In this document: positions 1 to 64,000 of the stretch, piece after piece
How positions within the stretch are numbered: position 1 is the first letter of the stretch
How the letters are laid out: every line of letters begins with the position of its first letter
From: Blastopirellula sediminis
Lineage (GTDB): Bacteria > Planctomycetota > Planctomycetia > Pirellulales > Pirellulaceae
Direction of reading: 5' to 3'
Length of the DNA: 64,000 nt
Assembly: GCF_020966755.1 (NCBI RefSeq)
Contig: NZ_JAJKFT010000010.1
Location: 3,374,720-3,438,719, forward strand
Notes under the pieces: generated by a model
Told to the model about the DNA's origin: nothing
Seen by the model: only the letters and a program-made list of their open reading frames with translations
The model's database searches: none
Made by a program: the position numbers and the translations under genes

Positions 1-646
1 TCGCGGCATCGCCTTCAATCGGATGTTCGCGATGGACGAATACCCGGCCGACGTGCTGCCTCTGTACGCCCAAGGCTATTCGCTGGCTCGCTACTTGATC
101 GTTCAAGGGGGCAAGCCGAAGTACGTCGAATACATCGGCGAAGGGATGCGGACCAACAACTGGACCCGCACCACGCACAAGTTTTACGGCTATCGCAGCC
201 TGAGCGACTTGCAGGTCGCGTGGCTCGATTGGGTTCGCGACGGCAGCCAGCTCGCCAACGTTCGCGGTCCGCAGCAGCCAGAGCAAGTGGCGATGAACGA
301 CAATCAGCCGCTGGTCCGCGGTCAAAGCCCGGACGGCCCGGTCGCTACGCCCGCTTCGTATGCGATGACGCCGCTGGCCGGCGATAAGTCGTCATCGGTG
401 ATGCAGGTCAGCGCCAATTCGGGCGACGGCTTCTATCACAGCGGCGGCAAAGACTCGGCGCCGCAAGACGCTGTGATGAACGTCGCCGCGGACGAAGCTG
501 CTCGCCAGATCGGTTCGCAGCCGAGCTCGATCGCTCCGACCGAGCCGAGCCCGCCGTCGAAAGAAAAAGTTTTGCTGGAATGGGAACGAACCAGCCGCAA
601 CGCTCCGACGTATTACCTTCCAGGCGGAACGTCGCTGTTCCGCTAA
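1..646 (+). CDS. C-terminal part of a secreted or peptidase-MA-like hypothetical protein (5' truncated)
   Basis: The reading frame is open from the window edge (frame 2), so the start lies outside. The first 80 visible residues (GYSLARYLI, then a GEGM segment and a final SDLQVAWLDWV) resemble the end of the helical domain of MA-clan (gluzincin) peptidase-like proteins, where a similar segment follows the HExxH site. That site is not in the window, so activity cannot be judged. The last 110 residues are low-complexity, rich in Pro, Ser, Ala and Gln, and look like a disordered tail. A strong terminator follows about 30 bases after the stop. Assignment to the peptidase superfamily is an inference; the gene could also be a plain hypothetical. 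Confidence 0.6.
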   Translation, partial: RGIAFNRMFAMDEYPADVLPLYAQGYSLARYLIVQGGKPKYVEYIGEGMRTNNWTRTTHKFYGYRSLSDLQVAWLDWVRDGSQLANVRGPQQPEQVAMNDNQPLVRGQSPDGPVATPASYAMTPLAGDKSSSVMQVSANSGDGFYHSGGKDSAPQDAVMNVAADEAARQIGSQPSSIAPTEPSPPSKEKVLLEWERTSRNAPTYYLPGGTSLFR

Positions 647-677
647 TCGAGCGAGCGACTCCTGACTGACGAAACGA

Positions 678-712
678 AAAACGCCGACCCCCGCAGTCGG
701 CGTTTTTTGTTT
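678..712 (+). terminator. Rho-independent terminator after the truncated gene
   Basis: A hairpin with arms AACGCCGAC and GTCGGCGTT (about 680-688 and 696-704) and a short C-rich loop is followed by a run of T. It lies about 30 bases after the stop at 646 and ends that transcription unit. Confidence 0.85.
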
Positions 713-727
713 CTTGCGATGCGAAAA

Positions 728-762
728 ACTAGCCCGCAACGCAAGCGAGGGAATGCGGCCGC
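728..762 (+). repeat. Interspersed 35-base repeat, copy 1
   Basis: This begins ACTAGCCCGCAACGCAAGCG and ends in GCGGCCGC. Closely similar copies occur at 3135-3164 (same strand, shorter) and 4867-4901 (opposite strand). All three lie between genes. The element carries no ORF of its own. Confidence 0.75.
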
Positions 763-1097
763 CATTCTCCTCTCCGCGAAGTCGTATCTTCTCGCGACGC
801 CATCTCTGCGTTTGCGCGAAAGTGGACATGCTTCTCGTCGCTGGAATGAAGATTTGTCCGCGATGGTTGCAATGCCCAAAAATCAGGCTTATGTTCGTTC
901 CTAAGCAGAGGGCTGGAATCACGCGTGTGAGATTGCATGCCGCGATTCTTGGATTTGCGACGCCGCCCAGTGAGCGCTGGCGAGTCGTTCTATGCCCGAC
1001 CGTCGTAATGCCCATAGTGAGAGTTGGGAATCGACGCGGCGATTGCTTCTGGGGAATTACTCTCTTCTTTCTTGACGTTACATCTTTGAGGTGGTCA

Positions 1098-3125
1098 ATG
1101 ATCGGTCGTTCCCTGCTTGTCGCTGCGGTCTGTTCTGCGTTTCTATGGTCGGGGCTCACGACCGCCGCTGCGGCGCGGGGGCCTGAGAAAGCGATTACCG
1201 GCGTCGTTACTGCCGCCGGCTTGCCGCTGGAAGACGCTTACGTCGAGTTGTTTTCGTCCGGCTTTGGCGTCGCTCGTCTCATCTCGGCCGACACGACCGA
1301 TGTGAACGGCATGTTCAGCGTCAATTATCGACGCTGCTCGCCGCGCGATTTGCTTTACGTCGTCGTTTCTGAAGGCGCCCCCGGCGAAAGCAAACTGGTT
1401 CTGGTCGCTATCCTTGGGCAAGTCGGAAAGAACTTGTCGACCAACGTCGTCGTCAATGAACTCACCACCGTCGCCGCCGCCTTCGCTTGTGCGCAGTTCA
1501 TCGACGGGGACGAGATCTACGGATTTTCGCCTGGTCTTGATAACTCCTTCGCCACGACGACCAATCTGGTTGACGTGCAAACCGGCACGGCTGCGGCGGT
1601 CATCTCGAACTACAACAACGGCACGACGTTGTCCGTTTATCCCCGCAGCACCGAAGCCCTCCTCTACTTCAACACGCTGGCCGACATGATCGTCGCGTGT
1701 GCGGCCGACAACAGCGGCGCCGCGTGCGATCTGCTGTTCGCGCTGACGACGCCGGCCGACTCCCCTGCCCCGACCAATACGTTTGAAGCGATTCACAACA
1801 TCGCGCGTAACCCGGCCGAGTTTGATAGCGCCGCCCTGCTCGCCTTGGCGGAAACGGCGCCTCTTTACGATCCGCTGCTGACCGATCCGCCGACCGCTTG
1901 GGTTCTGACGCTCCACTTCACCGAAGGTGGTTTCAACGCGCCGGGGCGGATCGCCTTCGACTCGAAGGGGAACGTCTGGTCAAACAATAACTTCTCGGGC
2001 TCGCCCCCGACCGTGACTCCGGCGAACCAGGTATCGGTCCTCGGTCCGCTGGGACAGCCGATCCTTAACAGCCCGATCATCGACTCGCATGTGAATGGTT
2101 CCGGCTATGGAACCGCGGTCGACATGTTCGACAACGGTTGGATCTCCAATTTCGTAGACGGGGGAATCACCTCCTTCTCTCCCAAAGGAAAGCAGCGGGT
2201 CTACATTCCGGCCAGCGCCTATCACACCAATCCGCCGGTCGTGGCGATGGGGATGGCGTTCGATCAGCATGGCAACCTCTGGGTGACCAACATGGGCGAT
2301 TCGACCGAGCCGCTCGACGCCGGCTCGATCACCGTCTTTTTGAAAGCGAACCGCAACCGCGCGCTGACGTTCCCAGAAGGAACGAACGACGGATCGGTCG
2401 TCCGGAAACCGTTCAGCGTGGCGATCGATTGGAGAGGACGAGCCTGGGTCGCGAATTCAGGCTTCGCCCCGCTCCACGTCGGCGGAGTGGCGGTGTTAGA
2501 GCTGACGCGCCATGGCAAGTTCAAAGTGATCGCCCAGGTTGATTCGCACGCCCTTTCCGAATCGCCTGATTTGACGCTACTCCGTAAGCATGGCGACTTC
2601 TCTTCGCCGAAGACGATCGCGATCGACCAGGGAGGGAACGGTTGGATCAGCAACTTCGAGTCGAACATGGTGACGTTTATCGACGGTAAATCTTTCGACG
2701 CGACCGACTATGAAGCGGATCCGACGTCGCACAATTGGGGCATGGCGGTCGACGGCAGCGGCCAGCTTTGGATCGCCAGCTTTACGAATCCGCCGAGCGA
2801 CGCGATGACGCCGCCGGTGATCTCGGTGATGCAAGGAACCGACTCCGATCGGGGCGAGTTCCTCTTCAGCTTCTCGAACCCCTCGATGCAGCACATCACC
2901 GGCCTGCAGATCGACGCCTCCGGCAACGTCTGGATTTGCAACAACTGGGACCTGGCCACCACGCCCAGTCAAATCATCGGCGGCGACGGCCTGGTGCAAT
3001 TCATCGGCGTCGCAACCCCGGTCAATACGCCGTTGATCGGCCCCCCAACCACCGCCGAATTCTTCCACCCCAGATTCGGCTTCCGCAACTTCGGGCCAAG
3101 CAAGTGGTTTTCGTTCGGCTGGTAA
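1098..3125 (+). CDS. Secreted seven-bladed NHL/Vgb-type beta-propeller protein with N-terminal carboxypeptidase-regulatory-like domain
   Basis: The ATG at 1098 is chosen because TGAGGTGG lies just upstream and because it starts a clean signal peptide (MIGRSLLVAAVCSAFLW, cleavage near residue 25-28); the frame is open further upstream, but that part has no protein-like character. Residues about 33-80 resemble a carboxypeptidase regulatory-like fold (ITGVVTAAG, then DVNGMF). From about residue 275 there are seven repeats of the form xxIAxDxxGNxWIxN, for example MGMAFDQHGNLWVTN and KTIAIDQGGNGWISN, which fits one complete seven-bladed NHL/SMP-30/Vgb propeller. It is probably an exported, surface or periplasmic protein; its ligand is unknown. 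It stands alone and is followed by an interspersed repeat. The length is 675 residues. Confidence 0.75.
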   Translation: MIGRSLLVAAVCSAFLWSGLTTAAAARGPEKAITGVVTAAGLPLEDAYVELFSSGFGVARLISADTTDVNGMFSVNYRRCSPRDLLYVVVSEGAPGESKLVLVAILGQVGKNLSTNVVVNELTTVAAAFACAQFIDGDEIYGFSPGLDNSFATTTNLVDVQTGTAAAVISNYNNGTTLSVYPRSTEALLYFNTLADMIVACAADNSGAACDLLFALTTPADSPAPTNTFEAIHNIARNPAEFDSAALLALAETAPLYDPLLTDPPTAWVLTLHFTEGGFNAPGRIAFDSKGNVWSNNNFSGSPPTVTPANQVSVLGPLGQPILNSPIIDSHVNGSGYGTAVDMFDNGWISNFVDGGITSFSPKGKQRVYIPASAYHTNPPVVAMGMAFDQHGNLWVTNMGDSTEPLDAGSITVFLKANRNRALTFPEGTNDGSVVRKPFSVAIDWRGRAWVANSGFAPLHVGGVAVLELTRHGKFKVIAQVDSHALSESPDLTLLRKHGDFSSPKTIAIDQGGNGWISNFESNMVTFIDGKSFDATDYEADPTSHNWGMAVDGSGQLWIASFTNPPSDAMTPPVISVMQGTDSDRGEFLFSFSNPSMQHITGLQIDASGNVWICNNWDLATTPSQIIGGDGLVQFIGVATPVNTPLIGPPTTAEFFHPRFGFRNFGPSKWFSFGW

Positions 3126-3134
3126 AACCCAAAC

Positions 3135-3164
3135 ACTAGCCCGCAGCGCAAGCGAGGGAATGCG
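3135..3164 (+). repeat. Interspersed repeat, copy 2
   Basis: This begins ACTAGCCCGCAGCGCAAGCG, differing from copy 1 at one base in the first 30. It sits 10 bases after the stop of the NHL-repeat gene. It lacks the terminal GGCCGC of copies 1 and 3. Confidence 0.75.
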
Positions 3165-3235
3165 CATGCAAGTTACAAGAGGAGCGCGTCTGCCGAATCG
3201 GGCGGCGCTCCGTCAGGCCAAGGCCTGGCCAGTTT

Positions 3236-3688
3236 TTACTTAGTCTTAGGCATGACGAGTCTGCTACAAATCATTTGGTAGTCGAAGTTGAATTGGCTGT
3301 CTCGTCCCGGAAGTTCGGGAAAATGCGGGAGGATCCAAGGACTGCTAAATTGATGTTGAAACTCATTTCGCCAGATTTCAATATTCACCACATAAACTGG
3401 CAAATGATGGTCGGGGAACTGGCTGGCCGTTATATCGACGGCCAAGCCATCGACCTCGAGCCAATTGTGTGTGCGTTCCGGGCTACGATAGATACCTTCG
3501 GCGACTTCTACTCCAGTGATTCCTTGTTCGTCAAAAAAAAGGCCGAGTAAATCACATGTAGTGGTACACGCACCTGATGGGAAATCTCGCATAAGCCAAA
3601 GGTTGAATTCACTTGATTTGCACGCAACAATTGCCTCGCGAAATGAAAGTGCGGCATTTCGAATTGTCTCAATTTGCTGCTTTTTCAT
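3236..3688 (-). CDS. Small transglutaminase-like hypothetical protein
   Basis: This 150-residue protein has a candidate Cys-His-Asp triad in the order seen in transglutaminase-like (papain-fold) enzymes: Cys in GACTTTCDLLG (about residues 40-46), His in THNWLEV (about 94) and Asp in AVDITASQF (about 106). Many small uncharacterised bacterial proteins share the pattern Cys, HxWLE and DITxDQF. No signal peptide or membrane segment is seen, so it is probably cytoplasmic. The substrate is unknown. The DNA is visibly more AT-rich than the flanking genes, suggesting acquisition by transfer. The neighbour upstream on the same strand is a barstar-like gene, which hints at an effector/immunity context, but that is inference. 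Confidence 0.6.
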   Translation of the reverse strand: MKKQQIETIRNAALSFREAIVACKSSEFNLWLMRDFPSGACTTTCDLLGLFFDEQGITGVEVAEGIYRSPERTHNWLEVDGLAVDITASQFPDHHLPVYVVNIEIWRNEFQHQFSSPWILPHFPELPGRDSQFNFDYQMICSRLVMPKTK

Positions 3689-3762
3689 ATCGCGGATTTC
3701 CAGGGTAGTGCAATTAGGTAATTGTAGGCCAGACTCTGGTCTAACACACGTTTAACGGAGCG

Positions 3763-4272
3763 TTACCGGAACTTTGTCCAAGAGAGGCCCGGCACGGTCA
3801 GCGTTTGATACGTCAAGCCAATCAGCGGACTCGATTCATCCAAGGCAAGCAGTGTGAAGAAACGTGCTCCTAGGGCTAATTGCCAACGCGAGTACTCGTG
3901 GGCAATTCCCAGCAGTCCGGACAGCCAAGGGAGATCTTCTTTGGCGGCGACATCCACGTTTCGGATCTCAAGTACGTGCCTTTGGCCCGGCTGCAAATCA
4001 AAGTCAAAGCCGTCGCGCAAGGCGTTCAGGTTTCCGCCATCCGACGTCAGTTTGTAGCCGAACTGCTCTTCCCAGAGGAAGATCTCTCCCATGTAGCTTA
4101 CGACCGGACCGACGCCGTTGGCGAAATCGAGCGACGTGATGCCGTAGTTCTGCGACCGTAGCCACGCTAGGCAAGCGTCGCGATGTTCAGTTTGCACCGT
4201 CATCACTCCTTCCGCGGCGAGGATCGCCCACACGTCAAAACGCCTCCAGTCCAGTTCGGCGAACGCAGCCAT
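3763..4272 (-). CDS. Barstar-like (barnase-inhibitor family) protein
   Basis: The start at 4272 is chosen because AGAGGGAG precedes it; an earlier in-frame ATG at 4338 has no such site. The 169-residue protein has the hallmark SDGGNLNALRDGF (about residues 77-89), which matches the YGxNLDALxDxL segment of barstar that blocks ribonuclease active sites. A further similarity is the C-terminal LSWTK, as in longer barstar-family proteins with N-terminal extensions. Barstar proteins bind and neutralise barnase-type RNases. No RNase gene is found beside it, so it may be an orphan immunity gene or may regulate a distant RNase. It lies 74 bases upstream (in transcription order) of the transglutaminase-like gene and probably shares its transcript. 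Confidence 0.6.
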   Translation of the reverse strand: MAAFAELDWRRFDVWAILAAEGVMTVQTEHRDACLAWLRSQNYGITSLDFANGVGPVVSYMGEIFLWEEQFGYKLTSDGGNLNALRDGFDFDLQPGQRHVLEIRNVDVAAKEDLPWLSGLLGIAHEYSRWQLALGARFFTLLALDESSPLIGLTYQTLTVPGLSWTKFR

Positions 4273-4499
4273 CAAGTCTTTCTCCCTCTCTTTGTTTCTT
4301 GCAAAACAGAGCCGTTTTGTAGTATACTGACCCCTCACGATGCGGGCTTCTGATCAACGCCCCGTGCATTCTTTTTTCTATGTCCTCGGATTGGGCCGAG
4401 GTCGATTTAGCGACCGTCGATTTCGGAGCGGTTCGCTTTGTCTTTTGCCGCGCTGGTTGCGGGTGCGCTCTCGGTGCGCGCGGATCGCGAGTTACTGCC

Positions 4500-4840
4500 G
4501 GCGAGCTTGATTTTGGTTGTGGTCGGGACCAGTGCTGCGAGAAAAAAAATGCGCGGTCCAGTCCACTGTTGGTTCGAGCGCGAATGAATTGGGGCGATTC
4601 GGTATGCGGTGAGGTCCGGCGAAAAAAAGTGCGCTGTCCAGTCCACTGTTGGTTTGGGGACGAAGCAATTTTGGCGGTCTGGTTTACGCCGGCGCGAAAA
4701 AACGTGCGCGAGCGGTCCATAGTATGGAGCTTGGCTGATGGGTGAGTGACGCGGAAAGGGTTGCGCGACTGAACCAGGCTTAGAAGACTGGGCGGGACGC
4801 TTAAAAAAAGAACTTGGTCCGGTCCAGTCCTTCGTTGTTG
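4500..4840. repeat. Degenerate tandem repeats with A-tract and GTCCAGTCCACTGTTGG core
   Basis: Two near-identical 34-base copies start at 4541 and 4621, exactly 80 bases apart; each consists of a run of A, then TGCGC or GTGCGC, then the core GTCCAGTCCACTGTTGGTT. The bases between the copies also align loosely (CGAA, AATT, GGCG in the same order). More decayed copies are seen at about 4695-4717 (A-tract, GTGCGCG, GGTCCAT) and 4802-4838 (A-tract, GGTCCAGTCC, GTTGTTGG), and a partial one before 4541. The origin is unknown; on the minus strand each unit reads as a GGACTGGAC motif followed by a T-run. Confidence 0.7.
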
Positions 4841-4866
4841 GAGCTGCGAGATTCTTCATTGAATCA

Positions 4867-4901
4867 GCGGCCGCATTCCCTTGCTTGCGCTGCGGGCTAG
4901 T
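4867..4901 (-). repeat. Interspersed 35-base repeat, copy 3 (reverse orientation)
   Basis: Read on the minus strand it starts ACTAGCCCGCAGCGCAAGCA and ends in GCGGCCGC, matching copy 1 (728-762) at all but a few bases, including the GGCCGC end that copy 2 lacks. Confidence 0.75.
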
Positions 4902-4925
4902 GAAGAGGTGGGTGAGACGCTTTGA

Positions 4926-4952
4926 GTGGCACGGCTCGCAGAGCCGTGCCAC
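4926..4952. repeat. Perfect palindrome of the CACGGCTC...GAGCCGTG family
   Basis: The arms GTGGCACGGCTC and GAGCCGTGCCAC pair without mismatch around a GCA loop. The core CACGGCTC-loop-GAGCCGTG recurs at 17535-17567 and 61255-61285. Here no T-run follows on either side, so it is probably not a terminator itself. Confidence 0.8.
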
Positions 4953-4970
4953 GCACGGATTCTGTATGCG

Positions 4971-5011
4971 CACAAAAAAGCCCCAGCCGGTGGAGAGTCG
5001 GCTGGGGCTTG
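4971..5011 (-). terminator. Rho-independent terminator of clpX
   Basis: The arms AAGCCCCAGCCG and CGGCTGGGGCTT pair with a 9-base loop, and on the minus strand a TTTTTTG tract follows. It lies 60 bases after the clpX stop. Confidence 0.85.
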
Positions 5012-5070
5012 GTTTCGCTATCGAGTTGTGGAGGTCAAAGTTGCTACGTCAAACAAGCGGAGGGGAAGTC

Positions 5071-6348
5071 TTACGCGCTTTTCGTTTCCGGCATCTTGAA
5101 GAGCTTGTCGCGCCCTTCGATGACGTCACGCGTGATCGAGAACGAGCTGCCCGGTTCTTGTTCCGGCAGATCGAACATGATGTCGAGCATCACTTCTTCG
5201 ATAATCGAGCGGAGGCCGCGGGCGCCGGTACCCTTGTTCAAGGCACGTTGGGCGATCGCTTCCAGGGCGTCTTCCGAGAAGTCGAGCGACGCGTTTTCCA
5301 TTTCAAACAGTTGCTTGTACTGCTTGATCAGAGCGTTCTTCGGCTCGGTCAGGACGCTCTTCAGCCCAGCGGCGTCGAGCGGTTCGAGCGAGCAGACGAC
5401 CGGCAGACGACCGACCAGTTCCGGAATCAAACCGAATTCCAGGATGTCGTCGCTGGTGACGTTACGCAGGCACTCGGCCGAGTCGGCTTCGCTCTTGTAA
5501 CCCGACTGTTGACCGAACCCGATCGACTTGCGTCCGAGACGCTTGCGAACGATGTCTTCGATCCCGACGAACGTGCCGCCGCAGATGAAGAGAATGTTGC
5601 TGGTGTCGATCTGGATGTACTGCTGTTCCGGATGCTTGCGTCCCCCTTGCGGCGGAACGTTGGCGACGGTTCCTTCGAGCATCTTGAGCAGGGCTTGTTG
5701 GACCCCTTCGCCCGAGACGTCGCGGGTGATCGAGACGTTGTTGGACGTCTTGCCGATCTTGTCGATTTCGTCGATGTACAGAACGCCGCGCTGGGCCGCT
5801 TCGACGTCGAAGTCAGCGGCGTGCAGCAACTTCAGCAGCAGGTTTTCGACGTCTTCGCCCACATAGCCGGCTTCGGTCAGCGTGGTGGCGTCGCCGATGG
5901 CGAACGGCACGTTGAGGATGCGAGCCAAGGTGCGGGCAAGCAGGGTTTTGCCGCTGCCGGTCGGGCCGGCGAGCAGAATGTTCGATTTTTCGATTTCGAC
6001 GTCCGAGCCCTCGGCGCCCATGATCAGACGCTTGTAGTGGTTGTGGACGGCGACCGAGAGGACCTTTTTCGCGTTCCCCTGACCGATGACGTACTCATTG
6101 AGAGCCGTCATGATTTCGCGCGGGCTCGGAACGTGATTGAACAGTTTGCCGCTGGCGCCGCGACGACGATTCTCTTGTTCGAGGATCGACTTGCAGAGAT
6201 CGATACATTCTCCGCAGATGTAGACGTCGCCGGGGCCTTCGACCAGCGGTCCCACTTCCCGGTAGCTCTTGCGGCAGAACGAACAGAAAGCGTTCTTTTT
6301 ATTCGTCGAACTGCGACGTCCACCAGTGAGATCTTTTCCCGCGGGCAT
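5071..6348 (-). CDS. clpX: ATP-dependent Clp protease ATP-binding subunit ClpX
   Basis: AAA+ unfoldase that recognises tagged proteins and threads them into the ClpP peptidase in the cytoplasm. The N-terminal zinc-binding domain has Cys22, Cys25, Cys45 and Cys48 (CSFC and CGEC). Walker A is GPTGSGKT, Walker B is VLYIDEID, and the substrate-gripping pore loop GYVGED is present. The RKH loop is seen in GGRKHP, and the ClpP-docking loop reads SIGFG, the usual IGF tripeptide. The C-terminal small domain with KGTGARGLR is complete. At 425 residues it has the usual family length. No clpP or trigger factor gene is adjacent, so it is transcribed alone with its own terminator. Confidence 0.98.
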
Positions 6349-6684
6349 TCACAAACTCCTTTACGGCTTCTCAAAGTTGAACCGAGCGCGTCACGACGAC
6401 GCGTCATTGGCGAAAGGGCGAAATTCGCCGTCTCGGTTCCAAACTCCCAGGTGTCGCTCGATTTGGCCGTAGGCTGTGAAGCCGTGGGCCCGGGGGGCAT
6501 CCTTGTCCGCAGAGAGTCGAGCTATCAAATCTCTATTAAATCTATCTCAAGCGTCCGTACATTCCGGGCTCGATGTCACACGTTGCGTGTACAACCAGTG
6601 AATCGACCCAGCAGCCTCCCAGGCTTGAACTCCTAAATGTACGGATGCATCGTTACGTTTGTGCGGAACATAACCGCAAAAATG
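6349..6684. other. Upstream region of clpX
   Basis: A 336-base gap between two minus-strand genes. It must hold the clpX promoter and leader. Two inverted copies of GTCCGTACATT are visible at 6553-6563 and, as AATGTACGGAT, at 6636-6646; they could be binding sites for a regulator but are 72 bases apart. No CIRCE element (TTAGCACTC type) is present. No gene is seen. Confidence 0.45.
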
Positions 6685-6972
6685 TCAGACATCGCTGGGC
6701 GGGCCCGCAGGCGGCTCTTCATTTGAATCTCTAGCCGCCTTACGGATTTGCGTCGAAATGTCCGTCTTAATCTTTCGGAATTCCTCGTCGCTTAGAGCAC
6801 CCCGTGAATGCAAATCCCGAAAGTTTGATAGCAGTGTTTCTTGCTCTGGCAGGTCGTCGCCGGCGCGATCCCGAAACCTTCTCATAATTTGGAACGCTAG
6901 TATCAGTGCTACGAGTGAAAGCACTAGTAGCACAATTCCCTGTCCTAGGTTCCAGAACGTTTCTGCGTCCAT
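6685..6972 (-). CDS. Small membrane protein with SHOCT-like C-terminus
   Basis: This 95-residue protein has one membrane segment (about residues 11-30, GIVLLVLSLVALILAF) followed by basic residues, so the C-terminus is predicted to be cytoplasmic. Residues about 46-75 (LLSNFRDLHSRGALSDEEFRKIK) match the short SHOCT pattern LxxLxxLxxxGxIxxEEFxxxK found at the end of many oligomeric bacterial proteins. The role is unknown; in planctomycetes such proteins are common and uncharacterised. Confidence 0.7.
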   Translation of the reverse strand: MDAETFWNLGQGIVLLVLSLVALILAFQIMRRFRDRAGDDLPEQETLLSNFRDLHSRGALSDEEFRKIKTDISTQIRKAARDSNEEPPAGPPSDV

Positions 6973-7189
6973 TCTTGATTCAAGCGTGCGCGGAGTTGGA
7001 GAGGAGAACTACCGCGTGGCCCGAGCGGCGTCTGGTTTTGTTATTATCTCACGTTTGGCCGATTTGACAAAGCGTTACGCAAAATGCGGCCTCCGTTGAG
7101 CTTACCCTTTTTTCGCATTGAGCGGGGAAGCGGACGCCGGATGCGTCCCCCCCGGCCTGTGAAAACCTGTCTCTGGGAGCCCCACCGTC

Positions 7190-7840
7190 ATGAGTGAGCC
7201 TACGATCGTCGAGCGGATCACCGCCTCTGGAATAGTCGCCGTTTTGCGGGCCGATCGCCCCGAAGCGGTGGTCGATATCGCCGAAGCGCTGCTGGCCGGC
7301 GGCGTCGACGCGATCGAGGTGACCTTCACCGTTCCCAAGGCGCACCAGGTGCTGGAAGCGGTCGCCGACCGGCTGGGGGGGAAGATCGTGCTGGGCGCCG
7401 GGACCGTTTTGGATCCCGAAACGGCCCGACTGGCCATTTTGGCCGGCGCCGAGTTCGTCGTCTCGCCGGCGATCAATCTGCAGACGATCGAGCTCTGCCG
7501 CCGCTACAGCAAAGCGATCCTCCCCGGCGCGCTGACCCCGACCGAAGTGCTGACCGCGTGGCAGGCCGGCGCCGACGTCGTGAAGATCTTTCCGTCGGAG
7601 ATCACCGGCCCTCAGTATCTGAAAGCGCTGCATGGTCCCCTGCCCCATATCAAGCTGATGCCGACCGGCGGGGTCAACCTGAAGACGGCGGTCGACTTTT
7701 TGAAGGCGGGGGCCTGCGCCTTGGGAGTCGGCGGATCGCTGATCGAGAAGGAGGCGGTCGCGAGCGGCAATATGCAGCGAATCGCCGACCTGGCGGCCGA
7801 GTACGTCAAGATCGTGCAGGACTTCCGCGCAAGTCGTTAG
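7190..7840 (+). CDS. eda: 2-keto-3-deoxy-6-phosphogluconate (KDPG)/4-hydroxy-2-oxoglutarate aldolase
   Basis: Class I aldolase that splits KDPG into pyruvate and glyceraldehyde 3-phosphate (Entner-Doudoroff and uronate pathways). The TIM-barrel sequence has the catalytic Glu43 in IEVTF, the phosphate and pyruvate contacts in GAGTVLD, PGALTPTE and the Schiff-base Lys132 in VKIFPSE; MPTGGV gives the phosphate loop. At 216 residues it has the normal length. It has no glycolytic neighbour here; the downstream gene encodes a DUF1559 protein with its own promoter-like box. Substrate specificity (KDPG or a related keto acid such as KHG or KDPGal) cannot be fixed from sequence alone. Confidence 0.93.
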   Translation: MSEPTIVERITASGIVAVLRADRPEAVVDIAEALLAGGVDAIEVTFTVPKAHQVLEAVADRLGGKIVLGAGTVLDPETARLAILAGAEFVVSPAINLQTIELCRRYSKAILPGALTPTEVLTAWQAGADVVKIFPSEITGPQYLKALHGPLPHIKLMPTGGVNLKTAVDFLKAGACALGVGGSLIEKEAVASGNMQRIADLAAEYVKIVQDFRASR

Positions 7841-7860
7841 CGAGGAAGGCCAGCGGCTCC

Positions 7861-7866
7861 TATAAT
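7861..7866 (+). promoter_or_regulatory. Candidate -10 box of the DUF1559 gene
   Basis: An exact TATAAT lies 39 bases before the ATG at 7906, in the 65-base gap after eda. The bases 17 upstream (TAGCGA) are only a poor -35, so this is tentative. Confidence 0.3.
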
Positions 7867-7905
7867 CGGCAGAAATTGACGCCCCCCTCGCAGAATGCTT
7901 ATCCC

Positions 7906-8871
7906 ATGCCGATCTCGTTCACTTGTCCCCACTGCGGGACGCAAATGGAAATCGACGAAAGTTATGCCGGCCAAACGGGGCCGTGCGCCATTTGTGCCAA
8001 GGAAATCACGATACCGCAGCTAGGAGCGACCGGGCCTGCGACTCCCCAGCCGACGAAAACAGGGGCGCGGAAGCGAGTGTCGGAGGCGGATCAGGCGCGC
8101 ATGCCGCTCTCGACGATTATGTTGATCCTCGGCTTCTCGTTCGCAGGGCTCGCTGGTCTGGCGATTTGCGGCGGCGGGGTCGCCAGCGTGGCGGTCCCGG
8201 CGATCAAGCAGGCTCGCCGCGACACTCAGAACCAAGCCTCCCGCGATAATTTAAAGCGAATCGCCGCGGCGATGGACGCGTACTACTCAACCTACGACGC
8301 CTATCCGCCGGCAGTGACGACCGACGCCAAGGGAAAGCCGATGCATTCGTGGCGCGTACTGCTGCTGCCGTTTCTGGGGCATTCGGAGATTTACTCCCGC
8401 TACAACCTGAACGTGCCGTGGGACGATCCGATGAACATGCAGCTTGTCAGCGAAATGCCGAACGTCTACCGGAGCTTTGACGAAACCGGAAACGGCTTCT
8501 TCGACACGCGGTTTGTGGTGATCCGGGGGAAAGAGACGCTCTTTCCGGACGGGGGCGGCGTCACAAAGGACGATATTAAGGACGAGTACGAATCGCTGCT
8601 GCTGGTGGTCGAAAAGAACGGCCCCGGCGTCAACTGGATGCAGCCCGACGACCTGATCTTGAATCGCGACTCCCTATTAATAGAAAACGACCCGGAAAAC
8701 GCCGCGACGCTGACCAGCAGCCTGACCGGGAACGCGGTCATGGCCGACGGCGAAGCCTTTCTGCTTCCCGACATGACGAGCCAGCAGCTGATGCGCGACA
8801 TGGCGACCCGCAAGGGGCAGGAAGAGGTTCATACCGAACTGCATGATCTGCTGAATGAGCCGCAGTATTAG
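7906..8871 (+). CDS. DUF1559 family pseudopilin-like protein with N-terminal zinc ribbon
   Basis: The ATG at 7906 starts directly before a zinc-ribbon with Cys7, Cys10, Cys27 and Cys30 (CPHC, then CAIC). The frame is open upstream inside eda, but that part is a shadow. A membrane segment follows (about residues 68-97). The region NLKRIAAAMDAYYSTYDAYPPA and then SWRVLLLPFLGHSEIY and WDDPMN is the hallmark of the planctomycete-expanded DUF1559 family, which carries type II secretion pseudopilin-like features. Unlike most DUF1559 members, the N-terminus is not a prepilin peptide but a cytoplasmic zinc ribbon, so it is probably not processed as a pilin. The function is unknown. The length is 321 residues. 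Confidence 0.8.
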   Translation: MPISFTCPHCGTQMEIDESYAGQTGPCAICAKEITIPQLGATGPATPQPTKTGARKRVSEADQARMPLSTIMLILGFSFAGLAGLAICGGGVASVAVPAIKQARRDTQNQASRDNLKRIAAAMDAYYSTYDAYPPAVTTDAKGKPMHSWRVLLLPFLGHSEIYSRYNLNVPWDDPMNMQLVSEMPNVYRSFDETGNGFFDTRFVVIRGKETLFPDGGGVTKDDIKDEYESLLLVVEKNGPGVNWMQPDDLILNRDSLLIENDPENAATLTSSLTGNAVMADGEAFLLPDMTSQQLMRDMATRKGQEEVHTELHDLLNEPQY

Positions 8872-9210
8872 TGAGACGACCGTAGGCTGGGTCGAGACCC
8901 AGCTCTTATTGGCCTACCGCGTAACACGCTGGGTCTTGACCCAGCCTACGATTGATTGTGTGGTAAACCTTAGCGATTAGGGGGCGGCGTCTGGTCACGT
9001 GAGTTTCGACGAGCGATAGCAAGCGACAGTTAGGCGGCACAACCGGCAGCAGCGCCTAGACGCAAAAACTCTTCGCCGTCGGCAAAGTCGACCATGGTTC
9101 GCTAACGAGACCTAGCAAGGCTGCTATCTCCAGCGACATTTCCTGAATGACCGATAGTAACGAATAACCGTCGTTGACTTTCGCAGACGTCGTCAGGGCA
9201 GCTATTTACA
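8872..9210. other. Intergenic region before the Ig-like secreted protein
   Basis: A 339-base gap holding the inverted repeat at 8881-8950. The remaining 260 bases show no gene, repeat or clear promoter. Confidence 0.5.
8881..8950. repeat. Long inverted repeat (CGTAGGCTGGGTC family)
   Basis: The left arm at 8881-8903 starts CGTAGGCTGGGTC and contains its own small palindrome (GGGTCGAGACCC); the right arm at 8927-8950 is its reverse complement with one change (AAGACCC for GAGACCC). The 23-base spacer gives a large hairpin just 9 bases after the stop of the DUF1559 gene. No T-run follows. It resembles an intergenic REP-like or miniature element rather than a simple terminator. Confidence 0.75.
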
Positions 9211-10971
9211 TTGATTACCACCGTACGCCATTTGTCGCTGGGACTGGTCGGGCTAATGCTCTGCCCGCTAGGTCTGTTCGCCCAACAGGCCCGACCCACC
9301 GGTCCGTCGGCAGTGGAAGTGATGGAGACGCGGCAGCGCGAGTTTGCGATTCCGTTCCAGGTGAATCAGGACGGACCTAACCCGCCGGTCGAAGTTCACC
9401 TGATGGTCTCGAACGACCAAGGGGGCAACTGGACGCAGTATCGCGCCGAATCGCCGGCCGCCAATCGTTTCGTCTTTCAGACTAACAATGACGGCGAGTT
9501 TTGGTTCTCGGTTCGCACGATGACCCGCGACGGCAAGCTTTCGGTCAGCCAGCAGAAGCCGGAACTAAAGGTGCGCGTCGATACCGAACTGCCGACCGTT
9601 AAACTCGAACTGAATCCGCTGCCGAGCGGCGAGATCATCGCGCGCTGGATGGTGAGCGACGCGTTAGTCGATCCGAAGAACGTTTACCTTTCGTATCAAA
9701 CGGCGCCCGACGCTCCCTTCACGAATGTGACGGTCGACGCGACGAAGGCCTACAACGAGAACAACGTGATCGCCGGCGAAACCCGCTGGTTCCCCCACGC
9801 GTCGACCCGCTACATGCTCGTTCGCTTTGAAGCGCATGACCGTGCCGGCAACGTCGCCAGCGCTCAGCAAACGACGACCGTGCCGCTGGTCGCGACGCGC
9901 CCGCAATGGGGCGCCGTTCAGGGACAACGCCCGGTACCCGATGGCGACATTTACCGCTCGACGGGAGGCGCCGGCGGCCCAGAAGATCCGTTCCGCCGCC
10001 GTGACAATCAAAAGCCGGCGTCGGTCCCCTGGCCTTCCGACAATCGTATTCCCGGCGCTCCGCCGGCCGCCGAGCCAACCGCTCCGGCAGCAAGCGGAGC
10101 TCCGGCGGCAACCGCCGGAATGGCCGTTCCGTCGGCGCAACCGGCCTCCAATCCGTCGGCTGGCAGCGCTGCGACGAACTCGCGTTTCTCGAACTATTCG
10201 CAATACTCGGCCGGCCCGGCCGAGTCGAAGCCGGTCGACAGCGCGGTTCAGCCGCCGGTCGCTGGCCCGAAGCCGCCGGAGCCGAATCTCGATCTGCCTC
10301 CCGGCGTTACGCCTGAATACGTCAACTTCAAGAAGTTCGAGCTGAACTACAGCGTCGATGCGATCGGCCCTTCCGGTATCGGTCAGGTCGAACTTTGGTT
10401 GACCAAAGATGGTGGCCGTACCTGGGAACCGGGCGGGATCGATCCTGATCAGACCAGCCCGGTGGAAGTCGAAGTGCAATCGGAAGGAACCTATGGCTTT
10501 CGCGTGGTGGTCGAAGGTGGGAACGGTCTAACCGGTCGTCGCCCGCAAGCCGGATCGCTGGCCGACATCTGGATCGTCGTAGACGAGACCCCGCCGGTCG
10601 CCAAGATCGCGAACGTCGTCTACGGCCAAGGCGCCCGGGTTGGTCAGCTCGATATCGAATGGGAAGCGGAAGATCGGTACTTCGGCGAGAAGGCGATTTC
10701 GATCTACTACGCTGGATCGCCCGATGGACCTTGGAAGCCGGTTGCCGAGAATCTGCCGAACGATCGCCACTTCGCCTGGCGAATTACGCCGGAAGTTCCG
10801 GCCGACATTTACCTGAAACTGGTTGCGACCGACGCCGCCGGAAATCGCCACGAATCGATGATTTCGCGGCCGATCGCGAACGATGGGCTGACGCCGCAAG
10901 GGAAGATCAAGTCGATTCGCCCGTCGACCTCTTCCCCCAATCAGGCGACTCTACCCGTGACAATCCGCTAA
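9211..10971 (+). CDS. Secreted protein with duplicated Ig/FN3-like domains
   Basis: A TTG start at 9211 is chosen because it gives a full signal peptide (residues 1-25, cut near FA-QQ); the first ATG (9256) would cut into it. The two globular halves resemble each other: VEVHLMVSNDQGGNW with NNDGEFWFSVR in the first, and GQVELWLTKDGGRTW with SEGTYGFRVVVEGGNG in the second. Each is followed by a second domain ending in a D(R/A)AGN motif (about residues 211 and 552). They are joined by a disordered Pro/Ala/Ser linker (about 250-360). This beta-sandwich pattern is usual for periplasmic or surface proteins. No catalytic site was recognised. The length is 586 residues. Confidence 0.7.
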   Translation: MITTVRHLSLGLVGLMLCPLGLFAQQARPTGPSAVEVMETRQREFAIPFQVNQDGPNPPVEVHLMVSNDQGGNWTQYRAESPAANRFVFQTNNDGEFWFSVRTMTRDGKLSVSQQKPELKVRVDTELPTVKLELNPLPSGEIIARWMVSDALVDPKNVYLSYQTAPDAPFTNVTVDATKAYNENNVIAGETRWFPHASTRYMLVRFEAHDRAGNVASAQQTTTVPLVATRPQWGAVQGQRPVPDGDIYRSTGGAGGPEDPFRRRDNQKPASVPWPSDNRIPGAPPAAEPTAPAASGAPAATAGMAVPSAQPASNPSAGSAATNSRFSNYSQYSAGPAESKPVDSAVQPPVAGPKPPEPNLDLPPGVTPEYVNFKKFELNYSVDAIGPSGIGQVELWLTKDGGRTWEPGGIDPDQTSPVEVEVQSEGTYGFRVVVEGGNGLTGRRPQAGSLADIWIVVDETPPVAKIANVVYGQGARVGQLDIEWEAEDRYFGEKAISIYYAGSPDGPWKPVAENLPNDRHFAWRITPEVPADIYLKLVATDAAGNRHESMISRPIANDGLTPQGKIKSIRPSTSSPNQATLPVTIR

Positions 10972-11025
10972 CTGCCGGGTAGGCTACAGCGGTTTGATCG
11001 TCACGCTGCCTGACCCCATTTCGGC

Positions 11026-12132
11026 ATGTCGAAAACCGTCCATTGCTTTGATTTTCTCGATGAAGACGCCGGCGAAGTCCCCGGGATGGCGATCGTCTAC
11101 GGACGCGAAGCGCTGCTGGCTCGCCTGGCTTTGCGGCAGATTCGGCATGCGGTCGTCGGCGGTGATGACGAGGATGTGCCGATCGCCCGACTCGACGGCA
11201 AGACCGCCGCTTGGCGAGACGTCATCGACGAAGTCGGCACGGTCAGCCTGTTCGGCGGAGGAAGTCGCCGCCTGGTGATTCTCGACGGGGCTGACGACTT
11301 CGTCAGCCGTTACCGGGCCGAACTGGAAAAGTATGCCGACAAACCGAAGCGTAGCGGCGTGCTGGTCCTGGTGGTCGAGAACTGGCCGAAGAACACCAAA
11401 CTGTTCAAGAAGCTGGACGAGACCGGCTTGCAGGTCGATTGCAACCTGCCGGAGAAGAAGTCAGGCAAGCGGAGCGTTCCGGACGCGAAGGCGCTGCACG
11501 ACTGGATGATCAAATGGGCGAAGAAGACCCACCAGGTCAAGCTCGAGCGGGACGCCGCCGAGATGATGGTCGAACTGATCGGTCCGGAGCTGGGGCTGAT
11601 CGATCAGGATCTGGCCCGACTGTCGCTGTACGTCGAACCGAACGGAAAGGTGACGGCTGACCTGGTTCGCGACGTCGTCGGCGGTTGGCGGATGAAGGCG
11701 ATCTGGGACCTGGTCGATGCGGCGGTCGAAGGACGAACCGCCGGCGTGCTGGAAGACTTGGATAAGCTCTTCCAGATGGGCGAACGCCCGCAAAAGCTGT
11801 ACGGTCAGATCGCCTGGTCGCTGCGGCGCTATGCGGCGGCGGCTCGGATCTATCAGCGAGCCCAGCGAACCGGCGAAGCGAAGTCGCTGCGAAACGCCCT
11901 AGCCGACGCCGGTTTCCCGAACTGGCCGAAGGCGCTTGATGAAGCGCAGGAACGGTTGAAGCGTCTGGGATCGATCCGCGCCGGTCGATTATTTCAACAG
12001 CTACTGAAGTTGGATCTCTCGCTCAAAGGGACCCACTCGCACGACGATCGAGGGCGGCTGGCGCTCGAAAAGCTGTTCGTCGGCTTCGCGGCGGAGCTCG
12101 ATCCGCGTCATACGCATGGTGATCGCCGCTAA
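11026..12132 (+). CDS. holA: DNA polymerase III, delta subunit
   Basis: The delta subunit opens the beta sliding clamp as part of the clamp loader at the replication fork. The protein (368 residues) shows the usual divergent layout: an N-terminal AAA-like domain with no Walker motifs (VYGREALLARLAL near residue 25; FGGGSRRLVILDGAD near 75), then a middle helical domain (LIGPELGLIDQDLARL), and a collar domain ending in LDLSLKGTHSHDDRGRLALEKL, matching the end of HolA proteins. It is monocistronic here; the rest of the clamp loader is not in the window. The assignment rests on these distributed motifs because the family is weakly conserved. Confidence 0.85.
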   Translation: MSKTVHCFDFLDEDAGEVPGMAIVYGREALLARLALRQIRHAVVGGDDEDVPIARLDGKTAAWRDVIDEVGTVSLFGGGSRRLVILDGADDFVSRYRAELEKYADKPKRSGVLVLVVENWPKNTKLFKKLDETGLQVDCNLPEKKSGKRSVPDAKALHDWMIKWAKKTHQVKLERDAAEMMVELIGPELGLIDQDLARLSLYVEPNGKVTADLVRDVVGGWRMKAIWDLVDAAVEGRTAGVLEDLDKLFQMGERPQKLYGQIAWSLRRYAAAARIYQRAQRTGEAKSLRNALADAGFPNWPKALDEAQERLKRLGSIRAGRLFQQLLKLDLSLKGTHSHDDRGRLALEKLFVGFAAELDPRHTHGDRR

Positions 12133-12366
12133 ATCCGGAATTTCATCTGCGGCTCACATGATTCTCTTGCAATCTGCCAATAGTATTAGAGGTGCTATCG
12201 CATCCAGAAGCACTTGATGCGTGCAACTTGGAAATTTGAGAATCTCAGTCGAAATTGCGAACCGCCTCCAAGCTGCAGCCGTACGTTGTATTACAGACGG
12301 TCATGGATGGACCGTTGCTCATCTCATCTGCTAGCGAGGGGCGATTGTTGGATCGCCGAAACTAAA

Positions 12367-12624
12367 ATGAACACGAATGTCGCACGGACGCCGGAAAAGA
12401 CGGACGATTCCCAATTCAATCTCACCAACGCGGTCACCTACGGTTTGCTAACCGCGGTGCTGACGGCGCCGATTGGAGCGATTTTGGCGTTCTATCTCGC
12501 AGCGGACGACGCTTCGGTCACTACCCTCTGGCAGTTCCACGTGCAGGCGCCGGTTAGCTTTGGCGCCTTGGTCGCCTTTCTGACGTCGGGGCTGTTCGGC
12601 GCCAAGTTCGGCGCTCAGCTCTAA
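12367..12624 (+). CDS. Small two-helix membrane protein
   Basis: The ATG at 12367 is taken because the upstream in-frame residues (from 12214) do not look like protein. It gives 85 residues with two membrane segments (about 27-48, YGLLTAVLTAPIGAILAFYLA, and about 62-82, APVSFGALVAFLTSGLFGAKFG). No family is recognised. It ends 3 bases before the stop of the convergent Wzz-type gene. Confidence 0.5.
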   Translation: MNTNVARTPEKTDDSQFNLTNAVTYGLLTAVLTAPIGAILAFYLAADDASVTTLWQFHVQAPVSFGALVAFLTSGLFGAKFGAQL

Positions 12625-12627
12625 TCC

Positions 12628-14256
12628 TTACGTCGCAGAAGTATTATCCGGCAGCGGCGAAGCGGTTCCCGCTTCCGGCAGCGGAGGAATGACCGCGCCT
12701 GATCCGCGGCGGTCTGACTGATTCTCTGCCGGCGCTGAATCGCTGGCTCGACGTCCCCCTTGGCTGCGTCGGTCTCCACCAGAGGCTTGCGGTTGCACCT
12801 CTGGCGCCGGCGCGGGAGGATCGGCCGCTCGACGACCGCCCGGTTGAACGGTGGCGGCAGGGCCATCGGGATGATCGCTGGCACGTTTCCCCCACAGCTT
12901 ATCGCTCAGGCGACGACCCAACTGCACCGGACCCGGCGAAGTCAGCACCAACAAGCCGACGCCGATCGCGATGCCGCCGGCCAGGCCGACCAGCAGGATC
13001 ATCGTCCGGCCAGGACCGATCGGATAGGTTCCGACCACCGGCGAGTCGACCAGGGTAATCAGGCTCGTCGACTCGGCGCCGAGCAAACTCGCTTTGGCGT
13101 CGCTCAACTGCTTTTGCGTGGTCGCCAGGTTCTGCAGACGTTCCTGGACGTTCGACGCCAGGTTGTCATACTGGGCTCGCATCCCGGCGATGCCGCCGAG
13201 CTTCGCCAGGACTTCCTTCTCTTGCTTGCCGAGCGAAACGATCAGCGCTTGATTGACGCGCAGTTCGTTGTCGACGGCGATATGAGCGCGGGCCAGCTCC
13301 GACAGCAGATTGTCGCGGACTTCTTCTTCCGCCGCGACCGCCGCGCGAACTTGCGGGTGATCGGGGTTCATGCGGCCCAGCAATTGCGATTTGTTCAGCT
13401 GGGCGTCGACCAGGCCATCCTTCAGACGCTGCAGCGCCGGTTGAGCCGCCAACAATTGATTGGGAGCGGCGAGCAGCATCTCGGGATTGTTCTTCGAGTC
13501 GGCGAGCAATTGCAGCAGTTCTTTCAGCATGTCGCGCTGCGACTCGGCCTGACGAAGTTCGTCGGTGATTTGGCGGTGGGTCGCTTGCAGCTTGCCGTCG
13601 GCCGATGCGGTTTCGTTCAGGCTGCGAAGTTCTCCCAGATCGCTGCCGACGCTCCGCTCGAACGTTTCCAGCTTGGCGGTCGCATCGTTCAGATCTTCTT
13701 GCGCCAGTTCAACGGCACGCTGCAGTTCGGCGATCACGCTGGCCGCTTTGCTGTTGCGAATCCGCTGCAGGGCCAATTGCAGTTCTCGGCTGAGAGCGGT
13801 CGCTAGTTCCGCCGCCCGATCACGACTGGTTCCTTCGACCGACAGAATCAAAACTTCGGTCGTACCGAACTCGGCGCCGTTGGGAGGAGCAATGCCGATC
13901 CGCGAACGCAACGTATCAATATCATCGAGCGACGGGAAATCGCTAGACGAGCCGGTCGGGCCGACCGTTTCGAGCGTCTTCTTCACCACCGCGGTGCTGC
14001 GAGCCGCCTGGACGATCGTCTCTTGCGCGGTGCGCATGTCGTCGATCGTGCTGAACCGCCCCTGCTTGTCGAGCTGGCCGATCGCCGCGTCACGCACCAC
14101 CATGGTTTGCGAGGCGCTCCAGAGTCGCGTCTTGGCGAAGGCGAACACGAGCGCAAGCAAACCGCACGCGATCGTCGGCGCCAGGATCATCCACTTCTTT
14201 TCGAGGACTGTCTTGCGCCAATACTGGACCTGCGGGTTGTCGAGTAGACCGTTCAT
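12628..14256 (-). CDS. Wzz/GumC-type polysaccharide chain-length determinant (PCP family), no kinase domain
   Basis: Inner-membrane protein that in this family regulates the length or export of surface polysaccharide. It has a first membrane segment (about residues 23-41), a long periplasmic alpha-helical region with coiled coils (about 130-390, including ELQRAVELAQEDLNDATAKLE) and a second membrane segment (about 423-444) preceded by the Pro-Gly motif typical of PCP proteins (VVGTYPIGPGRTM). The C-terminal 95 residues are cytoplasmic and disordered, with repeated RRA(S/A)D and DRRG units instead of a BY-kinase domain. No glycosyltransferase or polysaccharide export gene is adjacent, so it is an orphan in this window. 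Length 542 residues. Confidence 0.8.
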   Translation of the reverse strand: MNGLLDNPQVQYWRKTVLEKKWMILAPTIACGLLALVFAFAKTRLWSASQTMVVRDAAIGQLDKQGRFSTIDDMRTAQETIVQAARSTAVVKKTLETVGPTGSSSDFPSLDDIDTLRSRIGIAPPNGAEFGTTEVLILSVEGTSRDRAAELATALSRELQLALQRIRNSKAASVIAELQRAVELAQEDLNDATAKLETFERSVGSDLGELRSLNETASADGKLQATHRQITDELRQAESQRDMLKELLQLLADSKNNPEMLLAAPNQLLAAQPALQRLKDGLVDAQLNKSQLLGRMNPDHPQVRAAVAAEEEVRDNLLSELARAHIAVDNELRVNQALIVSLGKQEKEVLAKLGGIAGMRAQYDNLASNVQERLQNLATTQKQLSDAKASLLGAESTSLITLVDSPVVGTYPIGPGRTMILLVGLAGGIAIGVGLLVLTSPGPVQLGRRLSDKLWGKRASDHPDGPAATVQPGGRRAADPPAPAPEVQPQASGGDRRSQGGRRASDSAPAENQSDRRGSGAVIPPLPEAGTASPLPDNTSAT

Positions 14257-14391
14257 GATTCATGCAATGCAAGGTTCGCGGGTCAAACCGATCGTAACGA
14301 TTGCGCATCCGGAGCGCTGTCGTCGGCGCGAAAGTATAGGTTGCGATAGAGCGCAGTTCAGAAGAAATAAGTCCGCATTTCGCCGTGTGAT

Positions 14392-15531
14392 TTAGCGCGC
14401 AAAGCGATCAGGCGCCAGGAATTCGAGCGGTAACGGACTCGTCCCCCGCTCGACCAGATCGGCCAGCGCTTCACCCAGCACCGCCGTGAACTTGAAGCCA
14501 TGCCCTGAAAGGCCGGCCGCCAACGCGATCCGCTCTTCGCCGGGATAGAGGCCGAGCAAAAAGTTCTCGTCCGGCGTCATCGTGTAGAGACACGTTTCAT
14601 GACGAAGCGGTCGCTTGGAGACGCCGGGGATCGAACGTTGGAAGAACGCGGCGATTCGCCGCTGATCTTCCGGATCGGCCGAGTGTTCGTAGTCCCACGG
14701 CGAAGCGAGCTCCTGGCCGCCGCCATGTTCGGCGCCTTTTAGTCCGCCGCCAGGCGTGATTTCGGGGAAGCCGTAGAAGTAGCCGTGCGACGACTCAAAG
14801 AAGTAGCAGGGACAGCCGTTCGCCTCTTGCAGTCGCAAGTCGTCAATCGCGTACCAATGAAGATGCTTTCGCAACACTCGGAGCGGAACGTTGAGTTGCT
14901 TCAAGAGCTCGACTGCGCCAGAACCGCCGGCGATGATCAGCTTTGCGGCGCGGTACTCTCCACGCGAAGTCGAAACGCAAAAGCCTTCGCCATCACGACT
15001 CCAGGAGAGAATCTGCGTATCGCCGATCAGCTCTCCGCTATGCTGCTGCGCTAGTTGTAGAAACGTGGAGACGCAATCTTCGACCAGCAGATAACCGGCG
15101 CGGCGCTCAAAGGCGACCAGATGATCGTCGGGAAAGAGATACTGCGGAAACTGACGCGACGCTTCCACCGGAGTCAGTTGATCGATTTCCAAATCGAATT
15201 GCTCCGCGGCTCGCATGACGCCGGGGAGCACAATTCCATCCGGCGGGCCGATCTCGACCAGGCCGGTTTCGTGATAGAGCGAGCGCTGCGACTCCGCTTC
15301 CAATTCACGCCACAGCTCATAGCTCCGCTTCAGCAGCGGCACGTAGCTGGGATGTTCGAAGTAGGCCTGGCGGATGATTCGCGTTTCGCCGTGCGAACTG
15401 CCGTGAATGTGCGGCGGCTGAAATCGATCGATCGCCGCCGCGCGAAGTCCACGCTTCGCCAACTGGTAGAGAGCCGCCGACCCGACTCCGCCGGCGCCAA
15501 GGACCAGTACGTCGTACGGAGCAGTCGACAT
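14392..15531 (-). CDS. FAD-dependent monomeric sarcosine oxidase / N-methyl-L-tryptophan oxidase family
   Basis: A flavoprotein amine oxidase that demethylates N-methyl amino acids, giving formaldehyde and hydrogen peroxide. The ATG at 15531 is preferred because AGGTG sits 7 bases before it; a GTG at 15540 is possible. The sequence has the dinucleotide-binding GAGGVGSA at residues 12-19, the family motif HGSSHGETRIIR (43-54) and Cys314 in HETCLYTMTPD, the site of covalent FAD attachment in monomeric sarcosine oxidase. GLSGHGFKF gives the C-terminal FAD contact. It overlaps no gene but starts only 9 bases after the stop of the upstream lipoprotein-like gene, so the two are probably cotranscribed. 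The preferred amine is not determinable. Confidence 0.88.
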   Translation of the reverse strand: MSTAPYDVLVLGAGGVGSAALYQLAKRGLRAAAIDRFQPPHIHGSSHGETRIIRQAYFEHPSYVPLLKRSYELWRELEAESQRSLYHETGLVEIGPPDGIVLPGVMRAAEQFDLEIDQLTPVEASRQFPQYLFPDDHLVAFERRAGYLLVEDCVSTFLQLAQQHSGELIGDTQILSWSRDGEGFCVSTSRGEYRAAKLIIAGGSGAVELLKQLNVPLRVLRKHLHWYAIDDLRLQEANGCPCYFFESSHGYFYGFPEITPGGGLKGAEHGGGQELASPWDYEHSADPEDQRRIAAFFQRSIPGVSKRPLRHETCLYTMTPDENFLLGLYPGEERIALAAGLSGHGFKFTAVLGEALADLVERGTSPLPLEFLAPDRFAR

Positions 15532-15540
15532 GGAAAACAC

Positions 15541-17412
15541 CTATTGCTGCGGCTTGATCTCGAAATCGAGCGACGCTTGGCCGAACTTGTCGGTCTCTTT
15601 GTCGCGTACCGAAAGTTCCAAGCGATATCGGCCAGGCGGAATCCCCTCGGGCAGATAAAGTCGGTAGGTGAACGACAGGTCGCGGCGTCGATTGGCGCAC
15701 CGATCTTTGTACTCTGGAAAAGTCCGAGCGTCGACACGGCGGCCGGTATCGTTGAAGATCTCGTAGCTCGCGCCCCAGGTCGACTCGAACTGGCCGTCGA
15801 CTTCTTTGCTCGTCAGGTTTTCGATCTCGAGGTAAACCAGCAGCTCTTCGCCGGGCGTGAACGACGTTTTCTCAAACGGGGTGAAGTCGCCGAAGCCCTT
15901 CACGTTGCGGACGAAGGTGACGTTCCGCAGGTCGAGCGGGCAGAGCTCGCTCAGGCTGGCGGTCGCTTCCTGGAGCGATCGCAAGGCCAACAAACTGCGG
16001 CGATCGACCGGGATCTCGCTGTTATGGGCGAAGTCGCTGGCGGCGAACAGCAAGTTCGACCAGAACTCTTGTTCGGGGGCCGGGAGCGCTTCGATCTTCC
16101 TCATCGCTTCCCCTTTTCGCTCGGCGATCAGGTAAAGCATCCGCAGGTGAATTTCTTTCGTCTGTCGTTCTGCATCGGTCAGCTGTGAATTGCGAAGCGA
16201 CATTTCCATCGCCGCGATCGCTTGACGCAGGGCGCTATCCCAATCTTGCGACGTTCCGGCCGGACGATCCCGTTCGGACCAGTACAAGATTCGCTTGTCG
16301 TCGCGGCGATGAGCGACCCACCCGGCATCTTCCAGATCGAAGATGATCGACTGCAGTTCGTCCAAGGTGAGGGCCGGAGGAGCGGCGACGTGATCGCTCG
16401 AACGGCCGCCATCGGCGGAATCGCTCGACTTGGCCGGTAACGCGTGTTTGTTGAGTTGGTTGAAGATGTCTTCCAGCGAAACGTGGCCGCGATTCCAAAT
16501 CGCTTCCATCACCAACTGCTGGTCGGCGGAGAGTGGCTGAACCGCAGCCGGCGAAGATTTCGGCATGTCGGCCTTCGCCTGGTTGGCGGTTGGCGGAATC
16601 GCAGTCGGCGGAACATTGCTGACGACGCCGGTTCGCTGATCTTCCATCTGATCGGGATGAGCCCCTTGCAGGACCGCTTCTTCAGCGGTCGGCAGCGGTT
16701 CGACGTGCGATACTTGCTGCACCGGATAAGCGGTCGCGGCGGGCTGGGCGTGAGCGGGCTGATCGCGACGCGTGAATTCGTACTGGGTGAAGTTCGGATT
16801 TCCGGTGCGAGCGTACTCGGCGATCTGCTCGGCGGTCGGCAGATCGGCGGCGGATGTTCCTTCCGCGGTCGGCAGTCGCTGCGGCACGTCGCCGCGAGCT
16901 TGACCGACGCGTTGCTTCATTTGATCAAGCAGCGCGGCCAGTTGATCGTTCGAAGCGGCGGTTTGCTGCGGCGTGGTCGCCGGCTTGGCGGCCAGCTGCG
17001 TTTCGGCGGGCTTCTTCTCTTCCGGCGGTTTGGCCGAAGCGAATTGCGTTTCTAGAATCCCGAGCACGCGTTCCAGCTCTTCCGGCGAACTGCCGTTGAA
17101 CTGACGGATGATCGCCGCTTTTTCGGTCTCAGGGAGAGAGAGCGACTGAACGCGAGCCAGGAAATCCGGGGGAAGTTGCTCCTGCTCGGCCGTAACTTCG
17201 TCGATTTCGCGCGACGCGGAGGCGACCACTTCTTCCTGTTCGTCGAGGACATGGCGCTTGCGGCGCGAACCGGCAGGCGGGCCTGACATAATGCCGGCCA
17301 ACGAAGTGTCGCCAGAGCTATGCGTGTACAAACCGGGTACGCAACCAATATTGGTCGCCGCCAGGAGGAGGATGCCGTAAGCAATTCCGTAGTTCGTACT
17401 TCGAAACTTCAT
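15541..17412 (-). CDS. Large lipoprotein-like hypothetical protein
   Basis: The ATG at 17412 is preferred (AAGGT lies 6 bases upstream); a GTG one codon earlier is possible. The N-terminus has a hydrophobic signal ending in NIGC near residue 24, which resembles a lipobox but has Asn at -3, so lipidation is uncertain. Residues 40-280 are disordered, rich in Pro, Ala, Thr and Gln. The middle region (about 290-375) includes LSADQQLVMEAIWNRGHVSLEDIF, which looks like a winged-helix pattern. The C-terminal 160 residues form a beta-rich domain (FTPGEELLVYLEIENLTS, GIPPGRYRLELSVRDKET) of the type seen in planctomycete surface proteins. No specific function recognised. It is 623 residues long and precedes the oxidase gene. 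Confidence 0.65.
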   Translation of the reverse strand: MKFRSTNYGIAYGILLLAATNIGCVPGLYTHSSGDTSLAGIMSGPPAGSRRKRHVLDEQEEVVASASREIDEVTAEQEQLPPDFLARVQSLSLPETEKAAIIRQFNGSSPEELERVLGILETQFASAKPPEEKKPAETQLAAKPATTPQQTAASNDQLAALLDQMKQRVGQARGDVPQRLPTAEGTSAADLPTAEQIAEYARTGNPNFTQYEFTRRDQPAHAQPAATAYPVQQVSHVEPLPTAEEAVLQGAHPDQMEDQRTGVVSNVPPTAIPPTANQAKADMPKSSPAAVQPLSADQQLVMEAIWNRGHVSLEDIFNQLNKHALPAKSSDSADGGRSSDHVAAPPALTLDELQSIIFDLEDAGWVAHRRDDKRILYWSERDRPAGTSQDWDSALRQAIAAMEMSLRNSQLTDAERQTKEIHLRMLYLIAERKGEAMRKIEALPAPEQEFWSNLLFAASDFAHNSEIPVDRRSLLALRSLQEATASLSELCPLDLRNVTFVRNVKGFGDFTPFEKTSFTPGEELLVYLEIENLTSKEVDGQFESTWGASYEIFNDTGRRVDARTFPEYKDRCANRRRDLSFTYRLYLPEGIPPGRYRLELSVRDKETDKFGQASLDFEIKPQQ

Positions 17413-17534
17413 CACCAGACCTTCGCCGCGCGCGTAAAAATCGATGTTTCCGGGCGGGGATGGTAGGAAATGCTCAAGTTTGACGCAATAGCTGCCGGAG
17501 AGAATTTGCTAGCAGCGTTTTTCGGGAAGAAAAC

Positions 17535-17567
17535 AGGGCGTCACGGCTCACAGAGCCGTGACGCCCT
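17535..17567 (-). terminator. Terminator of gdhA made of a CACGGCTC palindrome
   Basis: The 15-base arms AGGGCGTCACGGCTC and GAGCCGTGACGCCCT pair perfectly around ACA. On the minus strand GTTTTC follows. It starts 6 bases after the stop of gdhA. It shares the core CACGGCTC-ACA-GAGCCGTG with 61255-61285 and, with a changed loop base, 4926-4952. Confidence 0.8.
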
Positions 17568-17572
17568 CCTGC

Positions 17573-18874
17573 TTAGTCTTCCTGGGCGGTGAAATACTGA
17601 GCGGTTCCTTGCGACGCGATCGCTTCGCCGATGCGGTTGAGCGCTACGACGTACGCGGCGGTGCGCATGTCGATCTCTTTCTGGTTGGCCAGGTTGAAGA
17701 CGACGTTGAACTCGCGAGACATCGTCTCGTGGAGTCGCTGGTGAACCAGTTCGAGCGGCCAGTAGTAGCCGGCCCTATTTTGCGTCCACTCGAAATAGCT
17801 GACCGTCACGCCGCCGGCGTTCGCCAGAATATCGGGGATGACCAGCGTTCCCTTGTCGTTGAGGATATCGTCCGCTTCGTCGGAGAGGGGGCCGTTGGCC
17901 GCTTCGACGATTAGCTCCGCTTTGATCCGGGGGGCGTTCTCTCCGGTGATGACGTTCTCCAGAGCGGCCGGAATCAGGATGTCGACGTCGAGTTCCAGCA
18001 GCTCTTCGTTCGTGATGATGTCGGCCGAGATCGCTTCGCAGAGGGAGCCTTCGCAGTAGACCGCTTGCAAGCGTCGCGACTCGTTTTTGACATGCGCCAA
18101 GCTGGGGACGTCGAAGCCGGTCTCTTTGTAGATTCCACCGCGCGAATCGCTGACGGCGACGACGTTATAGCCGTCGGCGTGCAATAGGCGGGCGACCGCC
18201 TGGCCGGCGTTGCCGAAACCTTGCACCGCGACCTTCTGGTGCTCCGGCTTCCAGCCTCGCTTCGATTCGAGCTCTTTGATGCAGTAATAGGCGCCGCGGC
18301 CGGTCGCGTCGTCGCGGCCAAGACTGCCGCCGAGCGGAATCGGTTTTCCGGTGATCACGGCCGGCGTGTGTTGGCGACGAATCTTCGAGTATTCGTCCAT
18401 CATCCAGCCCATGATCATGGCGTTGGTATAAACGTCGGGCGCTGGGACGTCGACTTCCGGGCCGATAAAGTCGGCGATCCGTTCGATGTAGCCGCGGGAG
18501 AGTCGTTCCAGTTCGAGCCGCGATAGCTCTTTCGGATCGACGATGACGCCCCCCTTCCCTCCTCCGTACGGAAGATTGGCGACCGCACACTTGAAGGTCA
18601 TCCAGAAGGCGAGCGCTTTGACCTCGGCGAGGTCGACATTGGGGTGAAAGCGGATGCCTCCCTTGGTTGGCCCGCGGGTCGCATCGTGGCGAACGCGGTA
18701 GCCGGTAAAGATCCGCAGCGACCCATCGTCCATCCGGACCGGAATGGTCACTTCCAATACTTGCTTGGGATGCTTCAGACGGTGGACCGCTTCCTGGTCG
18801 ATGTCGGCGTGCAGGAAGGCTTTGTCCAAGCGGGCGACAGCATGCGAGAAAATGTCATGCGCTATCTGATCCAT
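17573..18874 (-). CDS. gdhA: NAD(P)-dependent glutamate dehydrogenase
   Basis: Catalyses reversible oxidative deamination of glutamate to 2-oxoglutarate and ammonia. The sequence has the glutamate-binding GGIRFHP, the catalytic Lys region (MTFKCAVANLPYGGGKGG), the catalytic Asp in PAPDVYT, and the dinucleotide-binding VQGFGNAGQAVARLL; it also has the NAGGVTVSYFEW signature. Glu/Leu/Phe/Val dehydrogenases share these motifs; the 433-residue length and the sequence around the substrate pocket (KGGIRFHP, GGGKGG) favour glutamate. It is monocistronic with its own terminator and an imperfect inverted repeat over a promoter-like site upstream (18906-18945). Coenzyme preference was not determined. 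Confidence 0.92.
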   Translation of the reverse strand: MDQIAHDIFSHAVARLDKAFLHADIDQEAVHRLKHPKQVLEVTIPVRMDDGSLRIFTGYRVRHDATRGPTKGGIRFHPNVDLAEVKALAFWMTFKCAVANLPYGGGKGGVIVDPKELSRLELERLSRGYIERIADFIGPEVDVPAPDVYTNAMIMGWMMDEYSKIRRQHTPAVITGKPIPLGGSLGRDDATGRGAYYCIKELESKRGWKPEHQKVAVQGFGNAGQAVARLLHADGYNVVAVSDSRGGIYKETGFDVPSLAHVKNESRRLQAVYCEGSLCEAISADIITNEELLELDVDILIPAALENVITGENAPRIKAELIVEAANGPLSDEADDILNDKGTLVIPDILANAGGVTVSYFEWTQNRAGYYWPLELVHQRLHETMSREFNVVFNLANQKEIDMRTAAYVVALNRIGEAIASQGTAQYFTAQED

Positions 18875-18905
18875 GGCAGCGAATCCCGGGAGTTGCGATT
18901 CAGTT

Positions 18906-18945
18906 GGACTAAGGTAACGGTATACCTAGTCCTAGAAATCGTCAA
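18906..18945 (-). promoter_or_regulatory. Candidate promoter and operator of gdhA
   Basis: On the minus strand TTGACG (18945-18940) is followed after 15 bases by TATACC (18924-18919). The -10-like box sits inside an imperfect 27-base inverted repeat (18906-18932; arms GGACTAAGGTA and TACCTAGTCC, one base of bulge). This is 32-58 bases before the ATG. Overlap of repeat and -10 suggests a repressor or an activator with a spacing trick; no cognate regulator is nearby. Confidence 0.35.
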
Positions 18946-18955
18946 TTCGGGCTCC

Positions 18956-18978
18956 GTAAAAACCCGGTTAAGGGTTGT
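18956..18978 (-). terminator. Weak hairpin with T-run after the channel-operon stop
   Basis: The minus strand reads AACCCTTAACCGGGTTTTTAC; a 5-base stem (AACCC/GGGTT) is followed by T. It lies 26 bases after the stop at 19004. The stem is short, so this is tentative. Confidence 0.35.
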
Positions 18979-19003
18979 TAATTTTCAGTAGGCCGAGTGG
19001 CGG

Positions 19004-20026
19004 CTATTCCGCCGAAGAACGCGAGCCTTGGGGGGAGCCGCCGATCGGATGGTCGGCCGGCAGCGGTCGACCGGCGGTCGCAAAGCCCCGTTCGACCAGC
19101 ATCAGCTTCAGCTGGCGGAACTCTTCAAAGCTGTCGGGATAGGCCCACAACGTGATGGTAGTCCGCTGCGGGTCGCACGCGGCCAAGCGCTGCATGAAGT
19201 CGGAATTCGGCTTCATCGCCTGCTCGAACGGTTCGCCCAGGTTTTCGGAGACCGGCACGAGGACGAAGTGATCGAGCTCGACTACTTCGCGACGAGCGGC
19301 GCCCATCTTGGTATCGACCGAGTAGGCGTTGCGATTCAAGACGTAGCGACAATAGAAGCCGCTGATCGGGCCGACGGTCCGCGTGATCGAACTCGTTTCG
19401 CGCAGCTGGTTCGCATTATGTTCGGCGTCCGCTTTCAATTGATCGACCAGCGAATTGAGCGGGACGAAGGTGATGCGGCCGTTGAGCAATCGAAAATGCT
19501 CTTCGCGACCAAAAACGGTCTTCGCCATCGGCGTCGGGTAATGCTTTAGCACGACCGACTCCGGCTGGAAGTTCTCGAGGCTTTCGAGCGTCGTGAAAAC
19601 TTCGTTCAGTTTCGCTTTCTCGGCCAGCAGTTCGCGATTTCGATCGAAGTCGTTTTGCTGCACGCTTCCCAGTTCTTCGCGGCGCTTTTCGATCGCCGTG
19701 TTGGCGGCAGTCAACACGAACTGCATCTGGTTGCGATCCGAGAACTTCTGCTCAAGCTCTTGGCGAACGGCGGTTCGCTGACGCGTAATCTGATCAAGTT
19801 CGGCTTTCAGCGCGAGCGCTTCTCCCAGCGAGCCGGTTTCTTCCTGAGGTTCGACGATCGGCGAAGGCGTCGTCGGCGCAGCTTTGGCGTCAGTAACCGC
19901 TTCATGCGCCGTGATGCTGATGACCATGATCAAAATGATCAAAATGCCGACCAAGTTGGTCACGACGTCCAGAAAGGAGTCGAGCGACGGTTCGGACGAA
20001 TCGCGAGATCGAACGGGGCGTCTCAT
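19004..20026 (-). CDS. ExbD/TolR-like membrane protein of a proton-channel operon (retains TM Asp)
   Basis: A single N-terminal membrane helix (residues about 18-37, SFLDVVTNLVGILIILIMV) starts with Asp20, at the place of the proton-carrying Asp of ExbD, TolR and MotB. A coiled coil follows (about 60-150) and the C-terminus is periplasmic with a domain in which TITLWAYPDSFEEFRQLKLM resembles the ExbD-like fold. The last 20 residues are disordered. The 340 residues are about twice the usual ExbD length (130-170). Its start overlaps the stop of the upstream gene by ATGA (20023-20026), indicating translational coupling. No peptidoglycan-binding OmpA domain is seen, so it is not MotB-like at the C-terminus. 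Confidence 0.75.
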   Translation of the reverse strand: MRRPVRSRDSSEPSLDSFLDVVTNLVGILIILIMVISITAHEAVTDAKAAPTTPSPIVEPQEETGSLGEALALKAELDQITRQRTAVRQELEQKFSDRNQMQFVLTAANTAIEKRREELGSVQQNDFDRNRELLAEKAKLNEVFTTLESLENFQPESVVLKHYPTPMAKTVFGREEHFRLLNGRITFVPLNSLVDQLKADAEHNANQLRETSSITRTVGPISGFYCRYVLNRNAYSVDTKMGAARREVVELDHFVLVPVSENLGEPFEQAMKPNSDFMQRLAACDPQRTTITLWAYPDSFEEFRQLKLMLVERGFATAGRPLPADHPIGGSPQGSRSSAE

Positions 20027-21807
20027 TGGTTGCGCTCTACCTCCAGGCCGCTGCCGTTGAGCAGCGCCGACAGTTCTGCAAAGTTGCGCTCGGCGCCTGG
20101 CTGAACGTCGACCTTAAGAGTCGGCTTCCAGTAGATGCCGCGTCCACCGATTCCCCAGTCATCGATTCGCGACCAGACTTGCGAAACGAACTCGTCGATT
20201 CCGCCGCGGACGTCCGATCGCAGCAGCACGACTTGCGGCTGCTTGGTGCTTCCTTTTTCGGGAACCAGCACGATCCTGTCGGCCGCCACGACCACATGGA
20301 TCGGACGCGTGATTCCGGTCGCGCGAGCCGATTGGCCCGGCAACGCCCAGTTGCGACCACGCGTATTGGCGAGCGATTGAGGCGGCGCTGGCGCGCCTCC
20401 GCTACTGGGGCTTCCCCCTTGTTGTCCGCCGGCCGAAGCCCCTTGAGGCGATCCGTAACCGCCGCTGGTGGTGCTGTCGCCGTTGGGATTTCCTTGTTTG
20501 CCGTCGGTCGAACCGGCCGGCAGCGACATCGCGTTTTGTCCGTCCGCGCCGCTAAGTTGTGGGCCTTGAGCGTTCCGCTGCGCTTCGGTCATGTAGCCGC
20601 CGGGGAGCGACGCCGCCATCGTTCCTTTTCCGCCGCTCGACGCGCGATCGAATTGTTGCGAACCGCCGCCGGTTCCTTGCGAACGATCAAACGTCGCGTC
20701 GCTATTCGGCCCTCCGGTTACTCGCGAGCCGGCGCCCGGTTGTCCGCTGTACTGACCTTCGAACTCGCCGCCAAGCGGAGCGCCTTGTTCGAGGAAGCTG
20801 TTCTTGCCGAACGGCGAGCCTTCGTCGTTCCGTCCGCCGCCGCTGGGGGTGAACCCACCGCGACTGGTCGCCGTGAGCAGGCCGGCATCTTCGACGCGAC
20901 CATATTCACGCGGCGCCGCACGCATCACGGCGAGCTTGCGGCGACGAGCGATCTCGACCGTCTGCATCAACGTTTGGGCGAGGAAAGGATCGGACGGGGG
21001 ATACTCCAGGTTCAGTTCGTCGTTGACCAGTTCGTAGCCGAATTCCGCGTCCCACGAAAGCATCGCTTCGCGGGCGGCGGCGTAGGACTCGGCGCCTTTC
21101 GGGCGAACGACCAACAGCGGATAGGGATCGGGCGAATTGGGGTTTTGCTTCAGCCGGTATTCGCGAATCGCACGCAAGGCGGCGTCGAGCGGATTGCCGG
21201 CGCCAAGCGGCGGGCGAAAGTCGGCGCCGTACAGTTCGATTCCTTCCGGCTGCAGAATGACCCGATCGCCGGTGCACTCGATATAGATCGGTTGGCGCCG
21301 CGTACCGTGAGGACCGTCATACGGAATGAGGGCGTAAGAAGGCTTTTTCTGCGCCGCTTTCTCGCGTTCTTCTTCCAGCTTCTGCTGGGCGTCGGCCAAT
21401 TGTTGGCGAACTTCGGCCAGCTTGCGGTCGATGTCGGCTTCGTCCGACATCTTGGCGTCGCGCTGCTGTTCGAGCAGTTTGACTTGTTCGTCGAGCCCCC
21501 GGATTTCGGCGGCCAGACGGCGAATATGATCTTCGATGCCGCTCAGTTGCAGACGTTCGTTTTCGAGCTGTTCATGTTGTTCCGCACGCAGACGACGCAG
21601 TTCTTCCAAATCGGCCAGCGGAACCCCTGGGGTGACCGGCGCCGGCGCCGTTTCCACTTCCACCGGCGCAGCGTCGGCCGAGGCCCGAGCCTGTTGCACC
21701 AACACGACCAACAGCACGATCAGCGCGCCGACCGTGCAAATGAGGACCGCCAGGAACGGAAACAGGGAGATTTCTAAGCTATTGCGTCGTGCGTGGGCTC
21801 GGCTCAT
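20023..21807 (-). CDS. ExbD-like membrane protein lacking the TM Asp, with duplicated periplasmic domain
   Basis: The N-terminus aligns without gaps with the next gene: LFPFLAVLICTVGALIVLLVV (residues 15-35) matches its TM segment, but Ala20 replaces Asp20. A coiled coil spans about residues 60-150. Two similar domains follow: RQPIYIECTGDRVILQPEG (about residue 175) and TRPIHVVVAADRIVLVPEKG (about 490), each leading to an ExbD-like C-terminal part. A Gly/Ser/Gln-rich disordered segment of about 150 residues separates them. The start overlaps the upstream channel gene by ATGA (21804-21807). Without the Asp it may be a structural or regulatory partner of the other two. Length 594 residues. Confidence 0.7.
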   Translation of the reverse strand: MSRAHARRNSLEISLFPFLAVLICTVGALIVLLVVLVQQARASADAAPVEVETAPAPVTPGVPLADLEELRRLRAEQHEQLENERLQLSGIEDHIRRLAAEIRGLDEQVKLLEQQRDAKMSDEADIDRKLAEVRQQLADAQQKLEEEREKAAQKKPSYALIPYDGPHGTRRQPIYIECTGDRVILQPEGIELYGADFRPPLGAGNPLDAALRAIREYRLKQNPNSPDPYPLLVVRPKGAESYAAAREAMLSWDAEFGYELVNDELNLEYPPSDPFLAQTLMQTVEIARRRKLAVMRAAPREYGRVEDAGLLTATSRGGFTPSGGGRNDEGSPFGKNSFLEQGAPLGGEFEGQYSGQPGAGSRVTGGPNSDATFDRSQGTGGGSQQFDRASSGGKGTMAASLPGGYMTEAQRNAQGPQLSGADGQNAMSLPAGSTDGKQGNPNGDSTTSGGYGSPQGASAGGQQGGSPSSGGAPAPPQSLANTRGRNWALPGQSARATGITRPIHVVVAADRIVLVPEKGSTKQPQVVLLRSDVRGGIDEFVSQVWSRIDDWGIGGRGIYWKPTLKVDVQPGAERNFAELSALLNGSGLEVERNQ

Positions 21808-23135
21808 GCCGCGTGACCTTGCGAGGGCTTCTTCTCCAGTTCGATACGACGACTGCCGGAGTCGCCGATTCGGTTGTTCAGCAAGTTGATCGTCGCGGCG
21901 AGGCTAAGGACGGTCTCTTCAAAGTGACCGGCGCCGGCCAGCGAATCGAGGTTGCGGCTGAGGGTTTGTTCCAGCGAAGCGATTTCGCCGACCGCTTCCA
22001 CCGCTCGCAACATGATTTCTCCTTGTTGCGACAGCTGATCTTGTTGTTCACGCATCAAACGAGCGTTAGCGTCCAGGGCCGATTGGAAGTCTTGCCAGTC
22101 GACGCGGATGTCGCGAATCACTTGTTGTTCGGCGTTGGCCAGGGCGATCGCATGGCGTTCGAGCGAGCCGGACAACGCGGCGGTCAGCGAGTCTTCCAAC
22201 TGACGTTTGCTGGCGCCGACGATTTCTTCCCAGTGGTGATGGGCGCCGTCGATCGTGTTTCGCCAGAGTTGCGTTTGTCGTTCGACCAACTGTTCGGTCG
22301 CGTTCATCATCCGTTCGGCCATCCGCTGAATCGCGGCGACACTCGGGTCGCGGCTGCCGCCGGCTTGCTGGAAGCGGCCGTTGAGCTGAGCCGAAGCGGC
22401 GGCGTCGACGACGGTGATCAGTTCATTCTCCACGCGATCGCAAACGAACTGAGCGAACATCAGGAAGATGGAGAGAGAGAGGGCGAGCGCAGTCGTATCG
22501 AACGCGACGCTCAAACCGGCGAGCAGGCTTTCCATCGCCGCTTTCGGTTCGTTCACAAGCGCTTCCGGCGACAGATTGCCGAGGGCCAACGTGATGCCGA
22601 TAACCGTACCCAAAAAGCCGAGCATCGGCGTCGCCCAGATCACGATGCGAACGAGCGAGTAGCTTTGATAGGCTCGCTCGGCGTCTTGATCGGCGAAGTA
22701 TTTCAGTTCTTCCTGCAGGGCGGCGGCGTTACCGCTGACATGGACATGTTCGATCCCCTGGAAGAGTCGACGCCAAAGCGAATGACGCTGCAATCGCTGC
22801 GGATATTCTTCTAATTGATCGAGCAGGCTGGCCGCTTCTTCAATCATCTGACCGTCGCGCGGCGGCGCGGGGAGTTCGATCTTGCCGACCGAAGCCAATT
22901 CGCGACCGACATCCTGCAGTTTCAACAGGATCGCGGCGAGGCCGACGAAGAACATCGCCGTTTCGATGTATTCGACCGGGTGTCCGGCGAAATAGCGGAC
23001 GACCAGCGGGCTATTAATAACGCCTTGGTTGATCAGGGCGTAGAACCCAGCCGAGGCAGCCAGGCCAAGAGCGACCGGCCAGCCAAGTTTTCCGCTGATG
23101 TTGTACCAGAACTTCGAGGTGTTTCTTGCAGTCAC
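21804..23135 (-). CDS. MotA/TolQ/ExbB-type proton channel subunit with long coiled-coil tail
   Basis: GTG start at 23135 with AAGGAC upstream. Four predicted membrane helices: about 20-36, 57-72, 164-186 (IVIWATPMLGFLGTVIGITLA) and 208-230 (LSVAFDTTALALSLSIFLM). The last two carry the GFLGTVIG and AFDTTALAL motifs of the MotA_ExbB domain, which lines the proton path with the B subunit's Asp. The C-terminal 200 residues form a long helical tail predicted to be cytoplasmic, longer than in ExbB or TolQ. It heads a three-gene coupled operon with the two ExbD-like genes. The load driven by the channel is unknown; no nuclease or defence gene is adjacent, unlike Zorya. Length 443 residues. Confidence 0.85.
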   Translation of the reverse strand: MTARNTSKFWYNISGKLGWPVALGLAASAGFYALINQGVINSPLVVRYFAGHPVEYIETAMFFVGLAAILLKLQDVGRELASVGKIELPAPPRDGQMIEEAASLLDQLEEYPQRLQRHSLWRRLFQGIEHVHVSGNAAALQEELKYFADQDAERAYQSYSLVRIVIWATPMLGFLGTVIGITLALGNLSPEALVNEPKAAMESLLAGLSVAFDTTALALSLSIFLMFAQFVCDRVENELITVVDAAASAQLNGRFQQAGGSRDPSVAAIQRMAERMMNATEQLVERQTQLWRNTIDGAHHHWEEIVGASKRQLEDSLTAALSGSLERHAIALANAEQQVIRDIRVDWQDFQSALDANARLMREQQDQLSQQGEIMLRAVEAVGEIASLEQTLSRNLDSLAGAGHFEETVLSLAATINLLNNRIGDSGSRRIELEKKPSQGHAA

Positions 23136-23849
23136 CGATTTCTGTCCTTCCTACGCGGCGCCATCGAGCGGCCAGAGAGGTATGTCCGCACAATCGTCAT
23201 AATCGGAACAACCGCGGCATGGGTTTGAGGATTTGTTGGCGCAATGAGTAGGAAACCAGCGTCGCGACGTCAATGCGAGGTGGTTTTTGATTGCTAGCAA
23301 GAGGTGGGGGACGAATTCAGCAACTTTTGCCGGTTTTGTGGAAAAGAACGTGAATGTCGGCGCGACCGCCTGCCGATAACTTCTTTTGTCGCAAACGACA
23401 TCCATCTGACGCAAATCGCTACGCTCACTTGAGTTACATCAGGTTTGGGCCGAAGCGAAGCACAAATAAATCCCGGGGGGGAATGAAAGTTCGGCTGGAG
23501 CCCGCTTGGCTCCACCGAACTTCTTTTATTTCTTGACCCTCTCAAGCCGCTCCCCCCTCTTGCCGCGGTGAGCGATGGATTGACATTGCCTGCATTTCCG
23601 GGCTGCCGGTAGGATGCGCTCGTCTCACGCCGGAGGGAATCTGGAAGCGGAAGTGGTCGCAGTCGTAAGTCTTTTTGCTTGAATGGCTTACGGGCTTGTC
23701 ACCGCTTCGGCGGCCCCATTCGTCCGGAGGATCGCCAATTGCGAAAGCGACTGGCCGCTAGCGTTTGGGGACGAAAGAGTTGCATCGAGGAAACGGGCTT
23801 CTAGAATAGAGGAGGTCCGATTCCGCAATCCACGAAGAGTAGGTGGTTT
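23136..23849. other. Large intergenic region
   Basis: 714 bases between the channel operon (reading left) and the small secreted-protein gene (reading right). It should hold both promoters. The only clear structure is the inverted repeat at 23487-23522. Open frames inside are short and lack plausible starts or protein-like composition. It is long enough for a small RNA, but there is no positive sign of one beyond the terminator-like hairpin. Confidence 0.5.
23487..23527 (+). terminator. Terminator-like inverted repeat inside the large gap
   Basis: The arms AAGTTCGGCTGGAGCC (23487-23502) and GGCTCCACCGAACTT (23508-23522) pair with one bulged base around CGCTT, and CTTTTATTTC follows on the plus strand. 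It lies far from any annotated stop, so it may end an unrecognised transcript or be a dispersed palindrome. Confidence 0.5.
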
Positions 23850-24188
23850 ATGCGTAGTGCGGTGTTGGGCTTTACCCTTGTCCTGAGCCTCATCTTTGTC
23901 GTCGCTTGGTTGGATAGTCCTCCTACCCCAGCCCAAGCGCAAGCTCCGTATGCGGCGATGCCAAGCGGTTCGCTAATTTCCCACTCCACCAATACGGCGG
24001 CGGGAATGCAGCAGGTTGTCCTGATTGATCCGCAAACGAGAGTGATGGGCGTCTATCATGTTGATGGACTGACCGGAAAGATTTCTCTCAAGAGCGTTCG
24101 CAATCTACACTGGGATTTGTTGCTGGAAGCGCACAACAGCACCAACCCGAGTCCAAGCGAAATTAAAGCATCGCTCGGCCGACCCTAA
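23850..24188 (+). CDS. Small secreted or membrane-anchored hypothetical protein
   Basis: Signal or anchor segment at residues 5-21 (VLGFTLVLSLIFVVAWL), then a short exported domain with QQVVLIDPQTRVMGVYHVDGL and LHWDLLLEAHN. A GTAGGTGG sequence lies a few bases before the ATG. No known domain. It sits 52 bases upstream of the HTH membrane-protein gene on the same strand and is probably cotranscribed. Length 112 residues. Confidence 0.65.
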   Translation: MRSAVLGFTLVLSLIFVVAWLDSPPTPAQAQAPYAAMPSGSLISHSTNTAAGMQQVVLIDPQTRVMGVYHVDGLTGKISLKSVRNLHWDLLLEAHNSTNPSPSEIKASLGRP

Positions 24189-24240
24189 GCAATTCGCTCA
24201 GGCAGCCGGGCACTTACGATTTGATAAACCGGAGCCTGGC

Positions 24241-25515
24241 ATGGCCAAATTAATCCCCCTCAGCGAAGCAGCTCAAATCCTGGGCATCTCGGAAGAGCAG
24301 CTGGTCGAAATGCGATCACGCAACGAGATCCACGGATATCGCGATGGGGCGAGCTGGAAATTCAAAGAAACCGAAATCGAACGGATCAAATCCGAGCTCG
24401 CTTCGGGCGGTCTTTCCAGCCACGGCGACAGCGGTGAAGATCTGATCGAATCCCCCAGCGACTCCGATGACGACAGCGAATTCGAATTGTCGCTCGGCGG
24501 CGATGACGGTTCGTCGGGCGAAATCGATTCGCTCCTCGTTCAAGACGAAGGTCGCAGCGGCGAGTCGGGGATTATCATCGGCGATGAGCTTTCTGTCGGC
24601 GGTAGCGACCTGAAGCTGGCTGATAGCGATATCGAGCTCGGCTTTGAAGGTTCCAGCGCCATTGATCCTGCTTCGGACACGAACAGCAACCTGAACCTCG
24701 ATCTGGAAGGTTCGGACGTTCTCAACAGCTCGTCGATCAACGTTCCGGTTGACGCCGAAGACGATGACGATGAGTTGCTTCTGGCTCCGATGGACAAAGA
24801 TGACGTCGGTATCGGCACTGAAAAACGAGATCCCGAAGGGACCGGCTCGGGCGTCAGCCTGGCGTTGGGCGAAGACGATCTCGACCTGGGCGAAAGTGCG
24901 ATTTCGGCGATCGACGATCTCGATAGCGGCGAATTGACCCTCGATGCCGGCGACAGCGGCGTGAGTCTGGTCGATCCGGCCGACAGCGGCATCGACATCG
25001 GCATGGAACCGTTGGATCTTTCCGGCTCGAAGGTCGACGCCTTCGACCTGGCCGGCGATTCGGGCGTCGAAGTCGATCAAGACATCGCTTCCGGCCTTTC
25101 GGCCAAGGGCGCCGGCGAAGACGACTTCCTGCTCACCCCGGTCGAAGGGGAGCTGGATGACGACGACAGCGGTTCGCAGGTGATCGCGCTCGATTCGGAC
25201 TCGATTGGTTCGGAATCGGCGCTGTTCGGCAGCGGCATCGATGATGGCGATTTCGCCGCGGCGGAAGCTGGCTTGGAGCCGATCGACGATGGCGGCACGA
25301 TGGAGGTGACCTCCGCCGGCGTTCCTTCGGCGGCCGCTCCGGTGGAAGCTCCCTACAGCGTGCTGAACATCATCAGCCTGGCAGCGACGGCCGCCCTGGT
25401 ACTGGTCGCGGGCTTGATGGTGACCGACCTGGTTCGCAACATGTGGTCGTTCGATCAGCCGTACGCGATCAACAGCTCGATTATGGACGGGATCATCAGC
25501 TTGATGGGGGTCTAA
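24241..25515 (+). CDS. Excisionase/MerR-type HTH protein with acidic linker and C-terminal membrane helix
   Basis: Residues about 4-53 form a winged-HTH of the excisionase/MerR type (LSEAAQILGISEEQLVEMRSRNEI, then GYRDGASWKFKETEIERI). Residues 60-355 are highly acidic, rich in Asp, Ser, Gly and Leu, with repeated short DLDLG, DSGVSL and DSGIDIG-like units, and are probably disordered. A single membrane helix follows at about 377-400 (IISLAATAALVLVAGLMVTDL). The DNA-binding domain is predicted to be cytoplasmic and tethered to the membrane. It resembles proteins annotated in planctomycetes as excisionase-family DNA-binding proteins, whose targets are unknown. A strong terminator follows. Length 424 residues. 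Confidence 0.75.
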   Translation: MAKLIPLSEAAQILGISEEQLVEMRSRNEIHGYRDGASWKFKETEIERIKSELASGGLSSHGDSGEDLIESPSDSDDDSEFELSLGGDDGSSGEIDSLLVQDEGRSGESGIIIGDELSVGGSDLKLADSDIELGFEGSSAIDPASDTNSNLNLDLEGSDVLNSSSINVPVDAEDDDDELLLAPMDKDDVGIGTEKRDPEGTGSGVSLALGEDDLDLGESAISAIDDLDSGELTLDAGDSGVSLVDPADSGIDIGMEPLDLSGSKVDAFDLAGDSGVEVDQDIASGLSAKGAGEDDFLLTPVEGELDDDDSGSQVIALDSDSIGSESALFGSGIDDGDFAAAEAGLEPIDDGGTMEVTSAGVPSAAAPVEAPYSVLNIISLAATAALVLVAGLMVTDLVRNMWSFDQPYAINSSIMDGIISLMGV

Positions 25516-25553
25516 TTCCGGGCCAATCCGGGATCCCCGCAAACCAATTTAAG

Positions 25554-25583
25554 AAGCCGCGAGACCTCTCGCGGCTTTTTTCG
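25554..25583 (+). terminator. Rho-independent terminator after the HTH membrane-protein gene
   Basis: The arms AAGCCGCGAGA and TCTCGCGGCTT pair perfectly around CC and a TTTT run follows. It starts 38 bases after the stop at 25515. Confidence 0.9.
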
Positions 25584-25671
25584 TAACTGCTGTTTGCTGC
25601 AATCGTTACAACCGAACGACTTAATCGGCTGGTAGCGCCGCGCCTGCGGTATCTTTTCCCCCTGGCCGCGC

Positions 25672-25677
25672 TATAAT
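25672..25677 (+). promoter_or_regulatory. Candidate -10 box upstream of the ResB-like gene
   Basis: An exact TATAAT in the gap between the terminator and the ATG at 25850. No good -35 is seen 17 bases upstream (GTATCT), and the leader would be about 165 bases, so this is tentative. Confidence 0.3.
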
Positions 25678-25849
25678 CTACTAGTTGCGGACTTATTTCT
25701 CCGCGTGTCGAGGGGGGATGCTTCTCTCGGCGCCGTATCTGATGGCGTTTTGACCGCCAAGCGAAGTCAGCGTCGCTGACGAAGCCTGGTCCCGCCGCAC
25801 AACGCCTTAAATTGCCGACACAACTCAACGCTGGCGAACATATAACCGC

Positions 25850-28800
25850 ATGGCTCGACCGAAACTGGCCTCCTCTGACCAAAATCTTTTCGTCTGGGGA
25901 GTGTTGCGTCTGTACGAAATCGCCGCGTCCCTGCAACTGGCGGTGATCTTGCTGTTTGGGATGGCGCTGACCCTGGGGATCGCGACGGCGGTCGAAGCGG
26001 CGTTTAACACCAACGTGGTGCAGTTTTACGTTTATCAGTCGTGGTGGTTCTCGCTCCTCTACGTGCTGTTGGCGATCAACATCTTCTGCGCCGCCGCAAT
26101 TCGCTTTCCTTGGAAGCGTCATCAGACTGGTTTTGTGATCACGCACATCGGCCTGTTGGTTTTGCTCTTCAGCGGGGTCGTCAGTCGGGTCTGGCGAATC
26201 GACTCGCAAGTGAGCGTTTGGGAAAACAACGTCTCGGACATCCGCGCGTTTGAGCCGGATCATTACCGCTTCGCGCTGCGGATCGATCGTCAAATCGGCT
26301 CGCCGCTTGATCCGGCGGAGAGCGTCGAAGTCGACATCCCGTTCAAGCCGGGCCCGTTCAGCTGGGACGACTATCAAGAAGGCTTTCAAAACATCGAAGT
26401 CGCGAAGCCGGAAGTGGCGAATCTCTTTTCGCCGTTGTTCTATCTGGCCAGCCGAAATCACAAGGGAGACGTCGTTTACGCCGATGGCGACATCAAGCTC
26501 GAAGTCCTCGACTATTACGGCGACAGCCATTGGGAAGATGGGATTCCGTCGGTTGAAATGCGTTTGAGCATGCCGGCCGGGCGAAAGATGGACGCCAATG
26601 GCCAGATGGTCGCTGGCGACATGCAATGGGTTCCGGTCAAGCTCGGCGTGCATGAGGTCGACGGCGATACGCAATACAAGTTTGGCGTGGGAGATCGGCA
26701 GCCGATGGGCGCCGGGGCGTTCACGATGGCGATCGCTCCTGATCGCGCGGCGACGGTCGCCTTCCTGGAAGGTGGGCCGAAGGGTGAGATCGGCGAGAAG
26801 GGACAAGCGGTTCTCTTCGCCGGCGGCAAACGTTTTGAAATCAACATTGCCGAAGCGATCGACAAGGATCCGACCCCGCTCGAAGGAACTCCCTACGCGT
26901 ACGAGGTAATCTCCTTCATGCCGTCGGCCGTTCCGAGCCGCAAACCGAACGGAGGCATCCTCTGGGGCGATGGCGAACAGAGCGAAGTCCCGCAGAACCC
27001 GACCGTTCGAATCGAATTGACCAAAGATGGTAAGCCGTACGACGAGCTGGTCCTGCTCGCCGATATGCCGAACTTCAACGCTCAAGCCTACGACGCCGAA
27101 GTCTACGGTTCGTACTGGTTTAATCATGGCGAAAGAGACGCCGCTCAACTATTGCAAGCGAGCGGCCCTGGCGGTTCGCGGATCGACGTGATCCAAGGGG
27201 TCGACAAGGATGGCGAAACGAAGCGGCTCTTCTATCGCTACTGGAATCGAAAGGAAGTGGTCGCGTCGGGCGAATTGCCGCTTGGCGGCGGCAAAGAAGA
27301 GGCGGTCGACGCCTTCAAGATGCCGATCGCGCAGCTGAAGATGTACGTTGAGAGCTACGTCCCGGCCGACAAACCTTCGTCGACCGCGGTTCGCGATCCG
27401 TTCAATCCCAAGATGCAAATGCCGACTCCGGCGGCGCTGGTCCGATTGACCAAGGGAGACATGTCGGACGAGTTCTGGATTCAGGCTCACTTCGGCGATC
27501 CGAACGCCGGCCATGTCGACGAGAGCACAAAGCACGTGATGAAGGTCGGCGATACGACGCTGACCTTGGCGATGCCAATTGAGTCGTACGACATCGGCTT
27601 CCGCATCTTCCTCGAAAAGTTTGAGCGTCGTCTCGATCCCGGCACCGCGCAGCCGTCGCACTATTCCAGCGACGTCCACTATGTCGATCGCGTCCGTGAT
27701 CGTTGGCTGATGATCTGGGACCCGGCCACGAGCAGCACGAAGCGAGTTGAGTTTCCGTTGACGATCGACAGCAACTCGCCGAGCGACATCGCCAGCGGCG
27801 ACGGTCAGATCTATTGGGTCGACAACGGTTCGCCGGCGGCGATCTGGAGCATGCCGATCGCCGCGCTCGAGTCAGGCGACTTCGAGCAAGCGAAGAAGAT
27901 CATTCCGTTCGGTTTGAACAACCCGCAACAGATCGCGTGCGATGCGAAGGGTGGCAAGCTCTACTGGACCGATTGGCGCAAAGGACGTTCCGGCGACGAG
28001 GGGGTGATTCGCAGCGCCAATCTCGACGGTTCGGCCCCGGGAAGCGTGATGACGTTTGCGGGACGACCGAGCGGAATCGCCATCGATAACGAGCGCAATT
28101 GGATCTACTACACCAACGACGCCTCCGGTTACGTGGGGCGGATGCATTTGGATGGCACTGAGCTGACGCCCGATTGGGTCGCGATTCCCGAGGGACGCGC
28201 AACCGACGTCGTCGTTGATCCGGCGACCGGGAATGTCTACTGGACCGACCAGGCGAAGAACGTGATCCGGGGAGCGACGACCGACGGCAGCATGCTCGAC
28301 AAGGCGCCGTTCCTTGGCTCGGCAGGTAAGGGAATGCCGAACTCGCTGGCGATCAGCGACGACTATCTCTACTGGACCGACATTCAGCCGAATCCGAGCG
28401 ATCCGACCTCGCGCAAGCATTTGAGCGACCCGACCTTCGACCGGACCAAGCCGCGTGAAGTTTTGACCCGCGTCCGCCGAATCAAGCTCGACGGCGAGGG
28501 GAACGACGAGGACGTCGCGACCGAAATGGTCAAAGCTCCCCGTGGCGCCGCCCTGGTCGACGGCAAGCTGATGTGGACCCAGAGCGCCGTGATCAAAGAA
28601 AACGTCTGGATCACGATGAACGCGCCGGACGCGTTCCGCGATCCGACCTATCGCCGCGACTTGCACGTCTTCCAGGAAAGTTTCCAGGGGCCGTTCAAGC
28701 CGGGCTCGCCGCAATACGCTCAATTCTCCAAGACCGAACGGAACGACGAAGAAATCTACGCGTCGGTCTTTACCGTGAATCATGATCCCGGTTCGGCCCT

Positions 28801-28960
28801 CCGCTACTGGGGTTGTTTGTTGGTGATTCTGGGAATCGCCACGATGTTTTACATGCGGGCTTACTTTTTCAAGCCGCGCAAACGGGAAGAGTCGCCGGTT
28901 GACTCTCGCCGTCCTAACGCAGCAGAGACCAAGCTTACCGACATGGTCGGCAAGTCCTAG
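25850..28960 (+). CDS. ResB-like cytochrome c biogenesis protein with inserted YWTD beta-propeller
   Basis: System II cytochrome c maturation: ResB works with CcsA (next gene) to deliver haem to apocytochrome c. The N-terminus has membrane helices (about residues 25-45, 62-78 and 90-107) as in ResB. The periplasmic domain follows and its usual end (SSDVHYVDR ... ITMNAPDAFRDPTYRRDLHVFQESF) is split: about residues 615-918 between the two parts carry YWTD-type blades, seen as IYWVDNG, LYWTDWR, IYYTND, VYWTDQ, LYWTDI and LMWTQS. Then the last ResB helix comes (about 984-1003) and a short cytoplasmic tail. At 1036 residues it is about twice the usual ResB length. Nine bases separate it from the CcsA gene. 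Confidence 0.85.
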   Translation: MARPKLASSDQNLFVWGVLRLYEIAASLQLAVILLFGMALTLGIATAVEAAFNTNVVQFYVYQSWWFSLLYVLLAINIFCAAAIRFPWKRHQTGFVITHIGLLVLLFSGVVSRVWRIDSQVSVWENNVSDIRAFEPDHYRFALRIDRQIGSPLDPAESVEVDIPFKPGPFSWDDYQEGFQNIEVAKPEVANLFSPLFYLASRNHKGDVVYADGDIKLEVLDYYGDSHWEDGIPSVEMRLSMPAGRKMDANGQMVAGDMQWVPVKLGVHEVDGDTQYKFGVGDRQPMGAGAFTMAIAPDRAATVAFLEGGPKGEIGEKGQAVLFAGGKRFEINIAEAIDKDPTPLEGTPYAYEVISFMPSAVPSRKPNGGILWGDGEQSEVPQNPTVRIELTKDGKPYDELVLLADMPNFNAQAYDAEVYGSYWFNHGERDAAQLLQASGPGGSRIDVIQGVDKDGETKRLFYRYWNRKEVVASGELPLGGGKEEAVDAFKMPIAQLKMYVESYVPADKPSSTAVRDPFNPKMQMPTPAALVRLTKGDMSDEFWIQAHFGDPNAGHVDESTKHVMKVGDTTLTLAMPIESYDIGFRIFLEKFERRLDPGTAQPSHYSSDVHYVDRVRDRWLMIWDPATSSTKRVEFPLTIDSNSPSDIASGDGQIYWVDNGSPAAIWSMPIAALESGDFEQAKKIIPFGLNNPQQIACDAKGGKLYWTDWRKGRSGDEGVIRSANLDGSAPGSVMTFAGRPSGIAIDNERNWIYYTNDASGYVGRMHLDGTELTPDWVAIPEGRATDVVVDPATGNVYWTDQAKNVIRGATTDGSMLDKAPFLGSAGKGMPNSLAISDDYLYWTDIQPNPSDPTSRKHLSDPTFDRTKPREVLTRVRRIKLDGEGNDEDVATEMVKAPRGAALVDGKLMWTQSAVIKENVWITMNAPDAFRDPTYRRDLHVFQESFQGPFKPGSPQYAQFSKTERNDEEIYASVFTVNHDPGSALRYWGCLLVILGIATMFYMRAYFFKPRKREESPVDSRRPNAAETKLTDMVGKS

Positions 28961-28969
28961 GAAGATGCC

Positions 28970-31900
28970 ATGAAGTCGATTCGCCCCCTACTCTCGGCCG
29001 TCAGTCTTGCGCTGGTCGCCCTGTGGTTCGCCCCTGTCGTCGCCGCCGAAAAGTTTGATGCGACGATCTGGAAAGAACTGCCGGTCTATCACAACGGTCG
29101 CGTGAAGCCGCTGGATACGTTGGCCAACCTCGTGGTGGAAGAGATCACTTCGCACGACAAAACGTCGGTGAAGTTGAATCTGAACGACTACTACGTGATG
29201 GACGAGCTGATCAAGTCCGATTACTCCGGCGCGATGTCGATCTTGCCGGAAGGAAAGGAACGGAAGTTCCAGCCGTCCGAATTGCTGCTTAGCTGGTTGG
29301 CCGAACCGCAAAAGTGGGAACGCGTTCCCTTTATCATTGCCGAGCATGAAGACGTGCGCAAGGCGCTTGGGCTGCAAGTGAACGGTCCGTCCGGCAAGCG
29401 ACTCCGTTTCGTCTCGCCGTACGAAATCACCCACTCGGTCGCGCTCCGCAAGTTCCTGCTCGAGATCGATACGCGTCGCAAGGCGGAAGGAAAAGACTTC
29501 GCCATGACGCCGGCGGAAGAGAAAGTGTGGGACGTGCTGATGAAGTACGCGCTCTACCGCGACGTGACGTTTGATCCTCGCTTGTCGATTACGCTGAACG
29601 AAGCGATGCCGATGCCCGGCGGACGCGATCGCTTGTTCTACAGCGTGATGGCCGCCGCGAAGGTGATGTCGCAAGAGCCGAACGTCAAGAATCAAACGCT
29701 CGAAGATCAATTTCAGATGCTGATGCAGCTCGGCGGCGAATCGCCGATGGCCCTCTCCGCCAACCGGCTGCTCACTTCGTATCGCGCCTTGTTCTCGATG
29801 CTGGTCAACGCTCAGATCGACGCGCACGAGTTTTTGGAAAACACCAATGAGGATCCGCTGCAGCCGGAAGATCCGCCGACTCTGGCCGAAGTCGAGCCGC
29901 TGGTCGCCGACTTCCGCGCTTCGGCTCACGAGCTGGCCGAGTTGCTCCGAACCGAACGCGATCGGGCCGATACGCAGCAGACGCTAAGTCGTTCGCAGTA
30001 CGAGACGATCAAGCCGATGTTCCAGGAAATGCTGGTGAAGACGAGCGAGCTCGATCGACTCGGCCTCGAAATGCAGCTGGGCCTGTATGAAGGTTCGGAC
30101 CTGGTCAAAAAGTTCAACCGCAACCTCACCGGCACGCTTTACGTGGCGCCGGCCCTGAACGCCGCGGCGCTGAAGAAAGATCGCGACACCGAAAACATGG
30201 CTCAGCCGTGGCTCGGTTTGACGACCATCCTGTATGGCTCCGGCGAAGTGCTGAAAGGATATCCGCAAGACAAGATCAATCAGGTCAAAGCGGCCTGGAA
30301 GAACCTGGCCAGCGAATACGTCGCCGGCGAGCCGACCGAAGAGGCGCAGGTGCAATTGGCCGCCGCACTCCGTTCGATCGGCGAACAGACCGACGTTGCA
30401 CGTCGCAAACTGGTCGCGGAAGATCAGCAGGACGAACATATCCTCGCCTATACCGCCTATCCGCCGGCCGACAGCCCGCGGATCGCGGCCGAAGTTCGCT
30501 ACAACGCGCTCGACCCGTTCATGATCGCCTGGATCATCTGTTTGGGCGCCACGCTCTGCTATTCCCTCTCGTTCGGCGTCATGCGGAAGGTGATGTTCTG
30601 GTCGGGGACTGCACTCCTGGTGACGGCGATCGTCTGGTCGACCTATGCGTTTTATCTCCGCATCACGATTAGCGGCTGGGCGCCGGTGACCAACATGTAC
30701 GAGACGGTCGTCTTCGTGCCGTGGGTCGTCGCCGTTTTGGGCGCGGCGTTCTTGCTGTTGCCGCTGATCGATCGGGGGCGACTTGAAGCGTGGCGTGCAA
30801 CGGCATGTCCTGGCACTCCGGAAGCGACTCCGCTGACCGCAAGCCAACTCGAAACGCAAGGAGCGTCGGCTTGGAACGTGATGGGAATCGTCGCCTCGGT
30901 GACTCGCATTCCGCTGATGGTCCTCACCGTCTGGATGTTGGCCTTCGCACTCTACAGCGACGGCAATCGTCCGATCATTTCCGACCTGAACCCACTGACC
31001 GCTTTCACGCTGTCGTCCAACGTTGGAAAAGACGCCGCGATCTGGCTGGTGAAGATGCTGACGTTGTTGATCACCGTCTACTTTGTGCCGCGACTGCTGG
31101 CGAGCAGCTTGTATGCGGTCTACTTCATCCCGCGGGATTGGTTGGTGAATCGGAGCATTTCGACCAGTCTGCCGGCGGTGCTGGAACGTTCGTACTTTGG
31201 CCTGGCCGCCTCGGGCGCCGCGACCTTCTTCTTCTGCGTCGCGTCGTTCGCCCCGGTGCTGGACGAGAACTTCTCGCCGCTGCAGCCGGTGTTGCGCTCG
31301 AATATGTGGCTCACGGTGCACGTGCTGACGATCGTCGCCAGCTACGGCGCTGGGATGTTGTCATGGGCGCTCGGCGTGATCGCCTTGTTCTTCTACATGT
31401 TCGGCAAGTATCGTCCGCCGGTTGATCCGGTGAATACTCCGGACGGTTTCCGTCCGGCTCATCAGGCGCAAGCGGAACTCGGCTATCGTCCGCCGGAACA
31501 GTGCGCCATCTTGGCTGGTTACTGCTACCGCGCGATTCAGGTCTCGGTGTTGCTCTTGGCGACCGGGACGATCTTGGGCGGTCTGTGGGCTGACGTCTCT
31601 TGGGGACGTTTCTGGGGTTGGGACCCGAAAGAAGTTTGGGCTTTGATCTCGCTGTTGGTTTACTTGGCGATTTTGCACGGCCGCTTCGCCGGCTGGTTCA
31701 ACAACTTCGGCCTGGTCGTCGGGACGATTCTCGGTTTCACGATGATCGTCTTCTCGTGGTATGGAGTGAACTTCCTGCTGCCGATGTTCAGCGGCGGTCA
31801 GGCGGTTGGTCTCCACTCGTACGGCTTCGGCGAAGGGGGTCAGGGATACGTCCTCGGCTTCGTCGCGCTAAACCTGGTTTACCTCGGCCTCGCCGCGGTT

Positions 31901-32044
31901 CGTTTCCAGGTGACCAACGTCGTCAAACCGGCGACGCACCAGACCGACAACGTCTCGCGTCTCGTGGAGGACGATGAAGAGATGGTCATCGCCGAGTCGT
32001 CCGATTCCAAGTCGGAAGAAGAAACCGAAGAAGTCTCGAAGTAG
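28970..32044 (+). CDS. ccsA: CcsA/CcmC-family cytochrome c biogenesis protein with large N-terminal domain
   Basis: Haem-handling partner of ResB in system II. The N-terminal 25 residues are a signal or anchor. Residues about 30-510 are a long extracytoplasmic region beginning KFDATIWKELPVYHNGRVKPLDTLA; similar GRxKPLDTLA openings occur in large CcsA-type proteins of other phyla. From about residue 515 there are repeated membrane helices. The haem-presenting WWD region is at 878-890 (WGRFWGWDPKEVW), and candidate haem-ligating His are in LTVHVLTIVASYG (about 783) and ILHGR (about 903). The C-terminus is acidic. It starts 9 bases after the ResB-like stop and probably forms a complex with it. 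Confidence 0.9.
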   Translation: MKSIRPLLSAVSLALVALWFAPVVAAEKFDATIWKELPVYHNGRVKPLDTLANLVVEEITSHDKTSVKLNLNDYYVMDELIKSDYSGAMSILPEGKERKFQPSELLLSWLAEPQKWERVPFIIAEHEDVRKALGLQVNGPSGKRLRFVSPYEITHSVALRKFLLEIDTRRKAEGKDFAMTPAEEKVWDVLMKYALYRDVTFDPRLSITLNEAMPMPGGRDRLFYSVMAAAKVMSQEPNVKNQTLEDQFQMLMQLGGESPMALSANRLLTSYRALFSMLVNAQIDAHEFLENTNEDPLQPEDPPTLAEVEPLVADFRASAHELAELLRTERDRADTQQTLSRSQYETIKPMFQEMLVKTSELDRLGLEMQLGLYEGSDLVKKFNRNLTGTLYVAPALNAAALKKDRDTENMAQPWLGLTTILYGSGEVLKGYPQDKINQVKAAWKNLASEYVAGEPTEEAQVQLAAALRSIGEQTDVARRKLVAEDQQDEHILAYTAYPPADSPRIAAEVRYNALDPFMIAWIICLGATLCYSLSFGVMRKVMFWSGTALLVTAIVWSTYAFYLRITISGWAPVTNMYETVVFVPWVVAVLGAAFLLLPLIDRGRLEAWRATACPGTPEATPLTASQLETQGASAWNVMGIVASVTRIPLMVLTVWMLAFALYSDGNRPIISDLNPLTAFTLSSNVGKDAAIWLVKMLTLLITVYFVPRLLASSLYAVYFIPRDWLVNRSISTSLPAVLERSYFGLAASGAATFFFCVASFAPVLDENFSPLQPVLRSNMWLTVHVLTIVASYGAGMLSWALGVIALFFYMFGKYRPPVDPVNTPDGFRPAHQAQAELGYRPPEQCAILAGYCYRAIQVSVLLLATGTILGGLWADVSWGRFWGWDPKEVWALISLLVYLAILHGRFAGWFNNFGLVVGTILGFTMIVFSWYGVNFLLPMFSGGQAVGLHSYGFGEGGQGYVLGFVALNLVYLGLAAVRFQVTNVVKPATHQTDNVSRLVEDDEEMVIAESSDSKSEEETEEVSK

Positions 32045-32056
32045 TCGACCGCGAGA

Positions 32057-33301
32057 CTATCGCCGCAGCTCTTCGTAGCTCGGCTCTTCGGCGACAGCCG
32101 GAACGACGAGCAAGTCAAGCAGCTTCGCCGCTTCGGCCGTTGCGGGGACCGTTACCGTTTCGTCGGCGTCGAGGGTCTGAATCAGACTGGCTGACGGAAC
32201 GTACTTCGCTTCCGGCTGCAGCGCAAGCGCGCGATGCGTGTTGGCCAGGATCACGCCGGGCATCTGATCGCAGCAGCCCCGAATCGACAATTGACCGGGG
32301 CGAAGCTGGAATTGAATTCCCAACTGGTCGAAGCCGACCTGGTCGATGCGGGGATCGTGCATCAGCGTGTCGGAAATCAGAATGCCCAGGTAGTGCGAAG
32401 CGTCCTGAACCAGCGAAACGCTGACGCGACCTCCAGAGTCGCTCGTCAGCCAGCCGTCAGCCGCTTGCAACTTGCCGTTGACCAGCACCGCTTCCTGTAA
32501 ATTCAGGTTCGCTTTGCCGACCAACGTGTGGTCGAAACGCTTGTTGACGAGCGCTCCCAGTTCGATGTCGTTGACGTTCGCGCGGATCGTCGTTCGGTCG
32601 CCGGCTGCGGCGGAACGACGCACGTAGATATCGCTATAGGTCGCTTCCTCGCCAAAGACCTGTACCGACGGAAAGATGGCGGCCAGCATCTTGCTGGGGA
32701 TCTTGGCGTCTCCGCTGTCGAAGACGATGTCGATGTCGTGTTGATTCGCGGCGGCGTCAAGCTGGGCGACGATCGGATGCGTCGACTCGACCCCTTCCAA
32801 CGTGAAGAGAGCGGACGAACGACGAACGCCAGACTCGTTGACATTCGATTCCGCCGCGAACTTCGTTAGTGACGGCATGGCTGGTTCGTCGAATTGAACC
32901 GTGCCGATTTGCAGCGAGATCGTCTGGTTTCCAGCGACTGCGAGTCGCTCATTGAGAGTTTCCCACAGCCGGCGACGATGCGACCAGCTTAGGTTGCACT
33001 CAGCGGCGCGAATTCGCCAGACTCCCCCCTGCTCTTCCGCTTCAACCAGCGGAATGGCGATGGCCGGTTGATGGACGACGTGCAGTTTCAGATCTTCCAG
33101 CACGTATTTGCTGGGACGGGGATTGAACGCCCTGGCGAAGGTCGCCTTCAGACCCAGTTCATCCGAGAGTCGCCGCTCGAGCGCCGTGTGCGCCCAGGAG
33201 CTACGCCGGTAGCCGATCCAGCCGAACGTTGCGAACGTCGGCAAGATGCAGATGGCCAGAAAGGCCAAGCGGCAAAGTAGTCGGCTGGTCGACTCGTGCA
33301 A
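32057..33301 (-). CDS. Membrane-anchored hypothetical protein (AsmA-like features)
   Basis: TTG start at 33301, supported by AAGGAAG just upstream. One N-terminal membrane helix (about residues 10-29, LCRLAFLAICILPTFATF) is followed by an extracytoplasmic beta-rich region of about 380 residues with short amphipathic strands (DLKLHVVHQPAIAIPLVEAE, VGKANLNLQEAVLVNGKLQA), which is the pattern of AsmA/translocation-assembly-like proteins, but no definite domain is recognised. It is convergent with ccsA, 12 bases apart. Its start lies 45 bases beyond the aroC stop, so it may follow aroC in one transcript. Confidence 0.55.
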   Translation of the reverse strand: MHESTSRLLCRLAFLAICILPTFATFGWIGYRRSSWAHTALERRLSDELGLKATFARAFNPRPSKYVLEDLKLHVVHQPAIAIPLVEAEEQGGVWRIRAAECNLSWSHRRRLWETLNERLAVAGNQTISLQIGTVQFDEPAMPSLTKFAAESNVNESGVRRSSALFTLEGVESTHPIVAQLDAAANQHDIDIVFDSGDAKIPSKMLAAIFPSVQVFGEEATYSDIYVRRSAAAGDRTTIRANVNDIELGALVNKRFDHTLVGKANLNLQEAVLVNGKLQAADGWLTSDSGGRVSVSLVQDASHYLGILISDTLMHDPRIDQVGFDQLGIQFQLRPGQLSIRGCCDQMPGVILANTHRALALQPEAKYVPSASLIQTLDADETVTVPATAEAAKLLDLLVVPAVAEEPSYEELRR

Positions 33302-33346
33302 CAGAACTTCCTTGTTCGTATCGCGCGACGAATGGGTAAATGTACG

Positions 33347-34486
33347 TTAGCGCTCGCGGGCCATCTGTTGGAACAGATCGTAGCGAGCTTTCATCTCTTG
33401 CAGGCTGTCTCCGCCGAACTTCTCGACCAGCGCCGTTGCGATCTCAAACGCGACGACGTTTTCGACGATGATCGCAGCGGCCGACACGGCGCAGACGTCG
33501 CTTCGTTCGTATGAGGCGCCCTGCTTTTCCTTGGTATCGAGGTTGATCGAATCGAGCGGCTTGGCCAGTGTGCTGATCGGCTTCTTTGCTGCGCGGATGA
33601 TGATCGGTTGCCCGTTCGTCATCCCCGCTTCCAAACCGCCGGCGTTGTTGGTCGGACGCGTGTAGCCAAGGTGAGGCTGATCGCGATGCTCCGGATCAAA
33701 GTGAATCGGATCATGGACCTGCGAACCGGGGCGACGCGCCGCCTCGAAACCGAGTCCGATCTCGACTCCCTTGATCGCTTGAACCGCCATCACCGCTTGG
33801 GCCAATCGACCGTCCAACTTTCGGTCCCATTGGGCATGGGTGCCGAGGCCGAATGGTACTCCGTCGACCCGAACTTCCACAATGCCGCCTAGCGTATCGC
33901 CGCTCTTACCGGTGGCGTCAATCAGCTGCTTGATCTCGGCGTCTTGGTCGGGATTGAGCGAATAGATGATGCTGTCGCCACGCAGCTTGTGCAGTTGCTC
34001 TAAATTGCCTTCTTGCGAGTTGATTTTGACCCCGCCGAGTTCCGAGACGTAGCCAAACGCGGTGATGCCGAACTGCTTCAGCAGCAGCTTCGCCAAACCG
34101 CCGGCAGCGACGCGAACCGTCGTTTCGCGGGCACTCGCGCGTTCCAGAATGCCGCGGACCGGGCCGAGAAACTTGATGGCGCCGGTCAAATCGCCGTGAC
34201 CGGGGCGAGGACGTGGGAGATCTTCGAGCCGCTCTAGCTTGTAATCTTTGTTGATCACCTGCAGCGCGATCGGGCTGCCGAGCGAAATACCTTTCCAGAT
34301 GCCGGTCAGGATTTCGACTTTGTCGGTTTCGATCCGTTGGCGGCCGCCGCGACCATAGCCTCCTTGGCGAAGCTTCAGGTCGGCGTCGATCGCATCGGTC
34401 TCAATCTCAACGCCGGCCGGGAACCCGTCAACGAGCGCGAGGAGAGTTTTGCCGTGCGATTCGCCTGCGGTACTGTAGCGTAACAT
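33347..34486 (-). CDS. aroC: Chorismate synthase
   Basis: Last step of the shikimate pathway: 5-enolpyruvylshikimate 3-phosphate to chorismate, with reduced FMN. The ATG at 34486 is chosen because the family begins at MLRYSTAGESHG; the frame is open 37 codons further upstream, but that part is not conserved. Motifs are GESHGKTLLALVDGFPAG (N-terminal), RASARETTVRVAAGG (middle) and the C-terminal RRPGSQVHD. The length of 379 residues fits. It is divergent from the SBF-type transporter gene, with a 217-base shared upstream region. Confidence 0.97.
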   Translation of the reverse strand: MLRYSTAGESHGKTLLALVDGFPAGVEIETDAIDADLKLRQGGYGRGGRQRIETDKVEILTGIWKGISLGSPIALQVINKDYKLERLEDLPRPRPGHGDLTGAIKFLGPVRGILERASARETTVRVAAGGLAKLLLKQFGITAFGYVSELGGVKINSQEGNLEQLHKLRGDSIIYSLNPDQDAEIKQLIDATGKSGDTLGGIVEVRVDGVPFGLGTHAQWDRKLDGRLAQAVMAVQAIKGVEIGLGFEAARRPGSQVHDPIHFDPEHRDQPHLGYTRPTNNAGGLEAGMTNGQPIIIRAAKKPISTLAKPLDSINLDTKEKQGASYERSDVCAVSAAAIIVENVVAFEIATALVEKFGGDSLQEMKARYDLFQQMARER

Positions 34487-34703
34487 ATTATCTTGTATTG
34501 ACTTACGTGGTATCTTGGCCGCTTTGTCCGGCAGCCTGCATCGAATGTCGCTATTGGTTCGCCTCCGGCGAGCGACGCCCAGGCGAGCGACGCCCAATGG
34601 GTCAATTCTAACTGTTGATGTAGCTTGAAGATAGATTGCTTGTTGGCAAGCCGCACTCCGTTCACAATTGGGACGTTAATATCCATCCAAGGGGATTCTG
34701 CTA

Positions 34704-35690
34704 GTGATTCGTTTCGTCGGCCGCTATTGGTTTCTGTTGCTGTTGGCGGCGGCGATTGGCGTTGGGTTTGGATTTTCGCCAACGCTGGAATTTCTGACCA
34801 AGATCCCCTACCTGCAAAACGCGATCGTCGTCACCGTCCTCTTTTTGATGGCGTTTCCGCTCGAGTTCGGCGACTTGCACGACGCGGCTCGAAGGCCAGG
34901 ACCTCCGGTTCTGGGAACTGCGATCAACTACGGGCTGCTGCCGCTGATCGCCTGGGGCGCTTCGCTGCTAGTGACCGGCGACTTGAGGATCGGCGTGAAT
35001 ATCGCGGCGGCGATTCCCTGTACGCTCGCCTCGGCGGCAGTTTGGACCCGAAAAGCAGGCGGAAACGACGTCGCGGCGCTCGTCGTGACGATTGTGACCA
35101 ACCTCCTCTGCTTCGCCGTGACGCCGATGTGGCTGAAGCTGACGACCGGAGGCTCGGTGTCGCTGAATGTGGTCGAAATGATCCAGAAGCTGCTGATCCT
35201 GGTCGTCGCTCCGATGCTGGCGGGACAGCTGTGCCGGATTCCGCCGCCGATCGGACGTTGGGCGACCGCGAACCGAGCGGCGATGAGCGTCATCGCTCAG
35301 TTGGGGATCTTGTCGATGGTCTTTCTCGGCTGCATCGGCGCTGGGATGAAGCTGCGAACCTTGGAGGAGGCGGTCCCTCCGGTTGGAATGTTGGCGGTGA
35401 TGCTGGCCGTGGTGATCGGCGTGCATGCGGCGGCGCTGGCGATCGGCTATTTCTCGGCGAAATCGTTCGGAATGCGGCCTGCGGATCAAATCGCGGTCGG
35501 AATCTCCGGCAGCCAGAAAACGCTGATGGTCGGCCTGTGGATCGCCAATACGTTCTATGCGTCCCAGCCGCTGGCGATTTTGCCCCTGATCGCCTATCAC
35601 GTAAGTCAGCTATTCATGGATACTTGGGTTGCTGACGCCCATCTGCGTCGCCAGACGGCGGTCGAAGCGGAAACTCCCTCTGCGGCGTAG
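34704..35690 (+). CDS. SBF-like (bile acid:sodium symporter family) transporter
   Basis: GTG start at 34704 with AAGGGGA about 8 bases upstream. The 328 residues form about nine to ten hydrophobic helices (for example WFLLLLAAAIGVGFGF, MAVMLAVVIGVHAAALAIGYF). The segments AAIPCTLASAAVWTRKAGGND and GISGSQKTLMVGLWIAN match the two crossover regions of SBF-like transporters (YfeH/ASBT-type fold). The substrate is unknown; homologues transport organic anions. It stands alone between aroC and rpmE. Confidence 0.8.
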   Translation: MIRFVGRYWFLLLLAAAIGVGFGFSPTLEFLTKIPYLQNAIVVTVLFLMAFPLEFGDLHDAARRPGPPVLGTAINYGLLPLIAWGASLLVTGDLRIGVNIAAAIPCTLASAAVWTRKAGGNDVAALVVTIVTNLLCFAVTPMWLKLTTGGSVSLNVVEMIQKLLILVVAPMLAGQLCRIPPPIGRWATANRAAMSVIAQLGILSMVFLGCIGAGMKLRTLEEAVPPVGMLAVMLAVVIGVHAAALAIGYFSAKSFGMRPADQIAVGISGSQKTLMVGLWIANTFYASQPLAILPLIAYHVSQLFMDTWVADAHLRRQTAVEAETPSAA

Positions 35691-35814
35691 TTTCCGAAGC
35701 GTGCTTCCCCTTGTTGTCAGGCGGCACGACCGATATGATTGATGGATTATTGACTACATGTGAACGAGACGGGGTAGTACCGTCTCGCGACCAACCACGC
35801 AGGAAGATGCCGTC

Positions 35815-36054
35815 ATGAAAGAGAAAATTCACCCCCGCTACGAGGAAGCGGTCGTGAAGTGCGGTTGTGGCAACTCGTTCACCACCCGCAGCACCCGTAA
35901 AGAAATCGTCGTTGACGTTTGCAGCGCTTGCCATCCGTTCTATACCGGCAAGCTGAAGTTCGTCGACTCGGGCGGACGTATCGAGAAGTTCAAGAACAAG
36001 ATCGCCAAGAGCGGTTACGCGAGCCTCGAGAAGCCGAAGAAGAAAAAGAAGTAG
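35815..36054 (+). CDS. rpmE: 50S ribosomal protein L31 (zinc-binding form)
   Basis: A component of the large ribosomal subunit that bridges to the small subunit. Starts with [11 protein letters not shown] and has zinc ligands Cys16, Cys18, Cys36 and Cys39 ([18 protein letters not shown]). [10 protein letters not shown] is conserved; a Lys-rich tail extends it to 79 residues. AGGAAG precedes the ATG. It is followed by a terminator hairpin and then prfA. Confidence 0.97.
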
Positions 36055-36080
36055 CGACGGCATCAACGATTATCGCACGG

Positions 36081-36118
36081 CGCGAGCTTTCCGACCACGG
36101 AAGGCTCGCGTTCTTCGT
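36081..36118 (+). terminator. Terminator after rpmE
   Basis: The arms CGCGAGCTTTCCG (36081-36093) and CGGAAGGCTCGCG (36098-36110) pair with one mismatch around ACCA and a T-rich stretch follows. It is 27 bases after the rpmE stop. Read-through to prfA is possible because the T-run is interrupted. Confidence 0.65.
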
Positions 36119-36168
36119 TGACTGACTACTTTTTTCACTTGTTCGCCCTATCGTCGTGAGGTTCTCCG

Positions 36169-37245
36169 ATGCGTGAGATGCTGGAGGAAAAGCTGGCCCG
36201 ATTCGAGTTGCTCGAAAAGCAAATGAGCGACCCGGAGGTCATGAATAATTCTCACCAGATGGCGACCATTGCGCGCGAACATGGCTCTCTGGCCAAGTTG
36301 GCGACCAAGTACCGCACCTTCAAGAAGACGATCGACGAGCTGGCCGAAGCCAAAGAGCTGCTCGAAGGGGACGACGAAGAAATGCGCGAGTTGGCGGAAG
36401 CCGACATCGTGACTCTGAAGGCTCGTCGCGAGAAGCTGTGGCAAGAGCTGCTCGACATGACGATCGGCGGTGAAGACGCCAACCGCACCAAGATCGTGCT
36501 CGAAATCCGCGGCGGCGCCGGCGGCGACGAAGCGGCCCTCTTCGCTCGCGACTTGTACGAAATGTACAAGCGATTCTGCGAAGGGAAGAAGTGGAAGTAC
36601 GAAGTGATGGAAGCCAACCCGACCGAACTGGGCGGCTTCAAGGAAATCATGGTCAGCGTCGAAGGCGAAGGGGTCTACCGCGAGCTGCAGTACGAAAGCG
36701 GCGGTCATCGCGTACAGCGCGTTCCCGAGACGGAAGCGAAAGGACGCGTTCACACTTCGGCCGCCACCGTCGCGGTGATGCCGGAACCGGAAGACGTCGA
36801 GTTTGAGCTGAACCCGGAAGACTTTGAAGTCGAGCGTTACGCCGCGTCGAGTGGTCCCGGCGGTCAGCACGTGAACAAGACGGCGTCGGCCGTTCGCCTG
36901 ATCCATAAGGACGGCGTCATCGTGCAGTGCTGCGAAGAACGAAGCCAGCACAAGAACCTGGCCAAGGCGCTCCGCTTGCTCAAGACCAAGCTGTACGAAG
37001 TGAAGCGAGCCAAGGAAGAGAAAGAGCGGAGCGATCACCGCAAGTCGCTGGTCGGTTCAGGCGATCGCAGCCAACGTATCCGCACCTACAACTTCCCCGA
37101 AAACCGCGTCACCGATCACCGCATCAACCTGACGCTGTACAAGCTCGATCAGATCATCGCCGGCAACTTGCAGCCGGTTATCGATGGCCTGGTCGACTAC
37201 GATCGCCAGCAGTTGCGCGGCGACATGGGCGACCTGGAAGAGTAA
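36169..37245 (+). CDS. prfA: Peptide chain release factor 1
   Basis: Recognises UAA and UAG and triggers peptide release on the ribosome. The GGQ catalytic motif is at residues 231-233 ([10 protein letters not shown]). The codon-recognition tripeptide in the RF1 position is PET (186-188, VPETEAKGR) where E. coli has PAT, which fits the PxT rule of RF1. The N-terminal helical domain begins [14 protein letters not shown] lies before the ATG. At 358 residues it has the usual length. Its methylating partner prmC follows 43 bases later. Confidence 0.97.
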
Positions 37246-37288
37246 TCTGACCCAATGACGCCGCAGAGGCGCAGCCGCGGGAGATGCT

Positions 37289-38173
37289 ATGTCGGCGGAA
37301 GAGCCATGGACGGTGGGACGCCTCTTAAAGTGGACCGCTGACTACCTGCAGCAGCAAAAGGCGGACTCTCCCCGTTTGGACGCCGAACTGCTCCTCGCGC
37401 AGTCGCTCGGCTGCAAGCGGATCGAGCTTTACACGCGGTTTGACGAAGTCGTCGCCGACGAGCCCCGCGGGAAGTTCCGCAACCTGGTCAAGCAGCGAGC
37501 CTCGGGGATGCCGGTCGCCTATCTGCTTGGCCGTAAAGAGTTCTACTCGCGTGACTTTCGCGTCACGCCGGACGTGCTGATCCCTCGGCCCGAGACTGAG
37601 CACTTGGTGATCGCCGCGCTTGATCGCTTGCGTGAAATCGCCAAGACGGGCGCTCCGCAAATCTGCGACGTCGGTACCGGCAGCGGCTGCGTCGCCATCA
37701 CGCTGGCGAAGGAACTGCCGACGCTGCACGTGACGGCGATCGAAATTAGCCCTGCGGCGCTTGTGGTCGCTGCGGAGAACGCCGAAAAGCTGGGTGTCGC
37801 CGAGCGAATCGAGTTTGTCGAAGGTGACCTGCTCACGACGCTTCCCGAAACGCCGGCGTTCGACGCGATCGTCAGCAATCCGCCGTACATTGGCTTGGTT
37901 GAAAAGCCGACGCTGCCGCGGGACGTGCTGCAGTTTGAACCGCACGGGGCTCTCTTCAGCGGCGAAGATGGCTTGGATGCGATTCGCGCCTTGGTGGATC
38001 AGGCGCCGTCGCGATTGAAGCCTGGCGGTTGGCTCTTAATTGAGTTTGGTCCGGTCGTCGCGGATGCGGCGACGGCGATCCTGGCGGGCAGTCCGCACTT
38101 CGAGACGCCGACCGTCGAGAAGGATCTCGCGAAGCTGCCGCGCATCTTGATCGCGCGGCGAAAGGCCAATTAG
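37289..38173 (+). CDS. prmC: Release factor glutamine methyltransferase (HemK family)
   Basis: Methylates the Gln of the GGQ motif of release factors. It has the N-terminal helical domain that binds release factor, then an SAM-binding DVGTGSGCVAI motif (about residues 129-139) and NPPY at 197-200, the signature that holds the target Gln. AGGAGATGCT-type SD (GGAGA) precedes the ATG. Its stop (38171-38173) overlaps by 3 bases the stop of the convergent degenerate-GGDEF gene (38170-38172). The length of 294 residues is typical. Confidence 0.96.
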   Translation: MSAEEPWTVGRLLKWTADYLQQQKADSPRLDAELLLAQSLGCKRIELYTRFDEVVADEPRGKFRNLVKQRASGMPVAYLLGRKEFYSRDFRVTPDVLIPRPETEHLVIAALDRLREIAKTGAPQICDVGTGSGCVAITLAKELPTLHVTAIEISPAALVVAAENAEKLGVAERIEFVEGDLLTTLPETPAFDAIVSNPPYIGLVEKPTLPRDVLQFEPHGALFSGEDGLDAIRALVDQAPSRLKPGGWLLIEFGPVVADAATAILAGSPHFETPTVEKDLAKLPRILIARRKAN

Positions 38174-39579
38174 CGTTCTTCGACGTTGATCGTTCGCCCG
38201 ACCACTTTGTATTCGGGCGGCGTGATCGGGGCCGGGCCGTTCCCTTCGTCGATCACGGTGCAATTGCGGCCGTTTCGTTTGGCGACGCGCATCGCCTTTT
38301 CCAGACGCTTCGTCACCTTGGTCGTGGTGTCATCGGCGACCACCTCGGTAATTCCGATGCTGACCATCATTTCAACATCTTCGCCGTCCAAGTTGAAACG
38401 AGTCGCTTCCAACGTCTGACGGATCCGTTCGACGCTACTGGTCGCATTGCGCGGACCAGTGTCGCCGAAGAAGATGACGAACTGTTGCCCGGTCGAGCGA
38501 GCGACGATGTCAAAGCCGCGGTCCTTGCGAATCAGCTCGCCCAACAGTCGGCCGAATTCGGCAAGCAGTCGATCGCCCGCCAGCGCGCCGAAACGTTCGT
38601 TGATCTTGCGGAGGTTGTCGATGTCGAGGAGGCCGACGCTGACGATTCGCTCGCGGCGAATGTCGGCTCGCCACCACTCGTAGAAGACGACTTCCAAACC
38701 GTTACGGTTGTGCAGTTTCGTCAGGCCGTCGAATTGCATCTTGCGATCGATGTCGGCCAAGCGGCGTTCGGCTCGCAAGATCGTCAGCAGGGTGTCTTGC
38801 ATCTTGTCGCGCAGGTCGTGCGCCAGATCGATCAGGCGGCTGATTTCCTGCAACAAGCGGCGACGGCCGTCCGCCGGATCGGACGACAGGTCGAATTGTT
38901 CGATGTTGCTGATCGTGGTCTCGATCTGAGCGGCCTGCTCCATTAGCACCATGTTGAGCGAGCCGCCAATATCGGAGTATTCGCCCAGCGCGTCTTGATT
39001 GCTATCGAGGGTGCTGGCCGCTTCGGCTTGCTTATTGAGCCAGTCGCGGTTGAGATCTTCCAGTTCGACCGTGATAACTTCCAGCAGACCAGAGTCAGGG
39101 CTATCGTCCATGGCCCGCAGTTGGTTGTCGATTTCAATGAGAGCGTCGCGATACTTGCCGACTTCCAGTCGCAACACTTCGGCCGAAGCTTCGACCAGGC
39201 TGTTGGCGACGATCGATTCTCCCTGGAGCATGCCGATGTATTCCGGCGGAATCGCGTCAATCGAAGCGATCGCACGTGCGCGTACCGTCGTTTGAGTCGG
39301 CGCATTCGCCGATTCGCACGAGAGTTCACGACTGGCGTCAACCTCGGTCGTATCTTGATGCGAGTCGAACGCCACAACCGCTCGACCTTCATCTACGACT
39401 TGACGCAGGTATAACGCGAGGCCAAATCCGATTCCCAGATTGGCCAGCATCATCCCACTTAGGAATACCCACAACACGTTAAAGCCCCAAATTTCTCGCG
39501 ATTGCGATCGACGACTTGTCGGACCGCTGCTGCCGAAGCCTACGTTAGTAAAATGTGGGAAGAATAGTTCCTGTCTCAA
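38170..39579 (-). CDS. Membrane protein with degenerate GGDEF domain
   Basis: TTG start at 39579 is the longest option; no ribosome binding site is clear, so the start is uncertain. One membrane helix (about residues 33-57, VLWVFLSGMMLANLGIGFGLALYL) is followed by an acidic coiled-coil region (about 60-270) and then a diguanylate-cyclase fold (DGLTKLHNRNGLEVVF, VGLLDIDNLRKINERFGALAGD). The active-site GGDEF is replaced by TGQQF (in RSTGQQFVIF, about residues 361-370), so cyclase activity is very unlikely. The usual inhibitory-site RxxD is not evident. It may be a c-di-GMP or GTP sensor or a scaffold. It is convergent with prmC. Confidence 0.8.
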   Translation of the reverse strand: MRQELFFPHFTNVGFGSSGPTSRRSQSREIWGFNVLWVFLSGMMLANLGIGFGLALYLRQVVDEGRAVVAFDSHQDTTEVDASRELSCESANAPTQTTVRARAIASIDAIPPEYIGMLQGESIVANSLVEASAEVLRLEVGKYRDALIEIDNQLRAMDDSPDSGLLEVITVELEDLNRDWLNKQAEAASTLDSNQDALGEYSDIGGSLNMVLMEQAAQIETTISNIEQFDLSSDPADGRRRLLQEISRLIDLAHDLRDKMQDTLLTILRAERRLADIDRKMQFDGLTKLHNRNGLEVVFYEWWRADIRRERIVSVGLLDIDNLRKINERFGALAGDRLLAEFGRLLGELIRKDRGFDIVARSTGQQFVIFFGDTGPRNATSSVERIRQTLEATRFNLDGEDVEMMVSIGITEVVADDTTTKVTKRLEKAMRVAKRNGRNCTVIDEGNGPAPITPPEYKVVGRTINVEER

Positions 39580-39618
39580 ATCGGGGAATTCGTGTTCCGG
39601 TTATGCCGGTTCTTGCAG

Positions 39619-40662
39619 TCACGTCTGGCGGTTTGCCTCTGCGTCGGGGGAGGCCTCGCCTCGTAAGATGGCCCGTCGAAACGGGTTATCCTTCGGTATA
39701 ACTGGCCCTTCGCCGGGCGACGCGAGCGCTGCGGAAAACCGTTGCAGCTCCGAATTGATCCGATCGGCCTGCTGAACCAGCAGCGCTTCGCACGAAATCG
39801 GTCGCCGATAATCGCCGTCGGCGTAGTAATCCTGATGCGTTAGCACGATCAGTTCCAAACGCCTCAGCAAGTCGGGCGAAACTCTGAGTCGCTGACCGGT
39901 TTCGCGTACCAGGTCACGTCCCATCAAAACGTGTCCCAGGATCTGGCCATCGAGCGAAGTCGCCACCCCGCCCTGCACCAGATCGATTTCCAGCAGTTTC
40001 CCCACGTCGTGCAGCAAGGCGCCGGCGATCGCCAGATCACACGTCGGCCGATCTTGCAGCGGCGGAAGTTGATGCCGATGCCGCTCGATTAGATCGATGA
40101 CCGTCTGGGCGACGCTGAGCGAGTGCTCCAGCAAACCTCCCTGGTAACAGTGATGATGATAGAGCGCCGCCGGCGCGAGCAGCAACGGTTCCCGCTGCTC
40201 GGTATAGATCGTCGTTACCAATTGCCGCAGCGACTCGTCCTGGATATCGCATTGGCAAATCATCAGCGCCGCGTCCCACAGCTCGGCCGGGTCCTCTACC
40301 GATCGAGGTTGGCAGCGGGTCGGATCGAAGCCTTGCCGCAAATCATCTTCGTTGACTGGGCGAATCTTGCGCGGTACCAGTTCCTTTCCGCGGTGCGACT
40401 CGTGGTAGATCGCTCGGACCTTAAAGTGCTGGCCCAGTTTCCATTCGTCCTGGCACGCTTCGAACCATTGCGAGTCATTCCAGATCATGGCAAAAACGCG
40501 GCGACGATCGTCTCGAAATTCGAGCCGTCGATATGGTAGGCCGTTTTTGCCGATCCGCTCTTGGCGGTCGACCAGTTGAACGTAAACGTCGCCGAATTCT
40601 CCCGGGCGGAGATCTCCCAGCGTCGTCGCGATGGAAAGGGGATCGTCATTCATGTCCGCCAT
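39619..40662 (-). CDS. OB-fold plus HD-domain hydrolase (YhaM-like)
   Basis: N-terminal OB-like domain (residues about 20-100, FGDVYVQLVDRQERIGKNGLPYRRLEF) joined to an HD phosphohydrolase domain: GGLLEHSLSVA (His180), LLHDVGK (His218-Asp219), H244 and Asp300. This order is that of YhaM-type 3'-5' exoribonucleases, which degrade RNA or ssDNA from the 3' end in the cytoplasm. At 347 residues it fits the family. M1 and M4 are both possible starts; neither has a strong SD. It is followed by the acyltransferase and galE on the same strand but separated from them by 36 bases. Confidence 0.8.
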   Translation of the reverse strand: MADMNDDPLSIATTLGDLRPGEFGDVYVQLVDRQERIGKNGLPYRRLEFRDDRRRVFAMIWNDSQWFEACQDEWKLGQHFKVRAIYHESHRGKELVPRKIRPVNEDDLRQGFDPTRCQPRSVEDPAELWDAALMICQCDIQDESLRQLVTTIYTEQREPLLLAPAALYHHHCYQGGLLEHSLSVAQTVIDLIERHRHQLPPLQDRPTCDLAIAGALLHDVGKLLEIDLVQGGVATSLDGQILGHVLMGRDLVRETGQRLRVSPDLLRRLELIVLTHQDYYADGDYRRPISCEALLVQQADRINSELQRFSAALASPGEGPVIPKDNPFRRAILRGEASPDAEANRQT

Positions 40663-40697
40663 TCTAGCGGGAATCGATCCCCTCTCAAGAGTTTTCG

Positions 40698-41912
40698 TCA
40701 GTCCTGGTACAGCGGCGATTCTCGGGAGAGTTTCGCCAGCTTTGCCGCGAGTCGATCTCGCAGCAGCTCGCTCAGCGGGTCGATGCTCGCCGAGCGATCC
40801 CGCTCAGGCGAGACTTCGATCGCCGGGTCGACGTCGATCACCACGTGCAGCTTGCCATGGACCCGAACCTTGTCGGTCAGATCTTCTTCGTACCGCTCGA
40901 CCGTTTCGAGCAAGCGATCGACCGACGGGTACTCGGCCAGATAATCGGGCAAATAGCAGGAAAGCTGTTGGGCCAGATAAATGTCAGCCAGCTGGTCCCA
41001 GCGGCGGTTCCGTTCTTCCTGCGGCAATGCTTCCTTCACCATCGCCGGCATGATCTTCATCCGCAGCGCTTTGACCCGCGGAACGACGGCAGGCGCTTCG
41101 GGCGGGCATTGCCACTCTTCTTCGAGCGGTCCAAGCAGTCGATTGATTAAGTTGTCGAGCCGCTGCTGCGTGCTGCCGGTGCGGATTTGCTGGAAGTACT
41201 CCGATTCTTTGAGCGCGAGCAGCGCCATGCCGACTTTTGCGATGCGATCGAACAGCGGCAGATGGCTTTGCGGCTTCCAGGTGAGCCGATGTTCGATTTC
41301 GGTGAGCACCGGATCAACCGCGCGGCGCAGATCGCCGCGAAACAGATACTTGATGCCGATCGGATGGATCACGACTTTGCCGCCGGTCGATTTGGCCCGC
41401 TTTTTGGCCGCGGCGCGAGCGATAAAGGTGACGCCGTCCAGCAGCGCATGAATTCGATCATTGGTTCGTGTGGTGGAGCCTTCGGGAAAGACCAGCAGCG
41501 GGCGTTCGGCGGTCGCCAGCGCGTCGATCGCGGTATTGATCGCCTGACGGTCGATCCCTTCGCGATAAATGCTGAAGCCGCCCATCAGGCGAATCGCCAG
41601 CGAGTTGAACCAACCTTGGTTGAACAAGTGCCAGCTCGCCATTGCGTAGAGATGAAAGCCGACGTCTTTCGCCAGATAACCGAGCGTTAGCGGATCGGAG
41701 GTGCGGCAATGATTCGGCGCCATCATCACGCCGTGCCCCGCGTCGAGCGACTCGCGGAGCAAGTGCTGATTGCGAAGTTCGTAGCTCTCGACCCCTTCCT
41801 TCTTTCGCAGGTAATAGCCGTACAAGTCCAATCTCTGGATCAACGCGGGCCAAAAGTGGCCGCGATGAGGAGGAATAAACGTGTACGGCTTTTCGAATAC
41901 GATCTGCTGCAT
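40698..41912 (-). CDS. PlsC-like acyltransferase with large C-terminal extension
   Basis: The ATG at 41912 (MQQIVFEK) is taken as start because upstream in-frame residues lie inside galE and are not protein-like; this gives 404 residues. The PlsC/AGPAT domain has the catalytic HX4D motif NHCRTSD (His68, Asp73) and the acceptor motif FPEG (142-145). Acyltransferases of this family use acyl-CoA or acyl-ACP to acylate glycerol phosphate or related lipids at the membrane. The last 200 residues (many helices with conserved Leu and Glu) have no recognised domain. It follows galE after 23 bases on the same strand, suggesting a joint role in envelope lipid or glycan synthesis. Confidence 0.8.
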   Translation of the reverse strand: MQQIVFEKPYTFIPPHRGHFWPALIQRLDLYGYYLRKKEGVESYELRNQHLLRESLDAGHGVMMAPNHCRTSDPLTLGYLAKDVGFHLYAMASWHLFNQGWFNSLAIRLMGGFSIYREGIDRQAINTAIDALATAERPLLVFPEGSTTRTNDRIHALLDGVTFIARAAAKKRAKSTGGKVVIHPIGIKYLFRGDLRRAVDPVLTEIEHRLTWKPQSHLPLFDRIAKVGMALLALKESEYFQQIRTGSTQQRLDNLINRLLGPLEEEWQCPPEAPAVVPRVKALRMKIMPAMVKEALPQEERNRRWDQLADIYLAQQLSCYLPDYLAEYPSVDRLLETVERYEEDLTDKVRVHGKLHVVIDVDPAIEVSPERDRSASIDPLSELLRDRLAAKLAKLSRESPLYQD

Positions 41913-41935
41913 CGGAGGAGAGTCGAACTTGCTCG

Positions 41936-42919
41936 TTAGTCGGCGTAGCCGTGCGGATGGGCGACGTGCCACTTCCACGCGGTTTCTACGGTCTTTCGAA
42001 TGTCCAGGTATTTCGCACGCCAACCCAATTGCTTCAGCGCCAGCGAGGCGTCGGCGACCAGTTCCGGCGGGTCGCCGGGGCGACGCGGAGCGATTTTTTC
42101 GGGGATCGCGTGGCCGGTGACGTCGCGACAAGCTTGGATCACTTCCCGAACGCTCACCCCTTCCCCGGTTCCCAGGTTCAGCTTCAACGCCACGCCGGGC
42201 TCCAGCTTTTCCATCGCCGTCAGATGGGCGGTCGCCAGATCGTCGACATGAATATAGTCGCGAATGCAGGTTCCGTCAGGCGTTGGGTAATCGTCGCCGA
42301 AAATCGAAATCGCTTCGCGCTGGCCGAGCGCCACTTGCAACACGATCGGGATCAGGTGCGATTCGGGATCATGGTCTTCCCCAATGTCGCCGTCAGGCGA
42401 TGCGCCGGAAGCGTTGAAGTAGCGGAGCGCCGCGTAGCCGAATCCATACGCGTGAGCGTAGTCGGCCAATGCGTGTTCGATGCACAACTTGGTAAAGCCG
42501 TACGGATTGACCGGCGACTGCGTGGTCGACTCGGTAATCGGCATTTGATCGGGTTCGCCGTAGGTGGCGCAGGTGCTCGAAAAGACGATCCGGCGAACGT
42601 CGGCGGCCCGCATCGAGTCTAGCAGCGACAGCGTCGCGACGATGTTGTTGCGATAGTATTTGGCTGGATCGGTCACCGACTCGCCGACCAGGGCGCTCGC
42701 GGCGAAGTGCATCACGGCTTCGATTTTCAACTCCCGCATCAGGCTCGTCAGTTGCGGGCCATCGTGCAGGTCGCCGACGATCAAACGGTCGGCCGGAACC
42801 GCCCCGCGGTGACCTTGCGAGAGGTTGTCGTAGATCCAGACGTCATGTCCTTGCCGCATCAAATGACGGGCAGTATGCGAGCCGACGTAGCCGGCGCCGC
42901 CGGAAACCAGGACTTTCAT
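41936..42919 (-). CDS. galE: UDP-glucose 4-epimerase (SDR family)
   Basis: Interconverts UDP-glucose and UDP-galactose. ATG at 42919 chosen because MKVLVSGGAGYVGSH is the family start and TAAGG lies upstream; a farther in-frame start at 42961 is less likely. NAD-binding GGAGYVG (7-13), catalytic SSTCATYG (Ser/Thr around 121) and YGFTK (Tyr at about 147) are present. GVSVREVIQA and RRPGDPPELVADA complete the C-terminal region. Length 327 residues. It is the first gene of a two-gene operon with the acyltransferase. Confidence 0.92.
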   Translation of the reverse strand: MKVLVSGGAGYVGSHTARHLMRQGHDVWIYDNLSQGHRGAVPADRLIVGDLHDGPQLTSLMRELKIEAVMHFAASALVGESVTDPAKYYRNNIVATLSLLDSMRAADVRRIVFSSTCATYGEPDQMPITESTTQSPVNPYGFTKLCIEHALADYAHAYGFGYAALRYFNASGASPDGDIGEDHDPESHLIPIVLQVALGQREAISIFGDDYPTPDGTCIRDYIHVDDLATAHLTAMEKLEPGVALKLNLGTGEGVSVREVIQACRDVTGHAIPEKIAPRRPGDPPELVADASLALKQLGWRAKYLDIRKTVETAWKWHVAHPHGYAD

Positions 42920-43144
42920 GATATGCGCCTTACCAGTGTATTGGGGTGCGGGTGCGGTCATGCGATCCGTTGCGCCCAGATTCTGGACGAAAACGCCATT
43001 AGGATCAATATGACCGGTAAGGTTAACCGTGACTTGGGGTTAGGTTCGGTTTGGCGGCGAATTCGGGCCGTTTCAATCTAGCCTCGTCCGCCGCCGATAC
43101 TGGATAATGACGCACTCAAACATACCGCGTGAAAAACGGCAGGC

Positions 43145-44086
43145 ATGGCCAGAATAAGACGGAAATTAGTTCGCCCCCAACCGCAAGCTCGCGGCAACGT
43201 CGCCGCGCGGATGTCGGCGGCGTTCGCCGATTATTTGCAGAGCGAGTGCCACTTGGCCGCCAATACGGTCGCCGCCTATCGTCGCGATCTGGTTCGGTTT
43301 GAAAAATGGCTTGGGGCGCGAGAGATTAAGAGTCTGCGGGTTTCGGACCTGGCCGATTACGTTGCGTGGCTCCATCGCCAAGACCTGGCCCCGGCAACAA
43401 TCGCCCGCGGCGTCGTGTCGCTGAAGATTTTCTTCCGTTATCTCCAGTTGGAAGGAATCTTGCAGGACAACGTGGTGGAACTGCTCGGCAGTCAAAAGAT
43501 CTGGCGGCGGATCCCCTCCGTCATTGCGCCTCATAAGATCGACGATCTGATGACGGCGCCTTGGAGCGAAGATCCTTACTGGCGCCGCGATCGGGCCCTG
43601 TTGGAGCTTCTATACGCTACCGGTTGCCGTGCGTCGGAAGTGAGTAATCTTCGTTTAGACGACGTTCATCTGGACGAAGGGTACTGCAAGTGCGAAGGGA
43701 AAGGCTCGAAGCAGCGGATCGCGCCGCTAGCGAAAAAAGCGGCCGACACGGTCCGGGCGTATCTCGAAACCGATCGTCCGAAGCTGACCAAGCGAAATCC
43801 ACCGGACGCGGTGTACCTGTTTCTCTCGCGCAGCGGCAAGCGACTGTCGCGCATCGCGATTTGGGAACTGGTGAAAAAGTACGCCGCCCGGGCCGGGATC
43901 GATCCGGAAGTGAGTCCTCACTCGCTCCGACATAGCTTTGCGACCCATTTGCTGGCCGGCGGCGCCGATTTGCGGCATGTGCAGGAAATGATGGGGCACG
44001 CCAGCATCGCAACGACGCAGATCTACACGCACGTCGACCAGTCGCGTTTGAAGAAGGTGCACGCACAGTTTCATCCGCGTGCGTAA
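43145..44086 (+). CDS. xerD: Tyrosine recombinase XerC/XerD
   Basis: Site-specific recombinase that resolves chromosome dimers at dif with a partner recombinase and FtsK. The N-terminal SAM-like core-binding domain (residues about 20-105) is followed by the catalytic domain. The catalytic set is complete: Arg162 (TGCRASE), Lys186 (GKGSKQR), His259 and Arg262 (HSLRHSFATHL), His285 (MMGHASI) and the nucleophile Tyr294 (TQIYTHVD). At 313 residues it has the normal length for Xer rather than phage integrases. No att-like repeats or mobile genes flank it. XerC and XerD cannot be told apart with confidence. Confidence 0.9.
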   Translation: MARIRRKLVRPQPQARGNVAARMSAAFADYLQSECHLAANTVAAYRRDLVRFEKWLGAREIKSLRVSDLADYVAWLHRQDLAPATIARGVVSLKIFFRYLQLEGILQDNVVELLGSQKIWRRIPSVIAPHKIDDLMTAPWSEDPYWRRDRALLELLYATGCRASEVSNLRLDDVHLDEGYCKCEGKGSKQRIAPLAKKAADTVRAYLETDRPKLTKRNPPDAVYLFLSRSGKRLSRIAIWELVKKYAARAGIDPEVSPHSLRHSFATHLLAGGADLRHVQEMMGHASIATTQIYTHVDQSRLKKVHAQFHPRA

Positions 44087-44650
44087 TTACTGGGCCGCTT
44101 GTTTCGCTAGTTGCTCGTCTTGCTCCATCGCCGCTTGGACGGCGCTGAAATCATTATTCTTCTCGTACCACGTTTCCCACGAAGCGACCTCTTCCGGACT
44201 ACACCAGAGATTCACCTCGTAGATAGGCCCTGCAGAGCTTCGACCCCTCGCGGTAAACGCAGCTTCCGCTTGTCCCGATTGACGCTGAGCGACCTGGGTG
44301 CTGAGGTAATGGGCTTCGGGCGAAGGACAGGGAATCTGCTCGAAGCGAAACTGGCAGTGAACAAGTCGGCCTTGTTTCACCAGCGCATCACGATGGTAAC
44401 GCCCCCAGTCGGCGGTCTGATCCCAATCGAGAAAACGAGCGACGATTCCATGTTTGCCGCCGTTCATGTAAGCGTTGATTTCGGAACTCGCCCAGGCCAT
44501 CCCCAAACGATGAAATCGACCGCCCGTGAAGAGATAGACGGCGCCGGCAATCATCGCCAGAAGGACGACGACGCAGATTCCGCGTACGACGCGGTAGGGG
44601 ACTTTGCTGTTGGGCTGCGACGTTGGAGCGTCGGCAGATGCGTTCGACAT
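44087..44650 (-). CDS. Hypothetical single-helix membrane protein
   Basis: One membrane helix (about residues 23-43, VRGICVVVLLAMIAGAVYLFT) follows a short cytoplasmic N-terminus. The extracytoplasmic part (about 140 residues) includes VHCQFRFEQIPCPSPEAHYL and VNLWCSPEEVASWETWY, with two possible cysteine pairs. No domain recognised. Convergent with xerD with no gap between the stops. Length 187 residues. Confidence 0.6.
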   Translation of the reverse strand: MSNASADAPTSQPNSKVPYRVVRGICVVVLLAMIAGAVYLFTGGRFHRLGMAWASSEINAYMNGGKHGIVARFLDWDQTADWGRYHRDALVKQGRLVHCQFRFEQIPCPSPEAHYLSTQVAQRQSGQAEAAFTARGRSSAGPIYEVNLWCSPEEVASWETWYEKNNDFSAVQAAMEQDEQLAKQAAQ

Positions 44651-44793
44651 CGTCGTTCGGCTCTCGATAGTGAGCGGCGATTCGTGAAATAGACGCTGTC
44701 GGAATTTTAACCCGATGGGAACGGACCGGGAAAGAGACTTGCGGCGGCATGCCCTCGGCTCACGCCTTGGGCTACTCTTCGGGCCGCGCGCAA

Positions 44794-44832
44794 GAAAAGA
44801 GGCCGGGTCTGCTTTCGCGGTCCGGCCTCTTT
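44794..44832 (-). terminator. Terminator of the TPR-ExbB-ExbD operon
   Basis: The 11-base arms AAAGAGGCCGG and CCGGCCTCTTT pair perfectly around a 15-base loop, with a TTTTC tract on the minus strand. It starts 24 bases after the stop of the last exbD. Confidence 0.75.
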
Positions 44833-44855
44833 CGGAGACGTTATTGATTCGCCAG

Positions 44856-45356
44856 TTAGCGTCCGGCGGAGGGAGAGAACTTGACCTTTTCGATCAAGCG
44901 CTGGATGTTCCCTTCTTTGTCGACGCGACCGGTGACTGCGGTCATCGCTTCGATGACATATTCGTACTGCAGGTTGTAATCGGCGTCGATTTCAATCTCC
45001 GCCTCTTCCGCCGCCGAGCCGGGACCGGTGTCGGTGCCGATTTGCTCGATGATCTGGTCCTGCAGCTTCTTGAACTTCTCTTGGTACGACAAGCCGGAGA
45101 ACGATCGATCGCCCAAACGGACTTCGTCAAGTTTGCCGGTCGGCGTGGCTCGAAGCGTCAACTTCAGCGGAAGTTGGTCGCTGGGAGCGCCCTGAGCCGC
45201 TTTCGGCATCTTGATGTCGAAGTCCCCTTCCATCGCCGCGACTTTAAACGTCATGACGAAGAAGACGAGCAGCTGAAACACGATGTCGATCATCGGCGTC
45301 ATCTGCAAATCGATCTTATCGCTGCCGGCATGGCGAGCGGAATTTCGTAACTTCAT
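44856..45356 (-). CDS. exbD: ExbD/TolR-family biopolymer transport protein (first of two)
   Basis: Periplasmic subunit of the ExbB-ExbD proton-driven motor. The N-terminal helix begins TPMIDIVFQLLVFFVMTF with the essential Asp24; then a compact periplasmic domain follows. The acidic insertion GPGSAAEEAEIEIDADYN and the C-terminal VIEAMTAVTGRV are less typical. It is the last gene of a five-gene minus-strand operon, 14 bases after the other exbD. Length 166 residues. Confidence 0.9.
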   Translation of the reverse strand: MKLRNSARHAGSDKIDLQMTPMIDIVFQLLVFFVMTFKVAAMEGDFDIKMPKAAQGAPSDQLPLKLTLRATPTGKLDEVRLGDRSFSGLSYQEKFKKLQDQIIEQIGTDTGPGSAAEEAEIEIDADYNLQYEYVIEAMTAVTGRVDKEGNIQRLIEKVKFSPSAGR

Positions 45357-45370
45357 TGCCGCGGGACTTT

Positions 45371-45802
45371 CTACTTATACGTAAGCCGTTCTTTGGCTCT
45401 CAAAGCGAATAGTTCAAAGCCGACGTCCTGGCAAAGCCGGATTACTTCCTGCACTTTGCCGGTCGCCACTTCTCGGTCGCCGCGAATGATGATCGTGACT
45501 TTCGTCGGATCTTCGGCGTATTGCTTTTCCAGGATCATCCGCTTGCGCAGTTGTTCCATATCGTGCTCGTCATTGGCGATCACGATGATGCCGTTCTTGC
45601 GGACGTGCAACGTTAACGCGTCGATCAGCGGCGCGTCCGGGGGACGGGCCAGTTCGCTGTCGGGCAGTTTGACGTCTTTGTCCTGTTCCGCCTGGCTGAA
45701 ATTAATCAGCACCATGAAGAAGGCGATCAATTGAAACGTCATGTCGATCATGGGGGTCATATCCCCCTCTGCGAGCACACGACGTGATTTTTTGATGCGC
45801 AT
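45371..45802 (-). CDS. exbD: ExbD/TolR-family biopolymer transport protein (second)
   Basis: Membrane helix MTPMIDMTFQLIAFFMVLINF with Asp20 retained. The periplasmic domain (LTLHVRKNGIIVIAND, VTIIIRGDREVATGKVQEVIRLCQDVGF) matches the ExbD/TolR fold closely. GGAGA precedes the ATG. Both exbD copies keep the Asp, so a mixed ExbD dimer is possible. It sits 39 bases after exbB. Length 143 residues. Confidence 0.92.
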   Translation of the reverse strand: MRIKKSRRVLAEGDMTPMIDMTFQLIAFFMVLINFSQAEQDKDVKLPDSELARPPDAPLIDALTLHVRKNGIIVIANDEHDMEQLRKRMILEKQYAEDPTKVTIIIRGDREVATGKVQEVIRLCQDVGFELFALRAKERLTYK

Positions 45803-45841
45803 GTATGTTCTCCGCTTGGCTCAAGGTCCGTAACGGCCTGA

Positions 45842-46669
45842 TTACTTGCGACCGACGGTTTGGAAGCGGCTCATCAAACCTTCGCTGGTGATGCCGACTT
45901 CCAGGGCGAGACGATCGACCCGGTTGCGGAGAATGCTGAACGAAGCGATCGCCGGAATCGCGATCGCGAGACCGACCAGCGTCGTCATGAGAGCGGTTGA
46001 AATGCCGTTGGCCAATTCGGCCGGATTCGGCGTGGCGCCGCCCAGCGCGATCACGCTAAACGCGCGAATCATCCCGTCGACCGTCCCGAACAGACCGATC
46101 ATCGGGCTGAGCGAGCCGATCAGAGCCAGGTAGCTGAGGCGGTGATCGAGCTTCATGTTCTCTTCTTCGCCCACTTCCTGCATCGCTTCGATCGCCTTGT
46201 CGTAGCCGAGCGAAACCTTTTCGAGGCCGGCCGACAGAACCTTGCCGAGGAAGGTGTCGTCTTCCTTCGCCAGATCGTACGCTTCCTGCACCTTGTTTTC
46301 GTCCAGGCAAGCTTCAAAGCTTTCGACCAGGTGGAGCGGCACCACGTTGTCGCGGCGAGCGTTGAGCAAGCACATGACGAACAGGGCGACGAAGATCACC
46401 GAAATGAGCAGGAAGATGAAGAAGTAGTAGCTGAGGGCCTGCATGGTCCAGGTCAAAGCGTCGAGCTTCTTCGGGGGCTCTTCGGTCGGAGCGGCGCCAG
46501 CGGCCGGAGCAGCCGCAGGCGCGGCGGCCGGTTCGGCGGCGGCTGGTTCAGCCGCATCGTCCTGGGCGTACATGACGGATGACATCGGGCCGGCGGTCGC
46601 ACAAACGACGGCCAGCGCGGCAATCACAGGAAACAACCAGCGAGAAACTTGAGACGATCCTGCGATCAT
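45842..46669 (-). CDS. exbB: MotA/TolQ/ExbB proton channel family protein
   Basis: ATG at 46669 chosen for the GGAG 7 bases upstream and the signal peptide it begins (residues 1-35); the longer frame has no SD. After the signal there is an Ala/Pro/Glu-rich periplasmic linker (36-70), then helices at about 81-102, 180-198 (LALIGSLSPMIGLFGTVDGMI) and 224-246. GLFGTVDGM and ALMTTLVGLAIAIPA are the MotA_ExbB signatures. Long N-terminal periplasmic linkers are known in some ExbB variants. Length 276 residues. Followed by two exbD genes. Confidence 0.9.
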   Translation of the reverse strand: MIAGSSQVSRWLFPVIAALAVVCATAGPMSSVMYAQDDAAEPAAAEPAAAPAAAPAAGAAPTEEPPKKLDALTWTMQALSYYFFIFLLISVIFVALFVMCLLNARRDNVVPLHLVESFEACLDENKVQEAYDLAKEDDTFLGKVLSAGLEKVSLGYDKAIEAMQEVGEEENMKLDHRLSYLALIGSLSPMIGLFGTVDGMIRAFSVIALGGATPNPAELANGISTALMTTLVGLAIAIPAIASFSILRNRVDRLALEVGITSEGLMSRFQTVGRK

Positions 46670-46904
46670 CGGACGCTCCGTTCGAGTTAAATCGATTGTG
46701 TGGGATGTGACGGCGAAAATGAGATGGGCCCAACGCGACTTGGGACGGAGTGTCGGCGTCGCGATTGGGGTTGGGAAGTCCCCGAAGAGCGATCGGCCCA
46801 GCGGGGAAGTTTCCAGTCTAATCACTCAAGTCTGACGGACAATCAGGCTTAGGCGAGTGGGATTACGTTGTTTTCGTACGAGAGCGGGCGTTTTATTCCC
46901 GGTC

Positions 46905-47924
46905 TTAGTTCATGCCGGCCCAGCGACTGCCGGAATAGCGGGAACGAAGCAGTTCGTACGCGGCGACCCCCTTGTCGGGGTCATTCACTTCTTTCCAAAG
47001 CTTGCTCATGAAGTAGAGGGCTTCGGCGTGCATTTCGGGGTTGCCGTAGAACAGGATGTCGGTGTGCAGATAGGCCAGCAGCGCATCTTTCGGCTGATTC
47101 GCCTTAAGGTAGCAGCGTCCCATTGCGTTGTACGCGGCCGAAAAAAGATCGATGTCTTTCGGGTTGGCGCGCTCGATGACCGGTTCGATCATCTTGACCC
47201 CGTCCATCGGTTTCCCCATTTCGGCGACGCAGATCGCTTTGCCGACCGTGGCGAAGTCCTTTTGGCGAGCGACGCCCGGCGACGGCGACTGTAGGGCGAG
47301 GACGTCGTCATACATCTTGACCGCTTCGGCGTATTTGTCTTGGGCGATCAAGGCGCGGGCGGCCAAGACGCGCGAGCGAGCCTGGTAGTCGGCCGCTTTG
47401 GCGTTCGCGATGCTGCCGTAGAACTGCGTGGCCCGATCGTACTGCTGCTGCGCGACCGCCAGGTCGCCGAGCAGTTCGGCCGCTTCGTAGAAGTGCCAGC
47501 TGTTGGGAGCGCTCTGGGCGAACTTGAACAGCAGGTTGGTCGCTTCCTTCTGGTCGGCCGAACCGGCCAGGGCCAAACGAGCGGTGCAGTAAGCCTTCAG
47601 GTATTCCCCTTCTTGCTTCACCAGGTCGGTGCCCGACGGTTCGAGCTTGACCAAGCGATCGAGCGCGTCCTGCAACTGGCCGTTGGCCGCTTCCTGTCGC
47701 GCCTGCTTCAGGGCGAACGGCTCGTCGTCGAACGAGACGGTGACGATCTCTTCGATCGGAACCTCAACCGGCGAGCCCGCCTTGTTGAGGATCAATGCGT
47801 CTTTGGTGCTGCTGACGATGTTGCCGGTCTGCCCGCCGGACTCGGTCCGAATTTGATCGGCGGAGGCGAGTCCGGTCAGCGCTGCGATCAGCGTGAGGGA
47901 AAGTAATTGACGGGTATTTCGCAT
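46905..47924 (-). CDS. Secreted TPR-repeat protein
   Basis: Signal peptide at residues 1-22 (cut near ASA-DQ). A short beta-rich N-terminal part with TGNIVSSTKDALILNKAGSPVEVPIEEIVTV looks like a small SH3-like domain. The rest is helical with TPR-like repeats (for example FYEAAELLGDLAVAQQQYDRATQFY, then YNAMGRCYLKANQPKDALLAYLHTD). CTGGAG precedes the ATG. It lies between the larger TPR gene and exbB and probably scaffolds a periplasmic complex around the motor. Length 339 residues. Confidence 0.75.
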   Translation of the reverse strand: MRNTRQLLSLTLIAALTGLASADQIRTESGGQTGNIVSSTKDALILNKAGSPVEVPIEEIVTVSFDDEPFALKQARQEAANGQLQDALDRLVKLEPSGTDLVKQEGEYLKAYCTARLALAGSADQKEATNLLFKFAQSAPNSWHFYEAAELLGDLAVAQQQYDRATQFYGSIANAKAADYQARSRVLAARALIAQDKYAEAVKMYDDVLALQSPSPGVARQKDFATVGKAICVAEMGKPMDGVKMIEPVIERANPKDIDLFSAAYNAMGRCYLKANQPKDALLAYLHTDILFYGNPEMHAEALYFMSKLWKEVNDPDKGVAAYELLRSRYSGSRWAGMN

Positions 47925-47990
47925 CTTAACGCTCCAGATATTCTTGAGCTGGGAATGGCTCGATCGTGATTAGGTTGGGTTGGACGAGGA

Positions 47991-50900
47991 TTACGACGCG
48001 GCGGCTTCCGGCTTGGAGAGGCCGACCGGCGATTTGTGCAAAGCGGTCTGAATTTTCTTCAAGAGCGCGTCGAAGCGAGCACGCCATTCGTCTCCCCCCA
48101 TATCGGGATAGGCGAACTCGGTGCTGAGGATGTCTTTCTCGGCCATCGCCATGTACTTCTGCTTGGCGTCATCGGCCGACTGGCGCGAAGCGAACTGGAA
48201 CCGAGCGAGGGCCATGTTGTAGCGAGCTTCAAAGAAGATCTCGCGATAGGCCGGCTGGTTGGCGTCCTTCGACGCGTAGCGAGCCAAGACCGATTGAATG
48301 CGGCCCCAGCCCCAGATCGAGTTCTGCTTCTTGTCGTTCGGGTAGGCGCCTTGGATCGCTTCGCCGAACTTGCGGGCTTCGTTTTTGGCGAGCCCCCAGT
48401 CGTACAGCATCTTGGCGGCGTCGACCTGAACGTTAACCATCATCGGGTTTTCTTTCAGGACGTCGACGTACGTTTCCATCGCGGGTTCAAACTCGCCCAA
48501 GCCGGCCCGAGCGGCGGCGATGCGCACTTTGACCTGCAGCAGGAGCTGAGGATTCGTCGTGCCTCCCTCGCTGATGATCCGTTCGTAAACCGTGATCGCC
48601 TTGTTGAAGAAGCCGGCTGCATCGGTAGCGGCGGTCGGATCGTCTTTCATGCTGACGCCGAGGCCGTAGAAGGTTTCGCCGACCCAGTTCAAAACGAGCG
48701 GATCTTTGGTCGATTCGCCGACCCGGTTGAGGAACGCTTCAAACCCGGCCGACAGAGCTTTCTTCTGAGCCGGTGGGGCGTTTTCCAATTGGGTTTGCAG
48801 GTCCTTGGCCAGCGAGATGTAGGTCGCCACCAACTGCTTCTTGCCTGCTTCGTCTTCGCCGACCAGGGCCTTGAGCTGCGTCATCGCCTCTTCGGCCTTG
48901 GTCATCATGGCGTCGGTGTCGGCCTGACTTTTAACGTTCGGCAAGGCCGAGATGTAGGCTCGGACCGCCGCCTTGTAGATCATCCCCGGCAACCCGGTTC
49001 GCGAGGTCGCTTCCGACTTCGACTCGACCAACTTCAGCAGGCCGAGGTTGTCTTTCTCGAACAGCGGGAACGCCTTTTCGGGTTCGCCGATGTCGGTGTA
49101 GATCTGGGCCAGCGACAGCGCAGCGATGACGTAGCTATAGTCGGCCGCTTTGCCGGTGTACTTGTCGACGCCGTCGGTCAGGACCTTGAGCGCTTTGTCT
49201 TTCATCGCAGTCAGTTCCGCGTCGGTCGGAGCGGCGTTCGGGGCGCCGTCGGCCGCGGCTTGACGCCGAGCGTTCATCCCACGGAGATAGTTGACCCAGA
49301 TCGATTGACCGAGCTTCAATTCGGCTTCGGAACGAGCGATCGAGTCGGCGGGGATCTTGGCGAGCGTCTTTTCCGCTTCTTCGATTTGCCCTTGGGCGAC
49401 TTCAAAGCCGACCAGGGTCGAAAGGGCTTCGTTCGATTCCGGTTCGCCGGCCCATTGGGTCGCGATGAAGTTGACGATCTTTTTGACCTGGGCGACTTCA
49501 AAGTCCTTCTTTTCGGCGGGCGAATCCTGGTAGATCAGCAGAGCCGAAGCGAGGGCCAACTTGGCACAAGCCTTGGCGCTGGCGCTGGTCGGATAGCGAC
49601 GAGCGACGAACGAGGCCTGAACCATCGTCGGGAAGTAGTCTTTCTTCTGGAAAGCGAGGAACGCCAGGCTGTAGCGAATGACGTTCAGGTCGTCATTGGA
49701 AACGTCGACGTCCGCTTTGCCGAGCGCCATCTTGAGGTACTTGCCGGCGTTGTCAAACGCCTTGTCGAGTCCTTCTTGGGCCGTCTTGATCTGGCCGGCC
49801 AGGTCTTCTTTTTCGGCCGGAGTCTTGGCGGCGGCGAGCTGCTCTTTCAGCTTGTTGATGACGAAGGTTTGCGACTGGATCTCCTGCATCGCGGCACGCC
49901 CGGCTTCGTTCGCTTCCTGGAACGTCTCCGGCGGCTTGTCGGTGGCGGCGACGGCGGCGTCGGCGCCTTGCAATTCCGTGCGCAGCGCGAGGGCGTCTTT
50001 CTGGTAGGGGCCCGGATACTTCGAGGCGTCGACCACCAGCTTGACCGCTCGCTTCAGCGCTTCGGCCTTGTCTTCTTTCTTCTCCAGCTTCGGCGCGACC
50101 CCTTGGTAGGCCCGAGCGAGTTGGAGCTTCAGCTCAATCCATTCCGGATCGCGATCTTCGCTGACGCGTAGTTGTTGAGCGTCGTACCATTCGCCGCAAA
50201 CTTTGACGATCTGTTCGTACTTCGGCGGCTTTTCCGCGTCCCAGCACTTGGCCAGCAACTTGACCGACTTCAACTTCAGCAAACGGAAGTCTTGCGGCTG
50301 ATCGCCGAGGATCATCAGGTCGTTTTGAAGCGTGGTGGTCGCCTTCTTCGTGTCTCCCAGCGCCAGTTCGCATTCGGCCTGGTAGAGTCGGGCGTAGAGC
50401 CCCGAGAGGAACTTGCGATAGTTGCCGAAGATGGTGTCGAACTCCTTCGCGGAAGCGGTGAGGAGTTCTTTTTTCTTCTTGTCGTCGGCGGTGATCTTCG
50501 CTTTTTCGTAGAGCGAGGTCGCGGCCAACAGGTTAGCGCGAACGTAGGCGCCGCGGAGCTCATCGCGAAGTTCGATCTTCGACGCGTCCGCTTTCGGATC
50601 AAGCGTCGAGGGGATTTCTTTCAGCACGTCTCGGATTTGTCCGACCGCCGCTTGATAAACGCCGCGAGCCGCATCGTACTGTTTGGCCGCTTCGTCCATA
50701 TGGGCCTTTTTAGCGGCGTCGTCCTTTTCGCGATCGGCCAGCAGTTCTTCCAGCTTGGCCCGTTCCAGCATGATGGCGCCGCGCTGCATCCGCGCATCGA
50801 CCGTCTTGTCATGCTTCGGCTGGGCCTTCACGAACGCTTCCAGATTGCTGTCGGCTTGATCGAGGAGATCTTTGCGAGCGGCCGGGTTGCGTTGCGTACG

Positions 50901-51131
50901 CGAGACTTCGAGCTGGGCGATCGCTTTGCGATACGGCAGGGTCGCCTTCATCGCGGCGGGGGTCTTCGGCGACTTCTCGAGTTGCTCGATGTACCACATC
51001 GCCGGATCGTAATATCCTTGCTCGATCAACCCGTCCAAGAACGCTTCCCGCGGCTCCTCGGCGCAAAGGGGAGCCGAAAAGAGCATGGCTAGCGCGAACG
51101 TCAAGCTAAAACGTTGAACCCACAGAGGCAT
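47991..51131 (-). CDS. Large secreted TPR-repeat protein heading the ExbB operon
   Basis: Signal peptide at residues 1-24 (MPLWVQRFSLTFALAMLFSA, cut near CAEE). More than 1,000 residues of mainly helical repeats follow, with TPR-like helix pairs (for example LEAFVKAQPKHDKTVDARMQRGAIMLERAKLEELL near 90-130; AAGFFNKAITVYERIISEGG near 840; QLLLQVKVRIAAARAGLGEFEPAMETYVDVLKENP near 865). No catalytic motif recognised. AAGGA is just before the ATG. It is the first gene of a TPR-TPR-exbB-exbD-exbD operon; similar gene sets recur in planctomycetes. Its load may be an outer-membrane or periplasmic partner that the proton motor energises. Length 1046 residues. Confidence 0.75.
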   Translation of the reverse strand: MPLWVQRFSLTFALAMLFSAPLCAEEPREAFLDGLIEQGYYDPAMWYIEQLEKSPKTPAAMKATLPYRKAIAQLEVSRTQRNPAARKDLLDQADSNLEAFVKAQPKHDKTVDARMQRGAIMLERAKLEELLADREKDDAAKKAHMDEAAKQYDAARGVYQAAVGQIRDVLKEIPSTLDPKADASKIELRDELRGAYVRANLLAATSLYEKAKITADDKKKKELLTASAKEFDTIFGNYRKFLSGLYARLYQAECELALGDTKKATTTLQNDLMILGDQPQDFRLLKLKSVKLLAKCWDAEKPPKYEQIVKVCGEWYDAQQLRVSEDRDPEWIELKLQLARAYQGVAPKLEKKEDKAEALKRAVKLVVDASKYPGPYQKDALALRTELQGADAAVAATDKPPETFQEANEAGRAAMQEIQSQTFVINKLKEQLAAAKTPAEKEDLAGQIKTAQEGLDKAFDNAGKYLKMALGKADVDVSNDDLNVIRYSLAFLAFQKKDYFPTMVQASFVARRYPTSASAKACAKLALASALLIYQDSPAEKKDFEVAQVKKIVNFIATQWAGEPESNEALSTLVGFEVAQGQIEEAEKTLAKIPADSIARSEAELKLGQSIWVNYLRGMNARRQAAADGAPNAAPTDAELTAMKDKALKVLTDGVDKYTGKAADYSYVIAALSLAQIYTDIGEPEKAFPLFEKDNLGLLKLVESKSEATSRTGLPGMIYKAAVRAYISALPNVKSQADTDAMMTKAEEAMTQLKALVGEDEAGKKQLVATYISLAKDLQTQLENAPPAQKKALSAGFEAFLNRVGESTKDPLVLNWVGETFYGLGVSMKDDPTAATDAAGFFNKAITVYERIISEGGTTNPQLLLQVKVRIAAARAGLGEFEPAMETYVDVLKENPMMVNVQVDAAKMLYDWGLAKNEARKFGEAIQGAYPNDKKQNSIWGWGRIQSVLARYASKDANQPAYREIFFEARYNMALARFQFASRQSADDAKQKYMAMAEKDILSTEFAYPDMGGDEWRARFDALLKKIQTALHKSPVGLSKPEAAAS

Positions 51132-51331
51132 TGATAGAATCCTTGCTGGTCGCGAAATGCGAAGCGATTCGAGCAGAGAGGAGGAAACGACTCGATCGCG
51201 TGGCTAGTCTAGTTTACCAGGGTATGGTGAAAAGCGGTGGTTTCTGGTGAATACTGTGCCCCAAACAGGCCAGTTTGGTGGTTTGTTTTAACTTATCCGT
51301 CGAAACTCGATCATTCAACTGCATCCTGCAT

Positions 51332-53389
51332 CTAAAATCCGTTTGTTCGTCGACGTTCGGTCGCTCGTATTAGTTGTTCCAGGTAGGCGAACTCGTCGTG
51401 ACGTGCCAGTTGGCGGTTAGCGCGACCGAGCATCGAGGACAATTCGCTCGCGTCTCCCCCCCGTTGACGTACGAAGTACGATTCACGCATCAGCCCGCCT
51501 GCTTGGACCGCCAACTGCGCGGCTTGCAGCGAGAGAGGCGAAGCTTCCCACGACGGCGCAAATTGCAGGCGACTGACGACCTGCACTTCTTTTTTCGGTT
51601 TGCCGGTCGCCGGATCCTGCCAAGTCGCCTCGACGCGGGCGACTTCGTTCGGACCATCCGGCGTCAGGACGACTTCAAACAGCGCCGACGCCGCTTCTTC
51701 ACCATGAAGTTCGAGCGGCTGTTGACCAGAACCAAGACCGGCCGCTTCGACCTGGCAACCGACCAGGCGGTACGAAGCGACGCTCTTTACATTCCAGTGA
51801 ACGGTCAAGCGAAGGTCGGTCGCCAGGCAAGTCGACTTGCCGAAGTCGACCTGCTCGAGACCACGAAGGAGCGAACGTTCGTCGTTTGATGCGACGACCG
51901 AGCCGACCTCGCGCCAGAACTTGCTAAGCGGGCCGTACTGATCGCTATTGTCGATCGTGAACCAGTGGTAGTCGACTTGCTGCGAGTTGGCGTCGTCAAT
52001 CAGCGGTTCCAGTTCGCCGCAGGTCGCGTCGCTCAAGTGGTCAAAGCGATCCGAGATGACGATCAGCGGACGGCGAATGTCGCCGAACGAAGCCGTGCGG
52101 AGGGCGACGGCCGACGAAAAACGAATCCCTTCGGCCAGGCAATCGCTGTCATTCGGGGTCATCTGTTGCAAGGTTTCACGCCAGGCGGCGGCGTCGGCCG
52201 AGGTCGCGTCTTCGACCAGCGTATGGCTGAATTCGTCAATGCAGACCAGCGAGACCGTGTCGTACGGCGACATCCGCTCGATCAGTTCTCCCAAGGCCTG
52301 GCGAACGCTGTCCCAGCGACCGCTCTCTTTCATCCCGGCGGTCAGGTCGACGGCGATCGTCAAATGGGTCGGGGGACGATCGACGATGTCGGCGCTGCCG
52401 GCGATCATGCCGACCTGCAGCAATTGGACTCCCGAGTTGGCGAAGGCAGCCGGACCAGCGGCGGTACGAAGAGCGACCTGCTGCCGTTCCGCTTTAATGA
52501 ACATGGCGCCGCCGAGTGCGGCCAACTCTTCCAAGCGAATCGGTTGCGGCACGCCGGTATCGACAGTGATCTGGCGAACCGCTTCTCGCCAACTGCGAGT
52601 CGCCGCGAGCGGCGCGGTGATCGAGTTCAGTTTGTCGTTGGGGAGCGAAATGAACGGCTGCTCTTCTTCACGCAGCAGGAACTGGCGATCGTAACCTGGC
52701 GCGAGGGAAAAGAACTCGGCCATTTGGTCGGTCGAAGGAGCGCGCTGAATCTCACGCGGTTTGGCGTCGATCAGCGGTCGGGCGCCGAGCGGTTTCCACC
52801 GCATCAAGAAGGCGTCGGCCATCAGGTTCGACGGCAAGTCGGAAGCCAAGTGGACCAACTGCGGAGGAATCGCCTTCGCCGGAGGTTGGGTTGGATCGTC
52901 CCAGTCAAGTTGGCGATAGCCCGCCGTGTCGACGTTGGAGGTGGGCTGTTCCCGGAGATGTTGCGCCAAGTCGACAATCGCCAGATCGTCCGGAACCGGT
53001 CCGAGCCAAGCGAGTGATTCGACCGCCGTGTCAATCGGTTCGGGAGCGACTGCGATCGAGGGAATTGGCGCCTCAGGAGTCGGTTTTGTCGCCTGCCAGC
53101 CCCTGAACGAAGCCGATACTAGCAAGCAGGCAGCCGTCCCCCAAACGAGGATGTTTTGCCAGCGAAGAGGTTGCCGATCGCTGCGACGGGCTCGCTCATT
53201 GCGCGAACTGTGCAAAATTCGATCGGCAAGACCATATGGAACCGAGATGTCGCGCAGCGCTTCGTCAATCTCCCCGTCGGTTAGATCGACCTGCGATGCG
53301 GCCTGAAGACGCGCAGCCAGATCGGGCGGCGTCGGCGTGCGACGAAGGATTTCGTCTAAATCATCGAATTGTGGATCTGGCGTGTCCAC
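51332..53389 (-). CDS. Membrane VWA-domain protein, probable anti-sigma partner
   Basis: GTG start at 53389. The N-terminal 75 residues are a short cytoplasmic helical region with TPTPPDLAARLQAA and DEALRDISVPYGLADRIL repeats, followed by a membrane helix (about 78-97, WQNILVWGTAACLLVSASF). The rest is extracytoplasmic. A von Willebrand A domain starts at about residue 340 (LTIAVDLTAGMKESGRWDSVRQAL); its MIDAS Asp is kept, but the two Ser of DxSxS are T and G, so metal binding may be altered. Other parts resemble YfbK-type VWA proteins. It starts 42 bases after the stop of the ECF sigma gene on the same strand, the usual position of an anti-sigma factor. Length 685 residues. Confidence 0.8.
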   Translation of the reverse strand: MDTPDPQFDDLDEILRRTPTPPDLAARLQAASQVDLTDGEIDEALRDISVPYGLADRILHSSRNERARRSDRQPLRWQNILVWGTAACLLVSASFRGWQATKPTPEAPIPSIAVAPEPIDTAVESLAWLGPVPDDLAIVDLAQHLREQPTSNVDTAGYRQLDWDDPTQPPAKAIPPQLVHLASDLPSNLMADAFLMRWKPLGARPLIDAKPREIQRAPSTDQMAEFFSLAPGYDRQFLLREEEQPFISLPNDKLNSITAPLAATRSWREAVRQITVDTGVPQPIRLEELAALGGAMFIKAERQQVALRTAAGPAAFANSGVQLLQVGMIAGSADIVDRPPTHLTIAVDLTAGMKESGRWDSVRQALGELIERMSPYDTVSLVCIDEFSHTLVEDATSADAAAWRETLQQMTPNDSDCLAEGIRFSSAVALRTASFGDIRRPLIVISDRFDHLSDATCGELEPLIDDANSQQVDYHWFTIDNSDQYGPLSKFWREVGSVVASNDERSLLRGLEQVDFGKSTCLATDLRLTVHWNVKSVASYRLVGCQVEAAGLGSGQQPLELHGEEAASALFEVVLTPDGPNEVARVEATWQDPATGKPKKEVQVVSRLQFAPSWEASPLSLQAAQLAVQAGGLMRESYFVRQRGGDASELSSMLGRANRQLARHDEFAYLEQLIRATERRRTNGF

Positions 53390-53431
53390 TTGGGGGGAAA
53401 CTCCGCAATCATATATCAGTCCGGCTATCTG

Positions 53432-53980
53432 TCATTTCGATTGACGAGCCGAAAGATATTCCCGTAGCCGCCCTCGCGCTCGATTCACGCGGGATAAGAC
53501 CGTTCCAATCGGAACTCCCAGCGTTTCCGCCGCTTCTCGGTGCGTTAGCTCACCAACGACGACCAGTAACAGAGTCTCTTTCAGCTCGGTCGGCAGACGA
53601 TCAAGGGCCGCTTGCATCTCGGCGCTTAATTCGTCTCCAAAAGGATCGACGTCAAACGTCGCGCGATCGAGCATCTCGGAATCGCCCACGCTTTTGACGT
53701 CGCTCTTTTTCCGCCAGCGATCAATGATTCGGCGTCGCAAGATCGACGCGAGCCAGGCTCGTTCGCTCCGTTCGGGATCGAGCTTCGCACGTCCGGTCCA
53801 GACCGACCGAAACGCCTCCTGAAGGACATCTTCAGCCAAGTGGCGATCCCCGAGCATCCGAAACGCAACGCGATAGAGCGCCGGGCTATGCTCGTGAATG
53901 AGTCGCTCAAATTGCTCGGAAGATAACGGCAACGCGGCTGGCTCCGATGGGCCAATGCTTCGATGGGAAACCTTTATCAT
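53432..53980 (-). CDS. RNA polymerase ECF-type sigma factor
   Basis: Directs RNA polymerase to a specific promoter set, usually under control of a membrane anti-sigma factor. The ATG at 53980 fits because region 2 follows soon (residues about 20-90, LYRVAFRMLGDRHLAEDVLQEAFRSVWTG) and earlier in-frame codons overlap the divergent gene start. Region 4 is at about 120-175 (ALDRLPTELKETLLLVVVGELTHREAAETLGVPIGTVLSRVNRAR). No region 1 or 3 is present. Length 182 residues. The following gene is the VWA membrane protein, its likely regulator. The divergent gene at 54057 may be a target. Confidence 0.93.
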   Translation of the reverse strand: MIKVSHRSIGPSEPAALPLSSEQFERLIHEHSPALYRVAFRMLGDRHLAEDVLQEAFRSVWTGRAKLDPERSERAWLASILRRRIIDRWRKKSDVKSVGDSEMLDRATFDVDPFGDELSAEMQAALDRLPTELKETLLLVVVGELTHREAAETLGVPIGTVLSRVNRARGRLREYLSARQSK

Positions 53981-54056
53981 ATCATAACGTCGTTTTTTCG
54001 CCTCGGAATTTACCCGGATGTCGCTTCCCCCCGCCGGTGGACGATAAAATAAAGAT

Positions 54057-55127
54057 ATGAACGCCTCGGAAAGCCCCAAACGACGACCTCCCCGCAACTA
54101 TTTCTCGCGTCGAGAGCAGGTCCGCCTGTTCCTCCTCTCGGGCGCGTTGACGCTCACTTTCATCCTGATTTACCAGGCGGCCCAACCGTCCACCTGGCAA
54201 AAACTGTTCGGAGACGAAGGTCCTCCGCCGGTCGCTCAGGAAGAGATCGACACGCGGGTTCCCCGCAAAGCGGTCGAAGATGAGCCGATGGAAGGAGCGT
54301 TTAAGGTCGTTCCGCCAACTCCCTTCACCATGAACCGAACCGGCGCCAAAGTCGAAGCGGGGAAACCGGCCATCCCCGAAGAAGACTTGGCGACCATTCA
54401 AGACGACTCGGTCTTTCGGCAGGCGGAATATGGAGCGTGGCGCCAAATCTTCTATGCGCTGCAAAAGACGCCTGACGATTCATTAACTCCGGCTCAGGCC
54501 GAGCCGGTGCAGTTCGCCCAACTCTTTCGTCAGCCTGACGAGTATCGCGGCAAGTTGGTCGCGGTCTCCGGTACGGTCAAACGAGTCGTGAAGGTCGACG
54601 CCTCGAAGGAAGATCTGGGAGTTGATCATCTTTGGCAGATCTGGCTCTTCTCCGGCGCTGACGCCAACCCGATGGTGATCTATTCGCTGGAACTCCCGGA
54701 TCAGTTCCCGACCGGACTAAAGGTGAACGAACGAGCGACGATTGTCGGCGTCTTCTTCAAACGTTGGATTTATAAGGCGGAAGGAGGCATCTTCACCGCG
54801 CCGCTGCTGTTATCGAAGAGCGTCGCGTGGTCCCCTCCCCCGCAATACAAACCGATGTCGATGACGCAACTGGGAATCGGCATTGCCGTTTCGGTGGTCG
54901 TCGCCCTGGTGATCGCGACGTTGATTTTCCGCAAGAGTAACGACGCCGAATCCGTGGCCGAAAGAATGATCCGCGATCGCCAGGAAGAGAAGTTCCGTTC
55001 CGAAGTGGGCGAGATGGATACCGGCGTTTCGGTCCGCGACCAATTGAAAGCGGTCGCCGCCCAATTGGAACAGCGAACTAGTGATTCAAAAAGCGACGAG
55101 TCAGAAAGTGACGAGACGAATGCGTAG
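54057..55127 (+). CDS. Membrane protein with one OB-like repeat (paralogue of next gene)
   Basis: Membrane helices at about residues 23-40 (VRLFLLSGALTLTFILIY) and 272-290 (GIGIAVSVVVALVIATLIF) bracket an extracytoplasmic domain. Within it, the segment QPDEYRGKLVAVSGTVKRVVKV (about 160-180) and VFFKRWIYKA (about 232) match the second repeat of the downstream gene. The C-terminus is cytoplasmic and acidic. No known family. The first codons lie 76 bases from the divergent sigma-factor gene. Overlaps the next gene by 8 bases. Length 356 residues. Confidence 0.65.
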   Translation: MNASESPKRRPPRNYFSRREQVRLFLLSGALTLTFILIYQAAQPSTWQKLFGDEGPPPVAQEEIDTRVPRKAVEDEPMEGAFKVVPPTPFTMNRTGAKVEAGKPAIPEEDLATIQDDSVFRQAEYGAWRQIFYALQKTPDDSLTPAQAEPVQFAQLFRQPDEYRGKLVAVSGTVKRVVKVDASKEDLGVDHLWQIWLFSGADANPMVIYSLELPDQFPTGLKVNERATIVGVFFKRWIYKAEGGIFTAPLLLSKSVAWSPPPQYKPMSMTQLGIGIAVSVVVALVIATLIFRKSNDAESVAERMIRDRQEEKFRSEVGEMDTGVSVRDQLKAVAAQLEQRTSDSKSDESESDETNA

Positions 55128-56487
55128 TACCAGACGAAACGTCGCTTGGCTCTTCTCGATGGCAGTGATGATCTTGTCGGCGCCTTGCGTCAGTCGGGCC
55201 GATGTGCCTGATCCGAGCGAAGTCGACTTGTCGACTCCGCAAGGTTTCATGGCGGGGATCGGCTTCGATGAGAGCTATTACAAGATGTTCGACGACGCCC
55301 AGCCTCTCAACGAAGCGGAGCAAGAACCGCTGATCCGGCTGCTGTCCCGAATCCGCCGTCCGAAACCGAAGCAGGTCGAATCATGGCTCAAGATTGAGCC
55401 GGATTGGAAGGCGTATGCCGAAGAACCGGCGCCGTCGCGGCTCGATTGTTTCCTGCTGGTCGGTCGCGTGGTGAAGATCGAGAGCCGGCCGATTCTGCCG
55501 GAACTGGGCGCCGCCTACGAATTGGAAGACTTCTATTCGCTGGAAGTGATTCCCGACGGCGACAAGACTGGTTCAGTCAAACGGGTCGTCCTACTGTCCT
55601 TGGCGATTCCGGAGCGTTTCAAGCCGCTAGTCGATAAGGAAGAAGGCGCCATTAACCAGCCGATCAGCGCCGCGGCTTACTTTCTGAAGCGAATGACTCC
55701 GGTCGACGCCGAGGAGACCACGATTGCCGCGGTGACGCAGCGGGTCTCATGGCATCCCGATCAGGTTGACGCCCAGCTTGGAGTCAACGAAGGGCAAGTC
55801 TTGTTAGCGGCGCAAGGGGTTGATGTCGGCGAGTTTGACGCGGTCCGCGATCGGGCCTCTTTCTCAGGGCTTGAAAACGAATCGTTCTATCAATGTCTGT
55901 CAGCGGTCTCCTCCGTTCCGCGGGAAGAGTTGGCCAAAGCGGCGACGACGATTTCCTTGCCGCGGCTATTGACCGAACCGGAGCAATTTCGGGGCGCTGC
56001 GATGCGGGTGAGCGGTACGGTGCGGCGGATTACCAAGATCGTCGTCGATGAAGAGACGGCGCGACGCCGCGGTTTCGATCACTACTACGAGATCAATCTG
56101 TTTGTGCCGCTTAAGGCGCCGATCATTTCGCAGGCCCACGGCGACCCTGCGACGCGACGCGAGTTCAAGGACGCGTATCCCGTCGTACTCTGCTCTCGTC
56201 AGTTGCCGGAAGGGGGAAGCGTCAGCGACGATTTGCATCTTCCGGTGACGGCCGACTGTTTCTTTTACAAGGACTGGGCGTATCGTTCGCCGTTCATGTC
56301 GGACGAAGATTCGAATCGCCGTCAGGTCAGTCCCCTCTTCATCGTCGATCGCCCCCGCACGATGGAGGGCGCATCAACGGCCGAGGTGAATTCGATCGCG
56401 GTCTGGCTCTTGATTTTCGCCGTTATCGCTTCAAGTTTGGGGATTGGCGCCGGCGTGATGCTGGCGGGAAGTCGGAATCGACGGTAA
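55120..56487 (+). CDS. Exported membrane-anchored protein with two OB-like repeats
   Basis: The ATG at 55120 is preferred over GTG at 55081 because it directly begins a signal peptide (cut near SRA-DV). Two related domains follow: DCFLLVGRVVKIES with AAYFLKRM (about residues 115-205) and FRGAAMRVSGTVRRITKI with CFFYKDWAYRS (about 285-390). The second aligns with the single repeat of the upstream gene (VSGTVKR, FFKRWIY). A C-terminal helix anchors it (about 434-450, IAVWLLIFAVIASSLGIGAGVML). Overlap of starts and stops with the upstream gene suggests coupled expression. No enzymatic motif seen. Length 455 residues. Confidence 0.65.
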   Translation: MRSTRRNVAWLFSMAVMILSAPCVSRADVPDPSEVDLSTPQGFMAGIGFDESYYKMFDDAQPLNEAEQEPLIRLLSRIRRPKPKQVESWLKIEPDWKAYAEEPAPSRLDCFLLVGRVVKIESRPILPELGAAYELEDFYSLEVIPDGDKTGSVKRVVLLSLAIPERFKPLVDKEEGAINQPISAAAYFLKRMTPVDAEETTIAAVTQRVSWHPDQVDAQLGVNEGQVLLAAQGVDVGEFDAVRDRASFSGLENESFYQCLSAVSSVPREELAKAATTISLPRLLTEPEQFRGAAMRVSGTVRRITKIVVDEETARRRGFDHYYEINLFVPLKAPIISQAHGDPATRREFKDAYPVVLCSRQLPEGGSVSDDLHLPVTADCFFYKDWAYRSPFMSDEDSNRRQVSPLFIVDRPRTMEGASTAEVNSIAVWLLIFAVIASSLGIGAGVMLAGSRNRR

Positions 56488-56521
56488 AACAACGAGCGTC
56501 GTCGCATCACGGAGAACGAAC

Positions 56522-56785
56522 GTGGGATGGACAGCGCGGAAATCGATTACCTTGGGGCCGTTGCGCATCAACTTTAGCAAGAGCGGCGTCGGCTTTTCGT
56601 TCGGGATCACCGGCTTTCGCGGCGGCATGAGCGCTACCGGCAGAAAGTACGTCTCGGCCACCATTCCCGGGACCGGGATTCGCTATCAAAAGTCGGGCAA
56701 GACGTTGATGTCGTTGCTTGATTTCAGTCAGCCCGAAAAGAAAACAAAAAAACGAACTTACAAACGCAAGACAACGATTAGGTGA
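56522..56785 (+). CDS. DUF4236-family small protein
   Basis: GTG start at 56522 with CGGAGA upstream. The sequence GWTARKSITLGPLRINFSKSGVGFSFG and then GIPGTG-type TIPGTGIRYQK is the DUF4236 pattern (RKSIKIGPxxxxNxSKSGxGxSxG). Small domains of this type occur in membrane and phage-like contexts; function unknown. It has a Lys/Arg-rich tail. The stop overlaps the next start as GTGA (56782-56785), a sign of translational coupling. Length 87 residues. Confidence 0.75.
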   Translation: MGWTARKSITLGPLRINFSKSGVGFSFGITGFRGGMSATGRKYVSATIPGTGIRYQKSGKTLMSLLDFSQPEKKTKKRTYKRKTTIR

Positions 56786-57087
56786 AGAGCGTGGATATTC
56801 AATTTGTTCGCATGGTCCGTACCGACGCCTCGGAACGATTTGTCCTGCTAGGAGCGGATGGCGCCGAGCTTGGGATGTTCGACCTCCACTTTTTGACCAG
56901 CGGCAACGTAATCGGCTCGCTGATCCTGCTCGACGAAAGTTTGGCCGCAGGCGAATCGGTTGAAAAACTGTTGCACCGGATCGACGAAGAGCTGCTGCCG
57001 GCCGTCAGCCTGGACGAAAAGAATCTGTCGTTCACGGTAGTCAAAGGGGAATTGATCGGCACCTTCTCCTCGAACGACGAAGAATAG
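56782..57087 (+). CDS. Hypothetical small protein
   Basis: GTG start at 56782, coupled by GTGA to the upstream stop; another GTG at 56791 is possible. The 101 residues include IQFVRMVRTDASERFVLLGADGAELGMFDL and LTVVKGELIGTF-like beta strands with helix EKLLHRIDEELL, suggesting a single alpha/beta domain. No family recognised. The pentapeptide-repeat gene follows after 7 bases on the same strand. Confidence 0.55.
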   Translation: MKSVDIQFVRMVRTDASERFVLLGADGAELGMFDLHFLTSGNVIGSLILLDESLAAGESVEKLLHRIDEELLPAVSLDEKNLSFTVVKGELIGTFSSNDEE

Positions 57088-57094
57088 ACGGCGG

Positions 57095-57745
57095 ATGGCG
57101 AAAAAGACGTGGGGCTACGGATTATTGGCCCCGGACCTGCCGGCTGACGAAGATCTGACCCCCTGCTCGGTCGAAACGATTGCTGAGGATCAAGCGTACG
57201 AGCGGGTCTTGATCCGCGGGCAGCGCACCTCGGGGACGATCGATCGGTTGACGATCGCCGAATCGCGACTGGACCAGGTCGCGTGGCCCGAAGCGAAGCT
57301 GCCGGAGGTGCTGCTCCGCGACGTGCAGGGATCGACCTGCGACTTCTCCAACGCCCAGATGCCGGGGGGCGAATTTCAGCAGGTCGAACTGGTCGGCGCG
57401 AAGCTGATCGGGATCGACTTTACTGACGCCGCCTGGCGGAATGTTGTGCTGACCCGCTGTAATCTTTCGTTCTGCACATGGCGCGGGGCCAAGCTAAAGA
57501 ACGTTCGCTTTGAAGACTGCGAACTGGGAGACGCCGACTTCTACCTGGTTCAGTTTGAATCGGTCGAATGGATCGATTGCCGATTGCGTCGCAGTCGGTT
57601 TTACGGCGCCCGTTTTACCGAAACGAAGATGACGCGGTGCGACCTGCTCGATCTGGGCGCTGCGGCGGACGACTTGCGGAAGCTGAAGATGGACGCTGCT
57701 GGTTGGCTGCAACTGGCGCCTCTGTTTGACGTAACGATTGACTAG
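57095..57745 (+). CDS. Pentapeptide-repeat protein
   Basis: Residues about 60-185 show A(N/D)Lxx-type repeats, for example VELVGAKLIGIDF, CNLSFCTWRGAKLKNVRFEDCELGDADF and CRLRRSRFYGARFTETKMTRCDLLDL, which form a right-handed beta-helix. Many such proteins mimic DNA and affect DNA gyrase, but others have unknown roles, and no such function can be assigned here. The ATG lies 7 bases after the previous stop. Length 216 residues. Confidence 0.8.
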   Translation: MAKKTWGYGLLAPDLPADEDLTPCSVETIAEDQAYERVLIRGQRTSGTIDRLTIAESRLDQVAWPEAKLPEVLLRDVQGSTCDFSNAQMPGGEFQQVELVGAKLIGIDFTDAAWRNVVLTRCNLSFCTWRGAKLKNVRFEDCELGDADFYLVQFESVEWIDCRLRRSRFYGARFTETKMTRCDLLDLGAAADDLRKLKMDAAGWLQLAPLFDVTID

Positions 57746-57835
57746 CCGGATTCGGGGGTTTTGATTGCTTCTGTGACCGGGGGGAAATATCTTGCAAGGA
57801 TTGGTTAACGCCCCTTGCTTGAAAGCCCCAAGTCC

Positions 57836-58663
57836 ATGAATCGAATCGTATTGCTCCTTGCTCTGTTGTTGCCAAGCGTAGTGATCCATTCTTCCGCGGC
57901 GCAAGCTCCTCGTCGTGAAGTTCAATGGGTAAATTCCGATATCGCCAAGGCGCCAGGACTGTCGCATAAGATTTTGGACAGCAAGGCGCTCGGACATGAC
58001 GTTGGATACGTCGTCTGGACGCCGCCGCAGTTCGACGACAGCGGAAAGACTCGCTATCCGGTCGTCTACTTTCTGCATGGCGCCGGCGGTTCGGAAAAGT
58101 CGGACTCCGCCGGTTTCTCATCAATGGTTGCCGGGGCGATTCGCAGCGGTAAGTTTCCCGCCGCGATTTGCGTCTTTCCCAACGGCGGCATGAGCGGCTA
58201 TCGAGCGGAGGTCGAGAAGATGATCGTCGACGAATTGATTCCGCTGATCGACAATGAGTATCCGACCAGGGCGGAGCAGTCGTCGCGCGTTGTCTGCGGT
58301 TTTTCGATGGGAGGCGCGGGATCGGTTCGACTATCGCTGGAACATCCCGATTTGTTCGCCGCCGCCGGAAGTTGGGGTGGCGCACTCAACTGGCGCGGAC
58401 GGGCCGAAGATAGCACGATGCTGCCGGTCGCCAAACAAAACGCCGGAACGCTAAAGAAGAACAACTTCGCCCTGCTGACGATCAACGGCGATCAGGATCA
58501 TCCCGAAGGGTTCGACCTACTGAAAGAGATTTTGACGGCGGCTGAAGTCCCGCACGAAACGCTCGTTCTGCCGGAAACCAATCACAATCTCGGCAAGTAC
58601 TATAACGGCTCCAAAGAGAAGACGCTGCAGTTTCTGGCGACGCATCTAACCGAGTCGAATTAA
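57836..58663 (+). CDS. Secreted alpha/beta-hydrolase esterase (esterase D-like)
   Basis: ATG at 57836 begins a signal peptide (1-22, cut near AAQA). Catalytic triad candidates: Ser157 in CGFSMGG, Asp221 in NGDQDHP and His250 in ETNHNLG; oxyanion HG at 81-82 (FLHGAGGS). The layout matches putative esterases of the esterase D/feruloyl esterase group. The substrate is not known; export suggests a polymer or periplasmic ester. The gene is convergent with the NDH-2 gene, 18 bases apart. Length 275 residues. Confidence 0.85.
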   Translation: MNRIVLLLALLLPSVVIHSSAAQAPRREVQWVNSDIAKAPGLSHKILDSKALGHDVGYVVWTPPQFDDSGKTRYPVVYFLHGAGGSEKSDSAGFSSMVAGAIRSGKFPAAICVFPNGGMSGYRAEVEKMIVDELIPLIDNEYPTRAEQSSRVVCGFSMGGAGSVRLSLEHPDLFAAAGSWGGALNWRGRAEDSTMLPVAKQNAGTLKKNNFALLTINGDQDHPEGFDLLKEILTAAEVPHETLVLPETNHNLGKYYNGSKEKTLQFLATHLTESN

Positions 58664-58681
58664 CGTGGCGGCCTGACTTCG

Positions 58682-59989
58682 CTACGAGTTCAAAATATCC
58701 TGCAGCTCTTCCTGGCGATAATCTTCACCGGTGATCAAGCGGGCCGAGCGATTGAAGGTGGAGTAAGCCCAACTCCATTGCATCAGCACGAGCAGGCGGC
58801 TTTCGAACTGGATCAGCTTCATCAAGTGAATGACCAGCCAGAGGACCCACGCGACGAAGCCGGTATATTTCCATTTGCCGAGCACCGCGACCGCTTTCGA
58901 GCGGCCGATCGTCGCCAGGCTGCCGGGGTCATGGTAGTGGAACGGATCGACCGGTTTGCCTTGCAGACGTTTGACGATCGTCTTCGCGGCGTATTGCCCT
59001 TGTTGCATCGCGACCGGAGCGACGCCAGGCAGCGGGTGTTCGCCTTGATGCGCGTAGCAGGCCATATCGCCGATCACGAAGATCTCGGGATGGCCGGCGA
59101 TCGTGCAATCGGGCTCGGTCATGACGCGTCCGCCGCGATCGGTTTTCGCGCCGGTCTTTTCGGCCAGCTTGCGACCTAGCGGATTCGCTTGCACGCCGGC
59201 CGCCCAGATGATCGTTTTTGCTCGGATGGTCGTTTCTTCATCATTGTGCGAAACGACGACCGAGTCTTCCTCGACGTTGCACACCTTGTGGTGGTTGTGA
59301 ACTTCCACGCCAAGTTTGACCAGCGCGTCATGCGCGTAGGTCGACAGTTCCACTGGGAAGGGCGCCAGGACGCGCTCTCCGGCGTCGACCAGCAGGATCC
59401 GCGCATCGGCGGGGTTAATGTTGCGGAAGTCGTACTTCATCGTGTTGTGCGAGATCTCGGCCAAGGCGCCGGCCAACTCGACGCCGGTCGGACCGCCGCC
59501 GACGATGACGAAGGTCAGCAACTCTTCGCGGAGTTTCGGATCGGTCTCTCGTTCCGCTTGCTCAAAGGCGGAGAGGACGCGGCGGCGGATTTCGGTCGCA
59601 TCTTCGATCGACTTCAGGCCAGGCGAAAGCTTCGCCCATTGATTCTGCCCGAAGTAGCCGGTCTCGGCCCCGGCGGCGACGATCAGCGAGTCGTATGCAA
59701 TTTCGCCGTCGTGCAGGATCACCTTTTTATTTTCAGGATCGAAGTCGGCGACGTCGGCCATCACCACTTCGGTATTGCGCTGACGGACCAGGATTCGCCG
59801 CAGCGGCGCGGCGATGTTGGCCGGAGAGAGCCCGCCGGTCGCGACCTGGTAAAGGAGCGGCTGGAACAAGTGAAAGTTCCGCCGATCGACCATCGTCACT
59901 TGGACCGGCGACGAACCCAAGCTGCGCGCCGCGTAGAGGCCGCCAAAGCCGCCTCCGATAATCACTACTCGATGCGTTTCGCCCTTCAT
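58682..59989 (-). CDS. ndh: Type II NADH dehydrogenase (NDH-2)
   Basis: Non-proton-pumping NADH:quinone oxidoreductase on the cytoplasmic face of the membrane. ATG at 59989 with GGAGA upstream. FAD-binding VVIIGGGFGG (residues 8-17), NADH-binding FVIVGGGPTGVELAGALAE, and the second FAD motif EIFVIGDMA are present. The C-terminal helices (VAWVLWLVIHLMKLIQFESRLLVLMQW) give the membrane anchor typical of NDH-2. The length is 435 residues. It is transcribed alone, divergent from the following gene. Confidence 0.93.
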   Translation of the reverse strand: MKGETHRVVIIGGGFGGLYAARSLGSSPVQVTMVDRRNFHLFQPLLYQVATGGLSPANIAAPLRRILVRQRNTEVVMADVADFDPENKKVILHDGEIAYDSLIVAAGAETGYFGQNQWAKLSPGLKSIEDATEIRRRVLSAFEQAERETDPKLREELLTFVIVGGGPTGVELAGALAEISHNTMKYDFRNINPADARILLVDAGERVLAPFPVELSTYAHDALVKLGVEVHNHHKVCNVEEDSVVVSHNDEETTIRAKTIIWAAGVQANPLGRKLAEKTGAKTDRGGRVMTEPDCTIAGHPEIFVIGDMACYAHQGEHPLPGVAPVAMQQGQYAAKTIVKRLQGKPVDPFHYHDPGSLATIGRSKAVAVLGKWKYTGFVAWVLWLVIHLMKLIQFESRLLVLMQWSWAYSTFNRSARLITGEDYRQEELQDILNS

Positions 59990-60131
59990 GGAGGATCTCC
60001 CAGGTGAGTTTGGGACTTTCATTGTCGCGATTTCTGGAATTCCTTGAAGCAGGGCGCCTTTTGCGGATAATCAAAACCATGCGCGGATGGCATCTTTTGA
60101 CTCTCCCCTGCCCTGGATTAAGGAATTCGAC

Positions 60132-61232
60132 ATGCGGACGACGCTTGGAGCCTTCGTGCTCAGTTTGACGATGGTCGCTGGTTTACATGCCGCCGATGCG
60201 GAAATGTACGGCCTGAAAAAAGGAACGCCCGAAATAAAATCGGCCGGACCGCTCGCTTTCGCCCCAGACGGAGTATTGCTGGTCGGCGATCCGAAATCGG
60301 CCGCCGTGTTCGCCATCGCTACGGGGGAAAAACCGGGCGCCCCGGAAAAGGTGAAGTTCGAGATCGCCTCGCTGCGCGAAAAACTCGCCAAGGTGCTCGG
60401 TGGCAGTCCGGCTGATCTGAATATCGCGGATCTGGCGGTTAATCCGGAAACAGGCACGGTTTATCTGTCGGTCGCTTCCGGCGGCAAGCCGGCGCTGGTG
60501 AAGATCGACGCCGATCAGAACATCACCTCGATCGCGCTGAAAGACGTTCCCTTCGCCCAGGTAGAGCTATCGGATGCTCCGGCCGACGAATTGAGCGGCG
60601 AAGGTCGTCGTCGTCGCAACCTGCGTAACGAGTCGATTACCGATATCGCCTATGCCGACGGTCAGGTCATCGTTACCGGTCTGGCGGCCGGCGAAGGCGC
60701 CTCGGCGGTTCGCAGCGTGCCGTTCCCCTTCACCACCGGCGATCAACTGTCGCGGATCGAAATCTTCCACGCCGCTCACGGACGTGACGAAGATACGGCC
60801 GTGGTTCGCACGTTCGTGCCGTTTAACATCGGCGGCGAACCTCACGTGCTGGCCGGCTTTACCTGCACGCCGCTGGTCAAGTTCCCGGTCAAGCAACTGC
60901 AGACGCAGGAAAAAGTGAAAGGGACGACGGTCGCCGAACTCGGCAATCGCAATCAGCCGCTCGACATGATCGTCTACGAAAAGGATGGCAAGACCTTCCT
61001 GCTGTCGGCCAACTCGGCTCGCGGCGTGATGAAGATCAGCACTGACGATCTGGAACGGGAAGAAGGTTTGACCGAACCGGTTAAAGGTGGCGGCACCGCT
61101 GGCCAGTCGTACGAAACGATCGGCGACCTGGAAGGAGTTGTGCAGTTGGCCAAGCTGAACGACACGAGCGCCGTCGTCGTGATCCAAGGCGCCGACAACG
61201 GCTGGACTCTGAAGTCGGTCCCACTGCCGTAA
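60132..61232 (+). CDS. Secreted hypothetical protein
   Basis: ATG at 60132 chosen for AAGGA upstream and the signal peptide it begins (1-20, cut near LHA-AD). The 366 residues contain beta-propeller-like strands (VAVNPETGTVYLSVASGGKPALVKIDADQN-type, LAFAPDGVLLVGDPKSAAVFAI), possibly a degenerate propeller or quinoprotein-like fold. The central EGRRRRNLRNESITDIAYADGQVIVTG is basic. No catalytic motif. Ends in a perfect palindromic terminator. Confidence 0.65.
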   Translation: MRTTLGAFVLSLTMVAGLHAADAEMYGLKKGTPEIKSAGPLAFAPDGVLLVGDPKSAAVFAIATGEKPGAPEKVKFEIASLREKLAKVLGGSPADLNIADLAVNPETGTVYLSVASGGKPALVKIDADQNITSIALKDVPFAQVELSDAPADELSGEGRRRRNLRNESITDIAYADGQVIVTGLAAGEGASAVRSVPFPFTTGDQLSRIEIFHAAHGRDEDTAVVRTFVPFNIGGEPHVLAGFTCTPLVKFPVKQLQTQEKVKGTTVAELGNRNQPLDMIVYEKDGKTFLLSANSARGVMKISTDDLEREEGLTEPVKGGGTAGQSYETIGDLEGVVQLAKLNDTSAVVVIQGADNGWTLKSVPLP

Positions 61233-61254
61233 GGCGGATTTGACGTAACATTCC

Positions 61255-61292
61255 GGGCGCCACGGCTCACAGAGCCGTGGCGCCCTTTTTTT
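61255..61292 (+). terminator. Terminator with CACGGCTC palindrome and T7 run
   Basis: The 14-base arms GGGCGCCACGGCTC and GAGCCGTGGCGCCC pair perfectly around ACA and TTTTTTT follows. The core equals that at 17535-17567; outer stem bases differ in a compensating way (GC here, AT in CGT/ACG there). Confidence 0.9.
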
Positions 61293-61423
61293 GTGGTTAG
61301 CCCTGAAAGCTCCTGCTTTCTGGGCGGCGCAGCCGCAGGAAGCATCAAAGCCAGGTCATGTAGTCTAGGGAGGCGCCGATTCCTATCCGGCCGCGGAGCG
61401 ATGCTTCCTGGCGACGTTGTCGC

Positions 61424-61447
61424 CCCAGATAGCGGCAGCTATCTGGG
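61424..61447 (-). terminator. Hairpin after thiE
   Basis: Arms CCCAGATAGC and GCTATCTGGG pair around GGCA directly beside the thiE stop (61448). No T-run follows on the minus strand, so it could be an RNA-stability hairpin or a dispersed palindrome. It lies in the 215-base gap that also has inverted GGAAGCATC/GATGCTTCC copies. Confidence 0.4.
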
Positions 61448-62518
61448 CTAATCAGTTTGAAGAATTGCTCGCAGTTTCGCGGCCGCACTCTTCGGATCTT
61501 TGGCGGCTGCGACCGCTCCGCTCACCGCCACGCGAGTCAGTCCTGCGTCGATCACTTGACCGACATTCTCGGCGGAGATGCCACCAATCGCGAAAGCCGG
61601 CAAGCGGATCTCATCGGCCACTTGTCGCACCAGATCGAGTCCAGGGAACTGATCAAACGATTTCGTTTGCGACGGAAACGTCGGTCCGACGCCAATGTAG
61701 TCAGCGCCATCGAGAACCGCGCGGCGAGCTTGTTCGATGCTGTGCGTTGAGACGCCGACCAATTTGTCGACGCCGAGAATCGCGCGTGCTTCTTTAACTG
61801 ACAGTTCTTCCTGTCCCACGTGTACTCCATCGGCGCCAGCCAGCGCTGCGATGTCTACGCGGTCGTTAACGATGAAAAAAGTGGAACTTTCGCTCGTCAT
61901 TTTGCGCAAATGTCGCGCTCGTTCGAGCAGCGTTTTGTCGTCGAGTCGCTTGTCGCGAAGTTGCAAAATATCAACTCCGCCAGCGATCAACTCGCCTGCG
62001 AGTTGCGCGAAATGTTCCGCGTCACGCCCACCATCGATCAGCACATAGAGGCGCGCGTCGGCCAGTCTCGCGCCGTTCTCGCGCGTCGTGGTGATCGCTT
62101 TCTCGAGCGTGTAGCTGCGGTATCGGAGTTGTTCGAAATGGGACGAAACTGCCGGCTGCACCAGCTTGCTGAATTCCTCCAGCGTCCGGAGCGACTGCTG
62201 GGCCCGTTTGAGGTTCGAGATGGCAATCTGGGCAAGATCGGTTCTTGCCTGTTCCGCTTCGGTGGAAACCGTCACGCCGACGTCGGCTTGCGTATCTCTC
62301 GCCCTGTGCAGCGTTTCGGACGAGAAAAGCTTGAGTGTGGCGGTCAGGTCGTGGCGGAGGTTTTTCACCTGCGTGGTTAAATGACGATCATCCAGGCCGA
62401 AACGGACGAAATCTTCGACAACCCGCAATCCTTCGGCCGCTCGGTTGGCGGCGGCGTCGATGGCACGCCAGGCGGTTATGGTCGAATGGGGGTTTGCTGG
62501 CTGCGAGTCGTGCGACAT
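61448..62518 (-). CDS. thiE: Thiamine-phosphate synthase with N-terminal helical domain
   Basis: Joins HMP-pyrophosphate and HET-phosphate to form thiamine phosphate. Residues about 155-356 are a TIM-barrel ThiE domain: LQLRDK, NDRVDIA, ADGVHVGQE (HMP-binding), GVGPTFPSQTK (phosphate loop) and FAIGGISAENV. Residues 1-150 are an all-helical domain (AIDAAANRAAEGLRVVEDFVRF; NLRHDLTA) as found fused to ThiE in planctomycetes and cyanobacteria. Whether this part adds activity is not known. ATG at 62518. Confidence 0.92.
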   Translation of the reverse strand: MSHDSQPANPHSTITAWRAIDAAANRAAEGLRVVEDFVRFGLDDRHLTTQVKNLRHDLTATLKLFSSETLHRARDTQADVGVTVSTEAEQARTDLAQIAISNLKRAQQSLRTLEEFSKLVQPAVSSHFEQLRYRSYTLEKAITTTRENGARLADARLYVLIDGGRDAEHFAQLAGELIAGGVDILQLRDKRLDDKTLLERARHLRKMTSESSTFFIVNDRVDIAALAGADGVHVGQEELSVKEARAILGVDKLVGVSTHSIEQARRAVLDGADYIGVGPTFPSQTKSFDQFPGLDLVRQVADEIRLPAFAIGGISAENVGQVIDAGLTRVAVSGAVAAAKDPKSAAAKLRAILQTD

Positions 62519-62824
62519 CCGATATTTCCTGGGGTATTAGTCATCCCGATTGTAGAGACTCTGGCCCAGTGGGGCATTAGGGGCGAACATTTCACGTAAA
62601 CGACGCCTGGGGCAAGGGTTGCTGAGTTGCCGCCATTTCCTTGCGATAGAAGTATCGGTTACATCGTTACCTTTAGAGATTTTGATCCTGTTCGCCCAAA
62701 GTGCGTAAGTTCATGGCGTTTCTTTAGTTGCCTTGCTTGCGCTTTATTTGCGAGTTAGAATTCCCAGGCGATTCCGACCGATCGCTCCGCTGTGCGGAGT
62801 TTGATCGCTTCTGGAGAGGTAGGG
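62519..62824. other. Divergent upstream region of thiE and the TPR membrane-protein gene
   Basis: A 306-base gap between divergent genes that should contain both promoters. No TPP riboswitch (THI-box) pattern such as CUGAGA with GGGUGC was recognised upstream of thiE. No repeat or gene seen. Confidence 0.5.
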
Positions 62825-63457
62825 ATGCTAAGTTCGCCATGGATATATTGCCTTTGGCCAGGGCTCACCGAAACGTGGGTATATGGTCGATGGCGAGGGC
62901 TCGTGTGGGCCGGCGGGTTCGCGCTGCTTTTGAACGCAGCGTTGATTCTGCACGGCGTTTGGCCAGAGCTCGTGGGCGAAACGATACGGCATAGCATTTG
63001 GTATGTAGTCACTGGCGTTTGGGTGACTTCCGCTGGATGGAGCATCTATCGCGTCGCTCGCGGCGGTTATCAACCGCTGGACGAGTCGGTCGAGGCCTTG
63101 TTTCACGCGGCCCAAAACGAATACTTACAAGGGCAATGGCACCAGGCCGAAGCGACTTTGCTTCGTTTGCTCTCGCGCGAACCGCGTGACGCAGAAGCGC
63201 GCCTGATGTTGGCGACCTTGTACCGGCACACTCAGCGATATGACGCGGCGCTCGAAGCGATCGCCAAGTTGACCAAGCTGGATGCGGCCGGACGCTGGTG
63301 GGCGGAGATTCAACGCGAACGCCGCTTGCTGGCCGATCGGATGGCGGATGAGAGCGAACCGGACGAAAGCGAACCGGATCCCTCCCCTTCAGCATCCAAT
63401 CAGGAAGCAGAGAATGTCGGACGAGACGAAACGGCCCCGTCTACAGAGGCGGCATAG
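62825..63457 (+). CDS. Membrane protein with TPR-like repeats
   Basis: ATG at 62825 with GAGGTAGGG upstream. Two membrane helices (about residues 25-43 and 58-75) are followed by a cytoplasmic TPR-like region (AQNEYLQGQWHQAEATLLRLLSREPRDAEARLMLATLYRHTQRYDAALEAIAKL, about 92-145). The C-terminal 35 residues are acidic and disordered. Function unknown. clpC follows 72 bases downstream. Length 210 residues. Confidence 0.7.
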   Translation: MLSSPWIYCLWPGLTETWVYGRWRGLVWAGGFALLLNAALILHGVWPELVGETIRHSIWYVVTGVWVTSAGWSIYRVARGGYQPLDESVEALFHAAQNEYLQGQWHQAEATLLRLLSREPRDAEARLMLATLYRHTQRYDAALEAIAKLTKLDAAGRWWAEIQRERRLLADRMADESEPDESEPDPSPSASNQEAENVGRDETAPSTEAA

Positions 63458-63529
63458 TCCGGATCGCCCAGTCCGATAGAATACAAAGCAGTAGACTACC
63501 CGCTATTACTCATCGCGAGGTTGAACTCC

Positions 63530-64000
63530 ATGTACGAAAGATTTACCGATCGCGCTCGCAAGGTGATGCAGCTCGCAAACCAGGAAGCGCAGCGGTTCAA
63601 CCACGAGTACATCGGCACCGAGCACATCTTGCTCGGGCTGATTAAAGAAGGAAGCGGCGTCGCCGCCAACGTCCTCAAGACGTTGGAAGTCGACCTCCGC
63701 AAAATTCGACTCGAAGTCGAGAAGCTCGTTCAGAGCGGACCCGACATGGTCACGATGGGGAAATTGCCGCAGACTCCCCGGGCCAAGAAGGTCATCGAGT
63801 ACTCGATGGAAGAAGCCCGCAATCTGAACCACAACTACGTCGGCACCGAGCACATCCTGCTGGGCCTCTTGCGTGAGCAAGAAGGGGTCGCCGCCCAGGT
63901 TCTGATGAACCTTGGCTTGAAGCTGGAAGACGTTCGCGAAGAAGTTCTCAACCTGCTGGGACACGGCATGGAAGGGGACGGCGGACGCGAAGGCCGCGGT
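63530..64000 (+). CDS. clpC: ATP-dependent protease chaperone subunit ClpC (N-terminal part, truncated by window end)
   Basis: The visible 157 residues are a complete Clp-N double repeat: FTDRARKVMQLANQEAQRFNHEYIGTEHILLGL and the second copy MEEARNLNHNYVGTEHILLGLL, followed by a Gly-rich linker. Only ClpC-type AAA+ chaperones share the exact GTEHILLGL pair with this spacing; the AAA+ domains lie beyond the window. A GAGG motif is upstream of the ATG at 63530. Confidence 0.9.
   Translation, partial: MYERFTDRARKVMQLANQEAQRFNHEYIGTEHILLGLIKEGSGVAANVLKTLEVDLRKIRLEVEKLVQSGPDMVTMGKLPQTPRAKKVIEYSMEEARNLNHNYVGTEHILLGLLREQEGVAAQVLMNLGLKLEDVREEVLNLLGHGMEGDGGREGRG

Follow-up and report, generated by a model that had tools for sequence, protein, structure and literature searches.

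The window analysed here, a 64,000-nucleotide stretch of the Blastopirellula sediminis genome, contains a gene for a ResB/CcsB protein at positions 25850–28960 of the forward strand (stop codon included; 1036 aa) and, 9 bp downstream, the gene for a CcsA partner of 1024 aa with a large N-terminal periplasmic part (28970–32044, forward). The ResB gene is a single open frame that runs from start to stop without interruption. Its product matches the Pfam ResB family (PF05140) with an E-value of 9.1e-21 and a score of 74.6 bits against a curated cut-off of 24.6; the best stretch bridges residues 582–1003 onto profile positions 205–451. An NCBIfam search with the same protein gave no match. It is the only ResB match in the 7.05-Mb genome (10 contigs), and a protein of Blastopirellula marina DSM 3645, also a member of the Pirellulaceae, is 82% identical to it. 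The CcsA product matches Pfam Cytochrom_C_asm (3.6e-27) and contains WGRFWGWDPKE and GLHSY, and thus both the WWD motif and the periplasmic histidine of a CcsA; its score against NCBIfam TIGR03144 (132.9 bits) lies below the cut-off of 187.6.

Two further genes may be mentioned here. Upstream of the pair, positions 24241–25515 (forward) encode a protein that combines an excisionase-like HTH with a long run of acidic residues and a hydrophobic C-terminal region; ResB is accompanied by a match to this protein in 8 of 12 propeller-type loci and in 6 of 10 insert-less ones, the match being confined to the HTH in some cases. A second Cytochrom_C_asm protein is encoded elsewhere in the genome (G000:C10:445221-445787; 306-aa frame, 33.9 bits) and is, at a guess, HemX- or CcmC-like.

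The N-terminal region of the ResB protein (residues 13–115; 25886–26194) is predicted to form three transmembrane helices and corresponds, by alignment and model helices, to residues 8–135 of Helicobacter hepaticus CcsBA (PDB 7s9y). The AlphaFold2 model places helices at residues 28–52, 65–84, 90–115 and 981–1006, in keeping with the ResB arrangement of three N-terminal membrane helices, the third with a conserved histidine, and one at the C-terminus. That histidine is the nearly invariant His99 (FVITH). Its role, and the membrane span of the helices, are assigned by analogy with the protein family. A large periplasmic β domain follows (residues ~116–560; 26195–27529), and is found also in insert-less relatives of the order. 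The β cap begins at residue 561, and its N-terminal part (residues 561–614; 27530–27691) includes Phe591, which opens the loop FERRLDPG, and then the first hairpin strand, SSDVHYVD. At this point the chain enters a six-bladed YWTD propeller (residues ~615–917; 27692–28600) that replaces the turn of 11–13 residues seen in 12 of the 14 insert-less sequences aligned. The second hairpin strand and the remaining cap (residues 918–980; 28601–28789), assigned from the alignment, the model and the 7s9y profile, lead into the fourth transmembrane helix (residues 981–1006; 28790–28867; alignment and model).

Six residues beyond the propeller lies the sequence MNAP (residues 923–926; 28616–28627), identical in all 25 insert-bearing sequences of our alignment. 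It corresponds to the CcsB motif VNX1-4P, as defined in PMC4222556, with Met in place of Val; Asn924 and Pro926 are invariant in all 39 aligned sequences. By these features the window protein is a CcsB, belonging to a cytochrome c synthase of the System II type (CcsB–CcsA), with a YWTD propeller in the turn of its β-cap hairpin.

The insertion is best seen against its empty site. In an alignment of 39 ResB sequences, 25 with the insert and 14 insert-less from other families of the order, the segment bounded by anchor residues 612 and 919 spans 299–334 residues in the insert-bearing proteins (306 in the window) and 11–33 in all 14 others, 11–13 in 12 of them. The sequence flanking the site is alike in both groups. 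The uninterrupted β-cap hairpin of ResB is therefore absent from the window protein, and we treat hairpin length as a variable rather than a defining feature of the family. In the first-pass annotation, a propeller within the periplasmic domain of ResB had been read between residues 613 and 921, which agrees with the boundaries found here (~614/615 and ~917/918) and with the results of Pfam, phmmer, AlphaFold2 and Foldseek. Two alternative explanations can be dismissed. One is a frameshift or a pair of adjoining genes, excluded by the single open frame in the window and in full-length relatives; since the insert recurs in the genomes of relatives, it does not stem from an assembly error or frameshift particular to this genome. 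The other, that ResB proteins generally carry such an insert, is contradicted by every insert-less sequence in the alignment. A short hairpin was also read in 26 of 37 long ResB frames of the window's own family, which are described below.

The further statement that ResB normally runs through this point without a break is mostly correct; the exceptions are certain ResB proteins of other planctomycetes, in which the same hairpin anchors lie 44–78 residues apart instead of the usual 20–28. These are encoded at L170 and L298 (family f19), L273 and L279 (f18) and L167 (f2). The hairpin site has the look of a length hot spot.

The position of the insert relative to the known synthase structure was obtained by profile comparison. 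A profile of 16 propeller-less ResB sequences matches 7s9y in two stretches (E 5.4e-25) and a second solved chain, 25vk_A, with 2.3e-17. In this alignment, counted by hand, Phe591 corresponds to Phe240 of H. hepaticus CcsBA, with which the conserved cap loop starts; the site of insertion is the turn after SEVEVLD, at approximately residues 262–269 of 7s9y and some 22 residues past Phe240. Tyr245 of the H. hepaticus cap loop aligns with Asp596 and is not conserved in these ResB proteins. Section 10 of PMC10663686 proposes that the β cap occludes the active site of CcsA and leaves its role open between occlusion, substrate access and release. Since the hairpin leads at its other end into the cap loop, which covers the active site in H. 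hepaticus CcsBA, the propeller would stand on the active-site lid.

Evidence for the propeller fold comes from several kinds of comparison. A Pfam Ldl_recept_b repeat is recognized above its cut-off in one stretch (residues 702–746; 26.6 bits against 21). A phmmer search of the PDB matched 7s9y at residues 27–141 and the YWTD propellers of LRP2, LRP4, LRP6, nidogen and LDLR within residues ~630–847. The AlphaFold2 model of the whole protein (mean pLDDT 81.2, pTM 0.65; block means of 85–92 over most of residues 690–820) has a strand at 602–612, the propeller, and a returning strand at 914–922. Among the best 50 Foldseek matches listed for this model are the propellers of LRP6, LRP4, nidogen and LDLR; of the single-propeller targets, 3sob_B aligns with a target TM-score of 0.63 over 296 columns and 1npe_A with 0.73 over 293. 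The number of blades was counted from the DSSP string together with the YWTD-like strands, six in all, rather than from coordinates, and the closed six-bladed fold is likewise a prediction from strand pattern and Foldseek. For an insert-less relative (L019), the corresponding model (mean pLDDT 83.7) has strands at 574–584 and 592–600 joined by a short turn, and its only Foldseek matches at E ≤ 0.001 are the CcsBA structures 7s9y (E 3.2e-14) and 7s9z.

The 25 insert sequences contain no CXXCH motif, no conserved cysteine and no histidine column common to more than 10 of them, which argues against a fixed heme-ligating or thiol site within the insert. A heme-binding or thiol module is accordingly not supported as an account of this domain.

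Some match to the window protein was found in 51 of 241 genomes of its family, the Pirellulaceae. By hand tally, this type of ResB is present in 28 of the 241 genomes and 9 of 68 genera, and all 28 contain the insert sequence, in some cases split over contigs. Six other genomes of the family (G529, G493, G035, G536, G415 and G405) gave a weak match to a different, shorter ResB type, in which the two loci read (L121 and L122) leave no room for the insert. A ResB profile search found a match in 152 of the 170 family genomes that are at least 90% complete, and most of the matches listed are short and lie in frames of ~1190–1480 aa. The same search returned no ResB match for 14 of 22 propeller-bearing genomes (genus g2 and others), probably since the profile match is broken up by the insert; sequence divergence may contribute.

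The long frames represent a second form of the system. Among 40 family loci taken from this list (L068–L107), 38 have a ResB-matching frame of at least 1000 aa, L070 and L092 falling outside this count, and one of the 38 (L104) is of the propeller type. The other 37 include 35 with the CcsA motif WDPKE in the same frame; the hairpin is short in 26 and the CcsA loop described below measures 7 in 32, the remainder being unread by the patterns used. Many genera of the family thus have a diverged, fused CcsBA in place of the split ResB–CcsA pair, and the two types of System II seem to stand in for one another inside this family.

In a tree computed without the insert columns, the 25 insert-bearing sequences fall on one side of a single branch (support 100/99), which requires one change; the tree contains long branches, and its midpoint rooting serves display only. 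The distribution on this one branch suggests that the propeller was inserted once, at the tip of the β hairpin of the cap.

A search with the insert against 392 genomes of the phylum matched 30, and the loci examined from this search (L129–L151) contain no ResB match. The 24 related propeller frames listed are separate frames of 210–1122 aa, many with a signal-like start, and CXXCH is absent from all 24; two of them (L130 and L137) end, in our reading, in a tail resembling a sorting signal. Related proteins of this kind would fit an envelope anchor, with a propeller whose ligand is a component of the cell envelope or some protein that has nothing to do with cytochromes, and whose sole task is to position the complex. 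Such a role would make the location on the active-site lid a coincidence, and we regard it as very improbable. Two further ideas were considered and rejected. A recent duplication within the genome finds no counterpart, as there is no second YWTD match over the cut-off and the next-best match to the insert has an E-value of 0.33. A free-standing 'Rosetta stone' propeller beside ResB was sought in 10 neighbourhoods of insert-less relatives, each of 9–14.5 kb, and none was found at E ≤ 1.

The insert is under purifying selection, as judged from Nei–Gojobori estimates of omega. Within the window's genus (six pairs), omega is 0.089–0.153 for the insert, 0.093–0.135 for the N-terminal part and 0.054–0.110 for the C-terminal part. 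In genus g2, where calculable, it is 0.059–0.268 for the insert against 0.024–0.087 for the N-terminal part; in genus g23 most comparisons were saturated. Conservation is lowest in the insert (0.44), followed by the extra periplasmic domain (0.54), the cap (0.69–0.71) and the transmembrane helices (0.74–0.81). By the omega values, the propeller is kept, yet has more freedom to change than the remainder of the protein.

These figures bear on whether the propeller has any part in heme attachment at all. It could be a tolerated passenger, a self-folding domain that settled harmlessly in a permissive hairpin turn and is hard to remove precisely. Its standing as the least conserved part of the protein, the mostly structural look of its conserved positions and the additions to the same hairpin in other lineages, with 44–78 residues between the anchors, would all follow from such a history. 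A dispensable domain is harder to reconcile with its presence in every genome with this ResB type, across nine genera, with purifying selection about as strong as that on the N-terminal part in the window's genus, and with a change in CcsA that occurs in the same clade. We consider a passenger unlikely, while giving it real weight.

The change in CcsA concerns a loop between a conserved asparagine and a periplasmic histidine (N934–H949, GVNF...GLH; 31769–31816, forward), which measures 15 residues in the window. In an alignment of 12 propeller-type and 10 insert-less CcsA sequences, the Asn-to-His distance is 14–15 in 11 of the propeller-type sequences, the remaining one being truncated, and 8 in nine of the ten insert-less ones. 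The propeller clade has extra blocks behind GVNF (residues 938–942) and in the N-terminal domain (207–215, 231–237 and 283–300). A wider set of 70 loci, 62 of which were read by a pattern, gave 14–15 in 22 of 22 propeller-type sequences and 8 in 40 of 40 from other families of the order; one genome is counted twice in each group (G496 and G390, respectively), and ResB was read for only part of the 40. Of the eight loci missed by the pattern, six measure 7–8 by eye, L201 measures 8 and L239 is unread. In H. hepaticus CcsBA, PMC10663686 describes Asn890 as a conserved residue of the C1 pocket and P-His2 as the second periplasmic heme ligand. We equate the two ends of the loop with these residues by motif and position rather than by an alignment of CcsA with 7s9y.

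Outside the order, the loop is 8 residues in 24 of 30 loci, 7 in three, 15 in one and ~22 in two. The last two belong to family f19 (L170 and L298; genomes G029 and G278), in which hairpin (77–78) and loop (22, a corrected reading, as the first loop pattern had over-read both at 40) are longer together. A general coupling between the two lengths is borne out only in part. L272 (f22, G006) combines a 15-residue loop with a short hairpin of 20, and L273 (hairpin 74), L279 (44) and, within the order, L167 (44), from genomes G056 and G007 of f18 and G005 of f2, all have a loop of 8. The hairpin pattern, applied to 40 loci (L272–L311), returned nothing for 23, and its readings for L274, L300 and L310 were judged wrong; in most insert-bearing sequences it stops early inside the propeller, so insert lengths were taken from the 39-sequence alignment. 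Within the window's family, the joint change is one event in a single clade, and we treat the coupling as suggestive only.

The same CcsA features could reflect a structural brace, in which the propeller packs on CcsA, either on its N-terminal domain or on the lengthened loop, and holds the split CcsB–CcsA pair together without contacting substrate. The adjacency of the two genes and the clade-specific blocks and loop of CcsA are compatible with such a brace, as is the fusion of CcsB and CcsA, with its short hairpin and loop of 7, in many other members of the family. Against it, insert-less relatives also have CcsB and CcsA as separate proteins at 10 of 10 loci, nine of them in the order, and we judge a purely structural role to be rather improbable.

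Our preferred reading, held tentatively and at somewhat less than even confidence, is a CcsB whose once-inserted propeller sits on the lid of the cytochrome c synthase and acts there as a platform for binding or gating. The propeller would serve as a rigid, non-catalytic support to hold or orient whatever enters the site, be it an apocytochrome, its thiol reductant or the periplasmic domain of CcsA, and would thereby help to gate lid opening. The first-pass annotation had suggested that the propeller could bind the apocytochrome, a cytochrome partner or the N-terminal domain of CcsA, which we keep as a hypothesis. Contact with substrate or CcsA is plausible because the insert lies in the β cap over the CcsA active site and the CcsA loop is longer in the same clade. 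Retention of the insert wherever this ResB type occurs is consistent with a platform; the low conservation of the insert, its elevated omega in g2, the replacement of Tyr245 by Asp596 and the tolerance of the hairpin for additions elsewhere weigh against it. A bolder form of the platform hypothesis, in which lid insertion and lengthened CcsA loop form a new substrate-selecting or gating device of one Pirellulaceae clade, with the propeller choosing among apocytochromes, strikes us as doubtful.

Among the open-licence PMC papers listed in our searches, none names a propeller insert in ResB/CcsB in its listing; the longer Asn-to-His loop of CcsA in the propeller clade is a finding added by the present analysis. 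A large removable domain on the cap, with insert-less relatives as natural controls, makes the role of the β cap testable by deletion or transplantation of a single domain. For annotation, the loss of ResB profile matches is relevant too, as propeller-bearing genomes may be overlooked. A propeller retained next to the presumed lid may also reflect a novel mode of supplying or gating the assembly machine.

The insert shares its YWTD repeats and propeller fold with LRP6, LRP4, nidogen and LDLR, and differs from them in sitting within a membrane protein of cytochrome assembly. Among the genomes sampled, its best relatives outside the window's family are other YWTD-type proteins of Planctomycetota (for example L130 and L137), which in contrast are separate frames with no ResB match in their loci. 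As a precedent, DsbI of Campylobacter and Helicobacter is a periplasmic redox membrane protein that likewise bears a propeller, the role of which is given as unknown in PMC4460558. In DsbI, however, the propeller is added at the C-terminus of a DsbB-type protein instead of being inserted, and the protein is not a CcsB. Among the nearest known systems is the CcsB/ResB of System II, represented by H. hepaticus CcsBA (7s9y, 7s9z), which has in common with the window protein the N-terminal transmembrane region, the β cap, a VNX1-4P-type motif and the C-terminal transmembrane helix, whereas the window ResB is split from CcsA, has a larger periplasmic domain and carries a YWTD propeller in its β-cap hairpin.
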